Assembly: GCF_002844235.1 (NCBI RefSeq)
Contig: NZ_PGTS01000001.1
Location: 186,001-250,000, forward strand
Length of the DNA: 64,000 nt
Direction of reading: 5' to 3'
Source of the DNA: Thalassospira povalilytica
GTDB taxonomy: Bacteria > Pseudomonadota > Alphaproteobacteria > Rhodospirillales > Thalassospiraceae
Position numbers and translations under genes: made by a program. This document shows, one piece after another, positions 1-64,000 of this stretch (positions within the stretch are counted from its first letter, which is position 1; the number at the start of each line of letters is the position of its first letter). The notes under the pieces are model-generated. The model was not told the origin of the DNA. It did not search any database and saw only the letters and a list, made by a program, of their open reading frames with translations.

Positions 1-1
1 C

Positions 2-547
2 GATGTTCTCGAACAGGAAGTGCAGGATTTTGCGGTCCGTCTTCTGGCCCTGCGCCAGCCGATGGCTGATGACCTGCGTCAGGTCGTGACGGCGCTTAAG
101 CTGTCCAATGATCTTGAGCGTATTGGTGATTTGGCCAAGAACATTGCCAAACGTGCCCAGGTCCTGAACCAGATCCCGCCGATCCGTCCGGTCCAGGTGA
201 TCCCGAATATGGGCAAGCTTGCCCAGGAAATCATCAAGGATGTTCTCGACGCCTATATCGAAGGTGACGCCGAAAAGGCGGAACGCGTCTGGGCGCGCGA
301 TCAGGAAGTCGATGACATGTACAATTCGCTGTTCCGCGAATTGCTGACCTACATGATGGAAGATCCGCGCAACATTACGGCATCGACCCACATGCTGTTC
401 ATCGCCAAGAACATCGAACGTATTGGCGATCATGCCACCAATATCGCCGAAACGATCTATTACCGGATCAAGGGCGAAGACCTGCCGGCAATCGACCGGC
501 CAAAAAATGATGCAGCGAACTTTGCTGTTGTCGAACCGAATGAGTGA
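2..547 (+). CDS. phoU: Phosphate transport system regulator PhoU (5' end outside window)
   Basis: This is the C-terminal 181 residues of PhoU, the cytoplasmic helical-bundle protein that links the Pst phosphate transporter to the PhoR/PhoB two-component system. The reading frame is already open at the window edge, so the N-terminus is missing. The two PhoU repeats show in the paired ERIGD motifs (NDLERIGDLAKNIAKR and KNIERIGDHATNIAE), which carry the acidic metal-binding residues of the family. It is followed 17 bp later by phoB on the same strand, which is the standard end of a pst-phoU-phoB operon. Confidence 0.95.
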   Translation, partial: DVLEQEVQDFAVRLLALRQPMADDLRQVVTALKLSNDLERIGDLAKNIAKRAQVLNQIPPIRPVQVIPNMGKLAQEIIKDVLDAYIEGDAEKAERVWARDQEVDDMYNSLFRELLTYMMEDPRNITASTHMLFIAKNIERIGDHATNIAETIYYRIKGEDLPAIDRPKNDAANFAVVEPNE

Positions 548-564
548 CACTGGAGCATAGGAAG

Positions 565-1263
565 ATGGACCCAACGGTTCTTATCGTCGAGGACGAAGCT
601 GCAATCGTAACCATGTTGCGCTACAACCTCGAACGTGAGGGGATGCAGGTTGTCGAAGCCGGTGACGGTGACGAAGCGTTGAAAATTCTTGCTGAAACGC
701 ATGTTGATCTTGTCCTTCTGGACTGGATGTTGCCGGTCATGTCGGGGATCGAGGTTTGCCGTCAGATCCGCCGCAAGCCCGAAAGCCGCGATTTGCCGGT
801 CATCATGGTGACCGCGCGCGGCGAAGAAGGGGATCGCATTCGCGGCCTTGATACCGGTGCTGATGACTATGTCACCAAACCGTTCGCGATTGGCGAGTTG
901 CTGGCACGTATTCGCGCACTTCTGCGCCGATCCGGTCCGGCGCAACCACAAGGGCAGTTGGTCTATTCCGATATCGAAATGGATCTTGCCGCCCATCGCG
1001 TCAGCCGCAATGGCAAGGCCATCCACCTTGGTCCGACCGAATTTCGTCTTCTTCGGTATTTCCTTGAACATCCTGGACGTGTTTTCTCCCGCGAGCAGCT
1101 TTTGAATGCTGTTTGGGGACCGAACATTTATGTCGAAACCCGTACGGTTGATGTGCATATCCGCCGCCTGCGCAAGGCCCTGAATGATGTCAAAGGTACC
1201 CGCGACATCATCCGGACGGTTCGGGCAGCCGGCTATGCGCTGGACTCGGAAACTGCGGCCTGA
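565..1263 (+). CDS. phoB: Phosphate regulon response regulator PhoB
   Basis: This is an OmpR/PhoB-class response regulator of 232 residues that activates phosphate-starvation genes when phosphorylated by PhoR. The receiver domain fills about residues 1-120, with the acidic pocket in VEDE, the phospho-acceptor Asp in LLDWMLP near residue 54, and the conserved Lys in TKPF. The winged-helix DNA-binding domain follows, with EFRLLRYFLEHPGRVFSREQLL and the RTVDVHIRRLRKAL recognition region. An upstream in-frame GTG at 544 overlaps phoU. The ATG at 565 is preferred because it follows a GGAG/AGGA sequence and gives the usual family N-terminus (MDPTVLIVEDE). Confidence 0.95.
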   Translation: MDPTVLIVEDEAAIVTMLRYNLEREGMQVVEAGDGDEALKILAETHVDLVLLDWMLPVMSGIEVCRQIRRKPESRDLPVIMVTARGEEGDRIRGLDTGADDYVTKPFAIGELLARIRALLRRSGPAQPQGQLVYSDIEMDLAAHRVSRNGKAIHLGPTEFRLLRYFLEHPGRVFSREQLLNAVWGPNIYVETRTVDVHIRRLRKALNDVKGTRDIIRTVRAAGYALDSETAA

Positions 1264-1268
1264 TTGAT

Positions 1269-1284
1269 CCGGCCACAAGGCCGG
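1269..1284 (+). other. Hairpin downstream of phoB
   Basis: A perfect 6-bp stem (CCGGCC/GGCCGG) with an ACAA tetraloop lies 5 bp after the phoB stop. No T-run follows, so it is more likely a 3' stabilising hairpin or weak terminator than a strong intrinsic terminator. Confidence 0.4.
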
Positions 1285-1334
1285 ACTGCTGGCTGGTTGG
1301 ATGGCTCGTCGGAAAAAATTCTGCCACTCAGATC

Positions 1335-1370
1335 AAACAAAACCCCCGTTGCCACAGGCCGCGGGGGGGG
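1335..1370 (-). terminator. Intrinsic terminator of the Kef-type antiporter gene
   Basis: Read on the minus strand, a GC-rich stem (CCCCCG pairing with CGGGGG, with a small inner GCC/GGC pairing) is followed by TTTTGTTT. It starts within 10 bp of the antiporter stop codon. Confidence 0.75.
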
Positions 1371-1376
1371 GTGCAT

Positions 1377-3431
1377 TTAGCTGTCTTTAGCTTTGCCGCG
1401 TGTGGTGCGGCCTGACCGGGATGTAGCCGGTTTGTCTGATGGCGCAGTCTTTGTCGCCGGTTTGCGGGGCGCTGCTTTTTTTGCCGATGTGGTTTTGCCC
1501 GACGTTGTTTTGGTTGCGGCGGGTTTTGTCGCAACCTTGCGCGCGGTTGTTTTCTTTGGCGTGGTACGCGACGCAGGTTTCTTTGCCGTCGGTTTGGGTT
1601 TTGCGGTTTGCGCAGCCGTGCCGGATGCCTTTGTTGTTTTCGCGGTCGCCGGGGATGCAGATGCCGCAGATGGTGTTGTTGCTGGTGCGACTTCTGATGC
1701 CGGTGCTGCTTGTGCCGGTTCCGGGGCTTTTTTACGCTGGGTCCTTGGCGCCAGTTCGTTCATCAACAGCATGTCGGCACGCCGGAACTTGGCGATTTCG
1801 GCATCAATGTCTTCTTGTGGCACGTCGCAGGCCGACAGCACATGATCCGAAAGCCGAAGGCCGGTTTCCAATACTTCGGGAATTGCCGCATCGGCCCCGC
1901 TGCGCGACAGCGGACCGATATGGGTGATGTCCTGGGCGCGGGCAAAGATCTTGAGATGCGGATAATGCTGACGTAGAAGCGCAACGGTCTTTTCGGTTGC
2001 ATGCGGGTTACCCATGGCAACAACCGCAATGCGCGCTTCATCGGTGTGGGCGGCGCGGAATGTTTCCGGGCGCGATCCGTCGGCAAAGAATACGGGGAGC
2101 CCCTCTGCACGACCGCGCGATACCTGTTGGGCATCACTGTCGAGAACAATGAACGGAATATCTCGGGTTTTCAAAAGACGCGCCAGAACCCGGCCAACAC
2201 GCCCGCTGCCAATGACCAGCACATGCTGGTGGATGCCTTCGGTTTCATCCGAGATCGGGCCAAGCTGGTCGTCTTCCTTGGGATGCAGCTTTTCCTCGAT
2301 CCGGTGGCCAAGATTGATCAGGGTCGGTGTCAATGCCATCGACAAGGCAACCACCGGGATCAGCATCGCGGCAAGATCACGCGGAATTGCACCATTCTGG
2401 GCCGCCAGTGCAAACATGACGAATGCAAATTCACCGCCTGCTGCCAGGCTCATCGCAACACGAAGGGCCGAACCCCGTTCGAACCGGATCGCTAAGGACA
2501 AGACAAACAGAACGGCCGTCTTGATGACAAGCAATGCAATCAGCCACAGCAGCACACTGCCAAACTGTTCATAGACAACATTGGCATTGACCGACATCCC
2601 GACCGACATAAAGAACAGCGACAGGAAAACGCCACGGAATGGCGCGATATCGGCTTCGATCTGATGACGGAATTCGGTTTCGGCCAGCATCACACCGGCA
2701 ATGAACGCGCCAAGTGCCATCGAAAGTCCGGAAACCTCAGTCAGGGTGCTGGCGGCAAGGACAACGAACAGGGTGCCAATCGCAAACAGTTCCGGGTTTT
2801 TAAGCGACGCGATATAGCGAAACAGATGTGGCAAAAGATACCGTCCTGCGACCAGAAGCAGGGCGACAGAACCGAAGCCAAGAAGAATACTGATCCACGG
2901 GCTGGTTTCGGTACCGGCATTGCCCGCCGCCTGAACCATGATCAGGAACGGACCAACCGCCACGTCCTGGACCAGAAGGATTGCAAGGGCGGCCCGCCCG
3001 AAACGGGTATTGAGCTGTCGGTCATCGGACAACTGTTTAAGGATAATCGCGGTTGATGACAGGGCCAGCGCACCGGCAATAACAAGGGATGCGGCCAATG
3101 GCAGATCAAGCAGCGCCAGAACGCCCATGATCGCAGCCATTGAAACCAGGATCTGCAACAGGCCGAGTGCCGCAAACCGCCCGCCAATGACGCGCAATCG
3201 TTCGCGCGAAAGTTCAAGCCCGATCATGAACAGCAGGAAGACGACCCCCAGTTCGGCAACTGTGGAAATGTCTTCACGTTCGGTAATCAGTCCAAACCCG
3301 AATGGCCCGATGCAAAATCCGCCGATCAGAAAACCGATAATCGAATTGGCGCGCAAACGATGCGCGATGGGTACTGCAACCACAGCCGCAGCAAGGATCA
3401 GGAACAGCTCGAACAGAACGCTGTGATGCAT
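1377..3431 (-). CDS. Kef-type (CPA2) monovalent cation:proton antiporter with RCK domain and basic C-terminal tail
   Basis: This is an inner-membrane CPA2-family antiporter or K+ efflux protein of 684 residues. About residues 1-390 form the Na+/H+-exchanger domain, with many hydrophobic segments starting at VLFELFLILAAAVVAV. About residues 400-520 form a TrkA-N/RCK nucleotide-binding domain (HVLVIGSGRVGRVLARLL, then VLDSD). The last 120 or so residues are unusual: a low-complexity Ala/Lys/Thr/Pro tail resembling histone H1-like tails, which is not part of the KefB/KefC core. I cannot tell KefB from KefC or YbaL type, and no KefG/KefF partner is adjacent. It stands alone and convergent to phoB. 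Confidence 0.88.
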   Translation of the reverse strand: MHHSVLFELFLILAAAVVAVPIAHRLRANSIIGFLIGGFCIGPFGFGLITEREDISTVAELGVVFLLFMIGLELSRERLRVIGGRFAALGLLQILVSMAAIMGVLALLDLPLAASLVIAGALALSSTAIILKQLSDDRQLNTRFGRAALAILLVQDVAVGPFLIMVQAAGNAGTETSPWISILLGFGSVALLLVAGRYLLPHLFRYIASLKNPELFAIGTLFVVLAASTLTEVSGLSMALGAFIAGVMLAETEFRHQIEADIAPFRGVFLSLFFMSVGMSVNANVVYEQFGSVLLWLIALLVIKTAVLFVLSLAIRFERGSALRVAMSLAAGGEFAFVMFALAAQNGAIPRDLAAMLIPVVALSMALTPTLINLGHRIEEKLHPKEDDQLGPISDETEGIHQHVLVIGSGRVGRVLARLLKTRDIPFIVLDSDAQQVSRGRAEGLPVFFADGSRPETFRAAHTDEARIAVVAMGNPHATEKTVALLRQHYPHLKIFARAQDITHIGPLSRSGADAAIPEVLETGLRLSDHVLSACDVPQEDIDAEIAKFRRADMLLMNELAPRTQRKKAPEPAQAAPASEVAPATTPSAASASPATAKTTKASGTAAQTAKPKPTAKKPASRTTPKKTTARKVATKPAATKTTSGKTTSAKKAAPRKPATKTAPSDKPATSRSGRTTRGKAKDS

Positions 3432-3730
3432 GGTCAGAATCGATCCGGCAAAGCAGATAAATATTTGAAAACAACGAGATGATCAGGATAGCGGAATTGA
3501 ACGGTATCGTCCTGTGGAAATTTGACGATGCCAACGCAATTAACCCGTACCGGTTTGATCTGTTTCAAGGCTTGTCTTGTTGGTTTGACCTAATGCGCCG
3601 GGCGGGGAATTCAATTGTGTGCTGTGAAAATTGTCATGCCCTGATGACTTGCCAATCCCGGTGCCAGATGCCATGTTCCGCGGGCCTGATCAGGTCCATA
3701 TAATTGACACCCAATAAGAGCAAACGCGTC
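3432..3730. other. Intergenic region between divergent transporter genes
   Basis: This roughly 300-bp gap separates the leftward antiporter gene from the rightward CaCA exchanger gene and should hold both promoters. I found no convincing promoter pair, palindrome or RNA element. A 74-residue open frame inside it lacks family features and is probably spurious. Confidence 0.5.
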
Positions 3731-4693
3731 TTGGAACAGCTTATCCCCTATCTTCAGATTATCGCCGGTCTTGTCCTGTTGACGGCTGGTGGCGAATTTA
3801 TCGTGCGTGGTGCCGTTGGATTGGCTCTTTTGCTTGGGGTGTCAAAAGTCATTGTCGGTTTGACGATCGTTGCGGCCGGGACATCGGCGCCGGAATTTGT
3901 CGTGTCATTGAACGCATCGCTCAAAGGAACGGCCGATATTGCGATGGGCAATGTGGTCGGTTCCAATATTGCCAATATATTGCTGATCCTCGGTGCGGTT
4001 GCGGTGCTTAAACCGGTTGCGGCAGGTCGTATCACGGTTGTTCGCGATGGCGGTACCATGCTGCTGGGCACCGTTTTGTTCATCGCACTTTGCATGTTCG
4101 GGGCGATTGACCGGTGGGCCGGGGCCCTGATGCTGTGTGTGTTGGCGGCTATCTGGTACTTCACCTACAAGCATGACAAAAACATGCCCAGCGAAGCCAG
4201 CCATCTGCATGAAGAAGAAGTTGATGAAGTCGGCGAGGTGCCCAAAGGCTGGGCCAAGCCGCTTGTGGCGACCCTGATCGGGATTGGCGCACTGATGTTC
4301 GGGGCGGAATGGCTTGTTGACGGTGGCGTTGCCGTTGCCCGGCAGTTCGGTGTTTCCGAGGCCGTTATCGGTTTGACGCTGGTTGCGTTCGGAACGTCAT
4401 TGCCCGAGCTTGCGGCATCTGTGGTCGCGGCATTCCGTGGTCATTCAGATGTTGCACTTGGCAACGTGCTGGGCTCGAACCTTTTGAACCTTCTGGTGAT
4501 TATTGGTGGGGTGTCGCTTATTGCGCCAATTCCGGTGCCGGAACAGATTTTGAATTCCGATTTGTGGATCATGCTGGCGGTAACTGTCGGGTTGCTTGCC
4601 GTTGCCTATGCGTTTCGCAAAATTTCGCGCATTACCGGAAGTGCATTTGTGATTGCCTATTTGGTTTATGTCTTCCAACTTGTAGCAGCCTGA
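3731..4693 (+). CDS. Calcium/sodium antiporter, CaCA family (YrbG-like)
   Basis: This membrane protein of about 320 residues exchanges Ca2+ or other cations for Na+/H+. It contains the two inverted alpha-repeats of the family: GTSAPEFVVSLNASLKG followed by GNVVGSNIANILLILG, and later GTSLPELAASVVAAFRG followed by GNVLGSNLLNLLVIIG. An acidic cytoplasmic loop (HLHEEEVDEVGEVP) separates the halves, as in YrbG. The start is uncertain. A TTG at 3731 is chosen because it gives the usual short N-terminus, but an in-frame TTG at 3704 (9 residues longer) has an AGG-like ribosome site. The substrate ion cannot be deduced. Confidence 0.88.
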   Translation: MEQLIPYLQIIAGLVLLTAGGEFIVRGAVGLALLLGVSKVIVGLTIVAAGTSAPEFVVSLNASLKGTADIAMGNVVGSNIANILLILGAVAVLKPVAAGRITVVRDGGTMLLGTVLFIALCMFGAIDRWAGALMLCVLAAIWYFTYKHDKNMPSEASHLHEEEVDEVGEVPKGWAKPLVATLIGIGALMFGAEWLVDGGVAVARQFGVSEAVIGLTLVAFGTSLPELAASVVAAFRGHSDVALGNVLGSNLLNLLVIIGGVSLIAPIPVPEQILNSDLWIMLAVTVGLLAVAYAFRKISRITGSAFVIAYLVYVFQLVAA

Positions 4694-4740
4694 AAACCGG
4701 CTTGGTTGAATTGACAGACGCATAAAGGGATCCGCAGAAA

Positions 4741-5511
4741 ATGACTGCACAGGTGCCCAAAACCGTTTTGATTACAGGTGCAGCTAAACGCATCGGTCGG
4801 GCCCTGTCGCTTGATCTGGCGCGAAATGGCTATGACGTAGCGCTGCACTGTCATCATTCGCGCAAGGATGCCGAAAGCCTGGCCGAGGAAATCCGTGCAT
4901 TTGGCCGAAGCGCCTGTGTGATTTCCGCCGATCTCGCCAGCGAAGAGGACACCCACCGGATCGTGCGCGAAGCACAGGCGGCCTTGGGGCCGATTGCGGT
5001 TCTGATCAATAATGCGTCGACATTTGAATATGATGACATTCAGTCGGCCACCCGCGAAAGCTGGGACCTTCATATGGAGGCCAATCTGCGGGCGCCGTTT
5101 GTTCTGTCACAGGAATTTGCCAAACGCCTGCCCGACGATGTCAAAGGCCTGATCGTCAATATTATCGATCAGCGGGTCTGGAATCTGAACCCGCATTTCG
5201 TGACCTATACATTGTCAAAGGCCGGGTTGTGGACCTTGACCCAGACCCTTGCACTGGCATTGGCGCCGAAAATTCGTGTAAATGCGATCGGGCCGGGGCC
5301 GGCTTTGCCTAGTAGCCGACAAACACAGGACATTTTCGATCAGCAGTGCGAGAAAACCCCGCTTAAAGTCGGGACAAACCCGCAAGAGATTTGCGACGCG
5401 GTTCGATTTTTCCTTGCCGCGCCTGCCATCACCGGGCAAATGTTAGCCCTTGACGGCGGGCAGCACCTTGATTGGGCGCCCAGTGGCAATAATGACAAGC
5501 CAATCGAATGA
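4741..5511 (+). CDS. SDR family oxidoreductase, pteridine reductase/FolM-like
   Basis: This is a classical short-chain dehydrogenase of 256 residues. The cofactor-binding motif is TGAAKRIGRAL near residues 13-23; the Arg in place of the usual second Gly-rich residue is typical of pteridine reductases (PTR1/FolM), as is the following LHCHHSRKDAESL. The motif NNAS, the active-site YTLSK and the C-terminal PGPALPS are present. The next gene on the same strand is folB, so a role in reducing dihydropterins for folate or monapterin synthesis is likely, but this is inference from motif and context. The start has no strong competitor. Confidence 0.8.
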   Translation: MTAQVPKTVLITGAAKRIGRALSLDLARNGYDVALHCHHSRKDAESLAEEIRAFGRSACVISADLASEEDTHRIVREAQAALGPIAVLINNASTFEYDDIQSATRESWDLHMEANLRAPFVLSQEFAKRLPDDVKGLIVNIIDQRVWNLNPHFVTYTLSKAGLWTLTQTLALALAPKIRVNAIGPGPALPSSRQTQDIFDQQCEKTPLKVGTNPQEICDAVRFFLAAPAITGQMLALDGGQHLDWAPSGNNDKPIE

Positions 5512-5598
5512 TGTCAGGCATGATGGTCTGACATCGGCCGGACGGGGAGGGCAGCACAAGGCGCCCATACCCAAAAGCAGCACAAGGAAGACCCGACT

Positions 5599-6039
5599 AT
5601 GACCGCAGGCCTGAAACAGGATGCCAAAATTACGACATTGCCTTTTGCCGATCTGCCTCATGCAGACCGGGCCGGCAGCCTGCGCCGTGTCTTTGTGCGC
5701 GATATGGTCATTCATACCTCGATCGGTGTTTATGACCATGAAAAGGAAGCCCCGCAACGGGTCCGGATCAATCTTGATCTGGCAGTCCTCGAAGGGGACG
5801 GGGTTCAGAATGACGATATCACCACAGTCCTGAGCTACGAGGATCTTGTGGTTGGGACCCGACGCATCTGCCAGGATGGTCATGTGAACCTTGTGGAAAC
5901 CCTTGGGGAAAAACTTGCGGATATGTGCCTTGCTGATCCGCGCGTGCGCAAGGTGATCGTCCGGGTTGAAAAGCTCGACGTTTTTGAAGACGTCTCGGCG
6001 GTCGGGGTCGAAATCGAACGGCACAATATCGCGCGTTGA
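5599..6039 (+). CDS. folB: Dihydroneopterin aldolase
   Basis: FolB converts 7,8-dihydroneopterin to 6-hydroxymethyl-dihydropterin and glycolaldehyde in folate synthesis. The 146-residue protein has the family core VRDMVIHTSIGVYDHEKEAPQRVRINLDL, an ALS-like TTVLSYEDLV segment, and the C-terminal VRKVIVRVEKLDVFEDVSAVGVEIER. A roughly 30-residue N-terminal extension precedes the core, as is common in Rhodospirillales. It lies 87 bp after the pteridine-reductase-like SDR, supporting a small pterin operon. Confidence 0.9.
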   Translation: MTAGLKQDAKITTLPFADLPHADRAGSLRRVFVRDMVIHTSIGVYDHEKEAPQRVRINLDLAVLEGDGVQNDDITTVLSYEDLVVGTRRICQDGHVNLVETLGEKLADMCLADPRVRKVIVRVEKLDVFEDVSAVGVEIERHNIAR

Positions 6040-6128
6040 TTTACGCCCGATTTCGTTAAAAAATTTACTTTTTCAAACCGGCGGGTCAAGGGACTCTGTG
6101 ATTCCCTTGGGGCGAATCGCAGCAGTCC

Positions 6129-6336
6129 TTATGCACAAGCATTTGGCGAGATGGAATCAAAGGAAAATATTCGATTTTTACGGCTGTATTACCGAATGAT
6201 TTCATGTTGACAGTTATTTTTGATATATAAATCAATTACTTAACTGTTTTGCTCAATATTTGGGCACTTCACAGAAAGTTAAGACTCTCAAGGGGTGCAG
6301 GAAGAAGCCCCCCTATTACCCACATAGTTATCCACA
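6129..6336. promoter_or_regulatory. DnaA-box pair flanking an AT-rich segment (origin-like region)
   Basis: Two perfect matches to the DnaA box consensus TTATNCACA occur in the same orientation: TTATGCACA at 6129-6137 and TTATCCACA at 6328-6336. A one-mismatch box TTACCCACA at 6316-6324 sits 12 bp before the second. Between them, about 6155-6265 is clearly AT-rich, like a DNA-unwinding element. This may be a DnaA-regulated promoter region for uvrC, an origin-like element, or chance. No dnaA, hemE, parAB or rpmH is in the window to support a chromosomal origin. Confidence 0.45.
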
Positions 6337-6425
6337 GTCTTGGTGGACATCTTTTTTCCGCCACGATTCCCTGACGCGGTGTTGCGATGTTAATCTTTTC
6401 GGCTATGTTCCAAAGCCCGGCCAGA

Positions 6426-6443
6426 TTGTGACGGCCGTCACAA
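6426..6443. promoter_or_regulatory. Perfect CRP/FNR-family-type palindrome upstream of uvrC
   Basis: The 18-bp sequence TTGTGACGGCCGTCACAA is a perfect palindrome and contains TGTGA-N6-TCACA, the canonical CRP half-site pair. Its centre is about 45 bp upstream of the chosen uvrC start codon. The likely binder is a CRP-family regulator encoded elsewhere. Confidence 0.6.
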
Positions 6444-6478
6444 CTTTGGATGTATTTGTCTGATTGCGGAGTGCCTTT

Positions 6479-8416
6479 ATGAAGCCTGATGCCCCCTCCG
6501 AAAACCCGAACGGGGAAGCTGCCCCGGGACGGGAAATCGGTTTGTCCCTTGAAGGTGACGAGAACCGGGGCGGGGCCGCGCGTGGTGTCGAGGCAATCAA
6601 ATACGCCCTGAAAACCATGCCGGGTGCACCGGGCGTTTACCGGATGCTCGATGACAAGGACCGGGTTCTTTATGTCGGCAAGGCCAAGAACCTTAAAAAG
6701 CGCGTGGTGGCCTATACTCGCATCATGCAATTGCCGATCCGGATTGCCCGTATGGTCGCCCAGACGGTCCGGATGGAAATCATCACCACCCATACCGAGG
6801 CCGAAGCCCTTCTTCTTGAATCCAACCTGATCAAGAAGCTCAAGCCGCGTTACAACATTCTTCTGCGGGATGACAAAAGCTTTCCCTATATCCTGATCAC
6901 CGAAGATCATGATTACCCGCGCATCGTCAAACATCGCGGGGCACGCGCCAAGGATGGAAGCTGTTTTGGGCCTTTTGCGTCTGCCTGGGCGGTGAACAAT
7001 ACGATCAACCATTTGCAGCGCGCATTCCTGTTGCGATCCTGTACCGATGCGGTTTTCTCGAACCGGTCGCGCCCGTGTTTGCTGTATCAAATCAAGCGGT
7101 GTGCCGCCCCCTGTGTGGACCGCATATCCAAGCCGGAATATGACGGGCTTGTTGATATCTGCCGTGACTTCCTGACCGGCCGAAGCCAGAAAATCCTCAA
7201 GCAGCTTGAAGCTGATATGATGGCCGCGTCCGAGCGCATGGAATTCGAACAGGCCGCGATGTATCGCGACCGCATACGGGCATTGAGCCAGATCAGATCG
7301 CATCAGGACATCAATCTTGAAGGCGTCGAAGAAGCCGACGTCATCGCCCTGCATCAGGAAGGCGGACAAAGCTGTGTGCAGGTGTTCTTTTTCCGGTCTG
7401 GATCAAACTATGGCAACCGGTCCTATTTTCCGCGCCATGAACAGTCTGCGGAAATTCCCGAAATCCTGTCGGCCTTTGTCGGGCAGTTCTATGCCGATAA
7501 GCCCGCGCCCAAACAGATTTTCCTGTCTCATGAGATCGAAGGTCAGGAACTGGTCGAAAATGCACTGGGCATCAATAACAACCGCAAGATCGAGTTGCTG
7601 GTGCCCAAACGGGGCGGCAAACGCAAACTGGTCGAGCATGCCCTGACCAACGCCAAGGATGCGCTGGGACGGCGTCTTGCCGAAAGTGCAACACAGCGCA
7701 AGCTGCTTGAAGACCTTGCTGACAAGCTTGATCTGGAAAGCACGCCCGAACGGATCGAGGTTTACGATAACTCCCACACCCAGGGGACCAACATGGTGGG
7801 CGGGATGATTGTGGCCGGACCGGAAGGCTTTATGAAAAACGCCTATCGCAAATTCAATATCAAGGGCGACATCGCACCGGGTGATGACTTTGCCATGATG
7901 CGCGAAGTTCTGACCCGTCGGTTTGCCCGCGCCCAAAAAGAAGATCCGGATCGTGAAAATGGCACCTGGCCGGACCTGTGTCTGATTGACGGTGGTTTGG
8001 GGCAGCTTGGCGTTGCGCGCGAGGTCCTTGAAGATCTTGGCATCGAAGATGTGATGCTGGTTGGTGTCGCCAAGGGTGTTGATCGAAATGCCGGTAAGGA
8101 AGTTCTTCACATCCCGGGCAAGGCACCGGTGCGTCTTGATATGAAAGACCCGGTTCTTTATTTCATCCAGCGCCTGCGCGACGAAGCGCACCGTTGGGCG
8201 ATCGGAACCCACCGGGCAAAACGGGCCAAGCAGATCGGCAAAAGTGTTCTGGATTCGGTTCCGGGTGTTGGTGGTGCGCGCAAAAAGGCGCTTTTGCATC
8301 ATTTCGGATCGGCTCGGGGGGTTGCCGATGCCGGGCTTTCGGATCTTGAGGCAGTCGAGGGCATCAGTGCCGCCCTGGCGCGAAAGATCTACGATCATTT
8401 CCACGAAAATGACTGA
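6479..8416 (+). CDS. uvrC: Excinuclease ABC subunit UvrC
   Basis: UvrC makes both incisions in UvrABC nucleotide excision repair. In this 645-residue protein the GIY-YIG nuclease lies at about residues 45-125 (GVYRMLDDKDRVLYVGKAKNLKKRV). The UVR UvrB-binding motif is near residues 235-270 (ASERMEFEQAAMYRDRIRAL). The RNase H-like endonuclease core follows, with VYDNSHTQGTNMVGGM and LCLIDGGLGQLGVA, and tandem helix-hairpin-helix motifs end the protein (LDSVPGVGGARKKALLHHFGS). The ATG at 6479 is preferred over an upstream TTG at 6464 because GGAG precedes it at suitable spacing. The roughly 30-residue N-terminal extension is not family core. Confidence 0.97.
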   Translation: MKPDAPSENPNGEAAPGREIGLSLEGDENRGGAARGVEAIKYALKTMPGAPGVYRMLDDKDRVLYVGKAKNLKKRVVAYTRIMQLPIRIARMVAQTVRMEIITTHTEAEALLLESNLIKKLKPRYNILLRDDKSFPYILITEDHDYPRIVKHRGARAKDGSCFGPFASAWAVNNTINHLQRAFLLRSCTDAVFSNRSRPCLLYQIKRCAAPCVDRISKPEYDGLVDICRDFLTGRSQKILKQLEADMMAASERMEFEQAAMYRDRIRALSQIRSHQDINLEGVEEADVIALHQEGGQSCVQVFFFRSGSNYGNRSYFPRHEQSAEIPEILSAFVGQFYADKPAPKQIFLSHEIEGQELVENALGINNNRKIELLVPKRGGKRKLVEHALTNAKDALGRRLAESATQRKLLEDLADKLDLESTPERIEVYDNSHTQGTNMVGGMIVAGPEGFMKNAYRKFNIKGDIAPGDDFAMMREVLTRRFARAQKEDPDRENGTWPDLCLIDGGLGQLGVAREVLEDLGIEDVMLVGVAKGVDRNAGKEVLHIPGKAPVRLDMKDPVLYFIQRLRDEAHRWAIGTHRAKRAKQIGKSVLDSVPGVGGARKKALLHHFGSARGVADAGLSDLEAVEGISAALARKIYDHFHEND

Positions 8417-8530
8417 TAACCTGTTGCTGATGTCTTGCTTTTTGGCGGCAGGCGGGTAATACCCCGTGTGCATATTGCCGTCCCGGCAGCGCGCTTTTGT
8501 GCGATCAACGATCTCAGCTTAAGGAAACAA

Positions 8531-9826
8531 ATGCGATATTTTCCTTCCTGGTCTTTGACCCGGTCTTCAACAGTCATGCCTGATGAACGTCTGCCGTGGG
8601 GTGAGATGTTCCCGATGGGATTGCAGCATCTTGTTGCCATGTCTGGTGCCACAATTCTTGGCCCGCTTCTGATGGGGTTTGATCCCAATCTGGCCATTCT
8701 GTTTTCCGGTATCGGAACCCTGATTTTCTTCATCTGTACTGCCGGTCGGGTGCCAAGTTATCTGGGCTCGTCCTTTGCGTTTATCGCGGTTGTCATTGCT
8801 GCGACGGGATATGCGGGGACCGGTCCGAACCCCGATATCGGGGGCGCGCTTGGTGGTATCATTGCAGCCGGGGCGCTTTATGTCGCCATCGGTCTGGTTG
8901 TTATGGCAACCGGCACGGGGTGGGTTGAAAAACTGATGCCGCCTGCGGTGACGGGTGCCGTCGGTGCGGCCATTGGCCTGAACCTTGCGCCGGTGGGGAT
9001 CAGCGGCATCACAGGTGACAATATGCACATGCTGGTGGCGCTTCTGACCTTGTTGTCGGTTGCTGCTGTTTCTGTCTATGCACCTGTTGCGTTGCGCCGT
9101 GTTTCGATTCTGGTCGGTATTTTGGCGGGTTATGGTCTGGTTCTTGTTCTGGGGAACGGTCTGGGACTGATGCCGGGTGTTGATTTCTCTGGTCTTGCGC
9201 ACGCCGCCTGGTTTGGCATGCCGGATTTCGTTGCACCGCGTTTTGAAAGTTCCGCCATGGTCATGATCGCACCGGTGGCCTTCATTCTGGTGGCTGAAAA
9301 CCTTGGTCATATCAAGGCGATCGGCGGCATGACCAAACAGAATATGGATCGTTATATCGGCCGCGGTTTTGTTGGCGACGGCTTGGCGACCATGCTGGCA
9401 GGTTCGGGCGGTGGCACGGGTGTGACCACCTATGTTGAAAATATGGGTGTCATGGCGGTCACACGCGTTTTCTCGACCCTGATTTTCGTCATTGCGGCGG
9501 TGATTGCCATTTTGCTTGGGTTCTCTCCGAAATTCGGCGCATTGCTACACACAATTCCGGCACCGGTTCTGGGCGGGCTTGGTGTGGCTGTGTTCGGACT
9601 GATTGCCGCGGCAATGGTCCGTTTGTGGGTTGATAACCAGGTTGATTTTTCTGATCCGCGCAACCTGTTTACGGTTGGTATTACCCTGATTTTCGGTGGT
9701 GGCGACTTTACCGTGACGTTCGGTGGTTTTGCGATTGGCGGGATTGGAACCGCTACTTTGGCTGCGATCATTCTTTATCAGGTCCTGAGCATCGGCCGGA
9801 AAAAGAAAGACGCCATAGCCGCTTAG
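8531..9826 (+). CDS. Uracil/xanthine permease, NCS2 family
   Basis: This 431-residue inner-membrane transporter takes up uracil or xanthine with protons. It has the NCS2 features GLQHLVAMSGATILGP in the first segment, VTGAVGAAIGLNLAP in the middle, and a late conserved segment with acidic residue ILVAENLGHIKAIGGM followed by GTGVTTYVENMGVMAVTRV. Serine or glutamate choices that would separate UraA from XanP cannot be settled by eye; the pattern looks closest to uracil permeases. The ATG at 8531 is chosen because AAGGAAA precedes it. The leader between uvrC and this start holds a small TGCCG/CGGCA hairpin (8476-8488) of unknown meaning. Confidence 0.9.
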   Translation: MRYFPSWSLTRSSTVMPDERLPWGEMFPMGLQHLVAMSGATILGPLLMGFDPNLAILFSGIGTLIFFICTAGRVPSYLGSSFAFIAVVIAATGYAGTGPNPDIGGALGGIIAAGALYVAIGLVVMATGTGWVEKLMPPAVTGAVGAAIGLNLAPVGISGITGDNMHMLVALLTLLSVAAVSVYAPVALRRVSILVGILAGYGLVLVLGNGLGLMPGVDFSGLAHAAWFGMPDFVAPRFESSAMVMIAPVAFILVAENLGHIKAIGGMTKQNMDRYIGRGFVGDGLATMLAGSGGGTGVTTYVENMGVMAVTRVFSTLIFVIAAVIAILLGFSPKFGALLHTIPAPVLGGLGVAVFGLIAAAMVRLWVDNQVDFSDPRNLFTVGITLIFGGGDFTVTFGGFAIGGIGTATLAAIILYQVLSIGRKKKDAIAA

Positions 9827-9837
9827 GTAAATGACTT

Positions 9838-9880
9838 GGGCCGTGTCTCAGTTTTATGGCAATTGAACACGGCCCTTGTC
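9838..9880 (+). terminator. Terminator-like hairpin after the uracil/xanthine permease gene
   Basis: A 9-bp stem GGGCCGTGT/ACACGGCCC with a 20-nt loop is followed by TTGTCG. It begins 12 bp after the permease stop codon. The T-tract is poor, so efficiency is uncertain. Confidence 0.55.
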
Positions 9881-9976
9881 GTCATGGACCCAAGGCTTTA
9901 ATAATTGCGCGGCTTCGGGGTGCAAATCCCTCTGGCCGGAAATTGTCGCCCTAAATACCCGCAAACAGGCCTGTTC

Positions 9977-10528
9977 ATGAAAAACCAGATTCCCAATCTG
10001 CTGACCTTGTCGCGCATCATCGTGATCCCGGCACTGGTCGCATCGTTTTACATTGACGGCCCGGTTGGCAACTGGATCGGTTTTGCGCTGTTTGCCTTTG
10101 CCGGGGTGACCGATTTCTTTGACGGTTATCTGGCGCGCAGCATGAATGTGGTTTCTCCGCTTGGCCGGTTCCTTGATCCGATTGCGGACAAGTTGCTGGT
10201 GGCTGCGGCCCTTATGATGATGGTGGCGTTTGAACGCATTGCCGGTCTTGCGGTATTGCCGGCTGTCGTGATCATGTGCCGCGAAATCATGGTTTCGGGC
10301 TTGCGCGAACATCTTGCCGAACTGAAGGTGCCGCTTCCGGTGACGGTGCTTGCCAAATGGAAAACAACCGCCCAAATTCTGGCGATCGGCTTTCTTCTGG
10401 TCGGGGATGCGTCGCCCGATATGATCCCGTCGATCCTGATTGGTGATATCTTGCTGTGGATTGCGGGGATTGTGACGGTTCAGACCGGCTATATCTATTT
10501 GCGGACCGGGCTTAAGCATCTCGACTGA
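9977..10528 (+). CDS. pgsA: CDP-diacylglycerol--glycerol-3-phosphate 3-phosphatidyltransferase
   Basis: PgsA makes phosphatidylglycerol phosphate, the committed step to phosphatidylglycerol and cardiolipin. The 183-residue membrane protein carries the full CDP-alcohol phosphatidyltransferase signature DG-x2-AR-x8-G-x3-D-x3-D, running from the DGYLAR motif to LDPIAD at about residues 45-67. The N-terminus IPNLLTLSRI is typical. The ATG at 9977 is favoured over an upstream in-frame codon at 9905 that would add residues outside the family. It is followed at a short distance by moaE. Confidence 0.96.
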   Translation: MKNQIPNLLTLSRIIVIPALVASFYIDGPVGNWIGFALFAFAGVTDFFDGYLARSMNVVSPLGRFLDPIADKLLVAAALMMMVAFERIAGLAVLPAVVIMCREIMVSGLREHLAELKVPLPVTVLAKWKTTAQILAIGFLLVGDASPDMIPSILIGDILLWIAGIVTVQTGYIYLRTGLKHLD

Positions 10529-10552
10529 GTTTCGAATTACCGGACTGGGGCC

Positions 10553-11005
10553 ATGTCGCGCGTTTCTGTTCAACAACATGATTTTGACCCGGGGGCAGAA
10601 CTGTCTGCACTGACCGATGGTCGCACCGACATCGGGGCTGCTGTCAGTTTTGTCGGACTGGTACGTGATCTTCATGGCGATGATCGGGTATCAAGCCTGA
10701 CGCTGGATCATTATCCCGGCATGACAGAACGCGAACTTGAAAAAATCGCGGACGAAGCATCACAACGCTGGCCGCTTGATGATGTTCGCATTGTTCATCG
10801 TTTCGGCAAAATGCTGCCTGGCGATCGTATCGTGCTCGTCATCACCTTGTCCGCACATCGACGTGCCGCGTTCGAGGCCTGCGATTTCATTATGGATTTC
10901 CTGAAAACCCGGGCACCATTTTGGAAACGTGAAGAAACGCCAGAAGGTGAAAAATGGGTCACCGCAAAGGCATCGGACGACGCCGATGCCGATCGGTGGA
11001 ACTGA
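10553..11005 (+). CDS. moaE: Molybdopterin synthase catalytic subunit MoaE
   Basis: MoaE transfers sulfur from the MoaD thiocarboxylate to precursor Z to form molybdopterin. The 150-residue protein has the family features AAVSFVGLVRD, LTLDHYPGMTERELEKI, VRIVHRFGKMLPGD, SAHRRAAFEACDFIMDFLKTRAPFWKRE, including the conserved Lys residues of the active site near KTRAPFWK. In many alphaproteobacteria moaD lies between pgsA and moaE; here only 24 bp separate them and moaD is absent from the window. Confidence 0.95.
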   Translation: MSRVSVQQHDFDPGAELSALTDGRTDIGAAVSFVGLVRDLHGDDRVSSLTLDHYPGMTERELEKIADEASQRWPLDDVRIVHRFGKMLPGDRIVLVITLSAHRRAAFEACDFIMDFLKTRAPFWKREETPEGEKWVTAKASDDADADRWN

Positions 11006-11029
11006 CGCCAGGTCGCCCCTTAAGACCCG

Positions 11030-11317
11030 TCAGACGAATTTCAAAATCAGCGCCACCATCGATGACAAGGCGGTTTGCAGGGTGGCTGCATCATTTACCT
11101 TGTTCCGCAAATCCTGCATGGCGGCGACATCCTGATCGCTTACGGTAATGGCACCTTGCAGCTGCTTGGTACGCAGGGTGACAATCAGTTCCGCAGCCTG
11201 ATCAAGTTTGGGTTTGGTGGCGATCTTTTGATCAATGCTTGCGGATTGGTAGGTCACCAATGCCTGTTGATAGGCCTGTTCGGCGGCTGAGATCAGGGTG
11301 TCGATATTCTCGGTCAT
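11030..11317 (-). CDS. Hypothetical protein of about 95 residues
   Basis: I do not recognise a family. The protein is Ala/Gln-rich, predicted helical (ENIDTLISAAEQAYQQALVTYQS) and ends in a short hydrophobic stretch (LSSMVALILKFV). The ATG at 11317 is chosen because a GGGG-type ribosome site precedes it; a longer frame would start upstream inside the neighbouring gene. It follows a lipoprotein gene on the same strand by 16 bp, so the two are probably cotranscribed and may act together at the envelope. Confidence 0.65.
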   Translation of the reverse strand: MTENIDTLISAAEQAYQQALVTYQSASIDQKIATKPKLDQAAELIVTLRTKQLQGAITVSDQDVAAMQDLRNKVNDAATLQTALSSMVALILKFV

Positions 11318-11333
11318 GTGATGATCCCCGGCT

Positions 11334-12176
11334 TTACTGTGTTGCAGTTTCAAGCAGGCCTTTGCCCTGCGAGACAAGTTCTTGCGGACTGAGCTTGTTG
11401 ATCTGATCGGCAAGGGTGATGCCCTGTTCAACAGCCCCGATCAGGGATGCGACATCCAGTCTGGCGTAATTGTCGATCTGTCCCTGCAATTTGTCGCCAA
11501 GTTTTGTCGCAGTCAAAAATGCCCGCAAAGTTTTGGACTGCATTGCCTGTTCTTCTGCCAGAAGGCCTTGCCAGCGTTGCCACCAGATCTGGTATTCCAG
11601 GTCGCGCGCTTCGGGGTCGTTGCTGTCATTCTTGCGGAATGTATTAAGCTCTGCGATCAGTGTGCTGCGTCTTGTCAGATATGTCGGCGGATTGCGCGCA
11701 AAATCACTGGTGATGGTTGCCAGTTGCGTGCGCAGCTTTTCCAGTATCGGTCCCGATTGGGTAACAGCAGATGTACCAAGTGCGGAACCGGCTTCGATAT
11801 TGTCAAAGATGGCGACGAATTGCTGATACTGGTTGCGCAGATCACGAAGCGTTGCTGTCCATTGATCGCGCACGGTCGGGGATATCTTGACCGCATCCGG
11901 ATCCAGAAGTGTTTCGATATTTGATGGTGTTACAGGCCCGGTGAATGCAGCCATGTTGCGCACAAATTCATCACGTTGTGCATCCGCCGATTTGGGGAAG
12001 GGGGCAAACTGGGCACTGAAGGCGGCATCATATCCGTCAAAGGCGGTTTCGGTCGCCGTGCCAAACTGTGTGACCGAAAGTTTGAGTGTCTCGGCCTTCT
12101 GGCTGCATGCGGCAAGCAGGCCGATGACGGTGACAAGGGCACCGTTACGAATGATGCGTTTGAATGTGCAAAACAT
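11334..12176 (-). CDS. Putative lipoprotein of unknown function
   Basis: The 280-residue protein begins with a signal peptide and lipobox (VIGLLAACSQ), placing the lipidated Cys near residue 24. The rest is mostly helical with no motif I can assign. A GGGGACAAAAG sequence precedes the start. It heads a likely two-gene operon with the small hypothetical protein downstream. The residue after Cys is Ser, so outer-membrane targeting by Lol is plausible. Function unknown. Confidence 0.75.
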   Translation of the reverse strand: MFCTFKRIIRNGALVTVIGLLAACSQKAETLKLSVTQFGTATETAFDGYDAAFSAQFAPFPKSADAQRDEFVRNMAAFTGPVTPSNIETLLDPDAVKISPTVRDQWTATLRDLRNQYQQFVAIFDNIEAGSALGTSAVTQSGPILEKLRTQLATITSDFARNPPTYLTRRSTLIAELNTFRKNDSNDPEARDLEYQIWWQRWQGLLAEEQAMQSKTLRAFLTATKLGDKLQGQIDNYARLDVASLIGAVEQGITLADQINKLSPQELVSQGKGLLETATQ

Positions 12177-12237
12177 CTTTTGTCCCCGCGATGAATTTGA
12201 TGGTCATCAGACGTGGACAGACCGGGTTTGTGATGCA

Positions 12238-12270
12238 AAACAAAACGCCGCAACATTAATTGCGGCGTTT
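12238..12270 (-). terminator. Intrinsic terminator of metXW
   Basis: A perfect 11-bp stem (AAACGCCGCAA/TTGCGGCGTTT) with a 6-nt loop lies 27 bp beyond the metW stop. On the minus strand it runs into TTTTGTTTT. Confidence 0.85.
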
Positions 12271-12296
12271 GTCAGATCGGAAACAGGAAAGATGGG

Positions 12297-12953
12297 TTAT
12301 TTGCTCAGCATGAACAGGGCCTGATTGCCAAAGAAATTGGCAAAGCCCGAATGGCTGTCCATTGAAACACGTGAACCGCTTTCATTCAGAACCATCGATC
12401 GTTCGATTTTGAGATTCATTTCATTACACAAGGCGACAAAGTCCCGCACGGTGCAGAAATGGATGTTTGGCGTTTCATACCACATGATCGGAAGGTTCGG
12501 GTTTTGCGGCATCCGGCCGCGGAACATCAGGTCAAACCGCGCACGCCAATGTCCGAAATTCGGAAAGGACACAATCGCCTTGTTGCCGATACGCAGCAAT
12601 TCCGACAGGACTTCTTTCGGGCGATGGGTGGCCTGAAGGGTCTGGCTGAGGATCGCGTAATCGAACGCGCCATCCGGATAATCGCCAAGATCGCGATCCG
12701 CATCCCCCTGCATCACAGGAAGCCCCTGTGCGACGCAGTTGCGCACCCCTTCGTTGGAAAGTTCAAGGCCGCGGCCATCGACATTTTTGGTACGGGTCAG
12801 ATAGCCAAGAAGCTCCCCGTCACTGCACCCGATATCAAGAACACGTGTGCCGGGCTCGACCATGTCGGCGATCAGCTGAAGATCGACACGGATGCGGTCG
12901 CTATGTGCCGGAAGCGACGGGTTGCCGGCGGCATTTGAAACAGTATTGGTCAT
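12297..12953 (-). CDS. metW: Methionine biosynthesis protein MetW
   Basis: MetW is a SAM-methyltransferase-fold protein that works with MetX; in several bacteria it is required for, or stimulates, homoserine O-acyltransferase activity. The 218-residue protein has motif I VLDIGCSDGELLGYL, then GRGLELSNEGV, the QGDADRDLGDYPDGAFDYAILSQTLQ segment and FPNFGHWRARFDLMFRGRMP, all typical of MetW. It follows metX by 2 bp on the same strand. Confidence 0.95.
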   Translation of the reverse strand: MTNTVSNAAGNPSLPAHSDRIRVDLQLIADMVEPGTRVLDIGCSDGELLGYLTRTKNVDGRGLELSNEGVRNCVAQGLPVMQGDADRDLGDYPDGAFDYAILSQTLQATHRPKEVLSELLRIGNKAIVSFPNFGHWRARFDLMFRGRMPQNPNLPIMWYETPNIHFCTVRDFVALCNEMNLKIERSMVLNESGSRVSMDSHSGFANFFGNQALFMLSK

Positions 12954-12955
12954 GA

Positions 12956-14116
12956 TTATTTCAGTCCCCGGCTTTCGGCAGCACCATCGATAAAGCCGCT
13001 CAGAACCATGTGGAAATCGGGTTCATCAAGCAGGAAGGCATCATGGCCCTTGTCACTTTCGATCTCGACACAACTGACATTGCACGATGCCGCATTCAAG
13101 GCATGGGCAAGGGTTCGGCTTTCAGCGGTGGTAAAGCACCAGTCGCTTGAGAACGAGATAACGCAGAACCGGGTTTTGCAGCCGGTAAAGGCCTCGGCGA
13201 GCCTGCCGTCATATTCCATCGACAGATCGAAATAATCCATCGCACGGGTGATATAAAGGTAACTGTTGGCGTCAAATCGATCGACAAAGCTTTTGCCCTG
13301 ATGACGCAAATAGCTTTCGACCTGAAAATCATGGTCAAAACTGTATGTGATTGCGCCGCGGTTCTGAAGCTTGCGGCCGAACTTGCGATGCAGGGCCGGC
13401 TGCGACAGATAGGTGATATGTGCGGTCATGCGTGCAACGGCAAGCCCGCGCGCCGGCTTCTTGCCTTCGAGCAGGTAATTGCCCCCGCACCAGTCCGGAT
13501 CGGCCATGACGGCCTGACGACCAACTTCGTGGAAGGCGATATTTTGCGCGGAATGTCGGAACGATGTTGCAATCGGTGCTGCGGCAAAAACGCGCTCCGG
13601 ATAGCTTTTGCACCATTCAAGGACCTGCATGCCGCCCATGGAACCGCCAATGACAGCGAACAACGTATCGATGCCCAGCGCATCAATCAGCATGGTCTGG
13701 GCGCGCACCATATCGGCAATCGTGATCACCGGGAAATCAAGCCCCCAGGGCTTGCCGGTTTCCGGGTTGATATCCTTGGGACCCGTACTGCCAAGACAGC
13801 CGCCGATCACGTTGCTGCAAATCACGAAATATTTGTCGGTATCAATGATTTTGCCCGGCCCGACAATTTCACGCCACCAGCCTTCCTTGCCGGTAATCGG
13901 ATGAACATCATCGGCAACATACTGATCCCCGGTCAGGGCATGACAGACCAGAATCGCGTTTGATTTTTCGGCATTGAGTTCGCCATAGGTCTGATAAGCC
14001 AGCGTAAAGGGACCAAACTCGACACCGCTATCAAGGCGCAGCTTGTCCGTCTCTCCCAGAACCATATGATGGCCGGGGAGCGGCGGGCGCTTGTCTTTGT
14101 TAAGGGCGGTGTTCAT
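12956..14116 (-). CDS. metX: Homoserine O-acetyltransferase MetX
   Basis: MetX acylates homoserine, the first committed step of methionine synthesis. It is an alpha/beta-hydrolase-fold enzyme of about 386 residues. The nucleophile elbow is [12 protein letters not shown]; the catalytic Asp lies in [12 protein letters not shown] and the His in [11 protein letters not shown]. The oxyanion and substrate region [12 protein letters not shown] is present. The start is uncertain: ATG at 14116 (MNTALNKD) is chosen, but in-frame ATGs at 14137 and 14176 are possible. The acyl donor (acetyl or succinyl) cannot be settled from sequence alone. It is divergent from the chorismate mutase gene and cotranscribed with metW. 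Confidence 0.93.
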
Positions 14117-14302
14117 GGACGTTGGTTTCCCTGTCATAACGTGACTTTTCGCTAAAACCCGGTTGTGTTTTTGCATTTGTTGCCGAGTTTGCAGAAAATT
14201 CGTTTGTTCTAGCTATGAAGCAGACCCGGTTTAGTCAATCTTTTCTTTGCAATTCGGCGGCCCTGTCCTAATACTGTGCGCCGTTCAAAAGAAGAGTAGA
14301 TT

Positions 14303-15196
14303 ATGGCGTCTGACGATAAAAATTTGGCAAATCTTGACCTTGATGGCTTGCGCGGCGAGATCGACGAAATCGATCAGGCGCTGCAATCGCTGATCATTCG
14401 GCGTACCAAAGTAGTCCAGGCCGTCGGGGCCTATAAGGACCGGGTGATTGCTGCTGGTGGCAAGGTCAAGGTGCCCTATCGTCCGGCCCGCGAAGCCCGC
14501 ATCATGCGGACATTGGTCAATCGTCACGACGGGGCCTTTCCGAAATCGGCACTGATCCAGATCTGGCGCGAAATGATCGCGGCGGGCACAAGGCTTGAAG
14601 CGCCATATACGGTTGCATTGTGCCGTAACGCCGATGGTCAGGATTGCTGGGAACTTGCCCGCCTTAACTTTGGCTGTTTGAACGAAATTATCGAATTTGA
14701 TACCCCGCGCGAAGCATTCGGTGCGCTTGAAGACGGCCGGGCGGCGGTGGGTGTGTTTCCCAAACCCGAATTTGGTGAAGCCATGCCGTGGTGGACGTTG
14801 CTGACGGATGATACGGCAGTCAAAGTCGTTTCCAAATTGCCATTTGGCGGTCGCCCGGTCGGGCGCGGCGAACAGACCGAGGGTTTTGTTCTTGCCGCGA
14901 TTGATCTGGAAGACAGTGGCGATGACCGGACTCTGTTTGTTGTCAGCCTGTCGAAAGAAATATCGATGGATACGGTGCGCAAAAAAATTGCGGATGGTAT
15001 CGACGGGGCGACAATCCTTGGCTTTTCTGACGATACGGTCGCAGATCGGCGTTTTGTTCTTGTTGATGTGCCGGGATTCTTTTGTAATCGCGCCGACGCG
15101 TTCGAGGACACACTCGCAAAACAGGGACTTGCCCCTGAAAGCTTGCGTGTGGTCGGTGCCTATGCGGTGCCGATTTCAGAAGACGCACTGAGTTAA
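14303..15196 (+). CDS. Chorismate mutase with degenerate prephenate-dehydratase-like C-terminal region
   Basis: The first 95 or so residues form an AroQ-type chorismate mutase domain (LRGEIDEIDQALQSLIIRRTKVVQAVGAYK, and later the Arg-rich PARE AR segment). The remaining 200 residues look like a decayed P-protein: ALEDGRAAVGVFP resembles the PDT segment with a central acidic pocket, and FVLVDVPGFFCNRADAFEDTL resembles an ACT domain. The TRF catalytic motif of real prephenate dehydratases is not visible. The gene leads hisC and tyrA on the same strand, so it probably supplies prephenate for tyrosine and phenylalanine. The 297-residue length fits neither a lone mutase nor a full P-protein of about 360-390. 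Confidence 0.8.
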   Translation: MASDDKNLANLDLDGLRGEIDEIDQALQSLIIRRTKVVQAVGAYKDRVIAAGGKVKVPYRPAREARIMRTLVNRHDGAFPKSALIQIWREMIAAGTRLEAPYTVALCRNADGQDCWELARLNFGCLNEIIEFDTPREAFGALEDGRAAVGVFPKPEFGEAMPWWTLLTDDTAVKVVSKLPFGGRPVGRGEQTEGFVLAAIDLEDSGDDRTLFVVSLSKEISMDTVRKKIADGIDGATILGFSDDTVADRRFVLVDVPGFFCNRADAFEDTLAKQGLAPESLRVVGAYAVPISEDALS

Positions 15197-15249
15197 CAAT
15201 TTTTGGCAGGCTGCCATTGGCTGCCGCTTCCTCTGGGAGAACCTAAGTA

Positions 15250-16347
15250 ATGTCTGCGCCCACCCCCCGCCCCGGAATTCTTGATATCGCGCCCTACAAA
15301 GGCGGAAAATCCAGCTCTGCTGGTGCCCAGCGCGTGATCAAGCTGTCGTCCAACGAAGGTGCCCTTGGTCCGAGCCCCAAGGCGATGGAGGCCCTTCGCA
15401 ATACCGCTGATCGTCTGCATCGTTATCCGGATGGTGGTTGTGATCTTCTGCGCAACAAGCTTGCCGAAAAATACGGCCTTGAAGTCGACCAGCTTGTTTG
15501 CGGTGCCGGTTCTGATGAATTGCTGACGCTTTTGATCCGTGCCTATGCCGGGCCAGGCGACGAGGTTCTTTATTCTCAGCACGGCTTTTTGATGTATCCG
15601 ATCGCGGCAATGGGGGTTGGTGCAACCCCAGTCACCGCGCCGGAAACCAACATGACGACCGATGTCGATGCATTGCTTGGCGCTGTTACCGACAAAACCA
15701 AGATCGTCTTCGTTGCCAATCCGAACAACCCGACCGGGACCTATATCACCGATGCCGAGATGAAGCGTCTGCGTGATGGCCTGCGCGAAGATATCGTTCT
15801 TGTGGTTGATGCGGCCTATGCCGAATTCATGACCGGTCAGGAAGATTACAGCGCGGGCGAAGAACTGGTCAAAGCCGGCAACAACACCGTGATGACCCGG
15901 ACATTCTCCAAGATTTATGGTCTTGGCGGCATTCGTCTGGGCTGGTGCTATGCGCCGCCGGCAATTGCCGATGTGTTGCAGCGCCTGCGCAATCCGTTCA
16001 ACGTGCCGTTGCCGACCCAGGAAGCGGGCGTTGCGGCCCTTGATGATGATGATTTCGTCAATGAATGTGTACGCCACAATGCCGAAACGCTTGCCTGGTT
16101 CCGTGACGAGATCAATGCGATTGCAGGCCTCAAGGCACATCCGAGCTATGGCAACTTTGTCATGGTCGAATTCCCGGAGGTTGCCGGCAAGGATGCCGAT
16201 GCCGCCAATGATTTCATGATGGCCCGTGGCGTGATCCCGCGCAAAATCGGTGCCTATGGTTTGCCGCAGATGCTTCGTGTTTCCATCGGCACGAAGGAAG
16301 AAATGGAAATCTGCCTTCAGACCATCAAAGACTTTGTGAACCAGTAA
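15250..16347 (+). CDS. hisC: Histidinol-phosphate aminotransferase
   Basis: This is a PLP-dependent fold-type I aminotransferase of 365 residues that acts in histidine synthesis. Motifs include KLSSNEGALGPSP at the N-terminus, GAGSDELL, FVANPNNPTGTYI, the DAAYAEF motif, and the PLP Lys in TRTFSKIYGLGGIRLGW. Placement between a chorismate mutase and tyrA suggests that this copy may act, or also act, on aromatic substrates (prephenate or hydroxyphenylpyruvate); this is inference from context. The downstream tyrA starts 1 bp after its stop codon. Confidence 0.93.
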   Translation: MSAPTPRPGILDIAPYKGGKSSSAGAQRVIKLSSNEGALGPSPKAMEALRNTADRLHRYPDGGCDLLRNKLAEKYGLEVDQLVCGAGSDELLTLLIRAYAGPGDEVLYSQHGFLMYPIAAMGVGATPVTAPETNMTTDVDALLGAVTDKTKIVFVANPNNPTGTYITDAEMKRLRDGLREDIVLVVDAAYAEFMTGQEDYSAGEELVKAGNNTVMTRTFSKIYGLGGIRLGWCYAPPAIADVLQRLRNPFNVPLPTQEAGVAALDDDDFVNECVRHNAETLAWFRDEINAIAGLKAHPSYGNFVMVEFPEVAGKDADAANDFMMARGVIPRKIGAYGLPQMLRVSIGTKEEMEICLQTIKDFVNQ

Positions 16348-16348
16348 A

Positions 16349-17314
16349 ATGACCAACACCGCATCCCAGTCGCTTTTTGATACTGTTGCCTTTATCGGTA
16401 TGGGCCTGATCGGGTCCTCGATGGCGCGTCGCATCAAACGTGACGGCCTTGCCAACAAGATCACCTGTGCCGTGCGGTCTGAAAAGACCCGCGATCGCGT
16501 GCTTGAACTTGGCATCGCCGATGAAGCTTATTGTGACATCAAGGAAGCGGTCGGGGATGCGGATCTAGTTATGATCTGTGCGCCGGTCGGTGCGAACGAA
16601 GCCATTGGCGCGCAGCTTGCCGGTGCCTTGAAAAAGGGTGCGATTGTTTCTGACGTCGGATCGGTCAAGCAATCGGTCATTCGTGACATTGCACCGCATC
16701 TTGACGAAGGCGTGCATTTTGTTCCGGGCCACCCGCTTGCCGGGACCGAACATTCCGGTCCGGATTCAGGTTTTCCCGAATTGTTCGAGGAACGCTGGTG
16801 CATTCTGACCCCGATTGCGGGCGAACCCGAAAGTGCGACCCAAAAAGTCAAAGCCCTTTGGGAAGCTTGTGGCATGTATGTCGAATGCATGGATGCCGAC
16901 CATCATGATCGCATTCTGGGGATCACATCGCATCTGCCGCATCTGATTGCCTACACCATCGTCGGTACGGCAACCGATCTTGAAGATGCCCTGCGTCAGG
17001 AAGTGATCAAGTTTTCCGCATCGGGTTTCCGTGATTTTACCCGTATTGCGGCATCCGATCCGACCATGTGGCGCGACGTGTTTCTGAACAACCGCGAAGC
17101 CGTGCTTGAAGTTCTTGGCCGTTTTCAGGAAGACCTGATGGCATTGCAGCGCGCCATCCGCTGGGGCGAGGGGGACAAACTGTTTGATCTGTTTACTCGC
17201 ACGCGTGAAATCCGCCGTGGCATTGTCGATGCCGGACAGTATTTCACCAATTTCTCGGCCGAGGGTGAAAACCGCCAAAGCGACGAAAAGGGCAAGAAAA
17301 AGCCCACGGAATAA
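16349..17314 (+). CDS. tyrA: Prephenate/arogenate dehydrogenase family protein
   Basis: This is a TyrA-type NAD(P)-dependent dehydrogenase of 321 residues converting prephenate or arogenate to the tyrosine precursor. The Rossmann motif VAFIGMGLIGSSMARRI is near residue 13, followed by SDVGSVKQSV, the catalytic-region GHPLAGTEHSGP and HDRILGITSHLPHLIAY. The substrate (prephenate or arogenate) cannot be assigned from sequence. It ends the chorismate mutase-hisC-tyrA operon, and a Lys-rich tail ends the protein. Confidence 0.93.
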   Translation: MTNTASQSLFDTVAFIGMGLIGSSMARRIKRDGLANKITCAVRSEKTRDRVLELGIADEAYCDIKEAVGDADLVMICAPVGANEAIGAQLAGALKKGAIVSDVGSVKQSVIRDIAPHLDEGVHFVPGHPLAGTEHSGPDSGFPELFEERWCILTPIAGEPESATQKVKALWEACGMYVECMDADHHDRILGITSHLPHLIAYTIVGTATDLEDALRQEVIKFSASGFRDFTRIAASDPTMWRDVFLNNREAVLEVLGRFQEDLMALQRAIRWGEGDKLFDLFTRTREIRRGIVDAGQYFTNFSAEGENRQSDEKGKKKPTE

Positions 17315-17320
17315 TATCGA

Positions 17321-17346
17321 GACGGCCTGTTAGTACAGGCCGTCAT
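17321..17346 (+). terminator. Hairpin after tyrA
   Basis: A perfect 9-bp stem GACGGCCTG/CAGGCCGTC with a TTAGTA loop starts about 6 bp after the tyrA stop. It lacks a T-run, so it may terminate weakly or only protect the mRNA end. Confidence 0.5.
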
Positions 17347-17398
17347 TCGGTTGGTGATGCGCCCCATTCTGCACCGCCCGCCGGTTAGAGGGGAAGTC

Positions 17399-18280
17399 AT
17401 GTCTGCCACCAACCACCCGGCATTTGGCCGGATCATGCCGTTTGTCTTTGTGTTTCTCTGGAGCACCGGATTTGTCGGCGCCAAATTCGGTCTGCCATAT
17501 GCCGATCCGTTTGTTTTCCTGTTTGTCCGGTTTGCGATTGTCATCTTGTTGATGGTGCCGGTCGTGATGCTGATGAAGGCAAGGTGGCCGTCCTCCTGGC
17601 GGGAAGCATCGCATATCGGAACGGCCGGTGTTCTGGTGCATGGCATTTATCTGGGCGGCGTTTTCTGGGCGATTGATACCGGTTTGCCATCCGGCCTTGC
17701 CGCATTGATTGTCGGGTTGCAGCCCGTCGTCACGGCATCGGTTGTTGGCAGTCTTCTTGGCGAACGGGTTTCGATGCGCCAGTGGGGTGGACTGGTTCTT
17801 GGACTTGTCGGTGTGGCCCTTGTCCTTGTGCCCAAAATTGGCGATGGCATTGGCATTACCCCGTTTGGCATCGGGCTGGCCGTGATGGCCTTGCTGGGGA
17901 TGACCGCCGGTACATTATATCAAAAGCGTTTCTGTACCGGCATGGACCTGATGAGCGGTACGGTCATTCAATATGTTGCCGCTGCGGCCTTTGTCGGTGT
18001 CGTCGCACTGTTCAAGGATGAGCTGACCGTCGAATGGAGCATGAATTTCATTCTGGCGATGGCGTGGCTTGTGCTGGTGCTGTCAATCGGTGCGATCATG
18101 TTGTTGATGGTTCTGATCAAACAGGGCGAAGCAACCCGGGTCGCCAGCATGTTTTATCTTGTGCCGCCGACCGCTGCTTTCTTTGCGTGGGTTCTGTTTG
18201 ATGAACATCTTGGTGCGCTTGGCTTTGCCGGTTTCGGGGTTGCGGCACTTGGCGTTGCGCTGGTGATTATGAAACGCTAG
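17399..18280 (+). CDS. DMT-family transporter (EamA domains)
   Basis: This is a drug/metabolite-family membrane exporter of 293 residues with two EamA repeats and about ten hydrophobic segments (PFVFVFLWSTGFVGAKFGLPYADPF at the start, ALGFAGFGVAALGVALVIM at the end). The ATG at 17399 follows GAGGGGAAG and is preferred over an in-frame GTG at 17351. The substrate is not predictable. It is separated from tyrA by a hairpin and ends convergent with the small GAF protein. Confidence 0.88.
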   Translation: MSATNHPAFGRIMPFVFVFLWSTGFVGAKFGLPYADPFVFLFVRFAIVILLMVPVVMLMKARWPSSWREASHIGTAGVLVHGIYLGGVFWAIDTGLPSGLAALIVGLQPVVTASVVGSLLGERVSMRQWGGLVLGLVGVALVLVPKIGDGIGITPFGIGLAVMALLGMTAGTLYQKRFCTGMDLMSGTVIQYVAAAAFVGVVALFKDELTVEWSMNFILAMAWLVLVLSIGAIMLLMVLIKQGEATRVASMFYLVPPTAAFFAWVLFDEHLGALGFAGFGVAALGVALVIMKR

Positions 18281-18285
18281 GCCGG

Positions 18286-18741
18286 TCAGGCCAGTCTTGC
18301 TGCCAGGCAGGCCGCAAGAAGCTGGGCGATGGCTTGTTCCTGCAGGCTAAACGGCTGGTGCGGGCGCAGGTAATTCATCGTGCCGACAACCTGTTCACCC
18401 AAAATAACCGGGACATTCATAACCTGATCAAGACCCAGCCCAAGGATGGTTTCGTGGTCGGAAAATGCCCAGCGAATATCGTCAGCACCGCTGCCAAGAT
18501 TGATGTGGCGATCTATCAGGACCTTTTGTCCCCAAGGCGTGTCCTTTTTAGGTTTGCGACCGCCAACCGGGTAAATTTCGGGCATGGTTGACACTATGCG
18601 TTCTACCTCGATCGTGGCGGGGTGGTAACGCATGGCGCTATATAGTTCGTTTAGGATCGCGTTCGCACAAAGGTCGTGAAACGCGGTATCTGTCGTCGCC
18701 GGATCGGTCAATTGCGCAAACAGTTCGGTCGGAAGTTCCAT
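18286..18741 (-). CDS. Small GAF-domain protein
   Basis: The 151-residue protein is essentially one GAF-like domain: an N-terminal helix, then GQKVLIDRHINLGSGADDIRWAFSDHETILGLGLDQVMNVPVILGEQVVGTMNYL and a final helix ending AQLLAACLAARLA. GAF domains bind small ligands; with no output domain it may be a free sensor or a stand-alone enzyme subunit. It lies immediately downstream of the gamma-glutamyltransferase gene on the same strand, 36 bp away, so the two may form an operon. Confidence 0.75.
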   Translation of the reverse strand: MELPTELFAQLTDPATTDTAFHDLCANAILNELYSAMRYHPATIEVERIVSTMPEIYPVGGRKPKKDTPWGQKVLIDRHINLGSGADDIRWAFSDHETILGLGLDQVMNVPVILGEQVVGTMNYLRPHQPFSLQEQAIAQLLAACLAARLA

Positions 18742-18777
18742 GCTGCCTGTCTCCTGCGTGGTGGTGGCGCGAAGGGG

Positions 18778-20469
18778 TTAAGCGTTGACTGTTGCGGTGC
18801 CGGCACGGCGGGGATCGGCAAAGGCGTTCAGATTGCCGTTTTCATCAGACATGGCGACACAGATCCCGCCAGCCTTCCAGGTTTGTTGCGGCCAGGCTTC
18901 CATGTCATGACCGCGTGCTTGCAGCTCCGCGATCGCGGCATCCGGCAGGTCCTGTTCATAAAGAACCTTGTTCGGATAGGCGATATGGGGGGCAAAGGAA
19001 CCGGGATAGGCGTAACTTGAAACGCGCGGTTCCAGAATGGCCTCCTTCAGGCCTTTGCCGCGATCCATCATATGGATAAGAACCTGTGCCATCGCCTGGA
19101 TCTGAATGTCACCGCCCGGGGTTCCCATCGCCAACCATGGTTTGCCATCTTTAAGGCCCAGGATCGGGTTGGGCGTAAGGCGCGGGCGTTTACCCGGTGC
19201 CAATGCATTCAGATGCCCCGGGATGGCGCGTGACTGTGACCCGCGCGACGATACGCTCAGTCCTGTGCCGGGAATGACCTGGGTGTCTGAGCTTGGGTCG
19301 CTTGGCGTGGCAGAAAACATGTTGCCGTCGCCATCAATCACACTGACATGTGACGTGTCGGCAGAACCGCGCGCATATTCGGGAGTTTCGCCGGCGTTAT
19401 TGCGATATGGGGCATTGATGTGTTCCATGTCGCCCGGGGCGGGCATCGGATCAGAACGGGTTTCCGATATCGTTGCCAGGCGTTGAGCAACAAAAGAGGC
19501 ATCAAGCAAGGACGCCGGATCAACTTTCATGTAATCGGGATCGGTGACAAAGGCTTCACGATCGGCGAAAACCCGTTTAAGCACCTCAAGCAGGAAATGT
19601 CGGTCAATATCGCCATCTGGCGTAAGGATTCGCTCCTTGCCAGCCTTTTCAAGCATGGTCAGTGTTTCAGCCATTGAAATGCCCTGACACCATGCCCCGC
19701 AACAGTAAATTTCGCTGTCGCGGAACTTCACCGGAAATGTTGTTTCTTCGCGCACTTCATAGGATGCCATGTCTTCCATGGTCAGAAGACCGCCATTTTC
19801 AGCATGGAATGCGGTGATGCGCTGGGCAATTTCACCTTCGTAAAACGCAGCCCTTGCCGCGGCCAATCCGGCTTTGCGGTCACCTTTGGCATTGCGTTCG
19901 GCATCGACCATGATTTGCAAACTGTTGGCGAGATCCGTCTGGACAAAGGTTTCGCCAACGACCGGCGGTTTGCCATTGGGCAGGAAAATCTCGGCTGTTG
20001 ATTCAAATCGCTGATATTCGCGGTGGCGGGATTTTACGAATTCGGAAAGCAATTCGAACACCGGAAAACCGTCACGTGCCGCCTTGATCGCCGGGGCTGC
20101 CACATCACCAAAGCGCATGGTGCCAAATTCGGACAGGGCGCGAATCCAGGCAGCCGGGGCGGCGGGGACCACCGTACGCAAAATGCCCTCGGGCACGGAA
20201 TCGCCGAAATTCTTGTGGAACCATTCGACATTGGCGGCTTTGGGCCAAACACCAACCCCGTCATAGCTTGTAATCCGTCCGGTTTTGCCATCGCGCAAAA
20301 TGATCGGGGCAACACCGGCAACAGACACAAGTTCGGGGTGAACAACGCCAAGTGCCAGCCCCGCAGCAACGCCGGCATCGATGGCATTGCCACTTGCGCG
20401 CAGCATTGTTTCCGCTGCTTCTGTGGCGATCGGGTGGCCTGTGGCAATGGCGAAGTTATTGGTACTCAT
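18778..20469 (-). CDS. Gamma-glutamyltransferase family protein
   Basis: This N-terminal-nucleophile hydrolase (563 residues) is of the gamma-glutamyltranspeptidase type, made as a precursor that self-cleaves before the nucleophile Thr, here within GSADTSHVSVIDGDGNMFSATPS near residue 360. Family motifs include ATGHPIATEAAETMLRASGNAIDA at the N-terminus, and GTPGGDIQIQAMAQV near the C-terminus. No clear signal peptide is visible, unlike secreted Ggt enzymes. The ATG at 20469 follows AAGGAAAACC. It is divergent from a GntR regulator and a tripartite tricarboxylate transporter, suggesting hydrolysis of an imported gamma-glutamyl compound; this is inference. Confidence 0.88.
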   Translation of the reverse strand: MSTNNFAIATGHPIATEAAETMLRASGNAIDAGVAAGLALGVVHPELVSVAGVAPIILRDGKTGRITSYDGVGVWPKAANVEWFHKNFGDSVPEGILRTVVPAAPAAWIRALSEFGTMRFGDVAAPAIKAARDGFPVFELLSEFVKSRHREYQRFESTAEIFLPNGKPPVVGETFVQTDLANSLQIMVDAERNAKGDRKAGLAAARAAFYEGEIAQRITAFHAENGGLLTMEDMASYEVREETTFPVKFRDSEIYCCGAWCQGISMAETLTMLEKAGKERILTPDGDIDRHFLLEVLKRVFADREAFVTDPDYMKVDPASLLDASFVAQRLATISETRSDPMPAPGDMEHINAPYRNNAGETPEYARGSADTSHVSVIDGDGNMFSATPSDPSSDTQVIPGTGLSVSSRGSQSRAIPGHLNALAPGKRPRLTPNPILGLKDGKPWLAMGTPGGDIQIQAMAQVLIHMMDRGKGLKEAILEPRVSSYAYPGSFAPHIAYPNKVLYEQDLPDAAIAELQARGHDMEAWPQQTWKAGGICVAMSDENGNLNAFADPRRAGTATVNA

Positions 20470-20556
20470 AGGTTTTCCTTGAAGTCTTTCCAAAACAGCA
20501 AAGACGGGACGCAACGCGCCCAACCGCCGTTATCTTCATAACTGTTTCTATTCTTT

Positions 20557-20590
20557 AACTACGTAGTTGACAAGTCATAACTAGTTAGTT
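20557..20590. promoter_or_regulatory. Two GntR-type operators between ggt and gntR
   Basis: Two inverted repeats of the form AACTA-N2-TAGTT occur, AACTACGTAGTT at 20557-20568 and AACTAGTTAGTT at 20579-20590, 22 bp apart (about two helical turns). A TTGACA-like -35 element (20567-20572) overlaps the first. They lie 14-47 bp before the gntR ATG and also within the probable divergent ggt promoter. The encoded GntR protein is the obvious candidate to bind them and repress both sides. Confidence 0.7.
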
Positions 20591-20603
20591 TTATGATTGT
20601 GTC

Positions 20604-21398
20604 ATGAACAAGGAACGCACAACAAACGCATTGAAACGTGTGGCCGCAGAAATGGAAGCCGGTGATGCAAACAGCTCGCTTCCGAAATATGCGCGCCTTG
20701 CCGAAGCCTTTTACGGCTGTGTCCGTGATGGTCATTACCTGCCCGGTGATCCTTTGCCGAGCGAGACGGAACTGTGCGACGTCCTGCCGGTTGGTTTGAG
20801 CACCGTGCAAAAGGCGCTGGCGCAGTTGGTTGAGCAGGGCATCGTTGTGCGTCGGCGCAAACTCGGGACCTTTATCGCCGATTTCCGAAATCAGGTTCCC
20901 GAGGTGCACGTCTATCGGTTTCGCGATCCGGTCACGGGTGAAAACCTGTTGCCCTATACGCGGGGAATCTCGGTCGAAGAAGCCCATACCGAAGAACTCG
21001 GTCCTTTGGCCGCCGGCTTTGAAGGCGATCCGGTCGTACGACTTGATCGTCTGGTCTGGATCGAGGGCGAACGCCCGGTCTTCAGTTCCATTTTCCTGCG
21101 CAAGGCCCACGCCGAAGGACTGTCAGACCGTGGTGGTCTGAACAATTTCGACGGGGTTTCGGTCCACCGGCATCTCGCAGAAAAATTCAATCTGCCGACC
21201 TTGTCGGTCACACATCGCGTCACGGCGGGCGAGCTGTCTGCCAAGGCCTGCGCAAACCTTGATCTGGCGGCACCGCATGTTGGCCTGATCTGGGAAGCAA
21301 CAGATCGCAGTTTCAACGAAAAACAAATTCTTGTGCAGCGTTTCGAACTGCCAAGGGGGCACCGTCCGATGGAAATCATCGAAGGAAAAAAATCGTAA
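20604..21398 (+). CDS. GntR-family transcriptional regulator (UTRA/HutC type)
   Basis: This 264-residue repressor has an N-terminal winged-helix domain (DPLPSETELCDVLPVGLSTVQKALAQLVEQGIVVRRRKLGTFIA, about residues 50-95) and a C-terminal UTRA effector domain (VVRLDRLVWIEGERPVFSSIFLRK and LSVTHRVTA). It is divergent from the gamma-glutamyltransferase gene and followed at 43 bp by tctC, so it probably controls both in response to the transported ligand. No strong ribosome site precedes the ATG, and a TATGAT-like -10 element lies so near it that a leaderless mRNA is possible. The ligand is unknown. Confidence 0.9.
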   Translation: MNKERTTNALKRVAAEMEAGDANSSLPKYARLAEAFYGCVRDGHYLPGDPLPSETELCDVLPVGLSTVQKALAQLVEQGIVVRRRKLGTFIADFRNQVPEVHVYRFRDPVTGENLLPYTRGISVEEAHTEELGPLAAGFEGDPVVRLDRLVWIEGERPVFSSIFLRKAHAEGLSDRGGLNNFDGVSVHRHLAEKFNLPTLSVTHRVTAGELSAKACANLDLAAPHVGLIWEATDRSFNEKQILVQRFELPRGHRPMEIIEGKKS

Positions 21399-21441
21399 AG
21401 ATTTTGGAACCTATCACGTCTGGAGAACGAGGAGTTTGAGA

Positions 21442-22383
21442 ATGAAAAAGGTACTGGCGGCAGCTGCAATGCTGGCCTTGAGCACCGGTTCGGCATTCGC
21501 CGCAGACTGGAAACCCGACGGACCGATCCGTCTTTGGATCGGTTATGGCGCAGGTGGCGGAACCGATGTTCAGGCCCGTATGCTGGCCAAGGAACTTGAA
21601 CAGACCCGTGGCTGGATTCTGGTCCCGGAAAACAAATCCGGCGAAGATGGCGCTGTGATGTCTGCACAGCTCAAGAACGAGGCACCCGATGGCCAGACTC
21701 TCGGCTTTGCCATCACCACGACCTATAACTTCGCACCGATGAACAGCGACAATATCTCGCCCGAAGACTTCACCTATATCACCACCACTGCCGGTTCGCA
21801 GATGGCGGTACTGGCACGGACTTCGTCGGGCTGGAAATCGCTTGATGACGTGAAAGCCGCGGCAGAAGCCGGTGAAACCCTTGTCTGGGCCAACTGGGGC
21901 ACCCAGGTTGAAGCCGGTGCAGAAGTTATTGCACGTAAACTTGGTATCACTGTTAACCACCTGCGCACCGCAGGCGGCAAAGGTGCCCTGAATGCCGTTG
22001 TGGCCGAAGATGCCAACCTGTCGTGGGGCGGTGGTGTTCAGCGTCCGCTGGTCGAAGCTGGCGAACTGACCATTCTGTCGTCGGCCGAAAGCACCCATCT
22101 GGTGCAGGCGCCTGATACCCCGACCCTGAAAGAACAGGGTATCGACCTTGATCTCGGCTACAAATACATCATCGTTGCGCCGAAAGGCATGTCTGACGAA
22201 GTTCGCGACACCATCGCGGAAGCGGTTGCTGAAATCCTGAATAATCCGGAAAGTGAGACCCGGAAATTCATCGAAAAACAGTATCCGCCGGCACCGGTTA
22301 TCGAAACCGGCGACGCATTGCGCAAAACCATCATTGATGGTTATGCCGCCAATGTCGAGATGATGAAAGCACTGGTAGAATGA
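21442..22383 (+). CDS. tctC: Tripartite tricarboxylate transporter substrate-binding protein TctC
   Basis: This is the periplasmic binding protein of a TTT-family secondary transporter, 313 residues. It starts with a signal peptide (MKKVLAAAAMLALSTGSAFA, cleavage after AFA). Motifs typical of TctC/Bug proteins include WIGYGAGGGTDVQARMLAKELE, then the PDGQTLGFAI loop and a VVAPKGMSDEVRDTIAEAV segment near the end. ATG at 21442 follows GGAG and gives the clean signal peptide. The next gene overlaps its stop codon by 4 bp. Ligands of this family are mostly carboxylates; the specific one is unknown. Confidence 0.9.
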   Translation: MKKVLAAAAMLALSTGSAFAADWKPDGPIRLWIGYGAGGGTDVQARMLAKELEQTRGWILVPENKSGEDGAVMSAQLKNEAPDGQTLGFAITTTYNFAPMNSDNISPEDFTYITTTAGSQMAVLARTSSGWKSLDDVKAAAEAGETLVWANWGTQVEAGAEVIARKLGITVNHLRTAGGKGALNAVVAEDANLSWGGGVQRPLVEAGELTILSSAESTHLVQAPDTPTLKEQGIDLDLGYKYIIVAPKGMSDEVRDTIAEAVAEILNNPESETRKFIEKQYPPAPVIETGDALRKTIIDGYAANVEMMKALVE

Positions 22384-22994
22384 GTGCTTCCCGTCTCGAA
22401 GCGCCAGAGAAAAAGGCGCGGTGGAACCTTTGGCTGGGGGTGGGAACACTTGTTTTCTGTGTTCTGTGCTTCACCGTCTGGTTTCCCAATGACATTCGGG
22501 GCGGCATTATCGAACGTACGATCTCCGGGCGGATTGCGCCCGGAGACTCCTTCTTTCCGGTGATCCTGGCCGGACTGATGATGCCGCTTGGCTTGTTGCT
22601 TACGCTTGGTCACTTTCGTCGCGGTCCGGACAATGCCGGGGAACCGACAGGTGAAATCACGGGCGCCAATATCTTTTTCCTGGTGCAGTTCCTGTTGCTG
22701 ACTTTTGTCGGGTTGTTCTTCATGTCCAATACCGGCCCGGCGCTGGTATGGGCGTGGAACGGTCTTGGCCTTGGTGTCATTTCGTCTTATCGCGCGGTTT
22801 CCACCACGTTCCCGATCAATGTCGCTGGCTTCTTCCTGGGCGGAATGGTGATTACCTGCGGCTTTGTTTTCATGACCCGGCATCGTCTGCGTTGGCGTGA
22901 TGTGCTGATCTGTCTTTTGACCGTGCTGTTTTTGATTCTCGTCTTTAACGGCCTGCTCGAAGACGTGTCGCTGCCGCCCAACCGCAATCTTTAA
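22380..22994 (+). CDS. tctB: Tripartite tricarboxylate transporter small membrane subunit TctB
   Basis: This is the 204-residue small membrane subunit of the TTT transporter. Four or five hydrophobic segments are visible (WLGVGTLVFCVLCFTVWF, FFPVILAGLMMPLGLLLTL, FFLVQFLLLTFVGLFFM, and a C-terminal VLICLLTVLFLILVFNGLL). The start overlaps the tctC stop in an ATGA arrangement, indicating translational coupling. TctB proteins are poorly conserved, so assignment rests on position and topology. Confidence 0.88.
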   Translation: MSASRLEAPEKKARWNLWLGVGTLVFCVLCFTVWFPNDIRGGIIERTISGRIAPGDSFFPVILAGLMMPLGLLLTLGHFRRGPDNAGEPTGEITGANIFFLVQFLLLTFVGLFFMSNTGPALVWAWNGLGLGVISSYRAVSTTFPINVAGFFLGGMVITCGFVFMTRHRLRWRDVLICLLTVLFLILVFNGLLEDVSLPPNRNL

Positions 22995-23003
22995 GGATCG
23001 ATC

Positions 23004-24602
23004 ATGGAATTGGCGTTTCAATATATCGGGCTGGGCATCCATTCGGTGTTCTTTGATGCCGATGGACAGTTCTGGCTGATGCCGGTCCTGATGGTTCTGA
23101 CCGGAATTATCTCGGGGATCTTCTTTGGTGCCATTCCGGGGCTGAGCGGGCCATTTGCGCTTGCGCTTGCCTTGCCGGTTTTGACATCTGTTTTTGGCTA
23201 TTCGAACGAAGCATTGCTGCCGGTTCTGGGCTGCCTTGTCGGTCTGATGAAGGGGGCGACGGTTGGCGGTGCTGTGCCGGCCATCCTGTTTAATACGCCA
23301 GGCACGCCCGATGCGTTCCTGACGACGGCTGACGGTTATCCGATGGCGCAAAAAGGTCAGGCCCGCAAGGCGATCCAGACCAGCCATTTTGCATCGGTCA
23401 TGGGCGACAGCTTTTCCGACATCGTGCTGTTTGTAGCCGCACCTGTATTTGCGGTGGCGGTTGAACGTGTTCTCGATCTTCCGGAAAAGTCGGCCCTGAT
23501 TATCCTGTCGCTTTGTTTCATGGCGGCCGTTGTCGGGAATGCACCGCTTAAAGGATTGCTTGGCGGGCTTTTGGGGATGTTGCTGTCACTGGTTGGCACA
23601 ACGCTTTCGGGGAATGGTGTGCGTCTGACCCTTGGCCTTGATGGTCTTGGTTCCGGCGTGCCTTTGACGTCGGCGGTCCTCGGCGTTCTGGTTCTTTCAG
23701 AAGTTCTGATCAGTGTCGAAGATATGTCGCGCGCCCGAAAGGCGCGTGAAAGCTTGCCGCAAACGCCTGAAATGGGGCCACCCCTGACATGGGCGGAACG
23801 GTTGCGAATGATGCCGGCAATCCTGCGTTCGGCAAGCATCGGGACTGTCATCGGTGCCCTGCCGGGTATCGGGACCACCACTGCGGCAACGCTTTCCTAT
23901 GATACGGCCAAGCGTCTTTCCAAAAAGCCCGACGAATTCGGCAAAGGCACGCCCGAAGGCGTCGTCGCAACCGAGGCCGCCAATTCCGCAGTATCGGGTG
24001 CCAACCTTATTCCGGTGATGAGCTTGGGCATTCCGGGGAATTTCGCGGCTGTGTTCCTGATCCTTGCGGTCGAGACGATTGGCGATTTCTCGTTTGGTCC
24101 ATCGGTGTTCAAATTCACCGAGATCAAGGAAATTGACGGCTATGGCATGATCATGAACAAGGATCTGGTCATGGCATTCGGGCTGTTCACGCTGATGGTG
24201 ATGGGTAATATCTTCAACTGGACCTTTGGCGGGTTTGTCATGCGCTTCCTGGTGCATATGGCCCGCATCCCCAAAGATATCGTCATGCCGCTGATCTTGC
24301 TGGTTTCGCTGACAGCTGCCTATGTTCAGGATGGCGGGTATCGTGGTCTGGGTACGGCACTGGTATTTGCCGTCATCGGTTATCTGATCAGACGGCTTCA
24401 GGTTTCAACGTTGCCATTCGTGATCGGTTTCTTGTTGGCCCCGGCCCTTGAGCAATTGATCCGCGGCGCATTCACCGCCAGTGGTGGTGATGCGCTCTTC
24501 CTTCTGAAATCGCCAATCGCGGTAATCATGCTGGGCCTTTCCGGGTTCCTGATTGTGCGCATGGTTCTTCAGGGACGGCAAAAGGCGGCGTCACAAAGTT
24601 AG
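23004..24602 (+). CDS. tctA: Tripartite tricarboxylate transporter large membrane subunit TctA
   Basis: This is the 12-TM transport subunit of the TTT system, 532 residues. Signature motifs are GIISGIFFGAIPGLSG near the N-terminus, with GATVGGAVPAILFNTPGTPDAFLTTADGYPMA, and a second internal copy GTVIGALPGIGTTTAATLSYDTAKRLSKKPDEFGKGTPEGVVATEAANSAVSGANLIP. It starts 9 bp after tctB. It works with the TctC binding protein and TctB for sodium- or proton-driven import of a carboxylate-type compound. Confidence 0.94.
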   Translation: MELAFQYIGLGIHSVFFDADGQFWLMPVLMVLTGIISGIFFGAIPGLSGPFALALALPVLTSVFGYSNEALLPVLGCLVGLMKGATVGGAVPAILFNTPGTPDAFLTTADGYPMAQKGQARKAIQTSHFASVMGDSFSDIVLFVAAPVFAVAVERVLDLPEKSALIILSLCFMAAVVGNAPLKGLLGGLLGMLLSLVGTTLSGNGVRLTLGLDGLGSGVPLTSAVLGVLVLSEVLISVEDMSRARKARESLPQTPEMGPPLTWAERLRMMPAILRSASIGTVIGALPGIGTTTAATLSYDTAKRLSKKPDEFGKGTPEGVVATEAANSAVSGANLIPVMSLGIPGNFAAVFLILAVETIGDFSFGPSVFKFTEIKEIDGYGMIMNKDLVMAFGLFTLMVMGNIFNWTFGGFVMRFLVHMARIPKDIVMPLILLVSLTAAYVQDGGYRGLGTALVFAVIGYLIRRLQVSTLPFVIGFLLAPALEQLIRGAFTASGGDALFLLKSPIAVIMLGLSGFLIVRMVLQGRQKAASQS

Positions 24603-24640
24603 CTGGGATAACCTGATCCTGATATCAGCTCAAATATGGC

Positions 24641-24677
24641 ACCCCGACCGGTGATTTGACCCGGTCGGGGTGTTTGT
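24641..24677 (+). terminator. Intrinsic terminator of tctCBA
   Basis: A perfect 11-bp stem ACCCCGACCGG/CCGGTCGGGGT with a 9-nt loop, then GTTTGT, lies 38 bp after the tctA stop. Confidence 0.8.
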
Positions 24678-24846
24678 ATCTCGGGGCTGCTTTCAGGGTC
24701 GGCAAAGAAAGCCATTTCTTTTGTGCTCGGCTGTTTTCAAACAAGTCGAAAATGATTAGGGTCACCTTCCTTGCTGACCAGATGCTTGCAAGACGCTGTA
24801 ATCAGGCGCGTGCACTGGCAGGAAGGTCTTGTCGCCGGAGGAAATT

Positions 24847-25407
24847 TTGGTTCAGCACGAAGAAAGATGGGTTTTTGGGTATGGGTCGCTGTTATGGCGG
24901 CCCGGTTTTGAATTTACCGAGCGGTCGCGTGCATTGTTGCGTGGCTATCACCGGTCATTCTGCATCTATTCCCATCATTATCGCGGAACGCCCGAAAATC
25001 CGGGGCTTGTTCTTGGCCTGAATGCCGGGGGCGAATGTGTCGGGAATGCATTTCGTATCGCGCCGGAAAACTGGAACGCGGTCAAGGCGTATCTCGATGA
25101 GCGGGAACTTGTGACCAATACCTATATTCCGGCCGATGTTGAAGTCGAACTTGAGGATGGTCGCACCGTGATTGCGCATACCTATGTCGCCGATCCGACC
25201 CACCAGCAATATGCCGGCAATCTTCCGGTGCGTACGGCTGTTGAGATCATTGTTGCTGCACACGGCAATGTTGGCCCCAATCTGGAATATCTTGAAAATA
25301 CTGTGCAACATCTTGACGAGATGGGCATTGTCGACCCGCCCTTGCATGATCTGATGGATCTGGTTCGGCGCGAATATGGTGAGATCAATATGGGGGCCGG
25401 TATCTGA
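24847..25407 (+). CDS. Gamma-glutamylcyclotransferase (ChaC-like)
   Basis: ChaC-type enzymes cleave glutathione or related gamma-glutamyl peptides to 5-oxoproline. The 186-residue protein has the substrate loop WVFGYGSLLWRPGFEF, RALLRGYHRSFCIYSHHYRGTPENPGLVLGL, and the family segment LDERELVTNTYIP with its catalytic acidic Glu. The TTG at 24847 is chosen because a strong GGAGG ribosome site sits just before it; a TTG at 24829, 6 residues longer, also has an AGGA. Its closeness to the gamma-glutamyltransferase/TctCBA block suggests a shared gamma-glutamyl theme. The next gene overlaps its stop by 1 base. Confidence 0.88.
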   Translation: MVQHEERWVFGYGSLLWRPGFEFTERSRALLRGYHRSFCIYSHHYRGTPENPGLVLGLNAGGECVGNAFRIAPENWNAVKAYLDERELVTNTYIPADVEVELEDGRTVIAHTYVADPTHQQYAGNLPVRTAVEIIVAAHGNVGPNLEYLENTVQHLDEMGIVDPPLHDLMDLVRREYGEINMGAGI

Positions 25408-26372
25408 TGGCGCAGGGGAATAATCTTACACAGGGCTCTGCTACGGCAACAACCGGTTCGGCTGGTGATCATACCCCGATGACGGTCGCCTATCTGATGC
25501 TGATTGCCTGCGCGATGATGTGGGGGTCGAACCATGTGGTGGCGCGCGGTGTCAATGCGACCGTGCCGTTTGAAGCATTGTCATTCTGGCGCTGGGTCGT
25601 GGCAGCCGTGATGCTGTTCCCGGTCTGCTTTAAATATTTGCGCCGCGACCTCAAGCTGATGGCACAGCACAAAATGTCGATGTTCCTGATCGGCTTTACC
25701 GGCGTGTTCCTGTTTTCGGTCGTGATTTATCTGGCGGCTTATAACACGACGGCGGTTAATACCGGCCTTTTGAATGCGACAACCCCGGTCTGGGTGTTGT
25801 TGTTTGCCGCAGTCCTCAGTGCTGACAAGCCCAAGCTCGGGCAATGGGTCGGTGTTCTTGTCGCCGGTGCCGGAACGGCCACCATCATTGCCAAAGGGGA
25901 CCTTTCGGTCTTTGCGCGGATGGATTTCGTGTCGGGCGATGTGTTTGCGATGATTTCGGCGATGGTGTGGGCCGCCTATTCCATGCTGCTGAAACGTGCG
26001 CCCAAGGGGGTTCATCCGCTGAGCCTTGTCTTCGTTTCCGCGCTGGTCGGCTTGTGCTTTTTGACGCCGCTTTATATCTGGTCGATCCTGATTGATGGGG
26101 AACCGTTCTTTACCCATCTTGATCCGGCATGGCCCGACATGCTCAAGATTTTCTATATCGGTGCGGGGCCAGCCTTCCTTGGGTATCTGTTCTGGAACAA
26201 GGGCGTTTCGGTGGTTGGTCCGGCCAATGCCGGGGTGTTCCTGTATCTGATGCCGGTCTTTGCCAGTGTGCTTGCGATCATCTTCCTTGGGGAAGAATTG
26301 CATATGTATCACCTGGGCGGGATTGTTCTGATTGCCTTTGGCATCTGGCAGGCGACGCGCCGCAAAAAATAG
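25407..26372 (+). CDS. DMT-family transporter (EamA domains)
   Basis: This membrane protein of 321 residues has two EamA repeats: AYLMLIACAMMWGSNHVVARGV with a following WRWVVAAVMLFPVCF, and later VFAMISAMVWAAYSMLLKRAP. It ends IVLIAFGIWQATRRKK. The ATG overlaps the TGA of the ChaC-like gene, so the two are translated together. The exporter may handle a product of gamma-glutamyl metabolism, but this is only suggested by the operon arrangement. Confidence 0.88.
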   Translation: MAQGNNLTQGSATATTGSAGDHTPMTVAYLMLIACAMMWGSNHVVARGVNATVPFEALSFWRWVVAAVMLFPVCFKYLRRDLKLMAQHKMSMFLIGFTGVFLFSVVIYLAAYNTTAVNTGLLNATTPVWVLLFAAVLSADKPKLGQWVGVLVAGAGTATIIAKGDLSVFARMDFVSGDVFAMISAMVWAAYSMLLKRAPKGVHPLSLVFVSALVGLCFLTPLYIWSILIDGEPFFTHLDPAWPDMLKIFYIGAGPAFLGYLFWNKGVSVVGPANAGVFLYLMPVFASVLAIIFLGEELHMYHLGGIVLIAFGIWQATRRKK

Positions 26373-26401
26373 ACCGCACGGATCGCGATCCGCATTCAAT
26401 C

Positions 26402-26436
26402 AAAAAGGCCGGTGACGAATATCACCGGCCTTTTAT
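26402..26436. terminator. Bidirectional terminator between DMT transporter and plsC genes
   Basis: A perfect 13-bp stem AAAAGGCCGGTGA/TCACCGGCCTTTT with a 6-nt loop has T-runs on both strands. It lies between the convergent DMT gene (+) and plsC-like gene (-). Confidence 0.85.
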
Positions 26437-26510
26437 TTGTTGGGTCTGTATCTGATGTGGCTGTATCGGTTGGGCGGGCCGTGATGGATTTCAGCCATGC
26501 CCAAACCGGA

Positions 26511-27329
26511 TCAGGACGCCTTGTCCGAAAGGGTGTCTTGCTGTTTGGCGGCTGCCTGATCGGCCTTTTCCGCGGCAATGTCATCGGATGTCAGCATCGG
26601 CAGGTTGAATTCCTGCTGTGCTTCGGCTTCGAGTTCCCGGGTTCGGGTATCGATGCGGTTCTTGATTTCTTTCATAAAGGTCTTGCGATCAAGATCGGGT
26701 TCGATCGGCTTCATGAATTCCATCGTGACCTTGCCGCCATATTTCATGAAACTGTGACGCCCCCAGAACATGCCGGAATTCAACGCAACAGGTATCACCT
26801 TATATTGCGGGAACGCTTTATACAGCGCATAGATACCCGGATGGTACGGGCGGTCTGAACCGGGTGGTGTTCGCGTTCCTTCCGGGAAGATCACCACCTG
26901 GCGGTTTTCTGCCAGTGCTTCGGCGGCACCTTTGATCATGTCCTTAAGGGCGGATCCACCTGCCGAACGGTCAACGGCAATCTGCCCCGAAAGTGTCAGG
27001 AACTGTCCAAAGACCGGAATTTTCGTCAGTTCCTTTTTCAGGATATAGGCCGGATCGGTAACCACGGTATGGAAGGTCAGTGTTTCCCACGCAGACTGAT
27101 GCTTTGCCACCAGAATACAGGGACCATCCGGCAGGTTTTCCAGTCCGGTAATTCGTTTGCGCATGCCTACCGAATAGCGCAGCATGAACTGTACCAGCCG
27201 ACACCAGGCATGACCGACAAACTGATTGGCCTTGCGCCCAAACAACATTAACGGGATCAGGCTGAGGCACAAAATCGCCGTTCCACCGAAAAACAACACG
27301 TTAAACAGTAACGCGCGGAGGGTTCTCAT
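26511..27329 (-). CDS. plsC: 1-acyl-sn-glycerol-3-phosphate acyltransferase (PlsC-like)
   Basis: This 272-residue membrane acyltransferase acylates lysophosphatidic acid at sn-2. Two hydrophobic segments at the N-terminus anchor it (LLFNVLFFGGTAILCLSLIPLML). The catalytic HX4D motif reads AKHQSAWET, with Glu in place of Asp, a variant I associate with alphaproteobacterial members. The FPEGTR lysophosphatidate-binding motif and the later VIPVALNSG segment are intact. An acidic, Ala/Gln-rich tail follows. It is leftward and separated from the YdcF-like gene by about 100 bp. Confidence 0.9.
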   Translation of the reverse strand: MRTLRALLFNVLFFGGTAILCLSLIPLMLFGRKANQFVGHAWCRLVQFMLRYSVGMRKRITGLENLPDGPCILVAKHQSAWETLTFHTVVTDPAYILKKELTKIPVFGQFLTLSGQIAVDRSAGGSALKDMIKGAAEALAENRQVVIFPEGTRTPPGSDRPYHPGIYALYKAFPQYKVIPVALNSGMFWGRHSFMKYGGKVTMEFMKPIEPDLDRKTFMKEIKNRIDTRTRELEAEAQQEFNLPMLTSDDIAAEKADQAAAKQQDTLSDKAS

Positions 27330-27430
27330 ACAGAAAAGTCCTTCATACGCCTTGGGTCTAAACCCACTTACATGATCTTGATATTTACTGCTTTGTAACA
27401 GCTATATTGCAATCGGAAAATGCCGATTGT

Positions 27431-28150
27431 TCAACTGCCTTTGCCTGTTGCATTCGATGCGGAATAATCCTGCGGGGCGGGGGATGCATCACCGGGACCG
27501 CGCAAGCCCGGATGATTGCCATCGGGCAACCATTGCAACAGCGTGTTGCGCAGGCTGGCAAACATATATTTGTTGAATTCACTGGCAATCAGCGCCGTGC
27601 TTCCCGGGAACCGCCACCAGTTATCGATTTTGACATTATCGGGAAAGACCGGGTGCGGGATGATCTCGACATCGGGCATCAGACTTTTGAATTCAAGCAT
27701 CGATCGCGGCATGTGATAGTTCGCGGTCACAATGCGAAGGCTTTTATACCCTTCTTCATAGACCCAGACCGCTGTCTCCAGTGCGTTGCCGCGCGTGTTT
27801 TCAGCGACATGTCCCAGAACCACACAACAGGATATCAGGCGCGGGTCTGACTTTCCGACCGACAGAAGTTCATCAACTTCAACACCGCGATACACACCGG
27901 AAATGAAAAGCTTGTCAGCCATGCCACGGGTCAGCAAACGGCGCCCTTCCGAAAGGCGTTCACTACCCCCGGTCAGAACCACAATGGCATCGGTATGCTG
28001 ATCGGTGTTTTCGACGGAAACCGGGATCGAGCTGACATACCAGACAAACCCGGCAGCCCACACCAGTGCACATACAATCAACATTGAAAGCAGAAAACGA
28101 AACCGGCGGAACCGGCGACGGTGCTGCACGCTGAGCGGTGGCTTATTCAT
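27431..28150 (-). CDS. YdcF/ElyC-family (DUF218) membrane protein
   Basis: The protein of about 239 residues has one N-terminal membrane segment (RFRFLLSMLIVCALVWAAGFVWYV) and then the DUF218 core: DAIVVLTGGSERLSEGRRLLTRGMADKLFISGVY, later NTRGNALETAVWVYEEGYKSLRIVTANYHMPRSMLEFK, with the conserved nucleotide-binding-like loops. Related proteins (ElyC, SanA, YdcF) act in envelope integrity and undecaprenyl-phosphate metabolism. The ATG at 28150 is preferred; a longer open frame reaches 28222. It follows ftsX on the same strand, typical of Rhodospirillales, and is probably cotranscribed. Confidence 0.85.
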   Translation of the reverse strand: MNKPPLSVQHRRRFRRFRFLLSMLIVCALVWAAGFVWYVSSIPVSVENTDQHTDAIVVLTGGSERLSEGRRLLTRGMADKLFISGVYRGVEVDELLSVGKSDPRLISCCVVLGHVAENTRGNALETAVWVYEEGYKSLRIVTANYHMPRSMLEFKSLMPDVEIIPHPVFPDNVKIDNWWRFPGSTALIASEFNKYMFASLRNTLLQWLPDGNHPGLRGPGDASPAPQDYSASNATGKGS

Positions 28151-28268
28151 GAATGCGAGCCTGGATAGCAGTGCGCGGGCATGTGTTCGGGTCTCCTGAG
28201 GTGGCCAAGGCCATGATCCCAAAAGGGAAGCAGCTCTACAAACGGACTATACGGAGCCGGGCGGCGGG

Positions 28269-29171
28269 TTACAACATTCGGTGCAATACACGAAGAACCG
28301 TGCGTGTTGCTGTGATCCCGGCCACCATCGCAACGATAAAGGGAATGGCCACAATCAGCGCAATGAAAGTCGGGCTAAGGACAAGTGACGGGATCGGCCA
28401 GCCAGCCCGCAGACCAAGCCAGGCGATCAGGGCCGATACAGGAAGGGCAATCAGAAGGCCGATCAAGGCCCCGAAAAACGCCAGCCGCTGGTTATGACGT
28501 CCGAACTGTTTGGCGATATAGCCGTCCTGCGCCCCGATCAAATGGAGCAATTCAATGATCCGATGATGGATCGAAAGGCCCGAACGGGTTGCAAAAACCA
28601 CCGAAAGCATGGTGGCCCCGAACAGCACAACAATCAGCAGTGACAAGGCAAGTTCGACCGAGAAAGCGACATCGGCAATGCGTTCGATCCAGATGCGATG
28701 ATCATCAAGAACCGCCTCGGGCGCAATGACGCCAAGGCGGCTTTCAAGCGCGTCGTAATTGAACCCAGTTTCGGGGGTGATTTCGATAATGCGCGGGATG
28801 GGAAGTTCACTGACAACTTCATCCGGGCCAAGCCACGGTTCAAGCAAGGCCGCCATCGTATCAGGGCTGAGTTCCTCGATCCGGGCAATGCCGGGCATGT
28901 CGGAGACATCATCAATGATTGCATCAACGGTATTTTGCAGCGCCTGTTCACGTTCATCAGGTGACCGGTTGGCAAGTTCGGTTGGCGGGACCTGAATGGA
29001 CAGGCTGCCTTCGATCTGGCCAGACCATTGACCAACGCTGTCATGCAGGGCCGCAAGGCCGACAATCGAAAAAGTCAGCAAGGCCACCATCAGGGCGACG
29101 ATGCTCGGCAAAAAGCGCGAGGATGAATCGCTTTCAAGCGGTAGATGCGATGGATGTGCGCGAAATGCCAT
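28269..29171 (-). CDS. ftsX: Cell division permease FtsX
   Basis: This is the membrane subunit of the FtsEX complex, which couples ATP binding to activation of peptidoglycan hydrolases at the septum. The 300-residue protein has an N-terminal TM (FLPSIVALMVALLTFSIVGLAAL), a periplasmic domain of about 115 residues, and three C-terminal TM segments (ELALSLLIVVLFGATMLSVVFA to FIALIVAIPFIVAMVAGITA). The SQ/RSGLSIHHRIIELLHLIGAQDGYIAKQF loop is typical of FtsX. It lies 51 bp downstream of ftsE on the same strand. Confidence 0.93.
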   Translation of the reverse strand: MAFRAHPSHLPLESDSSSRFLPSIVALMVALLTFSIVGLAALHDSVGQWSGQIEGSLSIQVPPTELANRSPDEREQALQNTVDAIIDDVSDMPGIARIEELSPDTMAALLEPWLGPDEVVSELPIPRIIEITPETGFNYDALESRLGVIAPEAVLDDHRIWIERIADVAFSVELALSLLIVVLFGATMLSVVFATRSGLSIHHRIIELLHLIGAQDGYIAKQFGRHNQRLAFFGALIGLLIALPVSALIAWLGLRAGWPIPSLVLSPTFIALIVAIPFIVAMVAGITATRTVLRVLHRML

Positions 29172-29222
29172 GATCGTCGTTTGGTCCTGTTGATCGGTTT
29201 GATCTTGTCGTTCAGGTCGTCG

Positions 29223-29900
29223 TCAGCCGCTGTGGGTGACATCGTGAAGGGTGCCACCTTCGAGAAGCCACTGCGTATGACCAAATCGCCTGACCAGTTG
29301 CCGGTTATGGGTGGCGATCAGAACAGTGGTGCCCAGTTTGTTCAGTTCTTCAAACAGATATAGCAACCGCATGGCGATTCGGTCATCGACGTTCCCCGTC
29401 GGCTCATCGGCCAGCAACAGGGCCGGACGGCCGATCACGGCGCGAGCGATGGCGACACGTTGTTGTTGACCACCCGAAAGTCGTGATGGTTGGGCATTGA
29501 TATGATCGCCCAAACCGACCCATTCGAGAAGTTCGGTCACGTTTTTGCGGATTTGCAGATCCTCAACCCCGGCGACCCGCAACGGCAAGGCAACGTTTTC
29601 AAAGGTCGTCAGGTGATTGATCAGACGGAAGTCCTGAAAGACGACGCCGATTTTTCGGCGAATCGCAGGCAGTTCTTCGCGCGGGATGCGGATATTGTCG
29701 CGACCGAAAATATTGATTTCGCCACGGGTTTGACGCAACGCCAGATATAAAAGTCGCATCAGCGTCGATTTGCCCGCCCCGGAAGCCCCGGTCAGGAAAT
29801 GGAAACTACCACGGCCCAAAGAAAAATTCAGGTCGCGCAAAATTTCCGGCCCGGATTCGTATCGGACCCCGACATTCCTGAAACTGACAACTTCGGTCAA
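29223..29900 (-). CDS. ftsE: Cell division ATP-binding protein FtsE
   Basis: This ABC-type ATPase subunit of FtsEX has 225 residues. Walker A is GASGAGKST, the Q-loop VFQDFRLI, the ABC signature [14 protein letters not shown], Walker [13 protein letters not shown] and the H-loop ATHN. The start codon is TTG at 29898-29900, preceded by a GGAG ribosome site; no upstream ATG fits. The neighbour ftsX completes the transporter-like complex. A CtrA-type box lies about 225 bp upstream. Confidence 0.95.
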
Positions 29901-30258
29901 AATCGGTGCTCCATCTGGCAGAATGACGGTCTACATTGGCGTGTGCCGGGGCAAATGATCAAGGGTTTCTCTATGGTCTGGCACGGTTGGAATTCACGTT
30001 TGCCATGACAATATCGGAAATGACCAAATCGGTTTACCCGGATTTCGTATGCTTTCGGATGCCATGTTCGCAGCAATTAGGCAACGATTAGACACCCAAA
30101 TCCGGGCAGCTTCTGTTATCTGTACTTAACAGTCTGTTAAATCGCGGCTATTTACATATAGTGTAATTCACTGCTGACGTGATTGGGGGATCGTCAGTCG
30201 TGCATGCTTTGTTGTCCCCGATGTTTGATGCCGCTGTCATCGAAATGCCAGGTTTGCA
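29901..30258. other. Intergenic region between divergent ftsE and zinc-ribbon genes
   Basis: This region is about 358 bp without a gene and holds the promoters of leftward ftsEX and the rightward zinc-ribbon protein. The right half is AT-rich (TATTTACATATAGTGTAATT near 30150-30168) and contains the perfect TTAA-N7-TTAA box listed separately. I saw no other RNA gene or repeat. Confidence 0.5.
30126..30140. promoter_or_regulatory. CtrA-type box TTAA-N7-TTAA upstream of ftsE and the zinc-ribbon gene
   Basis: TTAACAGTCTGTTAA matches the CtrA cell-cycle regulator consensus TTAA-N7-TTAA exactly and is also a near-perfect inverted repeat (TTAACAG-T-CTGTTAA). It lies 226 bp from the ftsE start codon and 119 bp from the zinc-ribbon gene start. 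CtrA occurs in Rhodospirillales, so direct control of this divergon is plausible. Confidence 0.55.
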
Positions 30259-31086
30259 ATGATCATTACTTGCCCAGAGTGTTCAAAGAAATACTCAGTT
30301 AAAACAGAAGCAATCGGTCCAAAAGGCCGAACCGTGCGCTGTAAAAGCTGCGGCAATAGCTGGCATCAGGACCCGCCGGGGGCAAAGAAGCCTGCGCCAC
30401 AGCCCGCAGCACCGGAAAATGATCTTCCGCCACCCTTCAATCAGGAAGGCTCGCTTGGTGCGGACTTCAATGCCGACCAGATGGGTGGGGGACAAGTTGA
30501 TCCCGGATTTGAAGAAGCGGACAAGATCCCCGATCCGCCGCCCATTCCCCAGCAGCTGATTCGCAATAATCCCAAGCCCGAACCCAAAAAGAAAAAGGGT
30601 ATCGTTGGCTGGATCATCTTCCTGTTGCTGATTGGCGGCATTGGTGCGGGTGGCTATTTTGCCAAGGATTACCTGATCAATCTGTGGCCGCCGGTTGCCA
30701 AGGTCTATGACATGATCGGGCTTGATGTGCCCCATGTTGGCGAAGGCCTTGATATTCGGGAATTGCCGCCGACCCGTGAAGATGAAGACGGTGTTGATGT
30801 TCTGGTCGTCCGTGCCGAGATCGTCAATATCAGCGAAGAACCGCGCGTACTGCCCTATCTTCTGATCGAGCTGCTTGATCCGCTCGATCGTGTGGTCCAG
30901 CGCAAAAAGGTTCCGCTGATCTATGACGAATCCAAAGTGCCCGCCGGTGCTGAAATGCCGATGGAACAGCAAATGTTGCCGGTTGGCGAAAGCCTGACGG
31001 TCGAAACCAAAATCCGTCGTCCGAACCCGACGGCAACCCGGTTGCAGGTTACCTTCCTTGATCCGCGCGAAGCGGTCGAGCCGTAA
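30259..31086 (+). CDS. MJ0042-type zinc-ribbon membrane protein with DUF3426-like domain
   Basis: The 275-residue protein starts with an MJ0042 zinc ribbon (CPECSKKYSVKTEAIGPKGRTVRCKSCGNSW, four Cys in CxxC pairs at about residues 5, 8, 28 and 31), then a Pro-rich linker, one TM segment near residues 113-136 (KKKKGIVGWIIFLLLIGGIGAGGYF) and a DUF3426-like domain (LVVRAEIVNISEEPRVLPYLLIELLDPLDRVVQRKKVPLIYDESKVPAG). The family is widespread beside ftsEX in alphaproteobacteria; function unknown. A potential CtrA box lies upstream. Confidence 0.9.
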   Translation: MIITCPECSKKYSVKTEAIGPKGRTVRCKSCGNSWHQDPPGAKKPAPQPAAPENDLPPPFNQEGSLGADFNADQMGGGQVDPGFEEADKIPDPPPIPQQLIRNNPKPEPKKKKGIVGWIIFLLLIGGIGAGGYFAKDYLINLWPPVAKVYDMIGLDVPHVGEGLDIRELPPTREDEDGVDVLVVRAEIVNISEEPRVLPYLLIELLDPLDRVVQRKKVPLIYDESKVPAGAEMPMEQQMLPVGESLTVETKIRRPNPTATRLQVTFLDPREAVEP

Positions 31087-31106
31087 GGAACCCGATCGAT
31101 CAAATC

Positions 31107-31139
31107 AAAAGGCAGCGTTGTCATACGCTGCCTTTTTTG
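31107..31139. terminator. Intrinsic terminator between the zinc-ribbon and DUF4175 genes
   Basis: An 11-bp stem AAAAGGCAGCG/CGCTGCCTTTT with an 8-nt loop is followed by a T-run on the plus strand and has a shorter T-run on the minus strand. It serves the two convergent genes. Confidence 0.85.
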
Positions 31140-31180
31140 TGTCTGGGGTACCTTGGTCCTTGTTGGTGGGCTGGTAATGC

Positions 31181-33613
31181 TCAGAACCGTTTCAGCAATC
31201 TGTCGATATATTCCTGTTCGATTTGCGGGCGATCTGGATCACCGGACCGGCGGCGCAATTCCTGAAGGATGCGCCATGCCCGTTCCAGGGTATTCACATC
31301 GGGAATGATGGTGGTGCCATCGCCACCGACCGGGCGGCCCAACGGGTCCCGGCGGCCGGTTCCTTCCAAATCTTCGAGCATCGGGGCCATCTGGCTCAGA
31401 CCTTCAAGTGCGCGGCTGATCTCGCCAATGCCCTGTTGCAAGGCTTCCATCGCCTGTCTTTGGAACTGCAATGCCTCGTGTGAGCGGTTATGTCCAAGCG
31501 CATCTGCAGCCCCGCGCATGGCATCAATGACCGTATTCATGCCGCTGACATCACCAAACTGGTTGATACCCGGACTGTTCATGATGTCGGTAGCATCATC
31601 GGCAAGACCCTGTTGCTGATTGGCACGTGGAACCGGGCCAGATTGGGCTGATGAATTGTCGCCCTGGTTCATAAGGTCCTGTTGGCGGCGCGCCAGATCA
31701 CGCATCCCATCAAGCATTTCGCGCAGGGTGGACGTGATGTCCATGCCGCCTTCACCGGTGGTGACCTGCATGTTTTCGACCAGTTCGCGCAGGCGATCAA
31801 TCAGTTGGCGTGCCTGATCACGCGCACCGGCCCGCATCAGCGCATCAATCTGATCAATGATACGCGAAAGATCCTGCTGTTCGAGGGTGGCGGATGCTTC
31901 GGGCTGATCTTCGCCCATCTGGGGACTTTCGCGGGTCAATGCGGCCAGATATTCGTTCAGCGCCTGACGGTATTCCTCGATCAGGCGGGCAATCTCGGTT
32001 TCGGTGATATCGGGGTTTTGTAACGCTTCAAGCAGCCGTTCCTCGGCCTCCATCAGGTTGCGTTCGGCAATGCCGTAACTGCCCCGCTCGACCTCCTCGG
32101 CAATGTGCCAAAGAAGGCCCGCGACATCCTGATGAACAGCACGGTCATGCAGATTTGCCGCCAGCCGGTTTTCGGCAACCGACAATGCAAGAAACACTCC
32201 GATATGCCCATTGAAGGCCTGTGGGGCATAAAGGATTGGCAAGATTGCCTGGTGCATTTCAAGTGCACGCTCGGGATAACGTAACAGCCCGCGTCGGATG
32301 GCAATCAGCTTTTGCGCAACCGGATGGGTGAATTCGCGTTCGGGCAACATCAATGACCTGATGTCGCTTTGTCCGGTTTGACCGGCATTGTCTTGCGACA
32401 CCAACTGGATATTGACCGGCAATCCCGCCCAGGGATGCGCAACAAGATCAATGAAACGTGGTCCTTCTATACGGGTTGGCATTGCTGTTTGGCTGATGCC
32501 TTCGCCGCGAACATCAATCACGATCTTTTCAATCGGGCCATACTGGTCATATGACCCGTCATCGGGGGCAGGCGTGATCACAAGATCAAGCTTCGCCAGG
32601 CCGTAATCATCATTGGCCGTATAATCCAGCCGGACATGGTCGCGCCGGGTTATGGCGGGTGAACTGACAAAGGAAAGGTTTGGTGCCTTGTCCGGCACCA
32701 GTTCGATATTCAGGGTCAGCCGGTCATTGCCCCAGACAGATATGCGCCACTCACCGGATTGTTCGATTGCTGTTGACAGAACATAGCTGTTTTCACTGCT
32801 TTCGGTGAAGTCGCGTGCCCCGTCCGGCGCGGTCAGGGTTGGTTGCCAGATGCTGGAAATGCTGCCATCCAGTGTTGATCCAACCGGGACCTTGACCGTA
32901 ATGACCTTGCTCTCGGTCGTTGGGGTGGTGTCCGTATCACTTGAAGATGAAGTCGTCCCGCTGTCAGATGAAACTGCATTAAATCGCAATACGCGCGGGA
33001 CCTGTCCGGTATAGGCCGGCGGGGTGACCCAGAGTGTCGCACTAAAGTCCGCGGCACCAAGGCGTTGCAGGGGGCTGAACGCCTTTGAAAACCGTTCGGA
33101 TATATGGTCGTGACCGGCAAGCAGCCCGACAAAGATCAATAAAACGGGAATGGCGGTCAGCCCGAAACGGTCAATGCGCGTCAGTGCCGGGATCGGCCGC
33201 GGCAGGCGAAGCTGCCCCAGCGTCCTTTCATGCAGACCCAACTGGCGTTGCCACAGGAAACTGGTCAGCGGATCATCTGTTTCATCAATATGATCTTCAA
33301 GACTTTGCAACGGGTTGTTTGAAAGCCCGTTTTCGATTTCAAGCCGGTGCAGGATATCGCGTCTTGTTGGCCAGCGGAAATTCCGCCACGGGGCGACTGC
33401 GGCAATCATGGTAACGACCGACAAAATCGACAGCAACATGATATGACCGGTGGCCGGCAAAAATTCGAACGTCCCGGTAAGCGTCAATCCACCGGTCAGA
33501 AGCACGATCGATAATGACGGGATCAGACAGGGCCAGGCCGCTTCCCATATCATGACCATGCGCGTTCTGCGCACATGGCGTTCCATTCCGGGATAGGGTG
33601 GTATCAACGACAT
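31181..33613 (-). CDS. TIGR02302/DUF4175 family membrane protein
   Basis: This long protein of 810 residues has two N-terminal membrane segments near residues 30-50 and 58-75, a third near 150-168, then a large mainly periplasmic region: a sheet-rich part (about 190-430), and a helical, Gln/Arg-rich C-terminal half containing ERLLEALQNPDITETEIARLIEEYRQALNEYLAAL and LREMLDGMRDLARRQQDLMNQGD. Families of this type sit next to lysA in many alphaproteobacteria; the function is not established. It follows lysA on the same strand but a terminator separates them. Its start ATG at 33613 has no rival. Confidence 0.85.
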   Translation of the reverse strand: MSLIPPYPGMERHVRRTRMVMIWEAAWPCLIPSLSIVLLTGGLTLTGTFEFLPATGHIMLLSILSVVTMIAAVAPWRNFRWPTRRDILHRLEIENGLSNNPLQSLEDHIDETDDPLTSFLWQRQLGLHERTLGQLRLPRPIPALTRIDRFGLTAIPVLLIFVGLLAGHDHISERFSKAFSPLQRLGAADFSATLWVTPPAYTGQVPRVLRFNAVSSDSGTTSSSSDTDTTPTTESKVITVKVPVGSTLDGSISSIWQPTLTAPDGARDFTESSENSYVLSTAIEQSGEWRISVWGNDRLTLNIELVPDKAPNLSFVSSPAITRRDHVRLDYTANDDYGLAKLDLVITPAPDDGSYDQYGPIEKIVIDVRGEGISQTAMPTRIEGPRFIDLVAHPWAGLPVNIQLVSQDNAGQTGQSDIRSLMLPEREFTHPVAQKLIAIRRGLLRYPERALEMHQAILPILYAPQAFNGHIGVFLALSVAENRLAANLHDRAVHQDVAGLLWHIAEEVERGSYGIAERNLMEAEERLLEALQNPDITETEIARLIEEYRQALNEYLAALTRESPQMGEDQPEASATLEQQDLSRIIDQIDALMRAGARDQARQLIDRLRELVENMQVTTGEGGMDITSTLREMLDGMRDLARRQQDLMNQGDNSSAQSGPVPRANQQQGLADDATDIMNSPGINQFGDVSGMNTVIDAMRGAADALGHNRSHEALQFQRQAMEALQQGIGEISRALEGLSQMAPMLEDLEGTGRRDPLGRPVGGDGTTIIPDVNTLERAWRILQELRRRSGDPDRPQIEQEYIDRLLKRF

Positions 33614-33722
33614 GCGACCGGTCGTCCCTGATTGCCAAAAGTTGCGAGATTAATCGCAATGCTACCCTTTAAAGCTTGGGGTTTTGGCAGGACGGGTCAA
33701 GCTATTCCCGAAGATGTGGCGG

Positions 33723-33758
33723 AAATAAAAAGGGTGGCCCGCAATCAACGGACCACCC
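33723..33758 (-). terminator. Intrinsic terminator of the argH-lptM-lysA operon
   Basis: On the minus strand a 10-bp stem (GGGTGGTCCG pairing with CGGGCCACCC, one G:T pair) is followed by TTTTTATTT, 29 bp after the lysA stop. Confidence 0.8.
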
Positions 33759-33786
33759 GGATGTGTTTCAGGACCGGTCTTATGGC

Positions 33787-35058
33787 TTATGAGTTTCCAA
33801 GCCAGGCCGGGATCTGATCCATATTGATCAGCTGATCGATTTCCTGACGCGGGCGCACAATCGCAAAATTGTTGCCCTTGACCAGAACTTCCGGCGTCAA
33901 TGCGCGGGTGTTATAGGTTGATGACATCACCGCGCCATAGGCACCAGCCGACATGACCGCAACCAGATCACCGGCCTTAAGGTCATCAGGAAGTTTGCGA
34001 TCCTTGCCAAAGGTGTCACCGGTTTCGCAAACCGGACCAACGACATCGACGGTCGCCTGTACGTCATCTTCGCCCTGTTCATCAACCGGGATGATTTCGT
34101 GATAGGCGCTGTATAGTGTCGGACGGATCAGATCGTTCATCGCGGCGTCAAGGATGACAAAGCGTTTGGCTTCGCCGTCTTTGATATACATGACGCGTGA
34201 CACCATGATCCCGGCATTGCCGGCAATCAGGCGGCCCGGTTCAAGGGTGATGTGGCAGCCAAGATGACCGACCGTTTCGCGCACCATCTGTCCATAGGCA
34301 TCAGGAAGCGGCGGTGTTTCACCCTGATAGGCAATGCCAAGACCGCCACCAAGATCAAGATTGCGGATTTCAATGCCTTCGGAACGAAGCTGTTCGACCA
34401 GATCGGCAAGGCGGGTAAATGCCTCGCGGAAGGGGGTCAGGTCGGTCAACTGGGATCCGATATGCATGGCAATGCCGGTAACCTCGATACCGTCCATGGC
34501 CGCAGCATCGCGGTACACTTCAATCGCACGGGTCCAGTCGATGCCAAACTTGTTTTCGGCCTTGCCGGTTGCGATCTTTTCGTGGGTTTTGGCATCGACA
34601 TGCGGGTTGATGCGCAATGCAATACGCGCCTTTGTCCCCATGTCGATGGCAACACGGTTAAGTTCGACCAGTTCCGGGATGCTTTCGACATTGATCTGCG
34701 CGATACCGGCTTCAAGGGCTTCGCGCATTTCGGCGTCGGCTTTGCCCACACCCGAAAAGATGATCTTGGCGGGATCAATACCGGCGCGCAGTGCACGGCG
34801 CATCTCGCCAACCGAGACGACATCAGCGCCAGCGCCAAGATTGGCGAGGGTCTTGAGAACCGCCTGGTTCGAGTTCGCCTTGACCGCAAAGCAGACGGTG
34901 GCATCAAGCCCCTCGAACGCATCGGCATAGACATTGTAGTGACGTTCAAGCGTCGCGGTCGAATAACAGAAAAACGGCGTGCCGACTTTTTCTGCCATTT
35001 CCGGGATCGAGACACCTTCGGCGTGAAGCACGCCATTAATATATTCAAAGTGGTTCAT
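33787..35058 (-). CDS. lysA: Diaminopimelate decarboxylase
   Basis: LysA decarboxylates meso-diaminopimelate to lysine, the last step of lysine synthesis. It is a PLP fold-type III enzyme of 423 residues: PLP Lys in VCFAVKANSNQAVL near residue 60, the GGGLGIAYQGE and EPGRLIAGNAG motifs, and the C-terminal GPVCETGDTFG with the active-site Cys. The start ATG overlaps the lptM stop codon (ATGA), indicating coupling with lptM and argH upstream. Confidence 0.97.
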   Translation of the reverse strand: MNHFEYINGVLHAEGVSIPEMAEKVGTPFFCYSTATLERHYNVYADAFEGLDATVCFAVKANSNQAVLKTLANLGAGADVVSVGEMRRALRAGIDPAKIIFSGVGKADAEMREALEAGIAQINVESIPELVELNRVAIDMGTKARIALRINPHVDAKTHEKIATGKAENKFGIDWTRAIEVYRDAAAMDGIEVTGIAMHIGSQLTDLTPFREAFTRLADLVEQLRSEGIEIRNLDLGGGLGIAYQGETPPLPDAYGQMVRETVGHLGCHITLEPGRLIAGNAGIMVSRVMYIKDGEAKRFVILDAAMNDLIRPTLYSAYHEIIPVDEQGEDDVQATVDVVGPVCETGDTFGKDRKLPDDLKAGDLVAVMSAGAYGAVMSSTYNTRALTPEVLVKGNNFAIVRPRQEIDQLINMDQIPAWLGNS

Positions 35059-35201
35059 TGCGCCGGGTAGTCCCTTGGATATTCATAACCTTTATCGGTT
35101 GGCGGTTCGAGCGGGCCTTTTTTGCCGCAAGCCGCCACCGAAAGACCAAGCATGATTGCCAGTGTGATCACGGTGCCGCGTTTAAGCAAGGCGGGGGTCA
35201 T
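35055..35201 (-). CDS. lptM: LptM-like small lipoprotein (LPS translocon maturation chaperone)
   Basis: A 48-residue open frame sits on the minus strand between argH and lysA, overlapping both by 4 bp (ATGA at each end). It has a short signal sequence and lipobox ([17 protein letters not shown]), with lipidated Cys at residue 25. The CGKKGPL motif is the conserved signature of LptM/YifL, a lipoprotein that helps LptD oxidative maturation in LPS transport. Its position between argH and lysA is the usual alphaproteobacterial arrangement. Confidence 0.88.
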
Positions 35202-36613
35202 TTCAGAAACCTTTCCTTTGCTGCCTTGACGGATTCCTTGACGCGAACCGGTGCAGTTCCGCCAAAGCTCTGGCGGGCGGCGACCGATGCTTCGACAGTC
35301 AGAACGTCATATACTGCATTGGTGATTTTCGGCTCGATCCCCTGAAGATCTTCAAGGGAAAGCTGATCAAGATCGCACCCTTTGGACTCTGCCAGTTTCA
35401 CGGTTGCGCCAACCACATGGTGGGCGTCACGGAACGGCATGCCAAGTTCGGCAACAAGCCAGTCAGCAAGATCGGTTGCGGTGGTGTAACCGGCACCGGC
35501 AGCTGCGCGCATGTTATCGGCATAGACCTTCATGTCGGCAACCATGCCGGTCATGGCAGCAACGCACAGACCCAGATGATCGTGAGCCTCGAATACCGGT
35601 TCCTTGTCTTCCTGCATATCCTTGGAATAGGCCAGCGGAAGCCCCTTCATCGACAGCATCAGGGAATTATAGCAGCCAACAATACGGCCGATTTTCGACC
35701 GGATCAGTTCGGCGGCATCCGGGTTGCGTTTCTGCGGCATGATGGATGAACCGGTCGAAAACTTGTCGGACATCCCGATAAAGCGGAACTGTGCCGAACA
35801 CCAGATAACCATTTCCTCGGCCAGGCGCGACAGATGCATGGCGGCAATTGATGCCGCGTTCAGATATTCCAGTGCAAAGTCACGATCCGATACCGCATCA
35901 AGCGAGTTCGCCGTCGGGCGATCAAAGCCAAGCGTACTTGCCGTCAGGTGACGGTCAATCGGATAGGGCGTCCCGGCAAGGGCCGCGGACCCCAGCGGGT
36001 TTTCATTCACACGCGTCCGGCAATCGGCCACACGACCACGGTCACGACCAAACATTTCAACATAGGCCAGAAGATGATGGCCAAATGTCACCGGCTGGGC
36101 CGCCTGAAGATGGGTGAAGCCCGGCATGATGGTTTCAGCATGGGTTTCAGCCTGTGAAATCAGGGCTTCCTGAAGCCCCTTAAGGCCGGCTTCGAGATCG
36201 GCAAGGGCAACATCACGGACCCACAGTTTGAAATCGGTTGCGACCTGATCGTTACGCGAACGTGCAGTATGCAGGCGACCGGCCGCCGGGCCGATCAGTT
36301 CGCGCAGGCGGCTTTCGACATTCATGTGAATGTCTTCAAGTGCGCTCGAAAACTTGAACTGACCGCTCTCGATTTCTTGAAGGATCTGGTCTAGACCATT
36401 GGTTATCTTTTCGCCATCTTCTGCGGGGATGATGTTCTGCTTGACCAGCATCGCGCAGTGGGCTTTGGAGCCCTGGATGTCCTGGGCATAAAGGCGCTTG
36501 TCAAAGCCGATGGAAGCATTGATTTCTTCCATGATGGCAGACGGTCCTGCTTCAAAGCGACCTCCCCACAGGGAGTTGGCGTTTTTCTGGTCGGTAGCGT
36601 TTTGATCGGTCAT
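35198..36613 (-). CDS. argH: Argininosuccinate lyase
   Basis: ArgH splits argininosuccinate to arginine and fumarate. The 471-residue protein has N-terminal [38 protein letters not shown], then [20 protein letters not shown], and the fumarase-superfamily signature [12 protein letters not shown] around residue 290. The chosen ATG at 36613 (MTDQNATD) gives the expected N-terminus; the open frame extends further upstream across the divergent tlpA promoter and is unlikely to be used. Its stop overlaps the lptM start. Confidence 0.96.
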
Positions 36614-36643
36614 CTTGATCCGCAGTATTGGAAGGTGGGTGTT

Positions 36644-37204
36644 GTGAAGGCTTTGCTTCGTTACGTAAAACTTGGCGTGATTGTCGCCATATCGGGCATT
36701 TATGCAACCCCTGCCTTTGCAGATACGCAATTACCACAAGAACTTTCAAAGATGGTGGCACCGTCTGATGATGGTTCTTTGCTCGATGGCGCAACCTTTG
36801 TCGATGAAAATGGCGATGAAAAACAGCTTAACCAACTGAAAGGTCAGGTTATTCTGGTAAATCTGTGGGCGACCTGGTGCGTGCCCTGTGTCAAGGAAAT
36901 GCCGGAACTTGACCGGCTGGCTGCGGAAATGGATGGAAAGCCTTTCCGTGTTCTTGCCCTTAGTCAGGATCGCGGCGGGGCGGCTGCTGTTACGGAATTC
37001 TTTGAAAAGAATGGAATCGACAATCTGGATGTGGTTCTTGACCCGCGCGGGGCAACCGCCCGCAAAATGGGGGCGCGCGGTCTTCCGACCAGTTTCGTGA
37101 TTGATGGTCACGGTGTGGTGCGCGGCAAGCTTGAAGGCATCGCGCGCTGGGATGCCCCCGATGTCATTTCCTACTTTAACGATCTGATCGAACAGACATC
37201 CTGA
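36644..37204 (+). CDS. TlpA-family thiol:disulfide reductase
   Basis: This is a periplasmic thioredoxin-like protein of 186 residues. A signal peptide runs from the start to about residue 25 (cleavage after PAFA). The redox motif is [11 protein letters not shown] (CVPC), and the cis-Pro loop is [12 protein letters not shown]. It probably reduces cytochrome c apoproteins or other exported cysteines. The GTG start at 36644 gives an intact signal peptide and leaves only 30 bp to the divergent argH start, so any promoter would overlap a coding start. It converges on rbsK. Confidence 0.88.
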
Positions 37205-37225
37205 TTTTTGAACCGCAAGCCGCGA

Positions 37226-38149
37226 TCAGCTTCCTGGTTCCAGCAAGGCAAGAACCTGATCAAGGGTGGGGGCGGCATCGCCGGCCCCGTTGCGGGTGGT
37301 TGCCAGTGCGCCGGTCGCACATGCAAACCGCACGGCATCAGGAAGGGCTTGCCCGCCATGCAGGGCAACTGCAAGTCCGGCATTAAAGCAATCCCCCGCA
37401 CCGACCGTATCAATGGCACTGACGGTAAAAGACGCGACCAACCCCGACATGTCGGGTGTTGAATAATAGGCGCCTTGACGCCCCATTTTAATGATCACGG
37501 TTTTTGGGCCCATGTCATGAAGGACTTTTGCGGCCTTCTTTGCGCTGGCTTCATCAACCGGTTCGATGCCCGTCATGGCGCGGCATTCGGTGCTATTGGG
37601 GGTGACGATATCAGTCAGCGCCAAAAGATCGCGCATCACCATGTGATCGGGTACGGGGGCGGGATCAAGCATGATTTTTGCCCCGCCTTCACGCGCATAT
37701 TTGATCGCGCAATCGACAGCGACCACGGGGCATTCAAGTTGCAGCAGCAAATAGTCGCAGTCGCGCAGATAATCCTGTTTTTCATGCAAATCGCCACGGG
37801 TCATCGTCATGTTGGCACCACCAACGACCGTGATCATGTTTTCACCGGCTTCATCAATTGAAATCAGGGCCGTCCCCGTCTGTGCGGCATCGGCAATGAT
37901 CAGGTGGCTGGTATCGATGCCTTCGGCGGCAAGGCTGGTCACCAGTTGCCGGCCAAGTGCATCGTCACCGATCTTTGATATGAAAACGGGGGAAACGCCA
38001 AGACGTGCGATGGCCAGCGCCTGGTTACATCCCTTGCCCCCAGGGCCCGAGATATATTCCTTTGCCGGGACGGTCTGACCCGGTTTCGGAAGCTTGGCTA
38101 CGCGTGCTGCGAAATCAATGTTCGAGCTTCCGACGACTGCAATACTCAT
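37226..38149 (-). CDS. rbsK: Ribokinase
   Basis: This PfkB-family sugar kinase of 307 residues phosphorylates ribose (possibly another pentose) at O5. The N-terminal signature GSSNIDFAARV with PGGKGCNQALAIARLG, the motif NPHW-like VTPNSTECRAMTGI, and the C-terminal DTVGAGDCFNAGLAVAL with the catalytic Asp are present. An imperfect palindrome lies 22 bp upstream of the start. The next gene upstream on the strand, xylB, is also a pentose kinase, but no transporter or isomerase is adjacent. Confidence 0.93.
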   Translation of the reverse strand: MSIAVVGSSNIDFAARVAKLPKPGQTVPAKEYISGPGGKGCNQALAIARLGVSPVFISKIGDDALGRQLVTSLAAEGIDTSHLIIADAAQTGTALISIDEAGENMITVVGGANMTMTRGDLHEKQDYLRDCDYLLLQLECPVVAVDCAIKYAREGGAKIMLDPAPVPDHMVMRDLLALTDIVTPNSTECRAMTGIEPVDEASAKKAAKVLHDMGPKTVIIKMGRQGAYYSTPDMSGLVASFTVSAIDTVGAGDCFNAGLAVALHGGQALPDAVRFACATGALATTRNGAGDAAPTLDQVLALLEPGS

Positions 38150-38170
38150 GGACTATCCAAATGGTCGAAA

Positions 38171-38188
38171 ATTAATACTCGTACTAAT
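38171..38188. promoter_or_regulatory. Operator-like inverted repeat upstream of rbsK
   Basis: ATTAATAC-TC-GTACTAAT is an 18-bp inverted repeat with one mismatched pair, 22-39 bp before the rbsK start on the minus strand. Size and position fit an operator for a sugar-responsive regulator encoded elsewhere. Confidence 0.45.
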
Positions 38189-38291
38189 GTTGGTGTTAAA
38201 TCATTGGTTTAAAGAAGGCGGGAGATTAATTTACTCATGATCGCGGGCGTCTTCGGAAATATGTGCGGTTGGTGCGTCGGGAAGGTCATTT

Positions 38292-39758
38292 TCAATCGGG
38301 CGTAAATTCATCGGCCAGTGCATTATAAAGCCTGCGGAACTTTGCAAAGCGCGGCTGATAGGATGCATGTCGTGACGTGTCCGGTTCGATAATTTCCTCG
38401 ATAACCGGTTTCAGGCATACATCTTCTACTGCTTCCTGTGTCAGGGCCAGTCGTGCCAGACGTGCAGCACCGAATGCCGGCCCTTTAGCAGCACCTTCAT
38501 ATCGGGCAAGGGGGGTGCCCATGATGTCGGATATCAACTGGATCCAGTAACGGCTTCTTGCACCGCCACCAATCACACCGGGCAAGGCACAGCGGGTCCC
38601 GGCAGCATGCAGACGCGATTGTGCGTCACTTAGCGCAAAGGCCACCCCTTCGAGAACCGATTGCACCATTGCTTCGCGCGATGTGTCGCTGCCCAGACCA
38701 AAAAACACCCCGCGCGCATAGGGATTGTTATGCGGTGTCCGTTCCCCGTTCAGATAGGGCAGAAAGACAATATCAGCGGGCTTATGATGCTGGGCCTCAA
38801 CCCGTTTCAGCAAGCCACCAATATCACTTTCGCCAAGCAACTTTGCCGCCCATTGCAGGCAACTGGCCCCGTTCAGCAGAACGGCCATCTGGAACCAGTG
38901 GGCCGGAATGGCATGGGTGAAGCTGTGCAGAAGTTCTTCGGGTTTTGGGCGGTATTTGTCCGATGCGACAAAAATCTGTGAAGATGTGCCAAGCGATATG
39001 AACCCGTCACCGTGACTGACGGCACCAACACCAATCCCGCCGGTCGCGGCATCACCCCCGCCACCGGCAATGATGACGTCACCCTTCATGCCCCAGCGTT
39101 TGACAAGTTCGGCCCGCAAAGTTCCGGTAATGTCCGATCCTTCGACCAGTTCGGGGATTTGGTCCATCGAAAGCCCGCAGGCATCGATTGCCGCCCTGTT
39201 CCAACTGCGACTTTCTTCTTCAAGCCACAAGGTCCCGGCCGCATCGGACATTTCCGTTACCTTGTCACCAGACAGGCAAAACCGGATATAGTCCTTGGGC
39301 AACAGGATGGTGCGTACTTTGGCAAAGATGTCGGGTTCATGCTTTTGCAGCCACAGCATTTTCGGTGCAGTCATGCCCGGCATGGTCGCGACACCGGCCC
39401 TTGTCCCGAGATCGGGCAGCATGGCATCAAGTTTGTCACACTCGGCCTTGGCGCGGCCGTCATTCCACAAAATTGCCGGGCGCAGCGGTTTGTCATTTTC
39501 ATCAAGCAACGTCGCGCCATGCATCTGTCCGGACAGGCCAATCGCGCGGGTGGCGGCAACAGCCCCCGGATTTTGATGGTGCAGGGCATCAATCGCGCGC
39601 AATGTCGCGTCCCACCAGTCATCGGGGTTCTGTTCGCTCCAGAACGGGTGGGGATTTGATACCGACAAAGGAATATCTGTCTCGGCAACCGTGGCCGAGT
39701 GTTCGTCAATCAGCAATGCCTTGACGGCCGATGTGCCGACATCAATTCCGAGATACAT
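38292..39758 (-). CDS. xylB: Xylulokinase
   Basis: XylB phosphorylates D-xylulose for entry to the pentose phosphate pathway. It is a FGGY-family kinase of 488 residues. The N-terminal ATP-binding motif is LGIDVGTSAVKALLIDE and the substrate motif is SGQMHGATLLDENDKPLRPAILWNDGRA, with the conserved catalytic Asp region TGGIGVGAVSHGDGFISLGTSSQIF and the FGGY-type GGGARSRYWIQLISDIMG. The rest of the xylose pathway is absent from the window. Confidence 0.93.
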   Translation of the reverse strand: MYLGIDVGTSAVKALLIDEHSATVAETDIPLSVSNPHPFWSEQNPDDWWDATLRAIDALHHQNPGAVAATRAIGLSGQMHGATLLDENDKPLRPAILWNDGRAKAECDKLDAMLPDLGTRAGVATMPGMTAPKMLWLQKHEPDIFAKVRTILLPKDYIRFCLSGDKVTEMSDAAGTLWLEEESRSWNRAAIDACGLSMDQIPELVEGSDITGTLRAELVKRWGMKGDVIIAGGGGDAATGGIGVGAVSHGDGFISLGTSSQIFVASDKYRPKPEELLHSFTHAIPAHWFQMAVLLNGASCLQWAAKLLGESDIGGLLKRVEAQHHKPADIVFLPYLNGERTPHNNPYARGVFFGLGSDTSREAMVQSVLEGVAFALSDAQSRLHAAGTRCALPGVIGGGARSRYWIQLISDIMGTPLARYEGAAKGPAFGAARLARLALTQEAVEDVCLKPVIEEIIEPDTSRHASYQPRFAKFRRLYNALADEFTPD

Positions 39759-39857
39759 TTTCGGACGGCCTCCAGACTTCTTTTGTCATTTTGTCCCGCA
39801 TTCCATCCGTGCGGGTTTTAACGGACCTTATTCCAGATGGTTGGCGGTCCGATTGCA

Positions 39858-39890
39858 ACAAAAAAAGCCGCTGAACAAGACAGCGGCTTT
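39858..39890 (-). terminator. Intrinsic terminator of the etfBA-hbd operon
   Basis: A perfect 10-bp stem AAAGCCGCTG/CAGCGGCTTT with a 7-nt loop, followed on the minus strand by seven T residues, lies about 33 bp after the hbd stop. Confidence 0.85.
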
Positions 39891-39922
39891 AATTTGAAAA
39901 TGCGAATGTTTTAAAGCAGTCC

Positions 39923-40810
39923 CTAGCGGGTCGGGACCGGCTCATCACCGCTGTAATCATAGAAACCGCGGCCAACCTTGCGGCCAAGCCAGCCTGCTTC
40001 GACATATTTGACCAGAAGCGGGCACGGGCGATACTTGGTGTCGGCCAGACCATCATGCAGAACATGCATAATCGAAAGACAGGTATCCAGACCGATAAAG
40101 TCTGCCAGTTGCAGCGGACCCATCGGGTGGTTTGCACCCAGACGCATTGCGGTATCGATGGATTCGACGTTCCCCACACCTTCATAAAGGGTGTAGATCG
40201 CCTCGTTGATCATCGGAAGAAGGATACGGTTGACGATGAAAGCCGGGAAATCTTCGGCACTTGCCGTGTCTTTGCCCAGTTTTTTGGTCAATTCATGAAT
40301 GGTGCGATAGGTGGTTTCATCCGTGGCAATGCCGCGGATCAGTTCCACCAGCTTCATCAGCGGCACCGGGTTCATGAAGTGCATGCCCATGAATTTCGCC
40401 GGGCGGTCCGTGTAGGATGCCAGACGTGTCACCGAGATCGACGAAGTGTTGGTTGCGATGATGGCTTCGGGGCCAAGAACCGGGCAAAGCGCCTTGAAGA
40501 TCTGTTTCTTGATCTCTTCATTTTCGGTTGCCGCTTCGATCACCAGATCGCAGTCCGAAAGGAAGCTGTATTCCGTTCCGGTTGAGACCCGCGCAAGTGC
40601 GGAATCTTTTTGCGCTGCGGTAATCAGTTCTTTTTTGACCTGACGGTCCATGTTCTTGTCCATCAGGCCAAGCGCCTTATCAAGGGCGTCCTGCGAGATG
40701 TCGAGAATTCGGACGTCGTAACCGGCAAGTGCGATCACATGGGCAATGCCATTGCCCATTTGACCGGCGCCAATTACGCCAATGGTTTTGATATCTTCCA
40801 ACGAAGCCAT
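39923..40810 (-). CDS. hbd: 3-hydroxybutyryl-CoA dehydrogenase
   Basis: This NAD(P)-dependent enzyme of 295 residues interconverts acetoacetyl-CoA and 3-hydroxybutyryl-CoA. The Rossmann motif is GVIGAGQMGNGIAHVIALAGYDVRILD near residue 12; the catalytic His-Asn pair is in GMHFMNPVPLMKLVELI, and the dimer domain carries KTVGRGFYDY-like KVGRGFYDYSGDE. It lies in the same direction as etfA and etfB upstream, with ETF receiving electrons in acyl-CoA oxidation, and supplies crotonyl-CoA precursors for the ethylmalonyl-CoA pathway genes at 54-60 kb. Confidence 0.92.
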   Translation of the reverse strand: MASLEDIKTIGVIGAGQMGNGIAHVIALAGYDVRILDISQDALDKALGLMDKNMDRQVKKELITAAQKDSALARVSTGTEYSFLSDCDLVIEAATENEEIKKQIFKALCPVLGPEAIIATNTSSISVTRLASYTDRPAKFMGMHFMNPVPLMKLVELIRGIATDETTYRTIHELTKKLGKDTASAEDFPAFIVNRILLPMINEAIYTLYEGVGNVESIDTAMRLGANHPMGPLQLADFIGLDTCLSIMHVLHDGLADTKYRPCPLLVKYVEAGWLGRKVGRGFYDYSGDEPVPTR

Positions 40811-40830
40811 TTGTTCCCCACTCGTCCCCT

Positions 40831-40865
40831 AGGGTCAAAACAACAGTATGCATTGCTTTGACCCT
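40831..40865 (-). other. Intergenic hairpin between etfA and hbd
   Basis: A 9-bp stem AGGGTCAAA/TTTGACCCT with a 17-nt loop lies between the etfA stop and the hbd start. No T-run follows on the minus strand. It may be an mRNA-processing or stability element. Confidence 0.4.
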
Positions 40866-40878
40866 AATCGGGATCAGA

Positions 40879-41814
40879 TTATTTGTCGAGTTCACTCGCC
40901 AGTGCGGGAAGGGCTTCGAACAGGTCACCGACAAGGCCGTAATCCGCCACCGAGAAGATCGGCGCTTCTTCGTCCTTGTTGATTGCAACGATGACCTTGC
41001 TGTCCTTCATGCCGGCAAGGTGCTGAATAGCACCCGAAATGCCTACAGCAATGTATAGCTGCGGTGCAACAACTTTGCCGGTCTGACCGACCTGCCAGTC
41101 ATTCGGAGCATATCCAGCATCAACCGCAGCGCGTGATGCGCCAATGGCTGCGCCCAGTTTGTCGGCAATCGGTTCGATCAGATGGAAGTTTTCAGCCGAT
41201 CCCATGCCGCGACCGCCGGAAATGACGACGCTTGCCGCGGTCAGTTCCGGACGTTCCGACTCGGTCAGTTCCTGACCGACGAAGCTGGACTTGCCGGCAT
41301 CCGAAACAACGGAAACGTCTTCGATGGCAGCAGAACCGCCTTCGGCGGCAACCGGATCAAAGCCCGTGGTACGAACCGTGATCAGTTTTAGGCTGTCTGC
41401 CGACTGCACGGTTGCCAGTGCGTTACCGGCATAGATCGGACGGACAAAGGTATCGGCGCTTTCAACATCGGTGATGTCGGAAATCTGTGCGACGTCTTTC
41501 AATGCCGCAACGCGCGGCATGAAGTTTTTACCAGAAGTCGAGGCCGGAACCAGAATGTGGCTGTAGCCATCGGCAAGTTCGGAAACCAGACCGGCCATGT
41601 TTTCAGCCAGGAAGTGGCCATAGGCGGCATTGTCTGCGACCAGTACCTTGGAAACACCTGCAACTTTTGCGGCTGCTTCGGCAACGCCGCGGCAGTTTTC
41701 ACCAGCAACGAGGATGGCAATGTCGCCACCGATCTTCTGTGCGGCTGCAACGGTGTTAAGCGTGCCGCCCTTCAGTTCGGTATTGTCGTGTTCGGCAATA
41801 ACAAGAATGCTCAT
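40879..41814 (-). CDS. etfA: Electron transfer flavoprotein alpha subunit
   Basis: EtfA (311 residues) binds FAD and, with EtfB, takes electrons from acyl-CoA dehydrogenases and passes them to ETF:ubiquinone oxidoreductase. The FAD-binding C-terminal domain shows [89 protein letters not shown]. It follows etfB by 15 bp. It would serve the methylsuccinyl-CoA dehydrogenase and acyl-CoA dehydrogenases here. Confidence 0.95.
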
Positions 41815-41829
41815 TTGATTGATCCCCGC

Positions 41830-42579
41830 TTAGATTACTTTTGCTTCGTTGCGGAGCTTGTCGACAAGCTCTGCGACGTCGGCAACTTTGACACCTGCCT
41901 GACGTGCCGGCGGTTCCGTCACTTTCAGGGTTTTCAGGCGCGGCGCGGTATCAACACCAAGATCGGCCGGGCTCAGGGTATCGAGCGGCTTTTTCTTGGC
42001 TTTCATGATGTTTGGCAGCGACGCATAGCGCGGCTCATTGAGGCGCAGGTCGGTGGTGACGATTGCCGGAAGGTCAAGCTTGACGGTTTCAAGACCGCCA
42101 TCAACTTCACGGGTAACGTCAAGTTTGCCGTCAGCAACGGCAACTTTGGATGCGAAAGTACCCTGCGGCCAATCCAGCAAAGCAGCCAGCATCTGGCCAG
42201 TCTGGTTGGCGTCATCGTCAATCGCCTGTTTGCCGAGGATCACAAGATCCGGGCTTTCCTTGGCGACGACTTCTTTCAGGAGTTTTGCAACGGCAAGCGG
42301 TTGCAGCTCATCCTCGGTTTCGACCAGAATGCCGCGATCGGCACCCATGGCAAGGGCGGTGCGCAGGGTCTCCTGGCACTGTTTAACGCCGAGCGATACG
42401 GCAACCACTTCGGTCGCGGTACCTGCTTCCTTGAGGCGGACAGCCTCTTCAACGGCGATTTCGTCAAACGGGTTCATGGACATTTTGACGTTGTTCAATT
42501 CAACGCCAGACTGGTCCTGTTTGACTCGGATCTTGACGTTGTAATCCACAACGCGCTTAACGGCGACAAGAACCTTCAT
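41830..42579 (-). CDS. etfB: Electron transfer flavoprotein beta subunit
   Basis: EtfB (249 residues) is the AMP-binding subunit of ETF. The start [19 protein letters not shown] is typical, with [44 protein letters not shown] and the AMP-binding [19 protein letters not shown]. The ATG at 42579 gives the exact family length; a longer frame to 42681 has no support. A promoter with TTGACA and TATTGT elements lies about 100 bp upstream. Confidence 0.96.
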
Positions 42580-42677
42580 GACAGACCTGTTCGTTTTTGT
42601 TGTCGAAACTATGGGCTTTCTGCTCCCTGCCGAGGCAGTTTGCTGCGGCCCGCATGTTACTGTTTTCCCCGCGATGC

Positions 42678-42706
42678 ACAATAGGGGGTGCTACGCAGGT
42701 TGTCAA
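42678..42706 (-). promoter_or_regulatory. Predicted sigma-70-type promoter of etfB
   Basis: On the minus strand, TTGACA (42706-42701) is separated by 17 bp from TATTGT (42683-42678), which predicts transcription starting near 42671, about 90 bp upstream of the etfB start codon. The -35 matches the consensus at six of six positions and the -10 at four of six. Confidence 0.6.
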
Positions 42707-42821
42707 TTTACGTAAAGAGGTTGACGTTAACGATAACTTCTTTACTGATTTTTTGATGCCCTTCGCAACCTTGATACGGCACAAAGCCGCCAAATGACAG
42801 GGGTTTGTCCAAATATTTTCG

Positions 42822-43394
42822 TCAGCGTGTCAGGCCGGGTTGCCACAAAATGTCATCCTTGCCGCCGTTATTTGCGTGGCGGGCAAGAACAAACATATGG
42901 TCCGACAGCCGGTTGATATAACGAACGCATTCCGGGTTGATCGGCTCGACCCCTGCCAGTTCGACAATAAGCCGTTCGGCGCGGCGTGATACGGTCCGGA
43001 CCACATGAAGCTGTGCCGAAAGCGCACTGCCACCCGGCAGGACAAAGGATTTCAGCGGATCAAGGCCGGCATTGATCTGATCGATTTCCTGTTCAAGGCG
43101 TTCGGTCTGGGTTGCGGTGATGCGAAGGGCGGGCTGTTCGGGATTGTCATCCGATCCGTCACCCGGGGTGCAAAGGTCCGCACCCAGATCAAAAAGATCA
43201 TTCTGGATTCGGGCGAGCATCGCATCTATGTCGCCATCCGCATGCAACCGGGCGACACCGATGAATGCGTTGGTTTCATCAACCGTGCCATAGGCCTCGA
43301 CGCGGACTGAATTTTTGGGGACGCGTGTCCCGTTGCCAATGGCGGTTTTGCCCTTGTCGCCGGATTTCGTGTAGATGCGGGTCAGTTGAACCAT
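42822..43394 (-). CDS. PduO-type ATP:cob(I)alamin adenosyltransferase
   Basis: This enzyme of 190 residues adds the adenosyl group to cob(I)alamin, giving the coenzyme B12 needed by ethylmalonyl-CoA and methylmalonyl-CoA mutases. The N-terminal ATP-binding region is YTKSGDKGKTAIGNGTRVPKNSVRVEAYGTVDETNAFIG; later FVLPGGSALSAQLHVVRTVSRRAERLIVEL and NPECVRYINRLSDHMFVLAR are conserved family segments. The start ATG at 43394 follows the small two-TM gene by 54 bp on the same strand. Confidence 0.93.
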   Translation of the reverse strand: MVQLTRIYTKSGDKGKTAIGNGTRVPKNSVRVEAYGTVDETNAFIGVARLHADGDIDAMLARIQNDLFDLGADLCTPGDGSDDNPEQPALRITATQTERLEQEIDQINAGLDPLKSFVLPGGSALSAQLHVVRTVSRRAERLIVELAGVEPINPECVRYINRLSDHMFVLARHANNGGKDDILWQPGLTR

Positions 43395-43448
43395 GTGTCG
43401 TCCATTAATGCGTAAGATGTCATAAGAATTGAAAACGGTCGCAGATGC

Positions 43449-43643
43449 CTATTTGCCAAGTGCCAGCATCGACAGAATGAACAAAAGCAACAATGCGACG
43501 GCCTGAAGCAGCACGCGAAGCTGCATCAGTTTGTTGGATTTGCGTGCATCCTTGCCGCGGGCCATTGAAATGATCCCCATCACGAGAACACCGGCAACGG
43601 CGGCCATCGCGACTAGCACGCCAATTTGAAGAAATGCGGTCAT
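43449..43643 (-). CDS. Small two-TM protein (HIG1/twin transmembrane type)
   Basis: The 64-residue protein has two predicted membrane segments (IGVLVAMAAVAGVLVMGIISMA and LLQAVALLLLFILSMLAL) joined by a charged loop (GKDARKSNKLMQLRV) matching the HIG1-like 'twin transmembrane' family found next to cobalamin adenosyltransferase genes in Rhodospirillales. Its role is unknown. It probably shares a transcript with the adenosyltransferase. Confidence 0.85.
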   Translation of the reverse strand: MTAFLQIGVLVAMAAVAGVLVMGIISMARGKDARKSNKLMQLRVLLQAVALLLLFILSMLALGK

Positions 43644-43812
43644 CTGTCTTCTTCCCTGTCTGTTGCCTGCTGATGGTCACCTGAAAACAGGGGCCGCAAT
43701 CGGAACAAGCCGAACTTGCCGCAGGTCGAATTTATTGATGCCATCTTACGGGCGGCGTCATGCTGCGCCAAACCGGGACCGCAGGCAACTGGTGGATGGA
43801 AACTTTTCGACA

Positions 43813-45768
43813 TTATCGGGTATTTTGATTTTCCGGTGCGGCAAAGTCACGGCGATCGATTTTGAATTTCTTGATACGGGACGCCAGCGTTGTCGGTTTG
43901 ATATCAAGAAGTGCCGCGGCTCCGTCCGGGCCAAAAATCTTGCCCTGCGTCTGTCTTAGGGCATGGGTGATATTGTCATATTCGGTTTGTTGCATTTCAG
44001 CGCGCGTCAAAATGGTCCGGGCGGGCTGGGTATCCCGATCAGCTTTGGACGCGGGGGATGGTTTTTTGCCGTCCCGGGTGCTGAAATCGGGAAGATCGAA
44101 ATGCAATTTACCGTCATGGGCCAAGATGGCAGCGCGTTCAATCACGTTTTCAAGTTCGCGGGCATTTCCGGGCCAGCCATAATTTTGCAAAACATGAACC
44201 TGTCCCTTGGTCAGGGTGGGTTGGGCAATGTTCAGGCGCTGGCAGATATTGCGCAGGAAATGCGCGGCCAGCGGCGGAATGTCGTCTGGCCGTTCACGAA
44301 GCGGTCGACATTCAATCGGAAACACATTGAGGCGGAAATAAAGGTCCTCGCGAAACCGCCCCTGACGGACTTCTTCCTTAAGGTCGCGGTTGGTGGCGGC
44401 AATCAGGCGGACATTGACCTCGCGTGTGCGTTCTTCGCCGATACGCTCAAACTTCTGATCTTGCAGAACCCGCAAAAGCTTGCCCTGAAGTTCCAGCGGG
44501 ATTTCACCAACCTCATCTAGGAACAGGGTGCCGCCATCGGCCAGTTCAAAGCGCCCGACACGGTCGCGAATGGCGCCGGTAAAGGCCCCGCGCACATGCC
44601 CGAAAAATTCGCTTTCAAACAGTTCATGGGGGATGGCCGCACAATTCACGCGCACCAGAACGCGATCAGATCGTGTGCTGGCCTGATGGATGGCGCGCGC
44701 GATCAATTCCTTGCCGGTGCCGGATTCCCCGGTGATCAGAACGTTGGCGTCAGTCGGTGCAACCAGATCAATCTGTTTGAGCGCGCCTTGAATGGCATCC
44801 GATTGCCCGATGATTTCATGGTGATTGTTGGTCGACAGGATTTCTTCCTGAAGATAGGCATTTTCAAGTTCAAGCCGTTCACGAAGACGGTCGACCTCGG
44901 CAAGGGCGGCGTGCAGTTTTTCTTCGGCGATTTTGCGTTCGGTAATGTCTCGAAACACGATCACTGCCCCGATGACCAGACCATGGTCGCGAATGGGGGT
45001 GGATGTGTATTCGACCCGGATCGGTTTGCCATCGCTGCGCCAGAAGACTTCATCATCAACCCGTCTTACGATGCCCTCGCGGAATGCATTGTAAATCGGG
45101 CAGTGCTCGGCGTGATAGGGTTCGCCATCAACATGGGAATGGTGGATGATCGAATGGATTTCCTTGCCCACAAGTTCCTCGGCGGTCCAGCCCAACATGC
45201 GTTCGGCCGCCGGATTGACAAAGGTGGTTACCCCGTCCGAATTCACGCCGTAAATGCCTTCGCCGGCCGCGCCCAGGATCAGCTGGTTCTCGCGTTCGAT
45301 CTCGCGGAAAAACCGTTCGGCGCGTCGCCATTCGGCAATACCTTCGCGCAGGTAATCGTCGGCCTCGGAGTCAACATCCCGGCGGTGGCGGGCATCAAGA
45401 TCCGATATCGTTACCGTAAGATATTCTTCATCGCCTAGCGTGATGGCGCGGGCTTCGTGTTCTAGTTTCAGTTGGGTGCCGTCCGGCCGGCTCAGGTCCA
45501 GTCCGCGGGTCCAGGAAAATCCGTGATAAAGGGCGGCTTCGCTGAACACGACAAGGCTTGGCACCTGTCCCTTGTGCAGGGCGCTCATTTTCAGGGATAT
45601 GAGGGCGTCTATGCTGCGGCCCAGCAATTTTGCCGCCGCCTCATTGGCGAACACGATGCTGTCGGTTTTGGGGTGAACCAGAATTGTCGGATGCGTATGC
45701 GCCAAAAGAGCCTGCAGATGGAGCGGCTCCAAAGACGTTGAAACAGATTGGTTTACGTCATGGTTCAT
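43813..45768 (-). CDS. cynF: Sigma-54-dependent regulator with PAS domains, CynF-like
   Basis: This bacterial enhancer-binding protein of 651 residues has two PAS regions (about 25-130 and 165-285, the second ending [17 protein letters not shown]), a coiled linker, and an AAA+ domain with Walker A GESGTGKE, the sigma-54-contacting GAFTGA loop, Walker [13 protein letters not shown] and arginine-finger region [14 protein letters not shown] Fis-type HTH ends the protein. It is divergent from cynABDS, and three matching palindromes sit upstream of a sigma-54 promoter between them. A Fis-like regulator called CynF heads the cyn cluster in Pseudomonas; the name here rests on this context. Confidence 0.88.
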
Positions 45769-45778
45769 ACGAATTTCC

Positions 45779-45831
45779 TACGATAATTCGTAATTATGGT
45801 TACGAATTATCGTAAATTACGATTTTTCGTA
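45779..45831. promoter_or_regulatory. Three TACGA-N4-TCGTA activator sites upstream of the cyn promoter
   Basis: Three perfect inverted repeats of the form TACGA-N4-TCGTA occur at 45779-45792, 45801-45814 and 45818-45831. The first two also form the arms of a larger 15-bp perfect inverted repeat with a 6-bp spacer. They lie about 100-145 bp upstream of the predicted cyn start site, the normal distance for sigma-54 enhancer sites, and immediately upstream of the cynF start. Confidence 0.85.
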
Positions 45832-45901
45832 TATGTGAAGACTGCCTGTCATCATCCCCTGAGTCCAGCATTTTCAACGAAAATTCCGCATTGCAGCAAA
45901 C

Positions 45902-45917
45902 TGGCACGACGGTTGCT
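45902..45917 (+). promoter_or_regulatory. Sigma-54 promoter of cynABDS
   Basis: TGGCACG-N4-TTGCT matches the sigma-54 consensus exactly, with the invariant GG and GC dinucleotides at -24 and -12. Transcription would start near 45928, about 55 bp before the cynA start codon. Confidence 0.88.
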
Positions 45918-45983
45918 CTTATCCTGACTGAATGTCTGGTGCTGTTCTGATCTGGACAGCGAAACAACACAGGGGGTGATCAA

Positions 45984-47432
45984 ATGTCAGTTAAAAGTCT
46001 GGGCGATCCATTTAGCGGTGATACCGACCTGCGGCACAGCAAATCGTGCGGTTGTGATATGTGCGCGTCAAAGGGCGGGCATCACCAATCGGATCATGAT
46101 CATGGTGTAAAGCACGATCTGTCGACGATGCCTGCTCATAGCGATATGGCGGCAAAGACACCGGAAAGCAGCGAAGAAATCCTTGATCGCGCCATCGACA
46201 GCGCGATTGTCCGTTCGGTTTTCGGTCACAACGAAATTTCACGTCGTTCCTTTGCCAAGATGGTTGGCGGCAGCACCATGATGGCGGCATTGGCATCGGT
46301 ATTGCCAATCGACAAGGTCAAGGCAGCCATCCTTGATGATCTGGGGACACCGGAAAAGTCGAAGCTCAATATCGGCTTTGTGCCGATCACCTGTGCCACG
46401 CCGATCATCATGGCGCAGCCGATGGGCTTCTATGAAAAATACGGTCTTGATGTTGATGTCATCAAAACCGCGGGCTGGGCGGTGGCCCGCGACAAGTCGC
46501 TGAACAATGAATATGACGCGTCGCACATGCTGACCCCGATGCCGCTGGCCATTTCGATGGGGGCGGGTTCAACCGCGACCCCGTTCCTGATGCCGGCTGT
46601 TGAAAACATCAATGGCCAGGCCATCGTTCTGCACAATGACCATCTGGATAAGCGCGATCCGAGACAGTGGAAAGGCTTCAAGTTTGGTGTGCCGTTCGAA
46701 TATTCGATGCACAACTTCCTGCTGCGTTATTATGTCGCTGAACATGGTCTGGACCCGGATAAGGACATCCAGATCCGCGTTGTTCCGCCGCCCGAGATGG
46801 TGGCAAACCTGCGTGCCGGTAACCTTGACGGGTATCTGTCACCCGATCCGTTTAACCAGCGTGCGGTATGGGAAAAAATCGGCTTCCTGCACACCCTGAC
46901 CAAAGATATCTGGGAAGGTCATCCGTGCTGTGCATTTGCCTGTTCCAAGGCCTTTTCCGAAGAACTGCCGAATACCTATGGCGCGCTTTTGAAATCCATT
47001 GTGGATGCGACCCAATACGCGGCCAAGCCCGAAAACCGCAAGGAAATTTCGGCGGCGATTGCCCCGGCCAACTATCTGAACCAGCCGGTTCCAGTCATTG
47101 AACAGGTCCTGACCGGACGTTATGCCGATGGTCTGGGCGAAGTTAAAAACGTCCCTGATCGCATCGATTTCGATCCGTTCCCGTGGCATTCGATGGGGGT
47201 GTGGATTCTGACCCAGATGAAGCGCTGGGGCTATATCGAAGGCGATATCGATTACAAGAAAATCGCCGAGGAAGTCTATGTCGCGACCGATTGTGCCAAG
47301 GTGATGAAAGACCTTGGATATGAGGCCCCGACTTCGACCTATAAGTCCTATACCATCATGGGCAAGACCTTTGATCCCGATCAGCCCGAAGCCTATGTCA
47401 ACAGCTTTGCGATTGGCAAAGGGGTAAGCTGA
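45984..47432 (+). CDS. cynA: Cyanate ABC transporter substrate-binding protein (CmpA/NrtA family)
   Basis: This binding protein of 482 residues belongs to the CmpA/NrtA family of nitrate, bicarbonate and cyanate receptors. A Tat-type motif (SRRSFAKM) appears only near residue 85, preceded by an unusual Cys/His-rich region (SCGCDMC, then GGHHQSDHDHG). The ligand domain runs from SKLNIGFVPITCATPIIMAQPMGFYEKYGL onward. Its role as the cyanate receptor rests on the adjacent permease, ATPase and cynS and on the sigma-54 promoter directly upstream. The permease start lies 1 bp after its stop. Confidence 0.87.
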   Translation: MSVKSLGDPFSGDTDLRHSKSCGCDMCASKGGHHQSDHDHGVKHDLSTMPAHSDMAAKTPESSEEILDRAIDSAIVRSVFGHNEISRRSFAKMVGGSTMMAALASVLPIDKVKAAILDDLGTPEKSKLNIGFVPITCATPIIMAQPMGFYEKYGLDVDVIKTAGWAVARDKSLNNEYDASHMLTPMPLAISMGAGSTATPFLMPAVENINGQAIVLHNDHLDKRDPRQWKGFKFGVPFEYSMHNFLLRYYVAEHGLDPDKDIQIRVVPPPEMVANLRAGNLDGYLSPDPFNQRAVWEKIGFLHTLTKDIWEGHPCCAFACSKAFSEELPNTYGALLKSIVDATQYAAKPENRKEISAAIAPANYLNQPVPVIEQVLTGRYADGLGEVKNVPDRIDFDPFPWHSMGVWILTQMKRWGYIEGDIDYKKIAEEVYVATDCAKVMKDLGYEAPTSTYKSYTIMGKTFDPDQPEAYVNSFAIGKGVS

Positions 47433-47433
47433 C

Positions 47434-48264
47434 ATGCTGGCATCGTTGAATGCCAGGGCTTTGGTTTTGTCACTCGTGCTATTGGCGGTCTTCCTTGGCC
47501 TTTGGGAGGCCGCCAGCCCGAAACAGAACATTTCTGGCGAACTGACAGAATATGAACTTCTGATGGGTGGGGCAGAACCCAAGGCGGCCGTGCCGCCACC
47601 CTCGGCAGTGATCGGCAAGGCATGGGAAGAACTTCGCAATCCTTTCTATGATGCAGGCCCCAACGACAAGGGGATCGGCATCCAGATCGGCTATTCGCTT
47701 TATCGGGTTCTTTCGGGATATTTCCTTGCTGCGGCGCTGGCCATTCCGGTCGGGTTCCTGATCGGAATGTCGCCCCTGATGTATAAGGCGCTTGATCCGT
47801 TTATTCAGGTGCTAAGACCGATTTCCCCGCTGGCGTGGATGCCTTTGGCCCTGTTTGTCATTCAGGACAGTCAGGCATCGGCAATCTTTGTCATATTCAT
47901 CTGTTCGATCTGGCCGATGCTGATCAATACGGCATTCGGTGTGGCCGGGGTGCGCAAGGACTGGGTCAATGTGGCGCGAACCCACGAACTGGGTCCTTTC
48001 AAAACCGCATGGATCGTCATCCTGCCCGCTGCGGCACCAACCATTTTGACCGGAATGCGCATTTCCATCGGGATTGCCTGGCTGGTGATTGTCGCTGCCG
48101 AGATGCTCGTGGGCGGTACCGGCATTGGCTACTACGTCTGGAATGAATGGAACAACCTTGATCTGACCAGTGTGGTGTTCTCGATCCTGATGATCGGGGT
48201 TGTCGGCATGTTGCTTGATACGGCCTTCGCCTATTGCGCACGCCTTGTGCAGTACCAGGAATAA
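47434..48264 (+). CDS. cynB: Cyanate ABC transporter permease (NrtB family)
   Basis: This inner-membrane ABC permease of 276 residues has an N-terminal TM ([20 protein letters not shown]), then several TM segments and the ABC-interaction EAA-type loop ([44 protein letters not shown]). It belongs to the NrtB/SsuC/TauC group. The gene lies between cynA and cynD with almost no spacing. Confidence 0.88.
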
Positions 48265-48275
48265 GGAGACCAGAT

Positions 48276-49202
48276 ATGTCGACACCATTCCTGAGTGTTC
48301 AAAACCTTACCAAACGTTTTCAGGCCCCCAAGGGTGGCGAAAGCCTGACGGTATTTGAAAACGTCAATCTCGGGATCGAGAAGGGCGAGTTTGTTTGCAT
48401 CATCGGTCATTCCGGCTGTGGCAAATCAACCATCCTGAACATTCTTGCGGGGCTTGATGAACCAAGCGACGGCGCGGTCATCATGAATGGCAAGGAAGTT
48501 TCCGGGCCCAGTCTGGATCGCGGGATCGTGTTTCAGAACTATTCCCTGCTGCCATGGTTGTCCGCGCTCAAGAACGTCACTTTTGCCGTTCAGGCGCGCT
48601 ACAAATCCTGGAGCAAAAAGCAGGTTCACGATCATTCGATGAAATATCTCGAAATGGTCGGTCTTGCGGGCGGGGCGGAATTGCGCAAGCCATCGCAACT
48701 GTCTGGCGGGATGCGTCAGCGTGTATCGATTGCACGTGCCTTTGCCATTCAGCCGGAACTGCTTTTGCTCGATGAGCCGTTCGGCGCACTTGATGCGCTG
48801 ACCCGTGGCAGCATCCAGGACGAGTTGATCCGCATCTGGTCGGGATCGGACCAGACGGTCTTTATGATCACCCATGATGTTGATGAAGCCATCCTGCTTG
48901 CGGACCGCATTTTGTTGATGACCAACGGTCCCTATGCCCGGGTTGCCGAGTCCGTTCAGGTCGAAATCGAACGACCGCGTGAACGGGCCAACATTATCCA
49001 TCATCCCGACTATTACGACATCCGCAATCACCTGGTGGAGTTCCTGGCCACACGGTCGCGCGAACTTGCCGGGAAACAGGACGATGATGCGAATTCCGCA
49101 CCAAAAGTCGTCCGGTTCGGGGCAAATGCCGGGGCGGAAATCTCATCAGAAACAGGCAGCAAGTCCGGCACGCGCAAGCGTGCGGTCAATCGTGCCGATT
49201 AA
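48276..49202 (+). CDS. cynD: Cyanate ABC transporter ATP-binding protein (NrtD family)
   Basis: This is the ATPase subunit of the transporter, 308 residues. Walker A is GHSGCGKST, the signature [14 protein letters not shown], Walker [13 protein letters not shown] and the H-loop [10 protein letters not shown]. About 50 low-complexity residues follow the ATPase core. The ATG at 48276 follows AAGGAG; the open frame to 48234 overlaps cynB and is unlikely. Confidence 0.9.
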
Positions 49203-49239
49203 TCAAAACAACGTGCTGTATCAGAAGTGGAGAAAACCC

Positions 49240-49680
49240 ATGAAAAAAGCTGACGTCAAAGAACTCATTCTCGAAGCCAAAAAGGCCAAAGGGCTCGGTT
49301 GGGAAGAGATCGCAAGCAAGATCGGTATGTCCCCGGTTTGGACAACTTCCGTGTGCTTTGGCATGAATTCGGCGCCAAAGGACAAGGCCGACATGCTGGT
49401 TGCCCTGTTTGACCTGCCGCCCGAAGCATCGGCTGTCATTCAGGAATGCCCGATGAAAATCTGGGACCAGGCGGTCCCGACCGATCCGGCCATCTATCGT
49501 CTGTATGAAATCGTTGGTGTTTACGGCGAAACCATCAAGGAAATCATCCACGAGAAATTCGGCGACGGCATCATGAGTGCGATCGATTACGAAATGTATA
49601 TCGAACGCAAGGAAGACCCGAAAGGTGACCGTGTCGTGATTACCCTGGATGGCAAGTTCCTGAAATACCGCGCCTGGTAA
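49240..49680 (+). CDS. cynS: Cyanate hydratase (cyanase)
   Basis: CynS decomposes cyanate with bicarbonate to ammonia and CO2 via carbamate, giving nitrogen and detoxifying cyanate. The 146-residue protein has an N-terminal helical domain (MKKADVKELILEAKKAKGLGWEEIASKIGMS) and the catalytic C-terminal half with Arg, Glu and Ser residues in AIYRLYEIVGVYGETIKEIIHEKFGDGIMSAIDYEMYIERKEDPKGDRV. The ATG at 49240 is preferred; a longer frame runs back into cynD. It is the last gene of the cyn operon, 37 bp after cynD. Confidence 0.96.
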   Translation: MKKADVKELILEAKKAKGLGWEEIASKIGMSPVWTTSVCFGMNSAPKDKADMLVALFDLPPEASAVIQECPMKIWDQAVPTDPAIYRLYEIVGVYGETIKEIIHEKFGDGIMSAIDYEMYIERKEDPKGDRVVITLDGKFLKYRAW

Positions 49681-49921
49681 GGATATCTTCCGGTGTGAAA
49701 TTAATTGGCGGTACCGATGGGGTTGATCATCGAATGCCGCAGTCCGGTCAGGCCCGTTTGCATGCGCATTCGGGCCTGCTCCGTATGAGCGTGGTGAAAG
49801 TCTTGTCGGATGCTACTGGCGAAAAGGATGCGATCTGCTAAATCCTGAAGATATGTAATTGCCTGTATGCAATGCCTGATTTGGTTTTGCGTATCGGCCA
49901 AACAACAAGGATCAAATTCAG

Positions 49922-50626
49922 ATGGCTGACCTTTCCGCATTCGACATTACCAAACGCTGGCCGGCAAAGAACCCCGATATTCTGCAGCTTTATTCATTCC
50001 CGACCCCCAACGGGGTAAAGGTTTCGATCATGCTCGAAGAAATCGGTCTTCCCTATGAAGCCCACACCATCAAAATCGGTGAAGACGAAACCTGGACCCC
50101 GGAATTTCTGTCGCTTAACCCGAATGGCAAAATCCCCGCCATTCTTGATCCGAACGGCCCGGATGGAAAACCGTTCGGGCTTTTTGAATCCGGGGCGATC
50201 TTGCAATATCTTGCCGAAAAATCCGGAAAGCTGTTGCCTGCTGATCCGGCGCGGCGGATGGAAACCATCCAGTGGGTCTATTTCCAGATGGCCGGACTGG
50301 GCCCGATTTTCGGGCAGCTTGGCTTTTTCCATAAATTTGCCGGCAAAGAGATCGAAGATAAACGCCCGCTGACCCGTTATGTGAATGAATCCAAACGGCT
50401 TTTGGGCGTTCTAGAAACCCGTCTTGACGGGCGCGACTGGATTATGGGCGATGAATATACCATTGCCGATATCGCAATCCTTGGCTGGGTCCGCAATCTG
50501 ATCGGATTTTACGAGGCAGGTGATCTGGTGGCTTATGACACGCTCAAAAACGTACCGGCATGGCTTGAACACGGTCTTGCGCGGCCCGCTGTTCAGCGCG
50601 GTCTTGATATTCCGGCACGGCCATAA
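49922..50626 (+). CDS. Glutathione S-transferase family protein (YfcG/YghU-like)
   Basis: This 234-residue protein has a thioredoxin-like N-terminal domain (LQLYSFPTPNGVKVSIMLEEIGLPYEAH), the NPNGKIPAI motif with cis-Pro, ESGAILQYLAEK for glutathione binding, and an all-helical C-terminal domain with the YTIADIAILGWV capping motif. The TPNG sequence where the catalytic residue would be resembles YfcG-type disulfide-bond oxidoreductases. It starts about 240 bp after cynS in a gap where I saw no terminator or other gene. Confidence 0.9.
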   Translation: MADLSAFDITKRWPAKNPDILQLYSFPTPNGVKVSIMLEEIGLPYEAHTIKIGEDETWTPEFLSLNPNGKIPAILDPNGPDGKPFGLFESGAILQYLAEKSGKLLPADPARRMETIQWVYFQMAGLGPIFGQLGFFHKFAGKEIEDKRPLTRYVNESKRLLGVLETRLDGRDWIMGDEYTIADIAILGWVRNLIGFYEAGDLVAYDTLKNVPAWLEHGLARPAVQRGLDIPARP

Positions 50627-50754
50627 GGTCCGGGTTGCCTGAACAGGCTCAAAATTGACCGGATGGTCAGAAATGCTTTCCATCCGGTCCGGCTATCATT
50701 AATTAGGGGACGATACTATTCGTTACGCCACCACTGAACCCAAGAGATTGATTA

Positions 50755-51921
50755 ATGACCAGCCGCATCAAGGACGCAGCACTTGCCGCCCAGATCAATG
50801 ACGAAACGCTTGCATGGCGCGAAGTCATCTGTCCGGTAACGGCGAAATACGGAAACTATGTCGCCAAGCGTGACTTGCGCGACAAGACCATCGTCAGCTT
50901 CCAGCACGTTCTTGAAGACACCATTCCCACATTGCTGCCGTTTGTGAAGGCGGGTGCGAAGGTCAAGGTCGGGGCATGTAACCCCGATAGTACCGATGAC
51001 GTTGCCGCCGCATACCTTGCTGCGAACGGGGTAGAGGTCCATGCCTTTTCGGGCATGACACCCGAAGAATATGCCAAAAGCATCGATATCCTGTCGTCCG
51101 AGCCAGCCGACATTGTCGCTGACATGGGTGGGGAGCTGATCGAGGCTTTTGTCAAAAAAGGTCATAAGGTCGACGGTGCGCTTGAAGCCACGACGACGGG
51201 TGTTCACCGCGTTGAAAAGCTTGATTATTCATTCCCGGTCTTTAACTGGAACGACATCGCGATCAAGGATCGCCTGCATAACCGACATCACGTGGCACAG
51301 GAAATGTGGCCGGTCTTTTCCAATGTAACCGGTCTGGCGCTTTATGGTCGTTCGGTTCTGGTGATCGGGTTCGGGCCGGTGGGGCGCGGTGTTGCCGAAC
51401 GTGCGCGCAATCTTGGTGCGGTGGTCTCGGTTGCCGAACGCGATCCGGTGCGCGCCCTTGAAGCCCAGCATCACGGATGCCGTGTCGTCAGCCTTGAAGA
51501 CGGCATCAAGGAATGCGCGATCATTGTGACCGCAACCGGTCTTTCGGGCATTCTGGGTGAAAACCAGATCAAGCAGGCCCGCCGCGGTGCCATTCTGGTT
51601 AATGTCGGTCATTCCAATACCGAGATCGATGTGGCATGGCTCGATACCCAGAAAAGCACCAAAATGCGCCGCTATATCGAAAAATTCGAATTCGATAACA
51701 GCCGCGAAGTGTATTTGCTTAACCGCGGCAGTCTTTTGAACCTGGCACCGGGCATGGGTGGTTCGGGCAAGGATCTGTTCGATCCGTTTTCCGCAATTCT
51801 GATCCGTGGAATTGACTGGTTGGCATCGGGCGGGGCCAATGCGTTCAAACCGGGATTTTATGATTACCCGGCCGAGATCGAACGCGAAATCGCCGAGGCG
51901 ATCCTGCATTCGCACAGTTGA
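50755..51921 (+). CDS. Divergent S-adenosylhomocysteine-hydrolase-like protein
   Basis: This 388-residue NAD-binding protein aligns by eye with S-adenosylhomocysteine hydrolase: CNPDSTDDVAAAYL, EATTTGVHRVEKLD, NWNDIAIKDRLHN, Rossmann GRSVLVIGFGPVGRGVAERARNLGA and C-terminal KPGFYDYP. It is about 50-80 residues shorter than usual, and most catalytic residues appear changed: EETTTG becomes EATTTG, the SKFDN Lys/Asp pair becomes Arg/His, and the HMT Thr becomes Leu. It is unlikely to be a normal hydrolase and may act on a different nucleoside thioether or be regulatory. It follows a GST gene on the same strand. Confidence 0.75.
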   Translation: MTSRIKDAALAAQINDETLAWREVICPVTAKYGNYVAKRDLRDKTIVSFQHVLEDTIPTLLPFVKAGAKVKVGACNPDSTDDVAAAYLAANGVEVHAFSGMTPEEYAKSIDILSSEPADIVADMGGELIEAFVKKGHKVDGALEATTTGVHRVEKLDYSFPVFNWNDIAIKDRLHNRHHVAQEMWPVFSNVTGLALYGRSVLVIGFGPVGRGVAERARNLGAVVSVAERDPVRALEAQHHGCRVVSLEDGIKECAIIVTATGLSGILGENQIKQARRGAILVNVGHSNTEIDVAWLDTQKSTKMRRYIEKFEFDNSREVYLLNRGSLLNLAPGMGGSGKDLFDPFSAILIRGIDWLASGGANAFKPGFYDYPAEIEREIAEAILHSHS

Positions 51922-51942
51922 CGGCGGCACGCCCTTGCAAGG

Positions 51943-51958
51943 ATGTTAGCGCTAACAT
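51943..51958. promoter_or_regulatory. LacI-type palindrome in a convergent intergenic region
   Basis: ATGTTAGCGCTAACAT is a perfect 16-bp palindrome with the central CG pair typical of LacI/GalR-family operators. It lies after the SAHH-like gene and directly before its terminator, not upstream of any gene in the window, so its role is unclear. Confidence 0.5.
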
Positions 51959-51959
51959 T

Positions 51960-51996
51960 AAAGCCCCCGGCCATTTATTGGTCGGGGGCTTTTTTA
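51960..51996 (+). terminator. Intrinsic terminator of the SAHH-like gene
   Basis: A stem of AAAGCCCCCGGCC pairing with GGTCGGGGGCTTT (one G:T pair) and a 7-nt loop is followed by TTTTTTA. It begins 39 bp after the stop codon. Confidence 0.85.
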
Positions 51997-52017
51997 TAGT
52001 TTGCTCGGTCCAAAGGG

Positions 52018-54117
52018 TCAGGCGCGATACCCGATACGCAGGTTGCCCCACTGTTCGCCATTCACGATGATCGGGACATCGCATTCCTTCATGAAGACCA
52101 CACTGTCGCCCATGTCGCGGAAATAGGTCTGCAACAGGTGCGGTTTGGTGTTGCGCGCGGCGACCAGCCCGGCCCGGTCATCAAAGATCCGCCGGTTACG
52201 GCAATTGCCCATGTTCCAGGCGGCTTCGCCTGGGCGCTGCGGCTGGCTATAGATCTTGTTATGGGTCGGAAGATAGCCGTTAATATCCACACCGGCGGCA
52301 AACACGATATGCTTGTCCTTTTCAAGAATGGCTTCCTGAAGCGGGGTGAAATGCCGATCCGTGAACGGGATATAGGGCGTCATGAACTGTTTGGGGTCAC
52401 TGCCTTCGATCAGTTCATAGCGCGGATTGAACAGGTCTTCGTGCTTGATTTCATTATTGCGAAGGCCGTTCTCAAGCACCTTGGCCAGATCTTGTGACAG
52501 TTGTTTGCCAAGTTCGGCGATCTTGCTGTCGTGATCGTGGGTTTTCTTGAGGTGATTGAGAATGACCTGATTGGCTTTGTCGTCGACTTCGGTAAACTGA
52601 ACATGGGTTCCAAGTGCCGAAACGGCCTTGATCACGCCATGCAGAACCGTGCCATCCACCATGGTGATCGTGACGTGCTTGTTGCGATCCTTGTCACTGG
52701 CATCAATGCGCGCAAGCAATCCGGCCAGAGACATATCGGCGGTAACGCCATTGCGGACGTCACCATTTCCGAAATCGAATGAAAGATCGACCGCGATCGG
52801 GACGCGTTCTTCGTGACGCCGGTTTGCGCTTTCGGTACTGCGCAGCACCGTGCGGAACCGGCTTTCCATTTCATTGATGTCTTTGCGAATATTGGAAGCC
52901 AGAATGCGCAGGTTCTCGGCGGTTTCGCTGGCGTTTTGTGATTTCACGCTGGCCAGTTCGATATCACCGGAAATGCCCCGCATATGGGTTGATACTTCCT
53001 GTGCGCTTGTTGAAATTTCGGCGATTGCGGCAGTCTGCTGTTCGACCGATGCCGAAATATCCGCTGAAAGCTGGCTGACTTCATCAATCGCGCCACCGAT
53101 TCCTTCGATTGCGGTGACGGCTTCTGATGTTGCCCCTTGAATGGCTGTGATCTGGGAGTTGATATCAAGGATTGCCTTTTCGGTCTGTGTCGCAAGGTTT
53201 TTGACCTCGTTGGCGACCACAGCAAATCCTTTGCCGGCATCCCCGGCACGGGCGGCCTCGATCGTGGCGTTCAGTGCCAGCATTTTCGTCTGATCGGAAA
53301 TGCGTTTGACGATATCGACAACCTTGCCGATTTCACTGGCGGTCTCCGACAGGCTGTTCATCGTCTGGGATGTTTCCTGGGCGCGGATAACGGCCTGTCC
53401 GGCAATGTCGTTTGTTTTGTGGATGCGGTCGGCAATGCCATGGCTTGACGCCTGCAATTCCTCGGTCGCGGATGCGACCGTGGCAACGTTGCTGCTGGCG
53501 ACTTCCGTGGTGGCGGTAATGCGTTCGACCAGTTGCGACAATTCACCGGCATCACTTTCCATGGTTTGCGCCACATCGTTGGTGCGCCCGGCCTGAAAGC
53601 CGACTTCGGAAATGATGTTGTCGGTTTCGCGTTCGATGATCTCGGACATCGACTGGATTTCCGAGGATGCGCGATGCTGGGCGATCTGTTTTTGCTGATC
53701 AGCCATCAGGCAAGCCATATCAGCCATCAAAACACACCGTGCCGCATCATTAAGGGCAGGCGACGGTCGAATGCCCTTGGTCCGCGACGCCAGCGTGACG
53801 CAATTTGCTGCCGACTTGTAATAGGCAAGCACGATGGCATCGGGTGTCAGATTGGCGGTGGCTTCTGCCAAAACGTGTTTGGCAAAACACTGATTGAAAG
53901 CATCAGCAGAACCGGCAGATGCCATTGCCCGAAACTGCTGGGCAAGACCCGAGACAAGCGTCTGCGGCGCATTCCTGTCGACGCTGCTTTGTCCTGATCC
54001 AAGCAGTTCGGTCACCAGGCCTTCTGCGATCTGATCAGCATGCTGATCGAACAGGTCCTTGGCTTCACCTGTTCGCGCATAGATTGTGGTTTCCGGCATT
54101 GCAGAGGCGTAATTCAT
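52018..54117 (-). CDS. Soluble methyl-accepting chemotaxis protein with PilZ and C-terminal sensory domains
   Basis: This 699-residue chemoreceptor has no membrane segment. About residues 10-180 form a helical globin-like sensor region; residues about 190-450 form the MCP signalling domain, with tip [32 protein letters not shown] PilZ-like domain follows (RRHEERVPI, then [12 protein letters not shown]), suggesting c-di-GMP binding, and the C-terminus is a PAS/cache-like domain ([18 protein letters not shown] to [15 protein letters not shown]) of the kind seen in Magnetospirillum-type receptors. The start ATG at 54117 follows GGGGAG; the open frame extends to 54234. Confidence 0.88.
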
Positions 54118-54249
54118 TGAAACGTCTCTCCCCTTTTCCCTAAAAGGCAATTGGGCCTGTTTTGCACAGATTTTTAGGCTTCTGTGTTTGCTTAATTTCA
54201 GTCTATCACCACAGGTAAGTGGTAAATATATCATACTTTAGGTTGATAT

Positions 54250-54279
54250 AGAAAAGCGGCCCGTCAAGGTTGACGGGCC
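54250..54279 (-). terminator. Terminator-like hairpin after the mcd gene
   Basis: A perfect 10-bp stem GGCCCGTCAA/TTGACGGGCC with a 2-nt loop (effectively larger after fraying) is followed on the minus strand by GCTTTTC. It lies about 75 bp past the mcd stop. Confidence 0.6.
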
Positions 54280-54353
54280 AAGTTTGCCCTCGTTGATCAC
54301 AGGGGCCACGGTTCGCAATGAAAATAAGGTTCGGCTTTCAATCTGTTAGCCGG

Positions 54354-56021
54354 TTATCGACCCAACAATCCGCGGGTCACAACTTGCGCCTGAATTTCGG
54401 CGGCACCTTCAAAAATGTTGAGGATACGGGCATCGCAAAGCACGCGACTGATCTGATATTCCAGCGCATAGCCATTGCCGCCATGAATCTGAAGCGCGTT
54501 ATCAGCATTTGACCAGGCAACCCGTGCCCCCAGAAGCTTCGCCATGCCCGCTTCAATGTCGCAGCGGATATCCTGATCTTTTTCAAGTGCCGAGAAATAG
54601 GTGAGCTGACGGGCAATCATGGTTTCAACAACCATCCATGCAACTTTGCCGTACACCCGAGGGAAGCTGAAAAGCGGTTTGGAAAACTGGACGCGATCCT
54701 TGGCGTAGCGCATGCCGATCTCAAGCGCGTTCTGGGCAACGCCGACAGCACGTGCGGCGGTTTGAATGCGGGCCGACTCAAAGGTTGCCATAAGTTGCTT
54801 GAAACCCTGGCCTTCTTCACCGCCCAGAAGGTTGGCGGTCGGGACTTCAAACCCGTCAAAGGAAAGCTCGTATTCCTTCATGCCGCGATACCCAAGAACC
54901 TCGATCTCACCACCAGACATGCCGTTGGCGGGGAACGGGTCGTCATCGGTGCCGCGCGGCTTTTCGGCCAGAAGCATCGACAACCCGCGATAGCCGGCCT
55001 CATCAGGGTTGGTGCGCGTCAAAAGCGTCATCAGATCGGATCGTGCCGCATGGGTGATCCATGTCTTGTTCCCGGTCACCTTATAGGTGTCGCCATCCTT
55101 GATCGCGCGTGTGCGCAGATGGGCAAGGTCGGAGCCGTTATTGGGTTCGGTAAAGACCGCCGTTGGCAAGATTTCACCCGATGCCAGTTTGGGCAGGTAA
55201 TGTTCCTTTTGTTCATCCGTGCCGCCAAGGCGGATCAGTTCCGCAGCGATTTCGGAACGGGTACCAAGCGATCCCACCCCGATATAGCCGCGTGACAGTT
55301 CTTCGGTCACGACACACATCGCGGTTTTGCCCATGCCAAGTCCGCCGAATTCTTCGGGGATGGTCAGGCCGAAAACGCCGAGTTCCGACATTTCAGTCAC
55401 GATTTCAATCGGGATCAGCTCGTCGCGTTCATGCCAGCCATGGGCATGGGGCGTTACTTTTTCTTCGACAAACCGCCGGAACTGGTCGCGGACAAGATCC
55501 AGTGTTTCGTCTTCCAGTCCGGTTTCGCCAAAGCGACCGGTATCAAGACTGTCTTCGATTTCAGTGGCAATGGCGCGGCGCGCAGCGTCAGAATTACCAT
55601 GGGCTGACAGAACAGAAACCGCACGACTTGAACAGAAGGTCTGAATATCGGTTTCGGAAACACCCAGTGTGGTCAGACGAATGATTTCTCCCTGCGACAT
55701 CGGAATGCCGCCCTTGATCTGGGCAAGATATTCGCCAAAGGCGACTTGCAGGATCAGGGTTTCAAGATGCCCGCGTTTGCCCTGTGTGACCAGCCTGTCC
55801 GACCATGCCTTCATCTGTTGAAGGGCGGTGACATAGGTCGTGAACCAGGCAAAGCCATGGGCGGCAAACTGATGTTCGTCAAAGGCATTGGCATCAATAC
55901 GGCCATCAATGGTGACCCGGGCGCGAATGGCATTTTCGGTGGCATCATAAAGCGATGCCAGTGCAGCCAGTGCATCGTCGCAAAGCTGGTCAAGATCAGG
56001 AAGCAGGGCGGTATCAGTCAT
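54354..56021 (-). CDS. mcd: Methylsuccinyl-CoA dehydrogenase (acyl-CoA dehydrogenase family)
   Basis: This FAD-dependent acyl-CoA dehydrogenase of 555 residues carries about 130 extra N-terminal residues before the core. Core motifs include LTIPEEFGGLGMGKTAMCVVTEELSRGYIGVGSLGTRSEIA, TEPNNGSDLAHLRTRA, VTGNKTWITHAARSDLM and the C-terminal LQIHGGNGYALEYQISRVLCDARILNIFEGAAEIQAQVVTRGLLG. It directly follows ccr on the same strand, the signature context of the ethylmalonyl-CoA pathway, and oxidises (2S)-methylsuccinyl-CoA to mesaconyl-C1-CoA using ETF. The ATG at 56021 is preferred; the frame extends to 56147. Confidence 0.9.
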   Translation of the reverse strand: MTDTALLPDLDQLCDDALAALASLYDATENAIRARVTIDGRIDANAFDEHQFAAHGFAWFTTYVTALQQMKAWSDRLVTQGKRGHLETLILQVAFGEYLAQIKGGIPMSQGEIIRLTTLGVSETDIQTFCSSRAVSVLSAHGNSDAARRAIATEIEDSLDTGRFGETGLEDETLDLVRDQFRRFVEEKVTPHAHGWHERDELIPIEIVTEMSELGVFGLTIPEEFGGLGMGKTAMCVVTEELSRGYIGVGSLGTRSEIAAELIRLGGTDEQKEHYLPKLASGEILPTAVFTEPNNGSDLAHLRTRAIKDGDTYKVTGNKTWITHAARSDLMTLLTRTNPDEAGYRGLSMLLAEKPRGTDDDPFPANGMSGGEIEVLGYRGMKEYELSFDGFEVPTANLLGGEEGQGFKQLMATFESARIQTAARAVGVAQNALEIGMRYAKDRVQFSKPLFSFPRVYGKVAWMVVETMIARQLTYFSALEKDQDIRCDIEAGMAKLLGARVAWSNADNALQIHGGNGYALEYQISRVLCDARILNIFEGAAEIQAQVVTRGLLGR

Positions 56022-56185
56022 TGGCTTGGTCCTTTGCCCGGCAATCGTGTGGGGCGATTGCACTGGTCGAAAACGGATATCTTGGTCGAAAAGGGTGGTG
56101 GCACCCCGCACGCGGATCGGGCGAGAACGCGCTTGGGGTGCCAGCAATCAGTCAAAGGCCGGGACGGCTGCGCCCCGATGTGGGA

Positions 56186-57466
56186 TTAACCTTCGACTGC
56201 TTCTTCAAGGGTGCGCATGCCCGGCCGCTTGGCCTGAACCAGAACCGCCATGTTCCCCGGTTTATGTTCGTTGCGCATCATTTTCATATGTGCGCGCGGA
56301 ATGTCTTCCCAACTGAAAACTTCGGACATGCTGGGATCAAGGCGGCGCTCGATCACCAGTTTGTTGGCCTGTGCCGCCTGTTTCAGGTTGGCAAAGTGGC
56401 TGCCCTGAATGCGTTTCTGGCGCATCCAGACGAAACGCGCATCAAAGGTCAGGTTAAACCCGGTTGTCCCGGCACAGAACACGACCATGCCGCCACGTTT
56501 CACCACGTTGCACGATACCGGGAAAGTTTGTTCGCCCGGATGTTCAAAGACGATATCAACGTCATTGCCCTTGCCGGTGATTTCCCAGATCGCTTTGCCG
56601 AATTTGCGGACTTCTTTCATATAGTCGCCAAATTCCGGACCATTGACCGTGGGAAGCTGGCCCCAGCAATTGAAATCCTTGCGATTGATGACGGCCTTGG
56701 CCCCAAGTCCAAGGACAAAGTCGCGCTTTGATTCGTCTGAAATCACCCCGATCGCATTGGCCCCGGCGGTGGTGATCAACTGGATCGCCATGGAGCCAAG
56801 TCCCCCGGACGCCCCCCAGACCAGAACATTATGCCCCGGACGCAGGATATGCGGGCGATGCCCGAACAACATGCGGTACGCGGTGGCAAGGGTCAGCGTG
56901 TAGCACGCACTTTCTTCCCAAGTCAGATGTTTGGGGCGCGGCATCAATTGCTGTGCCTGGACACAGGTGAACTGGGCGAATGACCCATCCGGGGTTTCAT
57001 AGCCCCAGATGCGCTGGGTCGGGGACAGCATCGGATCGCCGCCGTTACATTCTTCGTCGTCGCCATCATCCTGATTGCAATGAATGACGACTTCATCGCC
57101 GACCTTCCAGCGGGTAACTTTTGACCCGACCGCCCAAACAATGCCCGAGGCATCAGACCCGGCAATATGGAACGGGCAGTCATGGGAATTGAAAACCGAG
57201 ATCGGTTTGCCAAGGGACGCCCAGATACCGTTGTAATTGACGCCCGCCGCCATCACGAGAACCAGCACCTCGTGGCTGTCTGGCTGGGTGACCGGCAGAA
57301 CTTCACATTGCATGGCGGTATCGGGTTCGCCGTGGCGTTCTTCGCGAATCGCCCATGCATACATATTTTTGGGCACATGACCCAGCGGCGGGATTTCGCC
57401 GATTTCATAAAGATCTTTTTCTTCCTGACCGCCACGGAAAGGCAGCACTTCAGCAGTGGTGTTCAT
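56186..57466 (-). CDS. ccr: Crotonyl-CoA carboxylase/reductase
   Basis: Ccr reductively carboxylates crotonyl-CoA to ethylmalonyl-CoA with NADPH and CO2, the key step of the ethylmalonyl-CoA pathway. It is an MDR-family protein of 426 residues: MYAWAIREERHGEP, the GROES-like domain with GVNYNGIWASLGKPI and HNCPFHIAGSDASGIV-type HDCPFHIAGSDASGIVW, and Rossmann NVLVWGASGGLGSMAIQL. The ATG at 57466 has AAGGAG 8 bp upstream; a GTG at 57475 is less likely. It is divergent from ecm and cotranscribed with mcd. Confidence 0.95.
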   Translation of the reverse strand: MNTTAEVLPFRGGQEEKDLYEIGEIPPLGHVPKNMYAWAIREERHGEPDTAMQCEVLPVTQPDSHEVLVLVMAAGVNYNGIWASLGKPISVFNSHDCPFHIAGSDASGIVWAVGSKVTRWKVGDEVVIHCNQDDGDDEECNGGDPMLSPTQRIWGYETPDGSFAQFTCVQAQQLMPRPKHLTWEESACYTLTLATAYRMLFGHRPHILRPGHNVLVWGASGGLGSMAIQLITTAGANAIGVISDESKRDFVLGLGAKAVINRKDFNCWGQLPTVNGPEFGDYMKEVRKFGKAIWEITGKGNDVDIVFEHPGEQTFPVSCNVVKRGGMVVFCAGTTGFNLTFDARFVWMRQKRIQGSHFANLKQAAQANKLVIERRLDPSMSEVFSWEDIPRAHMKMMRNEHKPGNMAVLVQAKRPGMRTLEEAVEG

Positions 57467-57757
57467 GGCCTTCACTCCTTCTTCAGGGTCGATCCGGATA
57501 GCAGGGTAATAAAATTACCTATGCTGCGTTGCGGTCGACGAAACCTCCAAGCCACAGAATTTGTTTTATTTTCCCTGGGCATTTCCCGGATTTCTGCGGT
57601 TTGTATGCAGAATGAACCGAGGCGATATTTGTTTTCGCTTTTATCGCGTTGCACAAATTGTTATATAATTACTCAAGTGATGTCTAGTAGATAATTTAAT
57701 AACGTTCATGCGTAATTATCGAAAAGTCAAAAGGTAATAAAAATACAAGAGGTCGTG
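57467..57757. other. Divergent control region between ccr and ecm
   Basis: This 291-bp region holds the promoters for the ccr-mcd and ecm transcripts. It includes a perfect inverted repeat GGTAAT-AAA-ATTACC at 57505-57519, about 39 bp upstream of the ccr start, and a looser repeat GATAATT/AATTATC (57690-57720) near ecm. The right half is AT-rich. A TetR-type regulator (CcrR) controls ccr in Methylobacterium; no such gene is adjacent here. Confidence 0.5.
57505..57519. promoter_or_regulatory. Operator-like inverted repeat upstream of ccr
   Basis: GGTAAT-AAA-ATTACC is a perfect 6-bp inverted repeat with a 3-bp spacer, 39-53 bp upstream of the ccr start codon on the minus strand. The position suits a repressor or activator site; the binder is unknown. 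Confidence 0.4.
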
Positions 57758-59818
57758 ATGTCGATGGAAAATAAGCGCAGCGCAGCAAAGCAGGATCGTG
57801 ATCGGCCCTGGCTGATCCGGACATATGCGGGGCATAGCTCGGCCTCGGCTTCCAATGCCCTGTATCGTCAAAACCTGGCCAAGGGGCAGACGGGGCTTTC
57901 CGTCGCATTCGATTTGCCGACCCAGACCGGATACGATTCGGACCATATTTTGGCACGTGGTGAAGTGGGTAAGGTCGGGGTGCCGGTCGCCCACCTTGGG
58001 GACATGATGACGCTGTTTGACGGCATCCCGCTTGATCAGATGAATACATCGATGACGATCAACGCCCCGGCGGCCTGGCTTTTGTCACTTTATATTGCGG
58101 TTGCCGAAAAGCAGGGAACAGCGCGCGACAGCCTTCAGGGCACGACCCAGAACGACATCATCAAGGAATATCTGTCACGCGGGACATATATCTTCCCGCC
58201 TGCACCCAGCCTGAAACTGATTACCGACGTTGCGGCATTTACCTATCGCGAGGTGCCGAAATGGAATCCGATGAATGTGTGTTCGTACCATCTGCAGGAA
58301 GCCGGGGCGACGGCGGAACAGGAATTGGCCTATGCACTGGCAACGGCGATTGCGGTTCTTGATGCGGTTCGCGATTCGGGTCAGGTCCCCGAAGAAGACT
58401 TTGCCAAGGTTGTCGGGCGTATTTCATTTTTTGTGAATGCCGGTATTCGCTTTGTGACCGAGATCTGCAAGATGCGGGCATTCTGCGAACTTTGGGATGA
58501 AATCACGCAGGATCGCTATGGCATTGAAGATGCCAAATATCGCCGGTTCCGGTATGGGGTGCAGGTCAATTCGCTGGGCCTGACCGAACAGCAGCCGGAA
58601 AACAACGTCTATCGCATCCTGATCGAAATGCTGGCAGTGGTGCTTTCCAAGAATGCGCGTGCGCGTGCGGTTCAATTGCCCGCCTGGAACGAGGCGCTTG
58701 GGCTCCCGCGTCCGTGGGATCAGCAATGGTCACTGCGCCTGCAACAGATCATGGCCTATGAAACCGATCTTCTGGAATATGAGGATCTGTTTGACGGCAA
58801 TCCGGCGATTGAGCGCAAGGTCGGTGCCCTTAAGGAAGGGGCGCGCGCGGAACTGGCAAAGATCGATGCCATGGGGGGCGCGATTGCGGCTGTTGATCGC
58901 GGGTACATGAAGCAGGAACTGGTGCGTTCCAACGCCCGCCGTCTGGCGGATATCGAAAGCGGACTGACCAAAGTGATCGGTGTGAATGCCTTTACCGAAA
59001 CCGAACCATCGCCGCTGACATCAGGTGAAAAATCGATCCTGACGGTCGATGACATGGCCGAGCAGGAGCAGATCGAAAAACTCAAAGCTTGGCGCTCGGA
59101 CCGTGATCAGGCGACGGTCACCAAGAATCTTGAGGCCCTTAAATCCGCCGCCAGCGAAGGGCGCAACATCATGGAAAGTTCGATCGCCTGTGCCCATGCC
59201 GGTGTCACGACCGGGGAATGGTCGGAAACGCTTCGCGATGTATTTGGCGAATATCGTGCACCGACCGGTATTACGTCGATGATTGTCACGGGCGATGCAC
59301 AGGACATCCAGACCCTTCGTGACCGGGTTGATGAAGTGTCTGACAAGCTTGGCGAACGCATGAAAATGCTGGTGGGGAAACCGGGGCTGGATGGTCATTC
59401 CAACGGTGCGGAACAGATCGCGGTCAAGGCCGGAGACGCCGGTATCGAAGTTCTTTACGAGGGCATTCGCTGGACACCCGATGCACTGGTTCGCAATGCA
59501 ATTGACGAAGGAGCCCATGTAATCGGGCTTTCGATCCTGTCGGGGTCGCATGTGCCATTGGTGCGCGAAGTGGTCAATGGCTTGCGCGCAGAAGGGGCCG
59601 GTCACATCCCCGTCGTGGTCGGCGGGATCATCCCCGAGGCCGATATGCTGGTTTTGCGGCAAATGGGGGTGGCAGCCGTCTACACGCCCAAGGATTATCA
59701 ACTGGTCCGGGTGATTTCCGAGATTGTCGATCTTGTTGATCGCAAGTCGTCGGACCGCCCATCGTCAACGGGCACGCACCCAAATGATGATGCCGGGCGC
59801 AGCGCAACGGTGTATTAG
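57758..59818 (+). CDS. ecm: Ethylmalonyl-CoA mutase
   Basis: Ecm is a B12-dependent acyl-CoA mutase that turns (2R)-ethylmalonyl-CoA to (2S)-methylsuccinyl-CoA, between Ccr and Mcd. The 686-residue protein has the substrate-binding barrel (RTYAGHSSASASNALYRQNLAKGQTGLSVAFDLPTQTGYDSDH) and the C-terminal B12-binding domain with DGHSNGAEQ (DxHxxG) and LSILSGSHVPLVREVV. Assignment as Ecm rather than methylmalonyl-CoA mutase rests on divergent ccr-mcd and single-chain form. The ATG at 57758 follows an AGAGG site; a GTG at 57755 overlaps it. Confidence 0.92.
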   Translation: MSMENKRSAAKQDRDRPWLIRTYAGHSSASASNALYRQNLAKGQTGLSVAFDLPTQTGYDSDHILARGEVGKVGVPVAHLGDMMTLFDGIPLDQMNTSMTINAPAAWLLSLYIAVAEKQGTARDSLQGTTQNDIIKEYLSRGTYIFPPAPSLKLITDVAAFTYREVPKWNPMNVCSYHLQEAGATAEQELAYALATAIAVLDAVRDSGQVPEEDFAKVVGRISFFVNAGIRFVTEICKMRAFCELWDEITQDRYGIEDAKYRRFRYGVQVNSLGLTEQQPENNVYRILIEMLAVVLSKNARARAVQLPAWNEALGLPRPWDQQWSLRLQQIMAYETDLLEYEDLFDGNPAIERKVGALKEGARAELAKIDAMGGAIAAVDRGYMKQELVRSNARRLADIESGLTKVIGVNAFTETEPSPLTSGEKSILTVDDMAEQEQIEKLKAWRSDRDQATVTKNLEALKSAASEGRNIMESSIACAHAGVTTGEWSETLRDVFGEYRAPTGITSMIVTGDAQDIQTLRDRVDEVSDKLGERMKMLVGKPGLDGHSNGAEQIAVKAGDAGIEVLYEGIRWTPDALVRNAIDEGAHVIGLSILSGSHVPLVREVVNGLRAEGAGHIPVVVGGIIPEADMLVLRQMGVAAVYTPKDYQLVRVISEIVDLVDRKSSDRPSSTGTHPNDDAGRSATVY

Positions 59819-59825
59819 GCGGCCT

Positions 59826-60494
59826 TTATCCCGCTGAAAATGCCAGAATCTGGCTGATCTGGGTTAAGGGTCGGCCGGATTCCTTGTGCCAGTGGTCAAG
59901 GGCGGCCTGGACCGATGCGAAATCCTTGTTCGATGACGGCATCTTGGTAACCACGCCTTCGGTCTTTAGTGCCTTGATGACGTCGTTGGAGAAAATTGGC
60001 GTGTCCATGCCAATACGGCGCAGGGCAACTTGCCCGGTTTTGCCGCCAAGCCGTGATCCGCCTTTGTGGACAAGGCGCAAATTGTCGCAATAATCGGGAA
60101 GTTTCCAACTGGCAAAGAATGCGCCGACTGATCCATGGTTGTCGGCAAGGTCGCGCAGGAAGCGGGCATTTTCCCCAATTGATTTGATCTTTGGCCCATG
60201 GGCGACAATCCCGTCGACCTTAAGCAGGCGTTCGACATCTTCGTCATGCATCATCGACAGTCGGCCGATATCAAAACCGTCAAAGACTTCTTCAAACCGT
60301 GGCCATTTGTTTTCAATCACTTTCCAGCTGAAACCGGCCTGAAAAACCGATTTGCTGAATTCTGACAGCCAGCGATCATTGGCAATCGCGGCGATTTCAT
60401 TGCGTGGTCTGGGGGTGACTAGGGCCGCGGAAAGTGCGGCTTCGCTTCCTTTGCGGGCGATGGCGGCTTGTTCTATTTCGGGAAACGGGCGCAT
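59826..60494 (-). CDS. DNA-3-methyladenine glycosylase I (Tag) family protein
   Basis: This 222-residue protein belongs to the HhH-GPD-like Tag family that removes 3-methyladenine from alkylated DNA. It has the core WLSEFSKSVFQAGFSWKVIENKWPRFEEVFDGFDIGRLSMM, and the FLRDLADNHGSVGAFFASW region. The Cys residues of the Tag zinc snap at the protein ends are not visible, so this is a Tag-like subfamily common in alphaproteobacteria and its activity is less certain. It converges with ecm, 8 bp away. Confidence 0.82.
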   Translation of the reverse strand: MRPFPEIEQAAIARKGSEAALSAALVTPRPRNEIAAIANDRWLSEFSKSVFQAGFSWKVIENKWPRFEEVFDGFDIGRLSMMHDEDVERLLKVDGIVAHGPKIKSIGENARFLRDLADNHGSVGAFFASWKLPDYCDNLRLVHKGGSRLGGKTGQVALRRIGMDTPIFSNDVIKALKTEGVVTKMPSSNKDFASVQAALDHWHKESGRPLTQISQILAFSAG

Positions 60495-60514
60495 GGAGTG
60501 TCTTGTCCCTTGAA

Positions 60515-60549
60515 CGAAAAAACAGCCAAAGCAATGCCAAGGCTGTTTT
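60515..60549 (-). terminator. Intrinsic terminator after the GGDEF/EAL gene
   Basis: A 9-bp stem AAAACAGCC/GGCTGTTTT with an internal hairpin in the loop is followed on the minus strand by TTTTTTCG. It lies 19 bp beyond the stop codon. Confidence 0.75.
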
Positions 60550-60567
60550 CAAGAATATCGGGTGTGA

Positions 60568-62967
60568 TCAGGACTTTGCAGCAACCCGTTCGGGCACGCG
60601 ACTGTGGCGGTCACTGACCCAGCTTTCGAATGTGGTGGCCGGAAGCGGTTTGGAGAACAGGAAGCCCTGAATGAAATCACAGCCCTTTTCACGCAGATAT
60701 TCAAGCTGTTCGACTTCTTCCACGCCTTCGGCAACCACTTCAAGATTAAGGCTGTGGCCAAGACCGATCACCGCATCGACAATTGCCTTGTCATCGAGAT
60801 CGACATGGATGTCATTCACAAACGACCGGTCGATCTTGATCGAGCCAACCGGGAAGCGTTTCAGATAGTTCAGGGACGAATAACCGGTACCAAAGTCATC
60901 AATCGCGATCATCACGCCAAGCGCTTTAAGCTCCTTCAGCGTTGAAACCGCCTTTTCCGGGTTGTTCATCAGGATCGATTCAGTGATCTCAAGTTCAAGC
61001 GTACCTTCCGGAAGGGCGGTGTCCTTGACGATTTTGGTAACACTTTCGACCAGTTCGGCATCTTGGAACTGCGCAGGTGACAGGTTCACCGCAATCCGCA
61101 TCCCGGGCAGTGACGAATCACGCCATGCCTGCGTCTGTTTGCAGGCCTTTTCAAGAACCCAGGCACCAAGCCGGTTGATCAGGCCGCATTCCTCGGCCAC
61201 CGAGATGAATTCGCCCGGCAGGATCAGGCCACGTTCCGGGTGATGCCAGCGCACAAGTGCCTCGGCGCCAACGACCTTTTCGGTCCGGCAATCAATTTTG
61301 GGCTGATAATAAAGTTCGAGCTGATCCTGTTCGAGCGCGTTGCGCAGATCTTCCTCGATGGTTTTGCGTTCCTTGACCCGCTCATGCATCGACGGCAGGA
61401 AGAAGCGGTAATTGTTGCGCCCTTCGGCCTTGGCCGCATACATCGCCATATCGGCGTTCTTGACCAACTGTTCGGGGTTCTCGCCGTCTTCCGGGAACAG
61501 GGTAATGCCGACACTGGCCGTTGAATGCAGGCGAATGCCCCGGCAATCAAACGGCTGGGACAGCTCGTCAATGATGCGCTGGGCAAGGGCGATGGTGTCT
61601 TCGATATTCTGGACATCGGTCTGAATGATCGCAAACTCGTCCCCGCCAAGACGGGCGGCAGTATCTGAATCGCGGATGATCCGCGACAGACGCTGACCCA
61701 TTTCCTGAATCATCAGGTCACCAACATCATGGCCAAAGTGGTCGTTGATGTCCTTGAACCGGTCAAGGTCAACAAACAGAACCGTGACACCGCGCTGGAA
61801 CCGGCGGGCCGACAGCAATGCCTGACGCAGGCGGTCAAGGAACAGGGTACGGTTCGGAAGGCTGGTCAGCACATCATGAACGGCCAGATGGCGCATGCGT
61901 GCTTCGGTCTGTTTGCGTTCGGTAATGTCGGTATAGGTCGCGACATAGCCGCCGCCGGGCATCGGGTTGTGATCAACCTGAATAACGCGCCCATTGGGGC
62001 GGGTGCGTTCCATGCGATAGGGTTCGCGACGTCGTGCAATGGCAACACGGTCGGAAATCAGGGCCTGAATGCTGACATCGCCATATTCGCCGCGTTCGCC
62101 GTTATAGCGCAGGATATCGGAAAGCGGTGTGCCTTCCTTGACCAGATCACGCGGCAGATTAAGCAACTCGATATAGCGTTCGTTCCAGACCATAAGATTA
62201 AGGTCCTGATCAAACAGGCAGATACCCTGACCGATATTGTGAAGGGTCGCTTCGAGAAGGGCCTGCTTGCGCTGGGCTTCTTCCTGTGCCTGACCTTGCA
62301 GGGCGACCATTTCGTTATATTCGCGGATCAGAAGGCCAAGTTCGTCCGAACTGTTCCATTCCACCGGACGGCGCAAGCGGCCATGCTTGGTCATGCGAAT
62401 GGAATGCAAAAGACGGTTCAGCGGTTCCTTGATCGACCTTTTGTTTGCGATCAGCAGGCTGGCGGCAACCACTGCGATCAGCAATCCAAACAGGATCATG
62501 TCAATGGCAATGCGGCGGAACAGAAGGTCCTGAACGCGGGCATCGGTAAAGTAGATGACCAGTTCGCCGACATCGTGGCGCACATTGTTACGTTCGAAAT
62601 AGACGCGGCGTGACAGACGCAATGTATCGGCCAGTTCCGATTGCGAAACGCCGGTATGGGCAAATTCGGTGCCGTCCGCACCAAGTGCCTGCACCGCGAC
62701 GATATCACGGTCACGCGCCATCGCGTTCAAAGCAGATTCGATATTGTCGACATCAAGATACCAGAACGGGGTTGCCAGAACGCGGGCATTGATGTCTGCG
62801 GTCTGTTCAACCTTGCCATTCAGATCATCGCGCAGAACTTTGTAACTGACATAGCCAAACACAATAAACAGGGCGAGCGAGAACAGGGAAACCAGCGGCA
62901 ATGCTATGAATAGCAACCGACTGCTCAAAGACTTCCGTTGTAAAAAGCCGTATGATCCGCGCGACAA
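60568..62967 (-). CDS. Membrane GGDEF/EAL protein with HAMP and PAS domains
   Basis: This cyclic-di-GMP signalling protein of about 799 residues has a TM near residue 20, a periplasmic sensor region to about 160, a second TM (MILFGLLIAVVAASLLIANK), a HAMP-like linker, a PAS_7 domain (ATLHNIGQGICLFDQDLNLMVWNERYIELL), a GGDEF domain with intact RLGGDEFAI, and an EAL domain with intact GAEALVRW and DDFGTGYSSLNYLKRF. Both activities may be possible. The start at TTG 62967 is chosen because AGGAG precedes it at ideal spacing; a GTG at 62985 would be 6 residues longer. Confidence 0.9.
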   Translation of the reverse strand: MSRGSYGFLQRKSLSSRLLFIALPLVSLFSLALFIVFGYVSYKVLRDDLNGKVEQTADINARVLATPFWYLDVDNIESALNAMARDRDIVAVQALGADGTEFAHTGVSQSELADTLRLSRRVYFERNNVRHDVGELVIYFTDARVQDLLFRRIAIDMILFGLLIAVVAASLLIANKRSIKEPLNRLLHSIRMTKHGRLRRPVEWNSSDELGLLIREYNEMVALQGQAQEEAQRKQALLEATLHNIGQGICLFDQDLNLMVWNERYIELLNLPRDLVKEGTPLSDILRYNGERGEYGDVSIQALISDRVAIARRREPYRMERTRPNGRVIQVDHNPMPGGGYVATYTDITERKQTEARMRHLAVHDVLTSLPNRTLFLDRLRQALLSARRFQRGVTVLFVDLDRFKDINDHFGHDVGDLMIQEMGQRLSRIIRDSDTAARLGGDEFAIIQTDVQNIEDTIALAQRIIDELSQPFDCRGIRLHSTASVGITLFPEDGENPEQLVKNADMAMYAAKAEGRNNYRFFLPSMHERVKERKTIEEDLRNALEQDQLELYYQPKIDCRTEKVVGAEALVRWHHPERGLILPGEFISVAEECGLINRLGAWVLEKACKQTQAWRDSSLPGMRIAVNLSPAQFQDAELVESVTKIVKDTALPEGTLELEITESILMNNPEKAVSTLKELKALGVMIAIDDFGTGYSSLNYLKRFPVGSIKIDRSFVNDIHVDLDDKAIVDAVIGLGHSLNLEVVAEGVEEVEQLEYLREKGCDFIQGFLFSKPLPATTFESWVSDRHSRVPERVAAKS

Positions 62968-63192
62968 GCGTTCTCTCCTGGACACCCAACTTTTGGCTAG
63001 TCAGATATACTTTACTCGACGTTCTTATAGGAGCCAACACTCCGATGATTGAGTCGACTCAACCCGGAAGTTGGTCGAAACGCAAGTTTGATTTTATTTT
63101 CCTGATAAATAAATAGTTGCAACAACCTGCATCGTCTATTTTGGGGCGAAGTGCTGAAGCTTCAAGCGTTTGTCGGCACAAGACCGAAAATA

Positions 63193-63645
63193 TCACGATT
63201 TTGGAACCGCCATCCGGGCCAGTTCGTCGCATCGTTCGTTCTCGGGATGGCCGGCGTGACCCTTGACCCAGTGCCATTCAACCTTGTGCGGTTTCAGGGC
63301 ATCAAGCAGGCGTTGCCACAGCTCGACATTCTTGACGGGCTTCTTGTCCGCCGTCTTCCAGCCGCGCTTTTGCCAGCCGAAAATCCATTTGGTAATGCCG
63401 TCACGGACATAGCTGCTGTCGGTATAAATATCGACCACGCAGGGGCGTTTGAGCGCCTCAAGCGCGCTGATTGCCGCCATCATTTCCATGCGGTTATTGG
63501 TGGTTTCGGGATCCCCTCCCGAAAGTTCCTTTTCCACACCCTTGAACCGAAGGATCGCCCCCCAGCCACCCGGGCCCGGATTGCCGCTGCATGCGCCGTC
63601 GGTGTAAATCTCGACGTGATTGTCGCCGCCATTTTGTGAATTCAT
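63193..63645 (-). CDS. rnhA: Ribonuclease HI
   Basis: RNase HI cleaves RNA in RNA:DNA hybrids. The 150-residue protein has the catalytic carboxylates in [18 protein letters not shown] (Asp), [14 protein letters not shown] (Glu), YTDSSYV (Asp) and the C-terminal [18 protein letters not shown] (His and Asp). It follows thrB by 12 bp, a common alphaproteobacterial pair. Confidence 0.96.
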
Positions 63646-63657
63646 CTTGTGGTATCC

Positions 63658-64000
63658 TTAGTCAAGTCCATAGGCGGCTGCATTGTCCACCCGTTGATGG
63701 AAACGCAGTTTATTGATGTATTCACGGGGATTTTTGGGCGTAACCAGTGCGTCTTTGGGGGTGTTGACCCAGTCATAAAGACGGGTAAGCAAAAAGCGCA
63801 GGCTTGCACCGCGGGCCAGAACCGGCAAAGCGGCAATTTCGGCATCACCAAGCGACCGTACCTTGCCATATTGCGACAAAAGGTTCTTGGCCTTGGTAAC
63901 GTTAAAGCTGTTGTCAGGTTCGAAGCACCAGGCATTCATGCAGATCGCAATGTCGTAGCAAAGCAGATCATTGCACGCGAAATAGAAATCAATCAGCCCC
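63658..64000 (-). CDS. thrB: Homoserine kinase ThrB (type II; 5' end outside window)
   Basis: Only the C-terminal roughly 113 residues are in the window. The frame upstream of the first Met reads [27 protein letters not shown], the conserved region of the APH-fold homoserine kinase found in alphaproteobacteria. ThrB phosphorylates homoserine in threonine synthesis. The rest lies beyond the right edge. Confidence 0.9.

Follow-up and report, generated by a model that had tools for sequence, protein, structure and literature searches.

The gap between cynF and cynA in Thalassospira povalilytica (45769-45983 of the window, by which we mean the whole 64,000-nucleotide stretch analysed) is in all likelihood the CynF-dependent sigma-54 promoter of cynABDS, with three CynF dimers placed on three palindromic boxes and seeding a hexamer. 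A sigma-54 promoter with three enhancer sites had originally been predicted from this DNA, and this core of the prediction is supported by the conservation of the sites, their geometry, a DNA-only genome search and the covariation of the boxes with the recognition helix of CynF. Judged from these sequence comparisons, the three palindromes are very probably the landing sites of CynF. In the mechanism that we propose, three CynF dimers would bind the three ACGA-N4-TCGT palindromes through their C-terminal Fis/FhlA-type HTH, and neighbouring dimers, 22 and 17 bp apart, would seed the AAA+ hexamer. Across about 80 bp, and from a fixed face of the helix, the hexamer would contact RNA polymerase-sigma54 at the -24/-12 element and would open the promoter when the N-terminal PAS region signals cyanate. 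We thus infer that CynF contacts the boxes, that three dimers join into one hexamer, that the PAS region senses cyanate and that box 1 serves autorepression of cynF.

The cynF-cynA gap and its predicted elements

The open reading frames and their profile matches describe a cynFABDS cluster, in which a cyanase is present and cynF, on the minus strand, diverges from cynA-cynB-cynD-cynS on the plus strand (45984-49680, Table 1). The AAA+ domain of CynF is matched by Pfam Sigma54_activat (2.7e-73) and by AAA_lid_14, and PAS_9 (Pfam) is found in two stretches. The translation also carries the GAFTGA motif, the Walker A motif GESGTGKE and the Walker B motif LFLDEVGE of a sigma-54-dependent bacterial enhancer-binding protein (bEBP). 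The Pfam search of CynF gave no separate HTH match; in the alignment over clusters, an HTH-like GPx... stretch is visible by eye at the C-terminus. Among the NCBIfam models, CynF scores best with that of the FhlA-type bEBPs (390.7 bits over residues 271-640), yet it is not FhlA by the curated cut-off of 830. Within the second PAS domain, hardly any CynF cluster departs from His205, His209 and Cys223; similar residues were seen by eye in paralogues, so these residues are probably not specific to cyanate.

Table 1 Features of the cyn locus, in window coordinates; box distances are counted from the centre of the site to the first G of the -24 GG
Feature	Position	Strand	Description
cynF	43813..45768	-	ORF; PAS-PAS-AAA+-HTH sigma-54 activator (bEBP), 651 aa
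CynF box 1 (predicted)	45779..45792		TACGATAATTCGTA; centre 117.5 bp upstream of -24 GG
36-bp inverted repeat (boxes 1 and 2)	45779..45814		perfect, 15+6+15
CynF box 2 (predicted)	45801..45814		TACGAATTATCGTA; centre 95.5 bp upstream of -24 GG
CynF box 3 (predicted)	45818..45831		TACGATTTTTCGTA; centre 78.5 bp upstream of -24 GG
Sigma-54 -24/-12 element of cynA	45902..45917	+	TGGCACG-ACGG-TTGCT; TGGCACGACGGTTGCT
cynA	45984..47432	+	cyanate ABC transporter substrate-binding protein; NMT1_2 9.7e-89; named via gene order
cynB	47434..48264	+	permease (NtrB-type); TIGR01183 2.5e-67, over cut-off
cynD	48276..49202	+	ATPase (NtrCD-type); TIGR01184 4.1e-95, over cut-off
cynS	49234..49680	+	cyanase; TIGR00673 5.1e-50, over cut-off; Pfam Cyanate_lyase

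The gap contains what had originally been read in it, namely three exact TACGA-N4-TCGTA sites and a perfect TGGCACG-N4-TTGCT promoter. Measured from centre to centre, boxes 1 and 2 are 22 bp apart and boxes 2 and 3 are 17 bp apart, and the end of box 1 lies 10 bp from the cynF ATG (45768, minus strand). The promoter element, upstream of cynA, has the GG-N10-GC arrangement and the TGGCAC/TTGC consensus and is the window's only -24/-12 match with fewer than two mismatches; from the position of its -12 element, cynA transcription would start at about 45928. Across the whole 4.44-Mb genome, exact TACGA-N4-TCGTA occurs three times, each time in the cyn gap and all within 53 bp. The reversed pattern, taken as an approximate measure of chance, turns up four times in the genome; a single copy therefore carries little weight, whereas three within 53 bp are meaningful. 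Similarly, when up to two mismatches are allowed the window holds nine matches against 11.8 expected, and hence only the exact, clustered copies are unusual.

The description of this control region as complete was too strong. We found no convincing NtrC box in the gap (the best NtrC-like match has 3 mismatches in 12), no convincing sigma-70 promoter for cynF, no IHF site with at most one mismatch between the boxes and the promoter, and no element in the gap that accounts for ammonium control. At 45860-45880, between box 3 and the promoter, an alignment of six Thalassospira loci shows partial conservation of a block (AGTCCAG...TTTTCAACG).

Conservation and spacing of the boxes across cyn loci

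We collected cyn loci from five sources: 100 relatives (19 genomes with a CynF match, the window's own included); GTDB contigs, of which at least 589 stretches matched a search pattern, at least 587 encode relatives and the best 80 were used; and evenly drawn genomes of the phylum (398, 20 with a match), the gammaproteobacteria (368, 19 with a match) and the alphaproteobacteria (385, 19 with a match). Among the first 99 loci, which include the best 80 of the at least 587 relatives, cynA or cynS is divergent from cynF in 97. The exceptions are L037, which came without upstream sequence, and L058, a MAG contig with convergent cynF and cynA and no exact boxes upstream of cynA. At least three TACGA-N4-TCGTA sites (up to 2 of 10 mismatches) precede the operon in 81 of the 97 divergent loci, a set that includes several copies of the same species; the remainder have two sites (11 loci), one (2) or none (3). 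Where cynS takes the place of cynA beside cynF (nine loci), three boxes are present in seven and two in the other two at the same threshold.

Redundancy was reduced by grouping 115 upstream regions into 41 clusters at 80% identity. The exact ACGA-N4-TCGT core is found at least once in 33 of these clusters, and one region from each cluster gives 62 sites in total; dinucleotide shuffles of the 41 regions average 0.27 sites and never exceed 2. With one mismatch allowed, 25 clusters have three or more sites (shuffles: mean 0.03, maximum 1). Neighbouring exact sites in the 41 clusters were separated by 17 bp (12 times), 18 bp (once), 21-23 bp (12 times) or 38-40 bp (four times) and by nothing else; the last distance is the sum of both spacings where the middle site is weak.

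A larger set of 148 regions, from which 14 paralogues (L133 and L141-L153) were set apart, left 134 regions in 55 CynF clusters (80% identity). Triples with no more than 3 mismatches in the 24 core positions recur in 37 of the 55, at cyn loci of both Alpha- and Gammaproteobacteria. Their spacing is 21-23 and then 17-18 bp in 36 of the 37 clusters (first spacing 21-23 in 36 and 13 in one; second spacing 17 in 33, 18 in three and 26 in one). L077 did not show the canonical geometry. As a definition of the CynF motif, the originally proposed sequence holds in its ACGA-N4-TCGT core, whereas the outer T and A vary outside the genus. The 18 clusters without a triple within three mismatches were searched again with the geometry imposed and AYGA-N4-TCRT allowed, and compared with 60 base shuffles. 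Ten exceeded all 60 shuffles (L059, L070, L076, L082, L127, L139, L140, L160, L164 and L167) and eight did not (L052, L081, L089, L091, L101, L163, L165 and L166). A reading of 29.5 bp in L124, a locus absent from the 55-cluster counts, is an artefact: its first box lay beyond the stretch extracted, and a spurious site was counted as the third. Like palindromes with conserved spacing are thus found upstream of the promoter in many loci. A chance origin of the boxes is ruled out by the genome count, the shuffles and the DNA-only searches described below.

The canonical geometry (a triple with at most five mismatches) together with a -24/-12 element (at most two mismatches) is present in 38 of the 55 CynF clusters. 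The distance from the centre of box 3 to the -24 GG is 63.5-68.5 bp in 10 of these, 74.5-79.5 in 23, 81.5 in one, 86.5-89.5 in three and 98.5 in one; in Azospirillum L098 it is 53.5 bp. These distances fit best to a period of 11.7 bp (R 0.71; R 0.64 at 10.5), and when each distance is counted once, 99 of 5000 random sets phase as well, so the phasing statistic alone is moderate evidence. We further placed the distances, available for 50 of 56 CynF proteins, on a tree of all 56 sequences truncated ahead of the HTH; L165 was dropped from this, the pair and the recognition-helix analyses because its cynA starts right at the truncated match. At least 12 changes of distance step are needed on this tree. 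In 23 independent pairs, on separate tree paths, the two distances differ by 3 bp or less in 15, by 10-13 bp in five, by 21 and 25 bp in two and by 8 bp in one, a pair that includes L040, whose -24/-12 element has two mismatches. Distances for the tree and the pairs were entered by hand where not computed (L098, L163, L164, L049, L081, L082, L089, L101, L059, L139, L140, L160, L167, L070 and L127); part of them were taken with the box geometry imposed, and L081, L089, L101 and L163 are not above shuffles. We read the overall pattern as helical phasing over short, stiff DNA.

Boxes 1 and 2 also form the 36-bp inverted repeat that had been described, a perfect one, which largely follows from two palindromes standing side by side. 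As RNA, the cynF strand of this repeat folds into an unbroken stem of 15-16 bp (-18.6 kcal/mol, z -6.8, for a 42-nt piece). Within Thalassospira, box 1 and box 2 have N4 cores that match as reverse complements at 3.22 of 4 positions, and at 2.19 when the partners are shuffled; of the six comparisons made, this one, on 9 distinct triples, is the strongest (1 of 2000 shuffles). Since 12 of 15 distinct Thalassospira regions (L004-L022) keep the repeat at all four N4 positions, the idea that the long inverted repeat is not kept within the genus is ruled out. The stem and this covariation are what one would expect if the repeat acted mainly as RNA, limiting CynF synthesis through a hairpin at the Shine-Dalgarno sequence of the cynF leader, with the boxes as by-products. 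We nevertheless consider that explanation very unlikely: conservation extends to box 3, which is no part of the hairpin; the distance that the boxes maintain is the one to the cynA promoter and not to cynF; two loci (L007 and L016) keep the palindromes and break the arm pairing (1 of 4); and beyond the genus the two arms covary weakly (2.09 against 1.74 of 4; 10 of 2000 shuffles). The covariation of the arms could stem from template switching between near-inverted repeats or from an RNA hairpin.

One site does abut the cynF start, as predicted, and autoregulation of cynF through box 1 is plausible: box 1 extends into the ribosome-binding region of cynF, so that repression of this gene by occupied boxes is conceivable. 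The arrangement is not conserved, however. Over the 38 clusters, with cynF start codons estimated by alignment, box 1 lies between -45 and +233 nt from the homologue of the cynF start, with negative values in 11, and the conserved constraint is therefore the relation of the boxes to the cynA promoter. This variation, set against the constancy of the box spacing and of the steps to the -24 element, makes it highly improbable that the boxes, although bound by CynF, are mainly an operator for repressing cynF, with cynA activated from solution or from one site, even though the position of box 1 in the window would suit such a role.

DNA-only searches, recognition helix and related activators

We searched genomes for pairs of ACGA-N4-TCGT cores separated by 1-26 bases, using no protein information. 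Among 385 alphaproteobacterial genomes, this doublet occurred at nine places in eight genomes, and a reversed control pattern gave eight matches in eight genomes. Five of the nine places have a centre distance of 17 or 21-23 bp, and all five, including the window's own, lie between cynF and cynA; at the other four (27, 28, 36 and 36 bp), no CynF, CynA or CynS match was found within the loci. The sensitivity of this search is low, as the protein search detected CynF in 19 of the 385 genomes. In 331 gammaproteobacterial genomes, the doublet was found at 17 places in 12 genomes (control: 23 matches in 22 genomes), with the cyn geometry (17, 18, 21 or 22 bp) at 10 of them. Four of these 10 are cyn loci, including L173, which had escaped the protein search at its 1e-150 threshold; four have a CynF-related activator next to them and no cyn genes, and the last two, in one genome, are 4.4 and 4.9 kb from such an activator. 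The remaining seven places have spacings of 27, 32, 36 and 37 bp, and the six fetched showed no CynF, CynA or CynS match. Chance alone would give about as many doublets of any spacing as there were matches to the reversed control, which was no rarer than the doublet itself. A doublet by itself is therefore weak evidence, and what counts, and would not be expected by chance, is its geometry together with its gene context. Since doublets with cyn geometry fall at cyn loci or near related activators, the code belongs with CynF and the paralogues closest to it.

The recognition helix of CynF, KPTTLASR in the window, provides a further link. Of 54 clusters, 28 have Ala at residue 629, 14 have Tyr and 12 have another residue. 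Clusters with Ala629 have strict boxes (median of 1 mismatch in 24, for the best triple with imposed geometry), and those with Tyr629 have relaxed ones (median 5.5), with TATGA for TACGA among the changes. This difference in strictness (Mann-Whitney p 3e-5) is not corrected for relatedness, and the covariation partly follows the tree. No ACGA triple above shuffles was found for the paralogues L147-L152, whose helices resemble KPSTLTYRM. Taken together, the covariation of helix and box and the lack of a triple in these paralogues tie the box to CynF.

The consensus of NtcA is GTA-N8-TAC. That the palindromes bind another regulator (NtcA/Crp-like, or a nitrogen regulator of the NtrC type) with CynF acting elsewhere is hardly credible to us, although GTA-N8-TAC can be read at 45790-45803 and the main text of PMC6627978 describes ammonium repression of the Pseudomonas operon, because this string is absent from L005, which has a 21-bp spacing between boxes 1 and 2, the gap offers NtrC nothing better than the poor match given above, and the boxes both track cynF and its paralogues in the genome searches and covary with the CynF recognition helix.

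Gammaproteobacterial CynF paralogues without cyn genes in their loci include L141-L153, L171, L178-L180, L183 and L185. Several of these loci have ACGA-N4-TCGT pairs 17-18 bp apart, near the paralogue's own gene or its neighbours, which by eye are alpha/beta hydrolase-like, amine oxidase-like and other genes. At the gammaproteobacterial cyn locus L173, the activator matches CynF only in its AAA+ and HTH parts and has a different, shorter N-terminus; its ACGA-N4-TCGT boxes are still 22 bp apart. The sensor of this activator may have been exchanged.

Returning to CynF as the protein that probably occupies the boxes, a broader proposal would treat the 22/17-bp triple as a near-rigid DNA template that closes three CynF-type dimers into a hexamer with one helix face towards the promoter, in two proteobacterial classes, with the 17-bp step also used by a wider PAS-bEBP subfamily, the paralogues without cyn genes. 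On this proposal we are evenly divided.

Comparison with known sigma-54 systems

According to the main text of a 2019 study of Pseudomonas pseudoalcaligenes CECT5344 (PMC6627978), expression of cynABDS requires CynF, is induced by cyanate and is repressed by ammonium, and the cyn cluster has a sigma-54 promoter. The window has in common with the cynFABDS cluster of that strain the divergent cynF, the cynABDS order and the sigma-54 promoter ahead of cynA. The same main text contains neither "enhancer" nor "palindrom". In our set, the Pseudomonas loci L090, L094 and L096 have [GA]ACGA-N4-TCGT[TGA] boxes 23 and 17 bp apart, and L093 has the outer two only, 40 bp apart and within two mismatches. 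In the sections of PMC12316311 covered here, cyanate lyase is listed among the sigma-54-regulated genes enriched in alpha- and gammaproteobacteria, and no CynF box is given.

The closest parallel in arrangement is NorR. In the parts of Bush et al. (PMC2941729) drawn on here, three enhancer sites are described as essential for NorR activation and as a scaffold for a higher-order oligomer, most likely a hexamer. The E. coli norR-norVW region, like the cyn locus, has a divergent activator gene and three palindromes upstream of a -24/-12 element; we computed spacings of 21 and 24 bp, with centres 107, 86 and 62 bp from the -24 GG. The two systems thus share a plan and differ in the box (GT-N7-AC for NorR, ACGA-N4-TCGT for CynF), in the second spacing, which is tighter for CynF, and in the sensor, which is a GAF domain for NO in NorR and PAS domains in CynF. 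For comparison with FhlA, we inspected the E. coli hycA-hypA gap by eye and saw no ACGA-N4-TCGT.

The dependence on CynF and the sigma-54 promoter in Pseudomonas were therefore known, as was the bEBP enhancer with three sites as a kind. The CynF box and its spacing code are apparently new relative to the open-access papers searched, in which we found no CynF box. To a known requirement for CynF in cyanate use, the present analysis adds a predicted binding code. Dozens of loci with natural variants in spacing, distance and recognition helix form a ready comparative set for asking how the spacing of dimers on DNA directs the assembly of an AAA+ activator hexamer, a question for which NorR is the worked example that we found.

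Two minor observations concern the proteins encoded downstream of the gap. The N-terminal segment of CynA (45984-46180) contains a C-x-C-x-x-C or C-x-C-x-x-H motif, also seen in related loci, and in the window's CynA this segment precedes a twin-arginine-like SRRSF motif. Among 114 CynA N-termini, with species repeats kept, 57 have C-x-C-x-x-C, 54 have C-x-C-x-x-H and three have neither; the segment looks like a metal-binding piece. Beyond cynS, and 3' of a glutathione transferase-like gene as well, a relative of adenosylhomocysteinase of 388 aa is encoded at 50755-51921, under the NCBIfam cut-offs.
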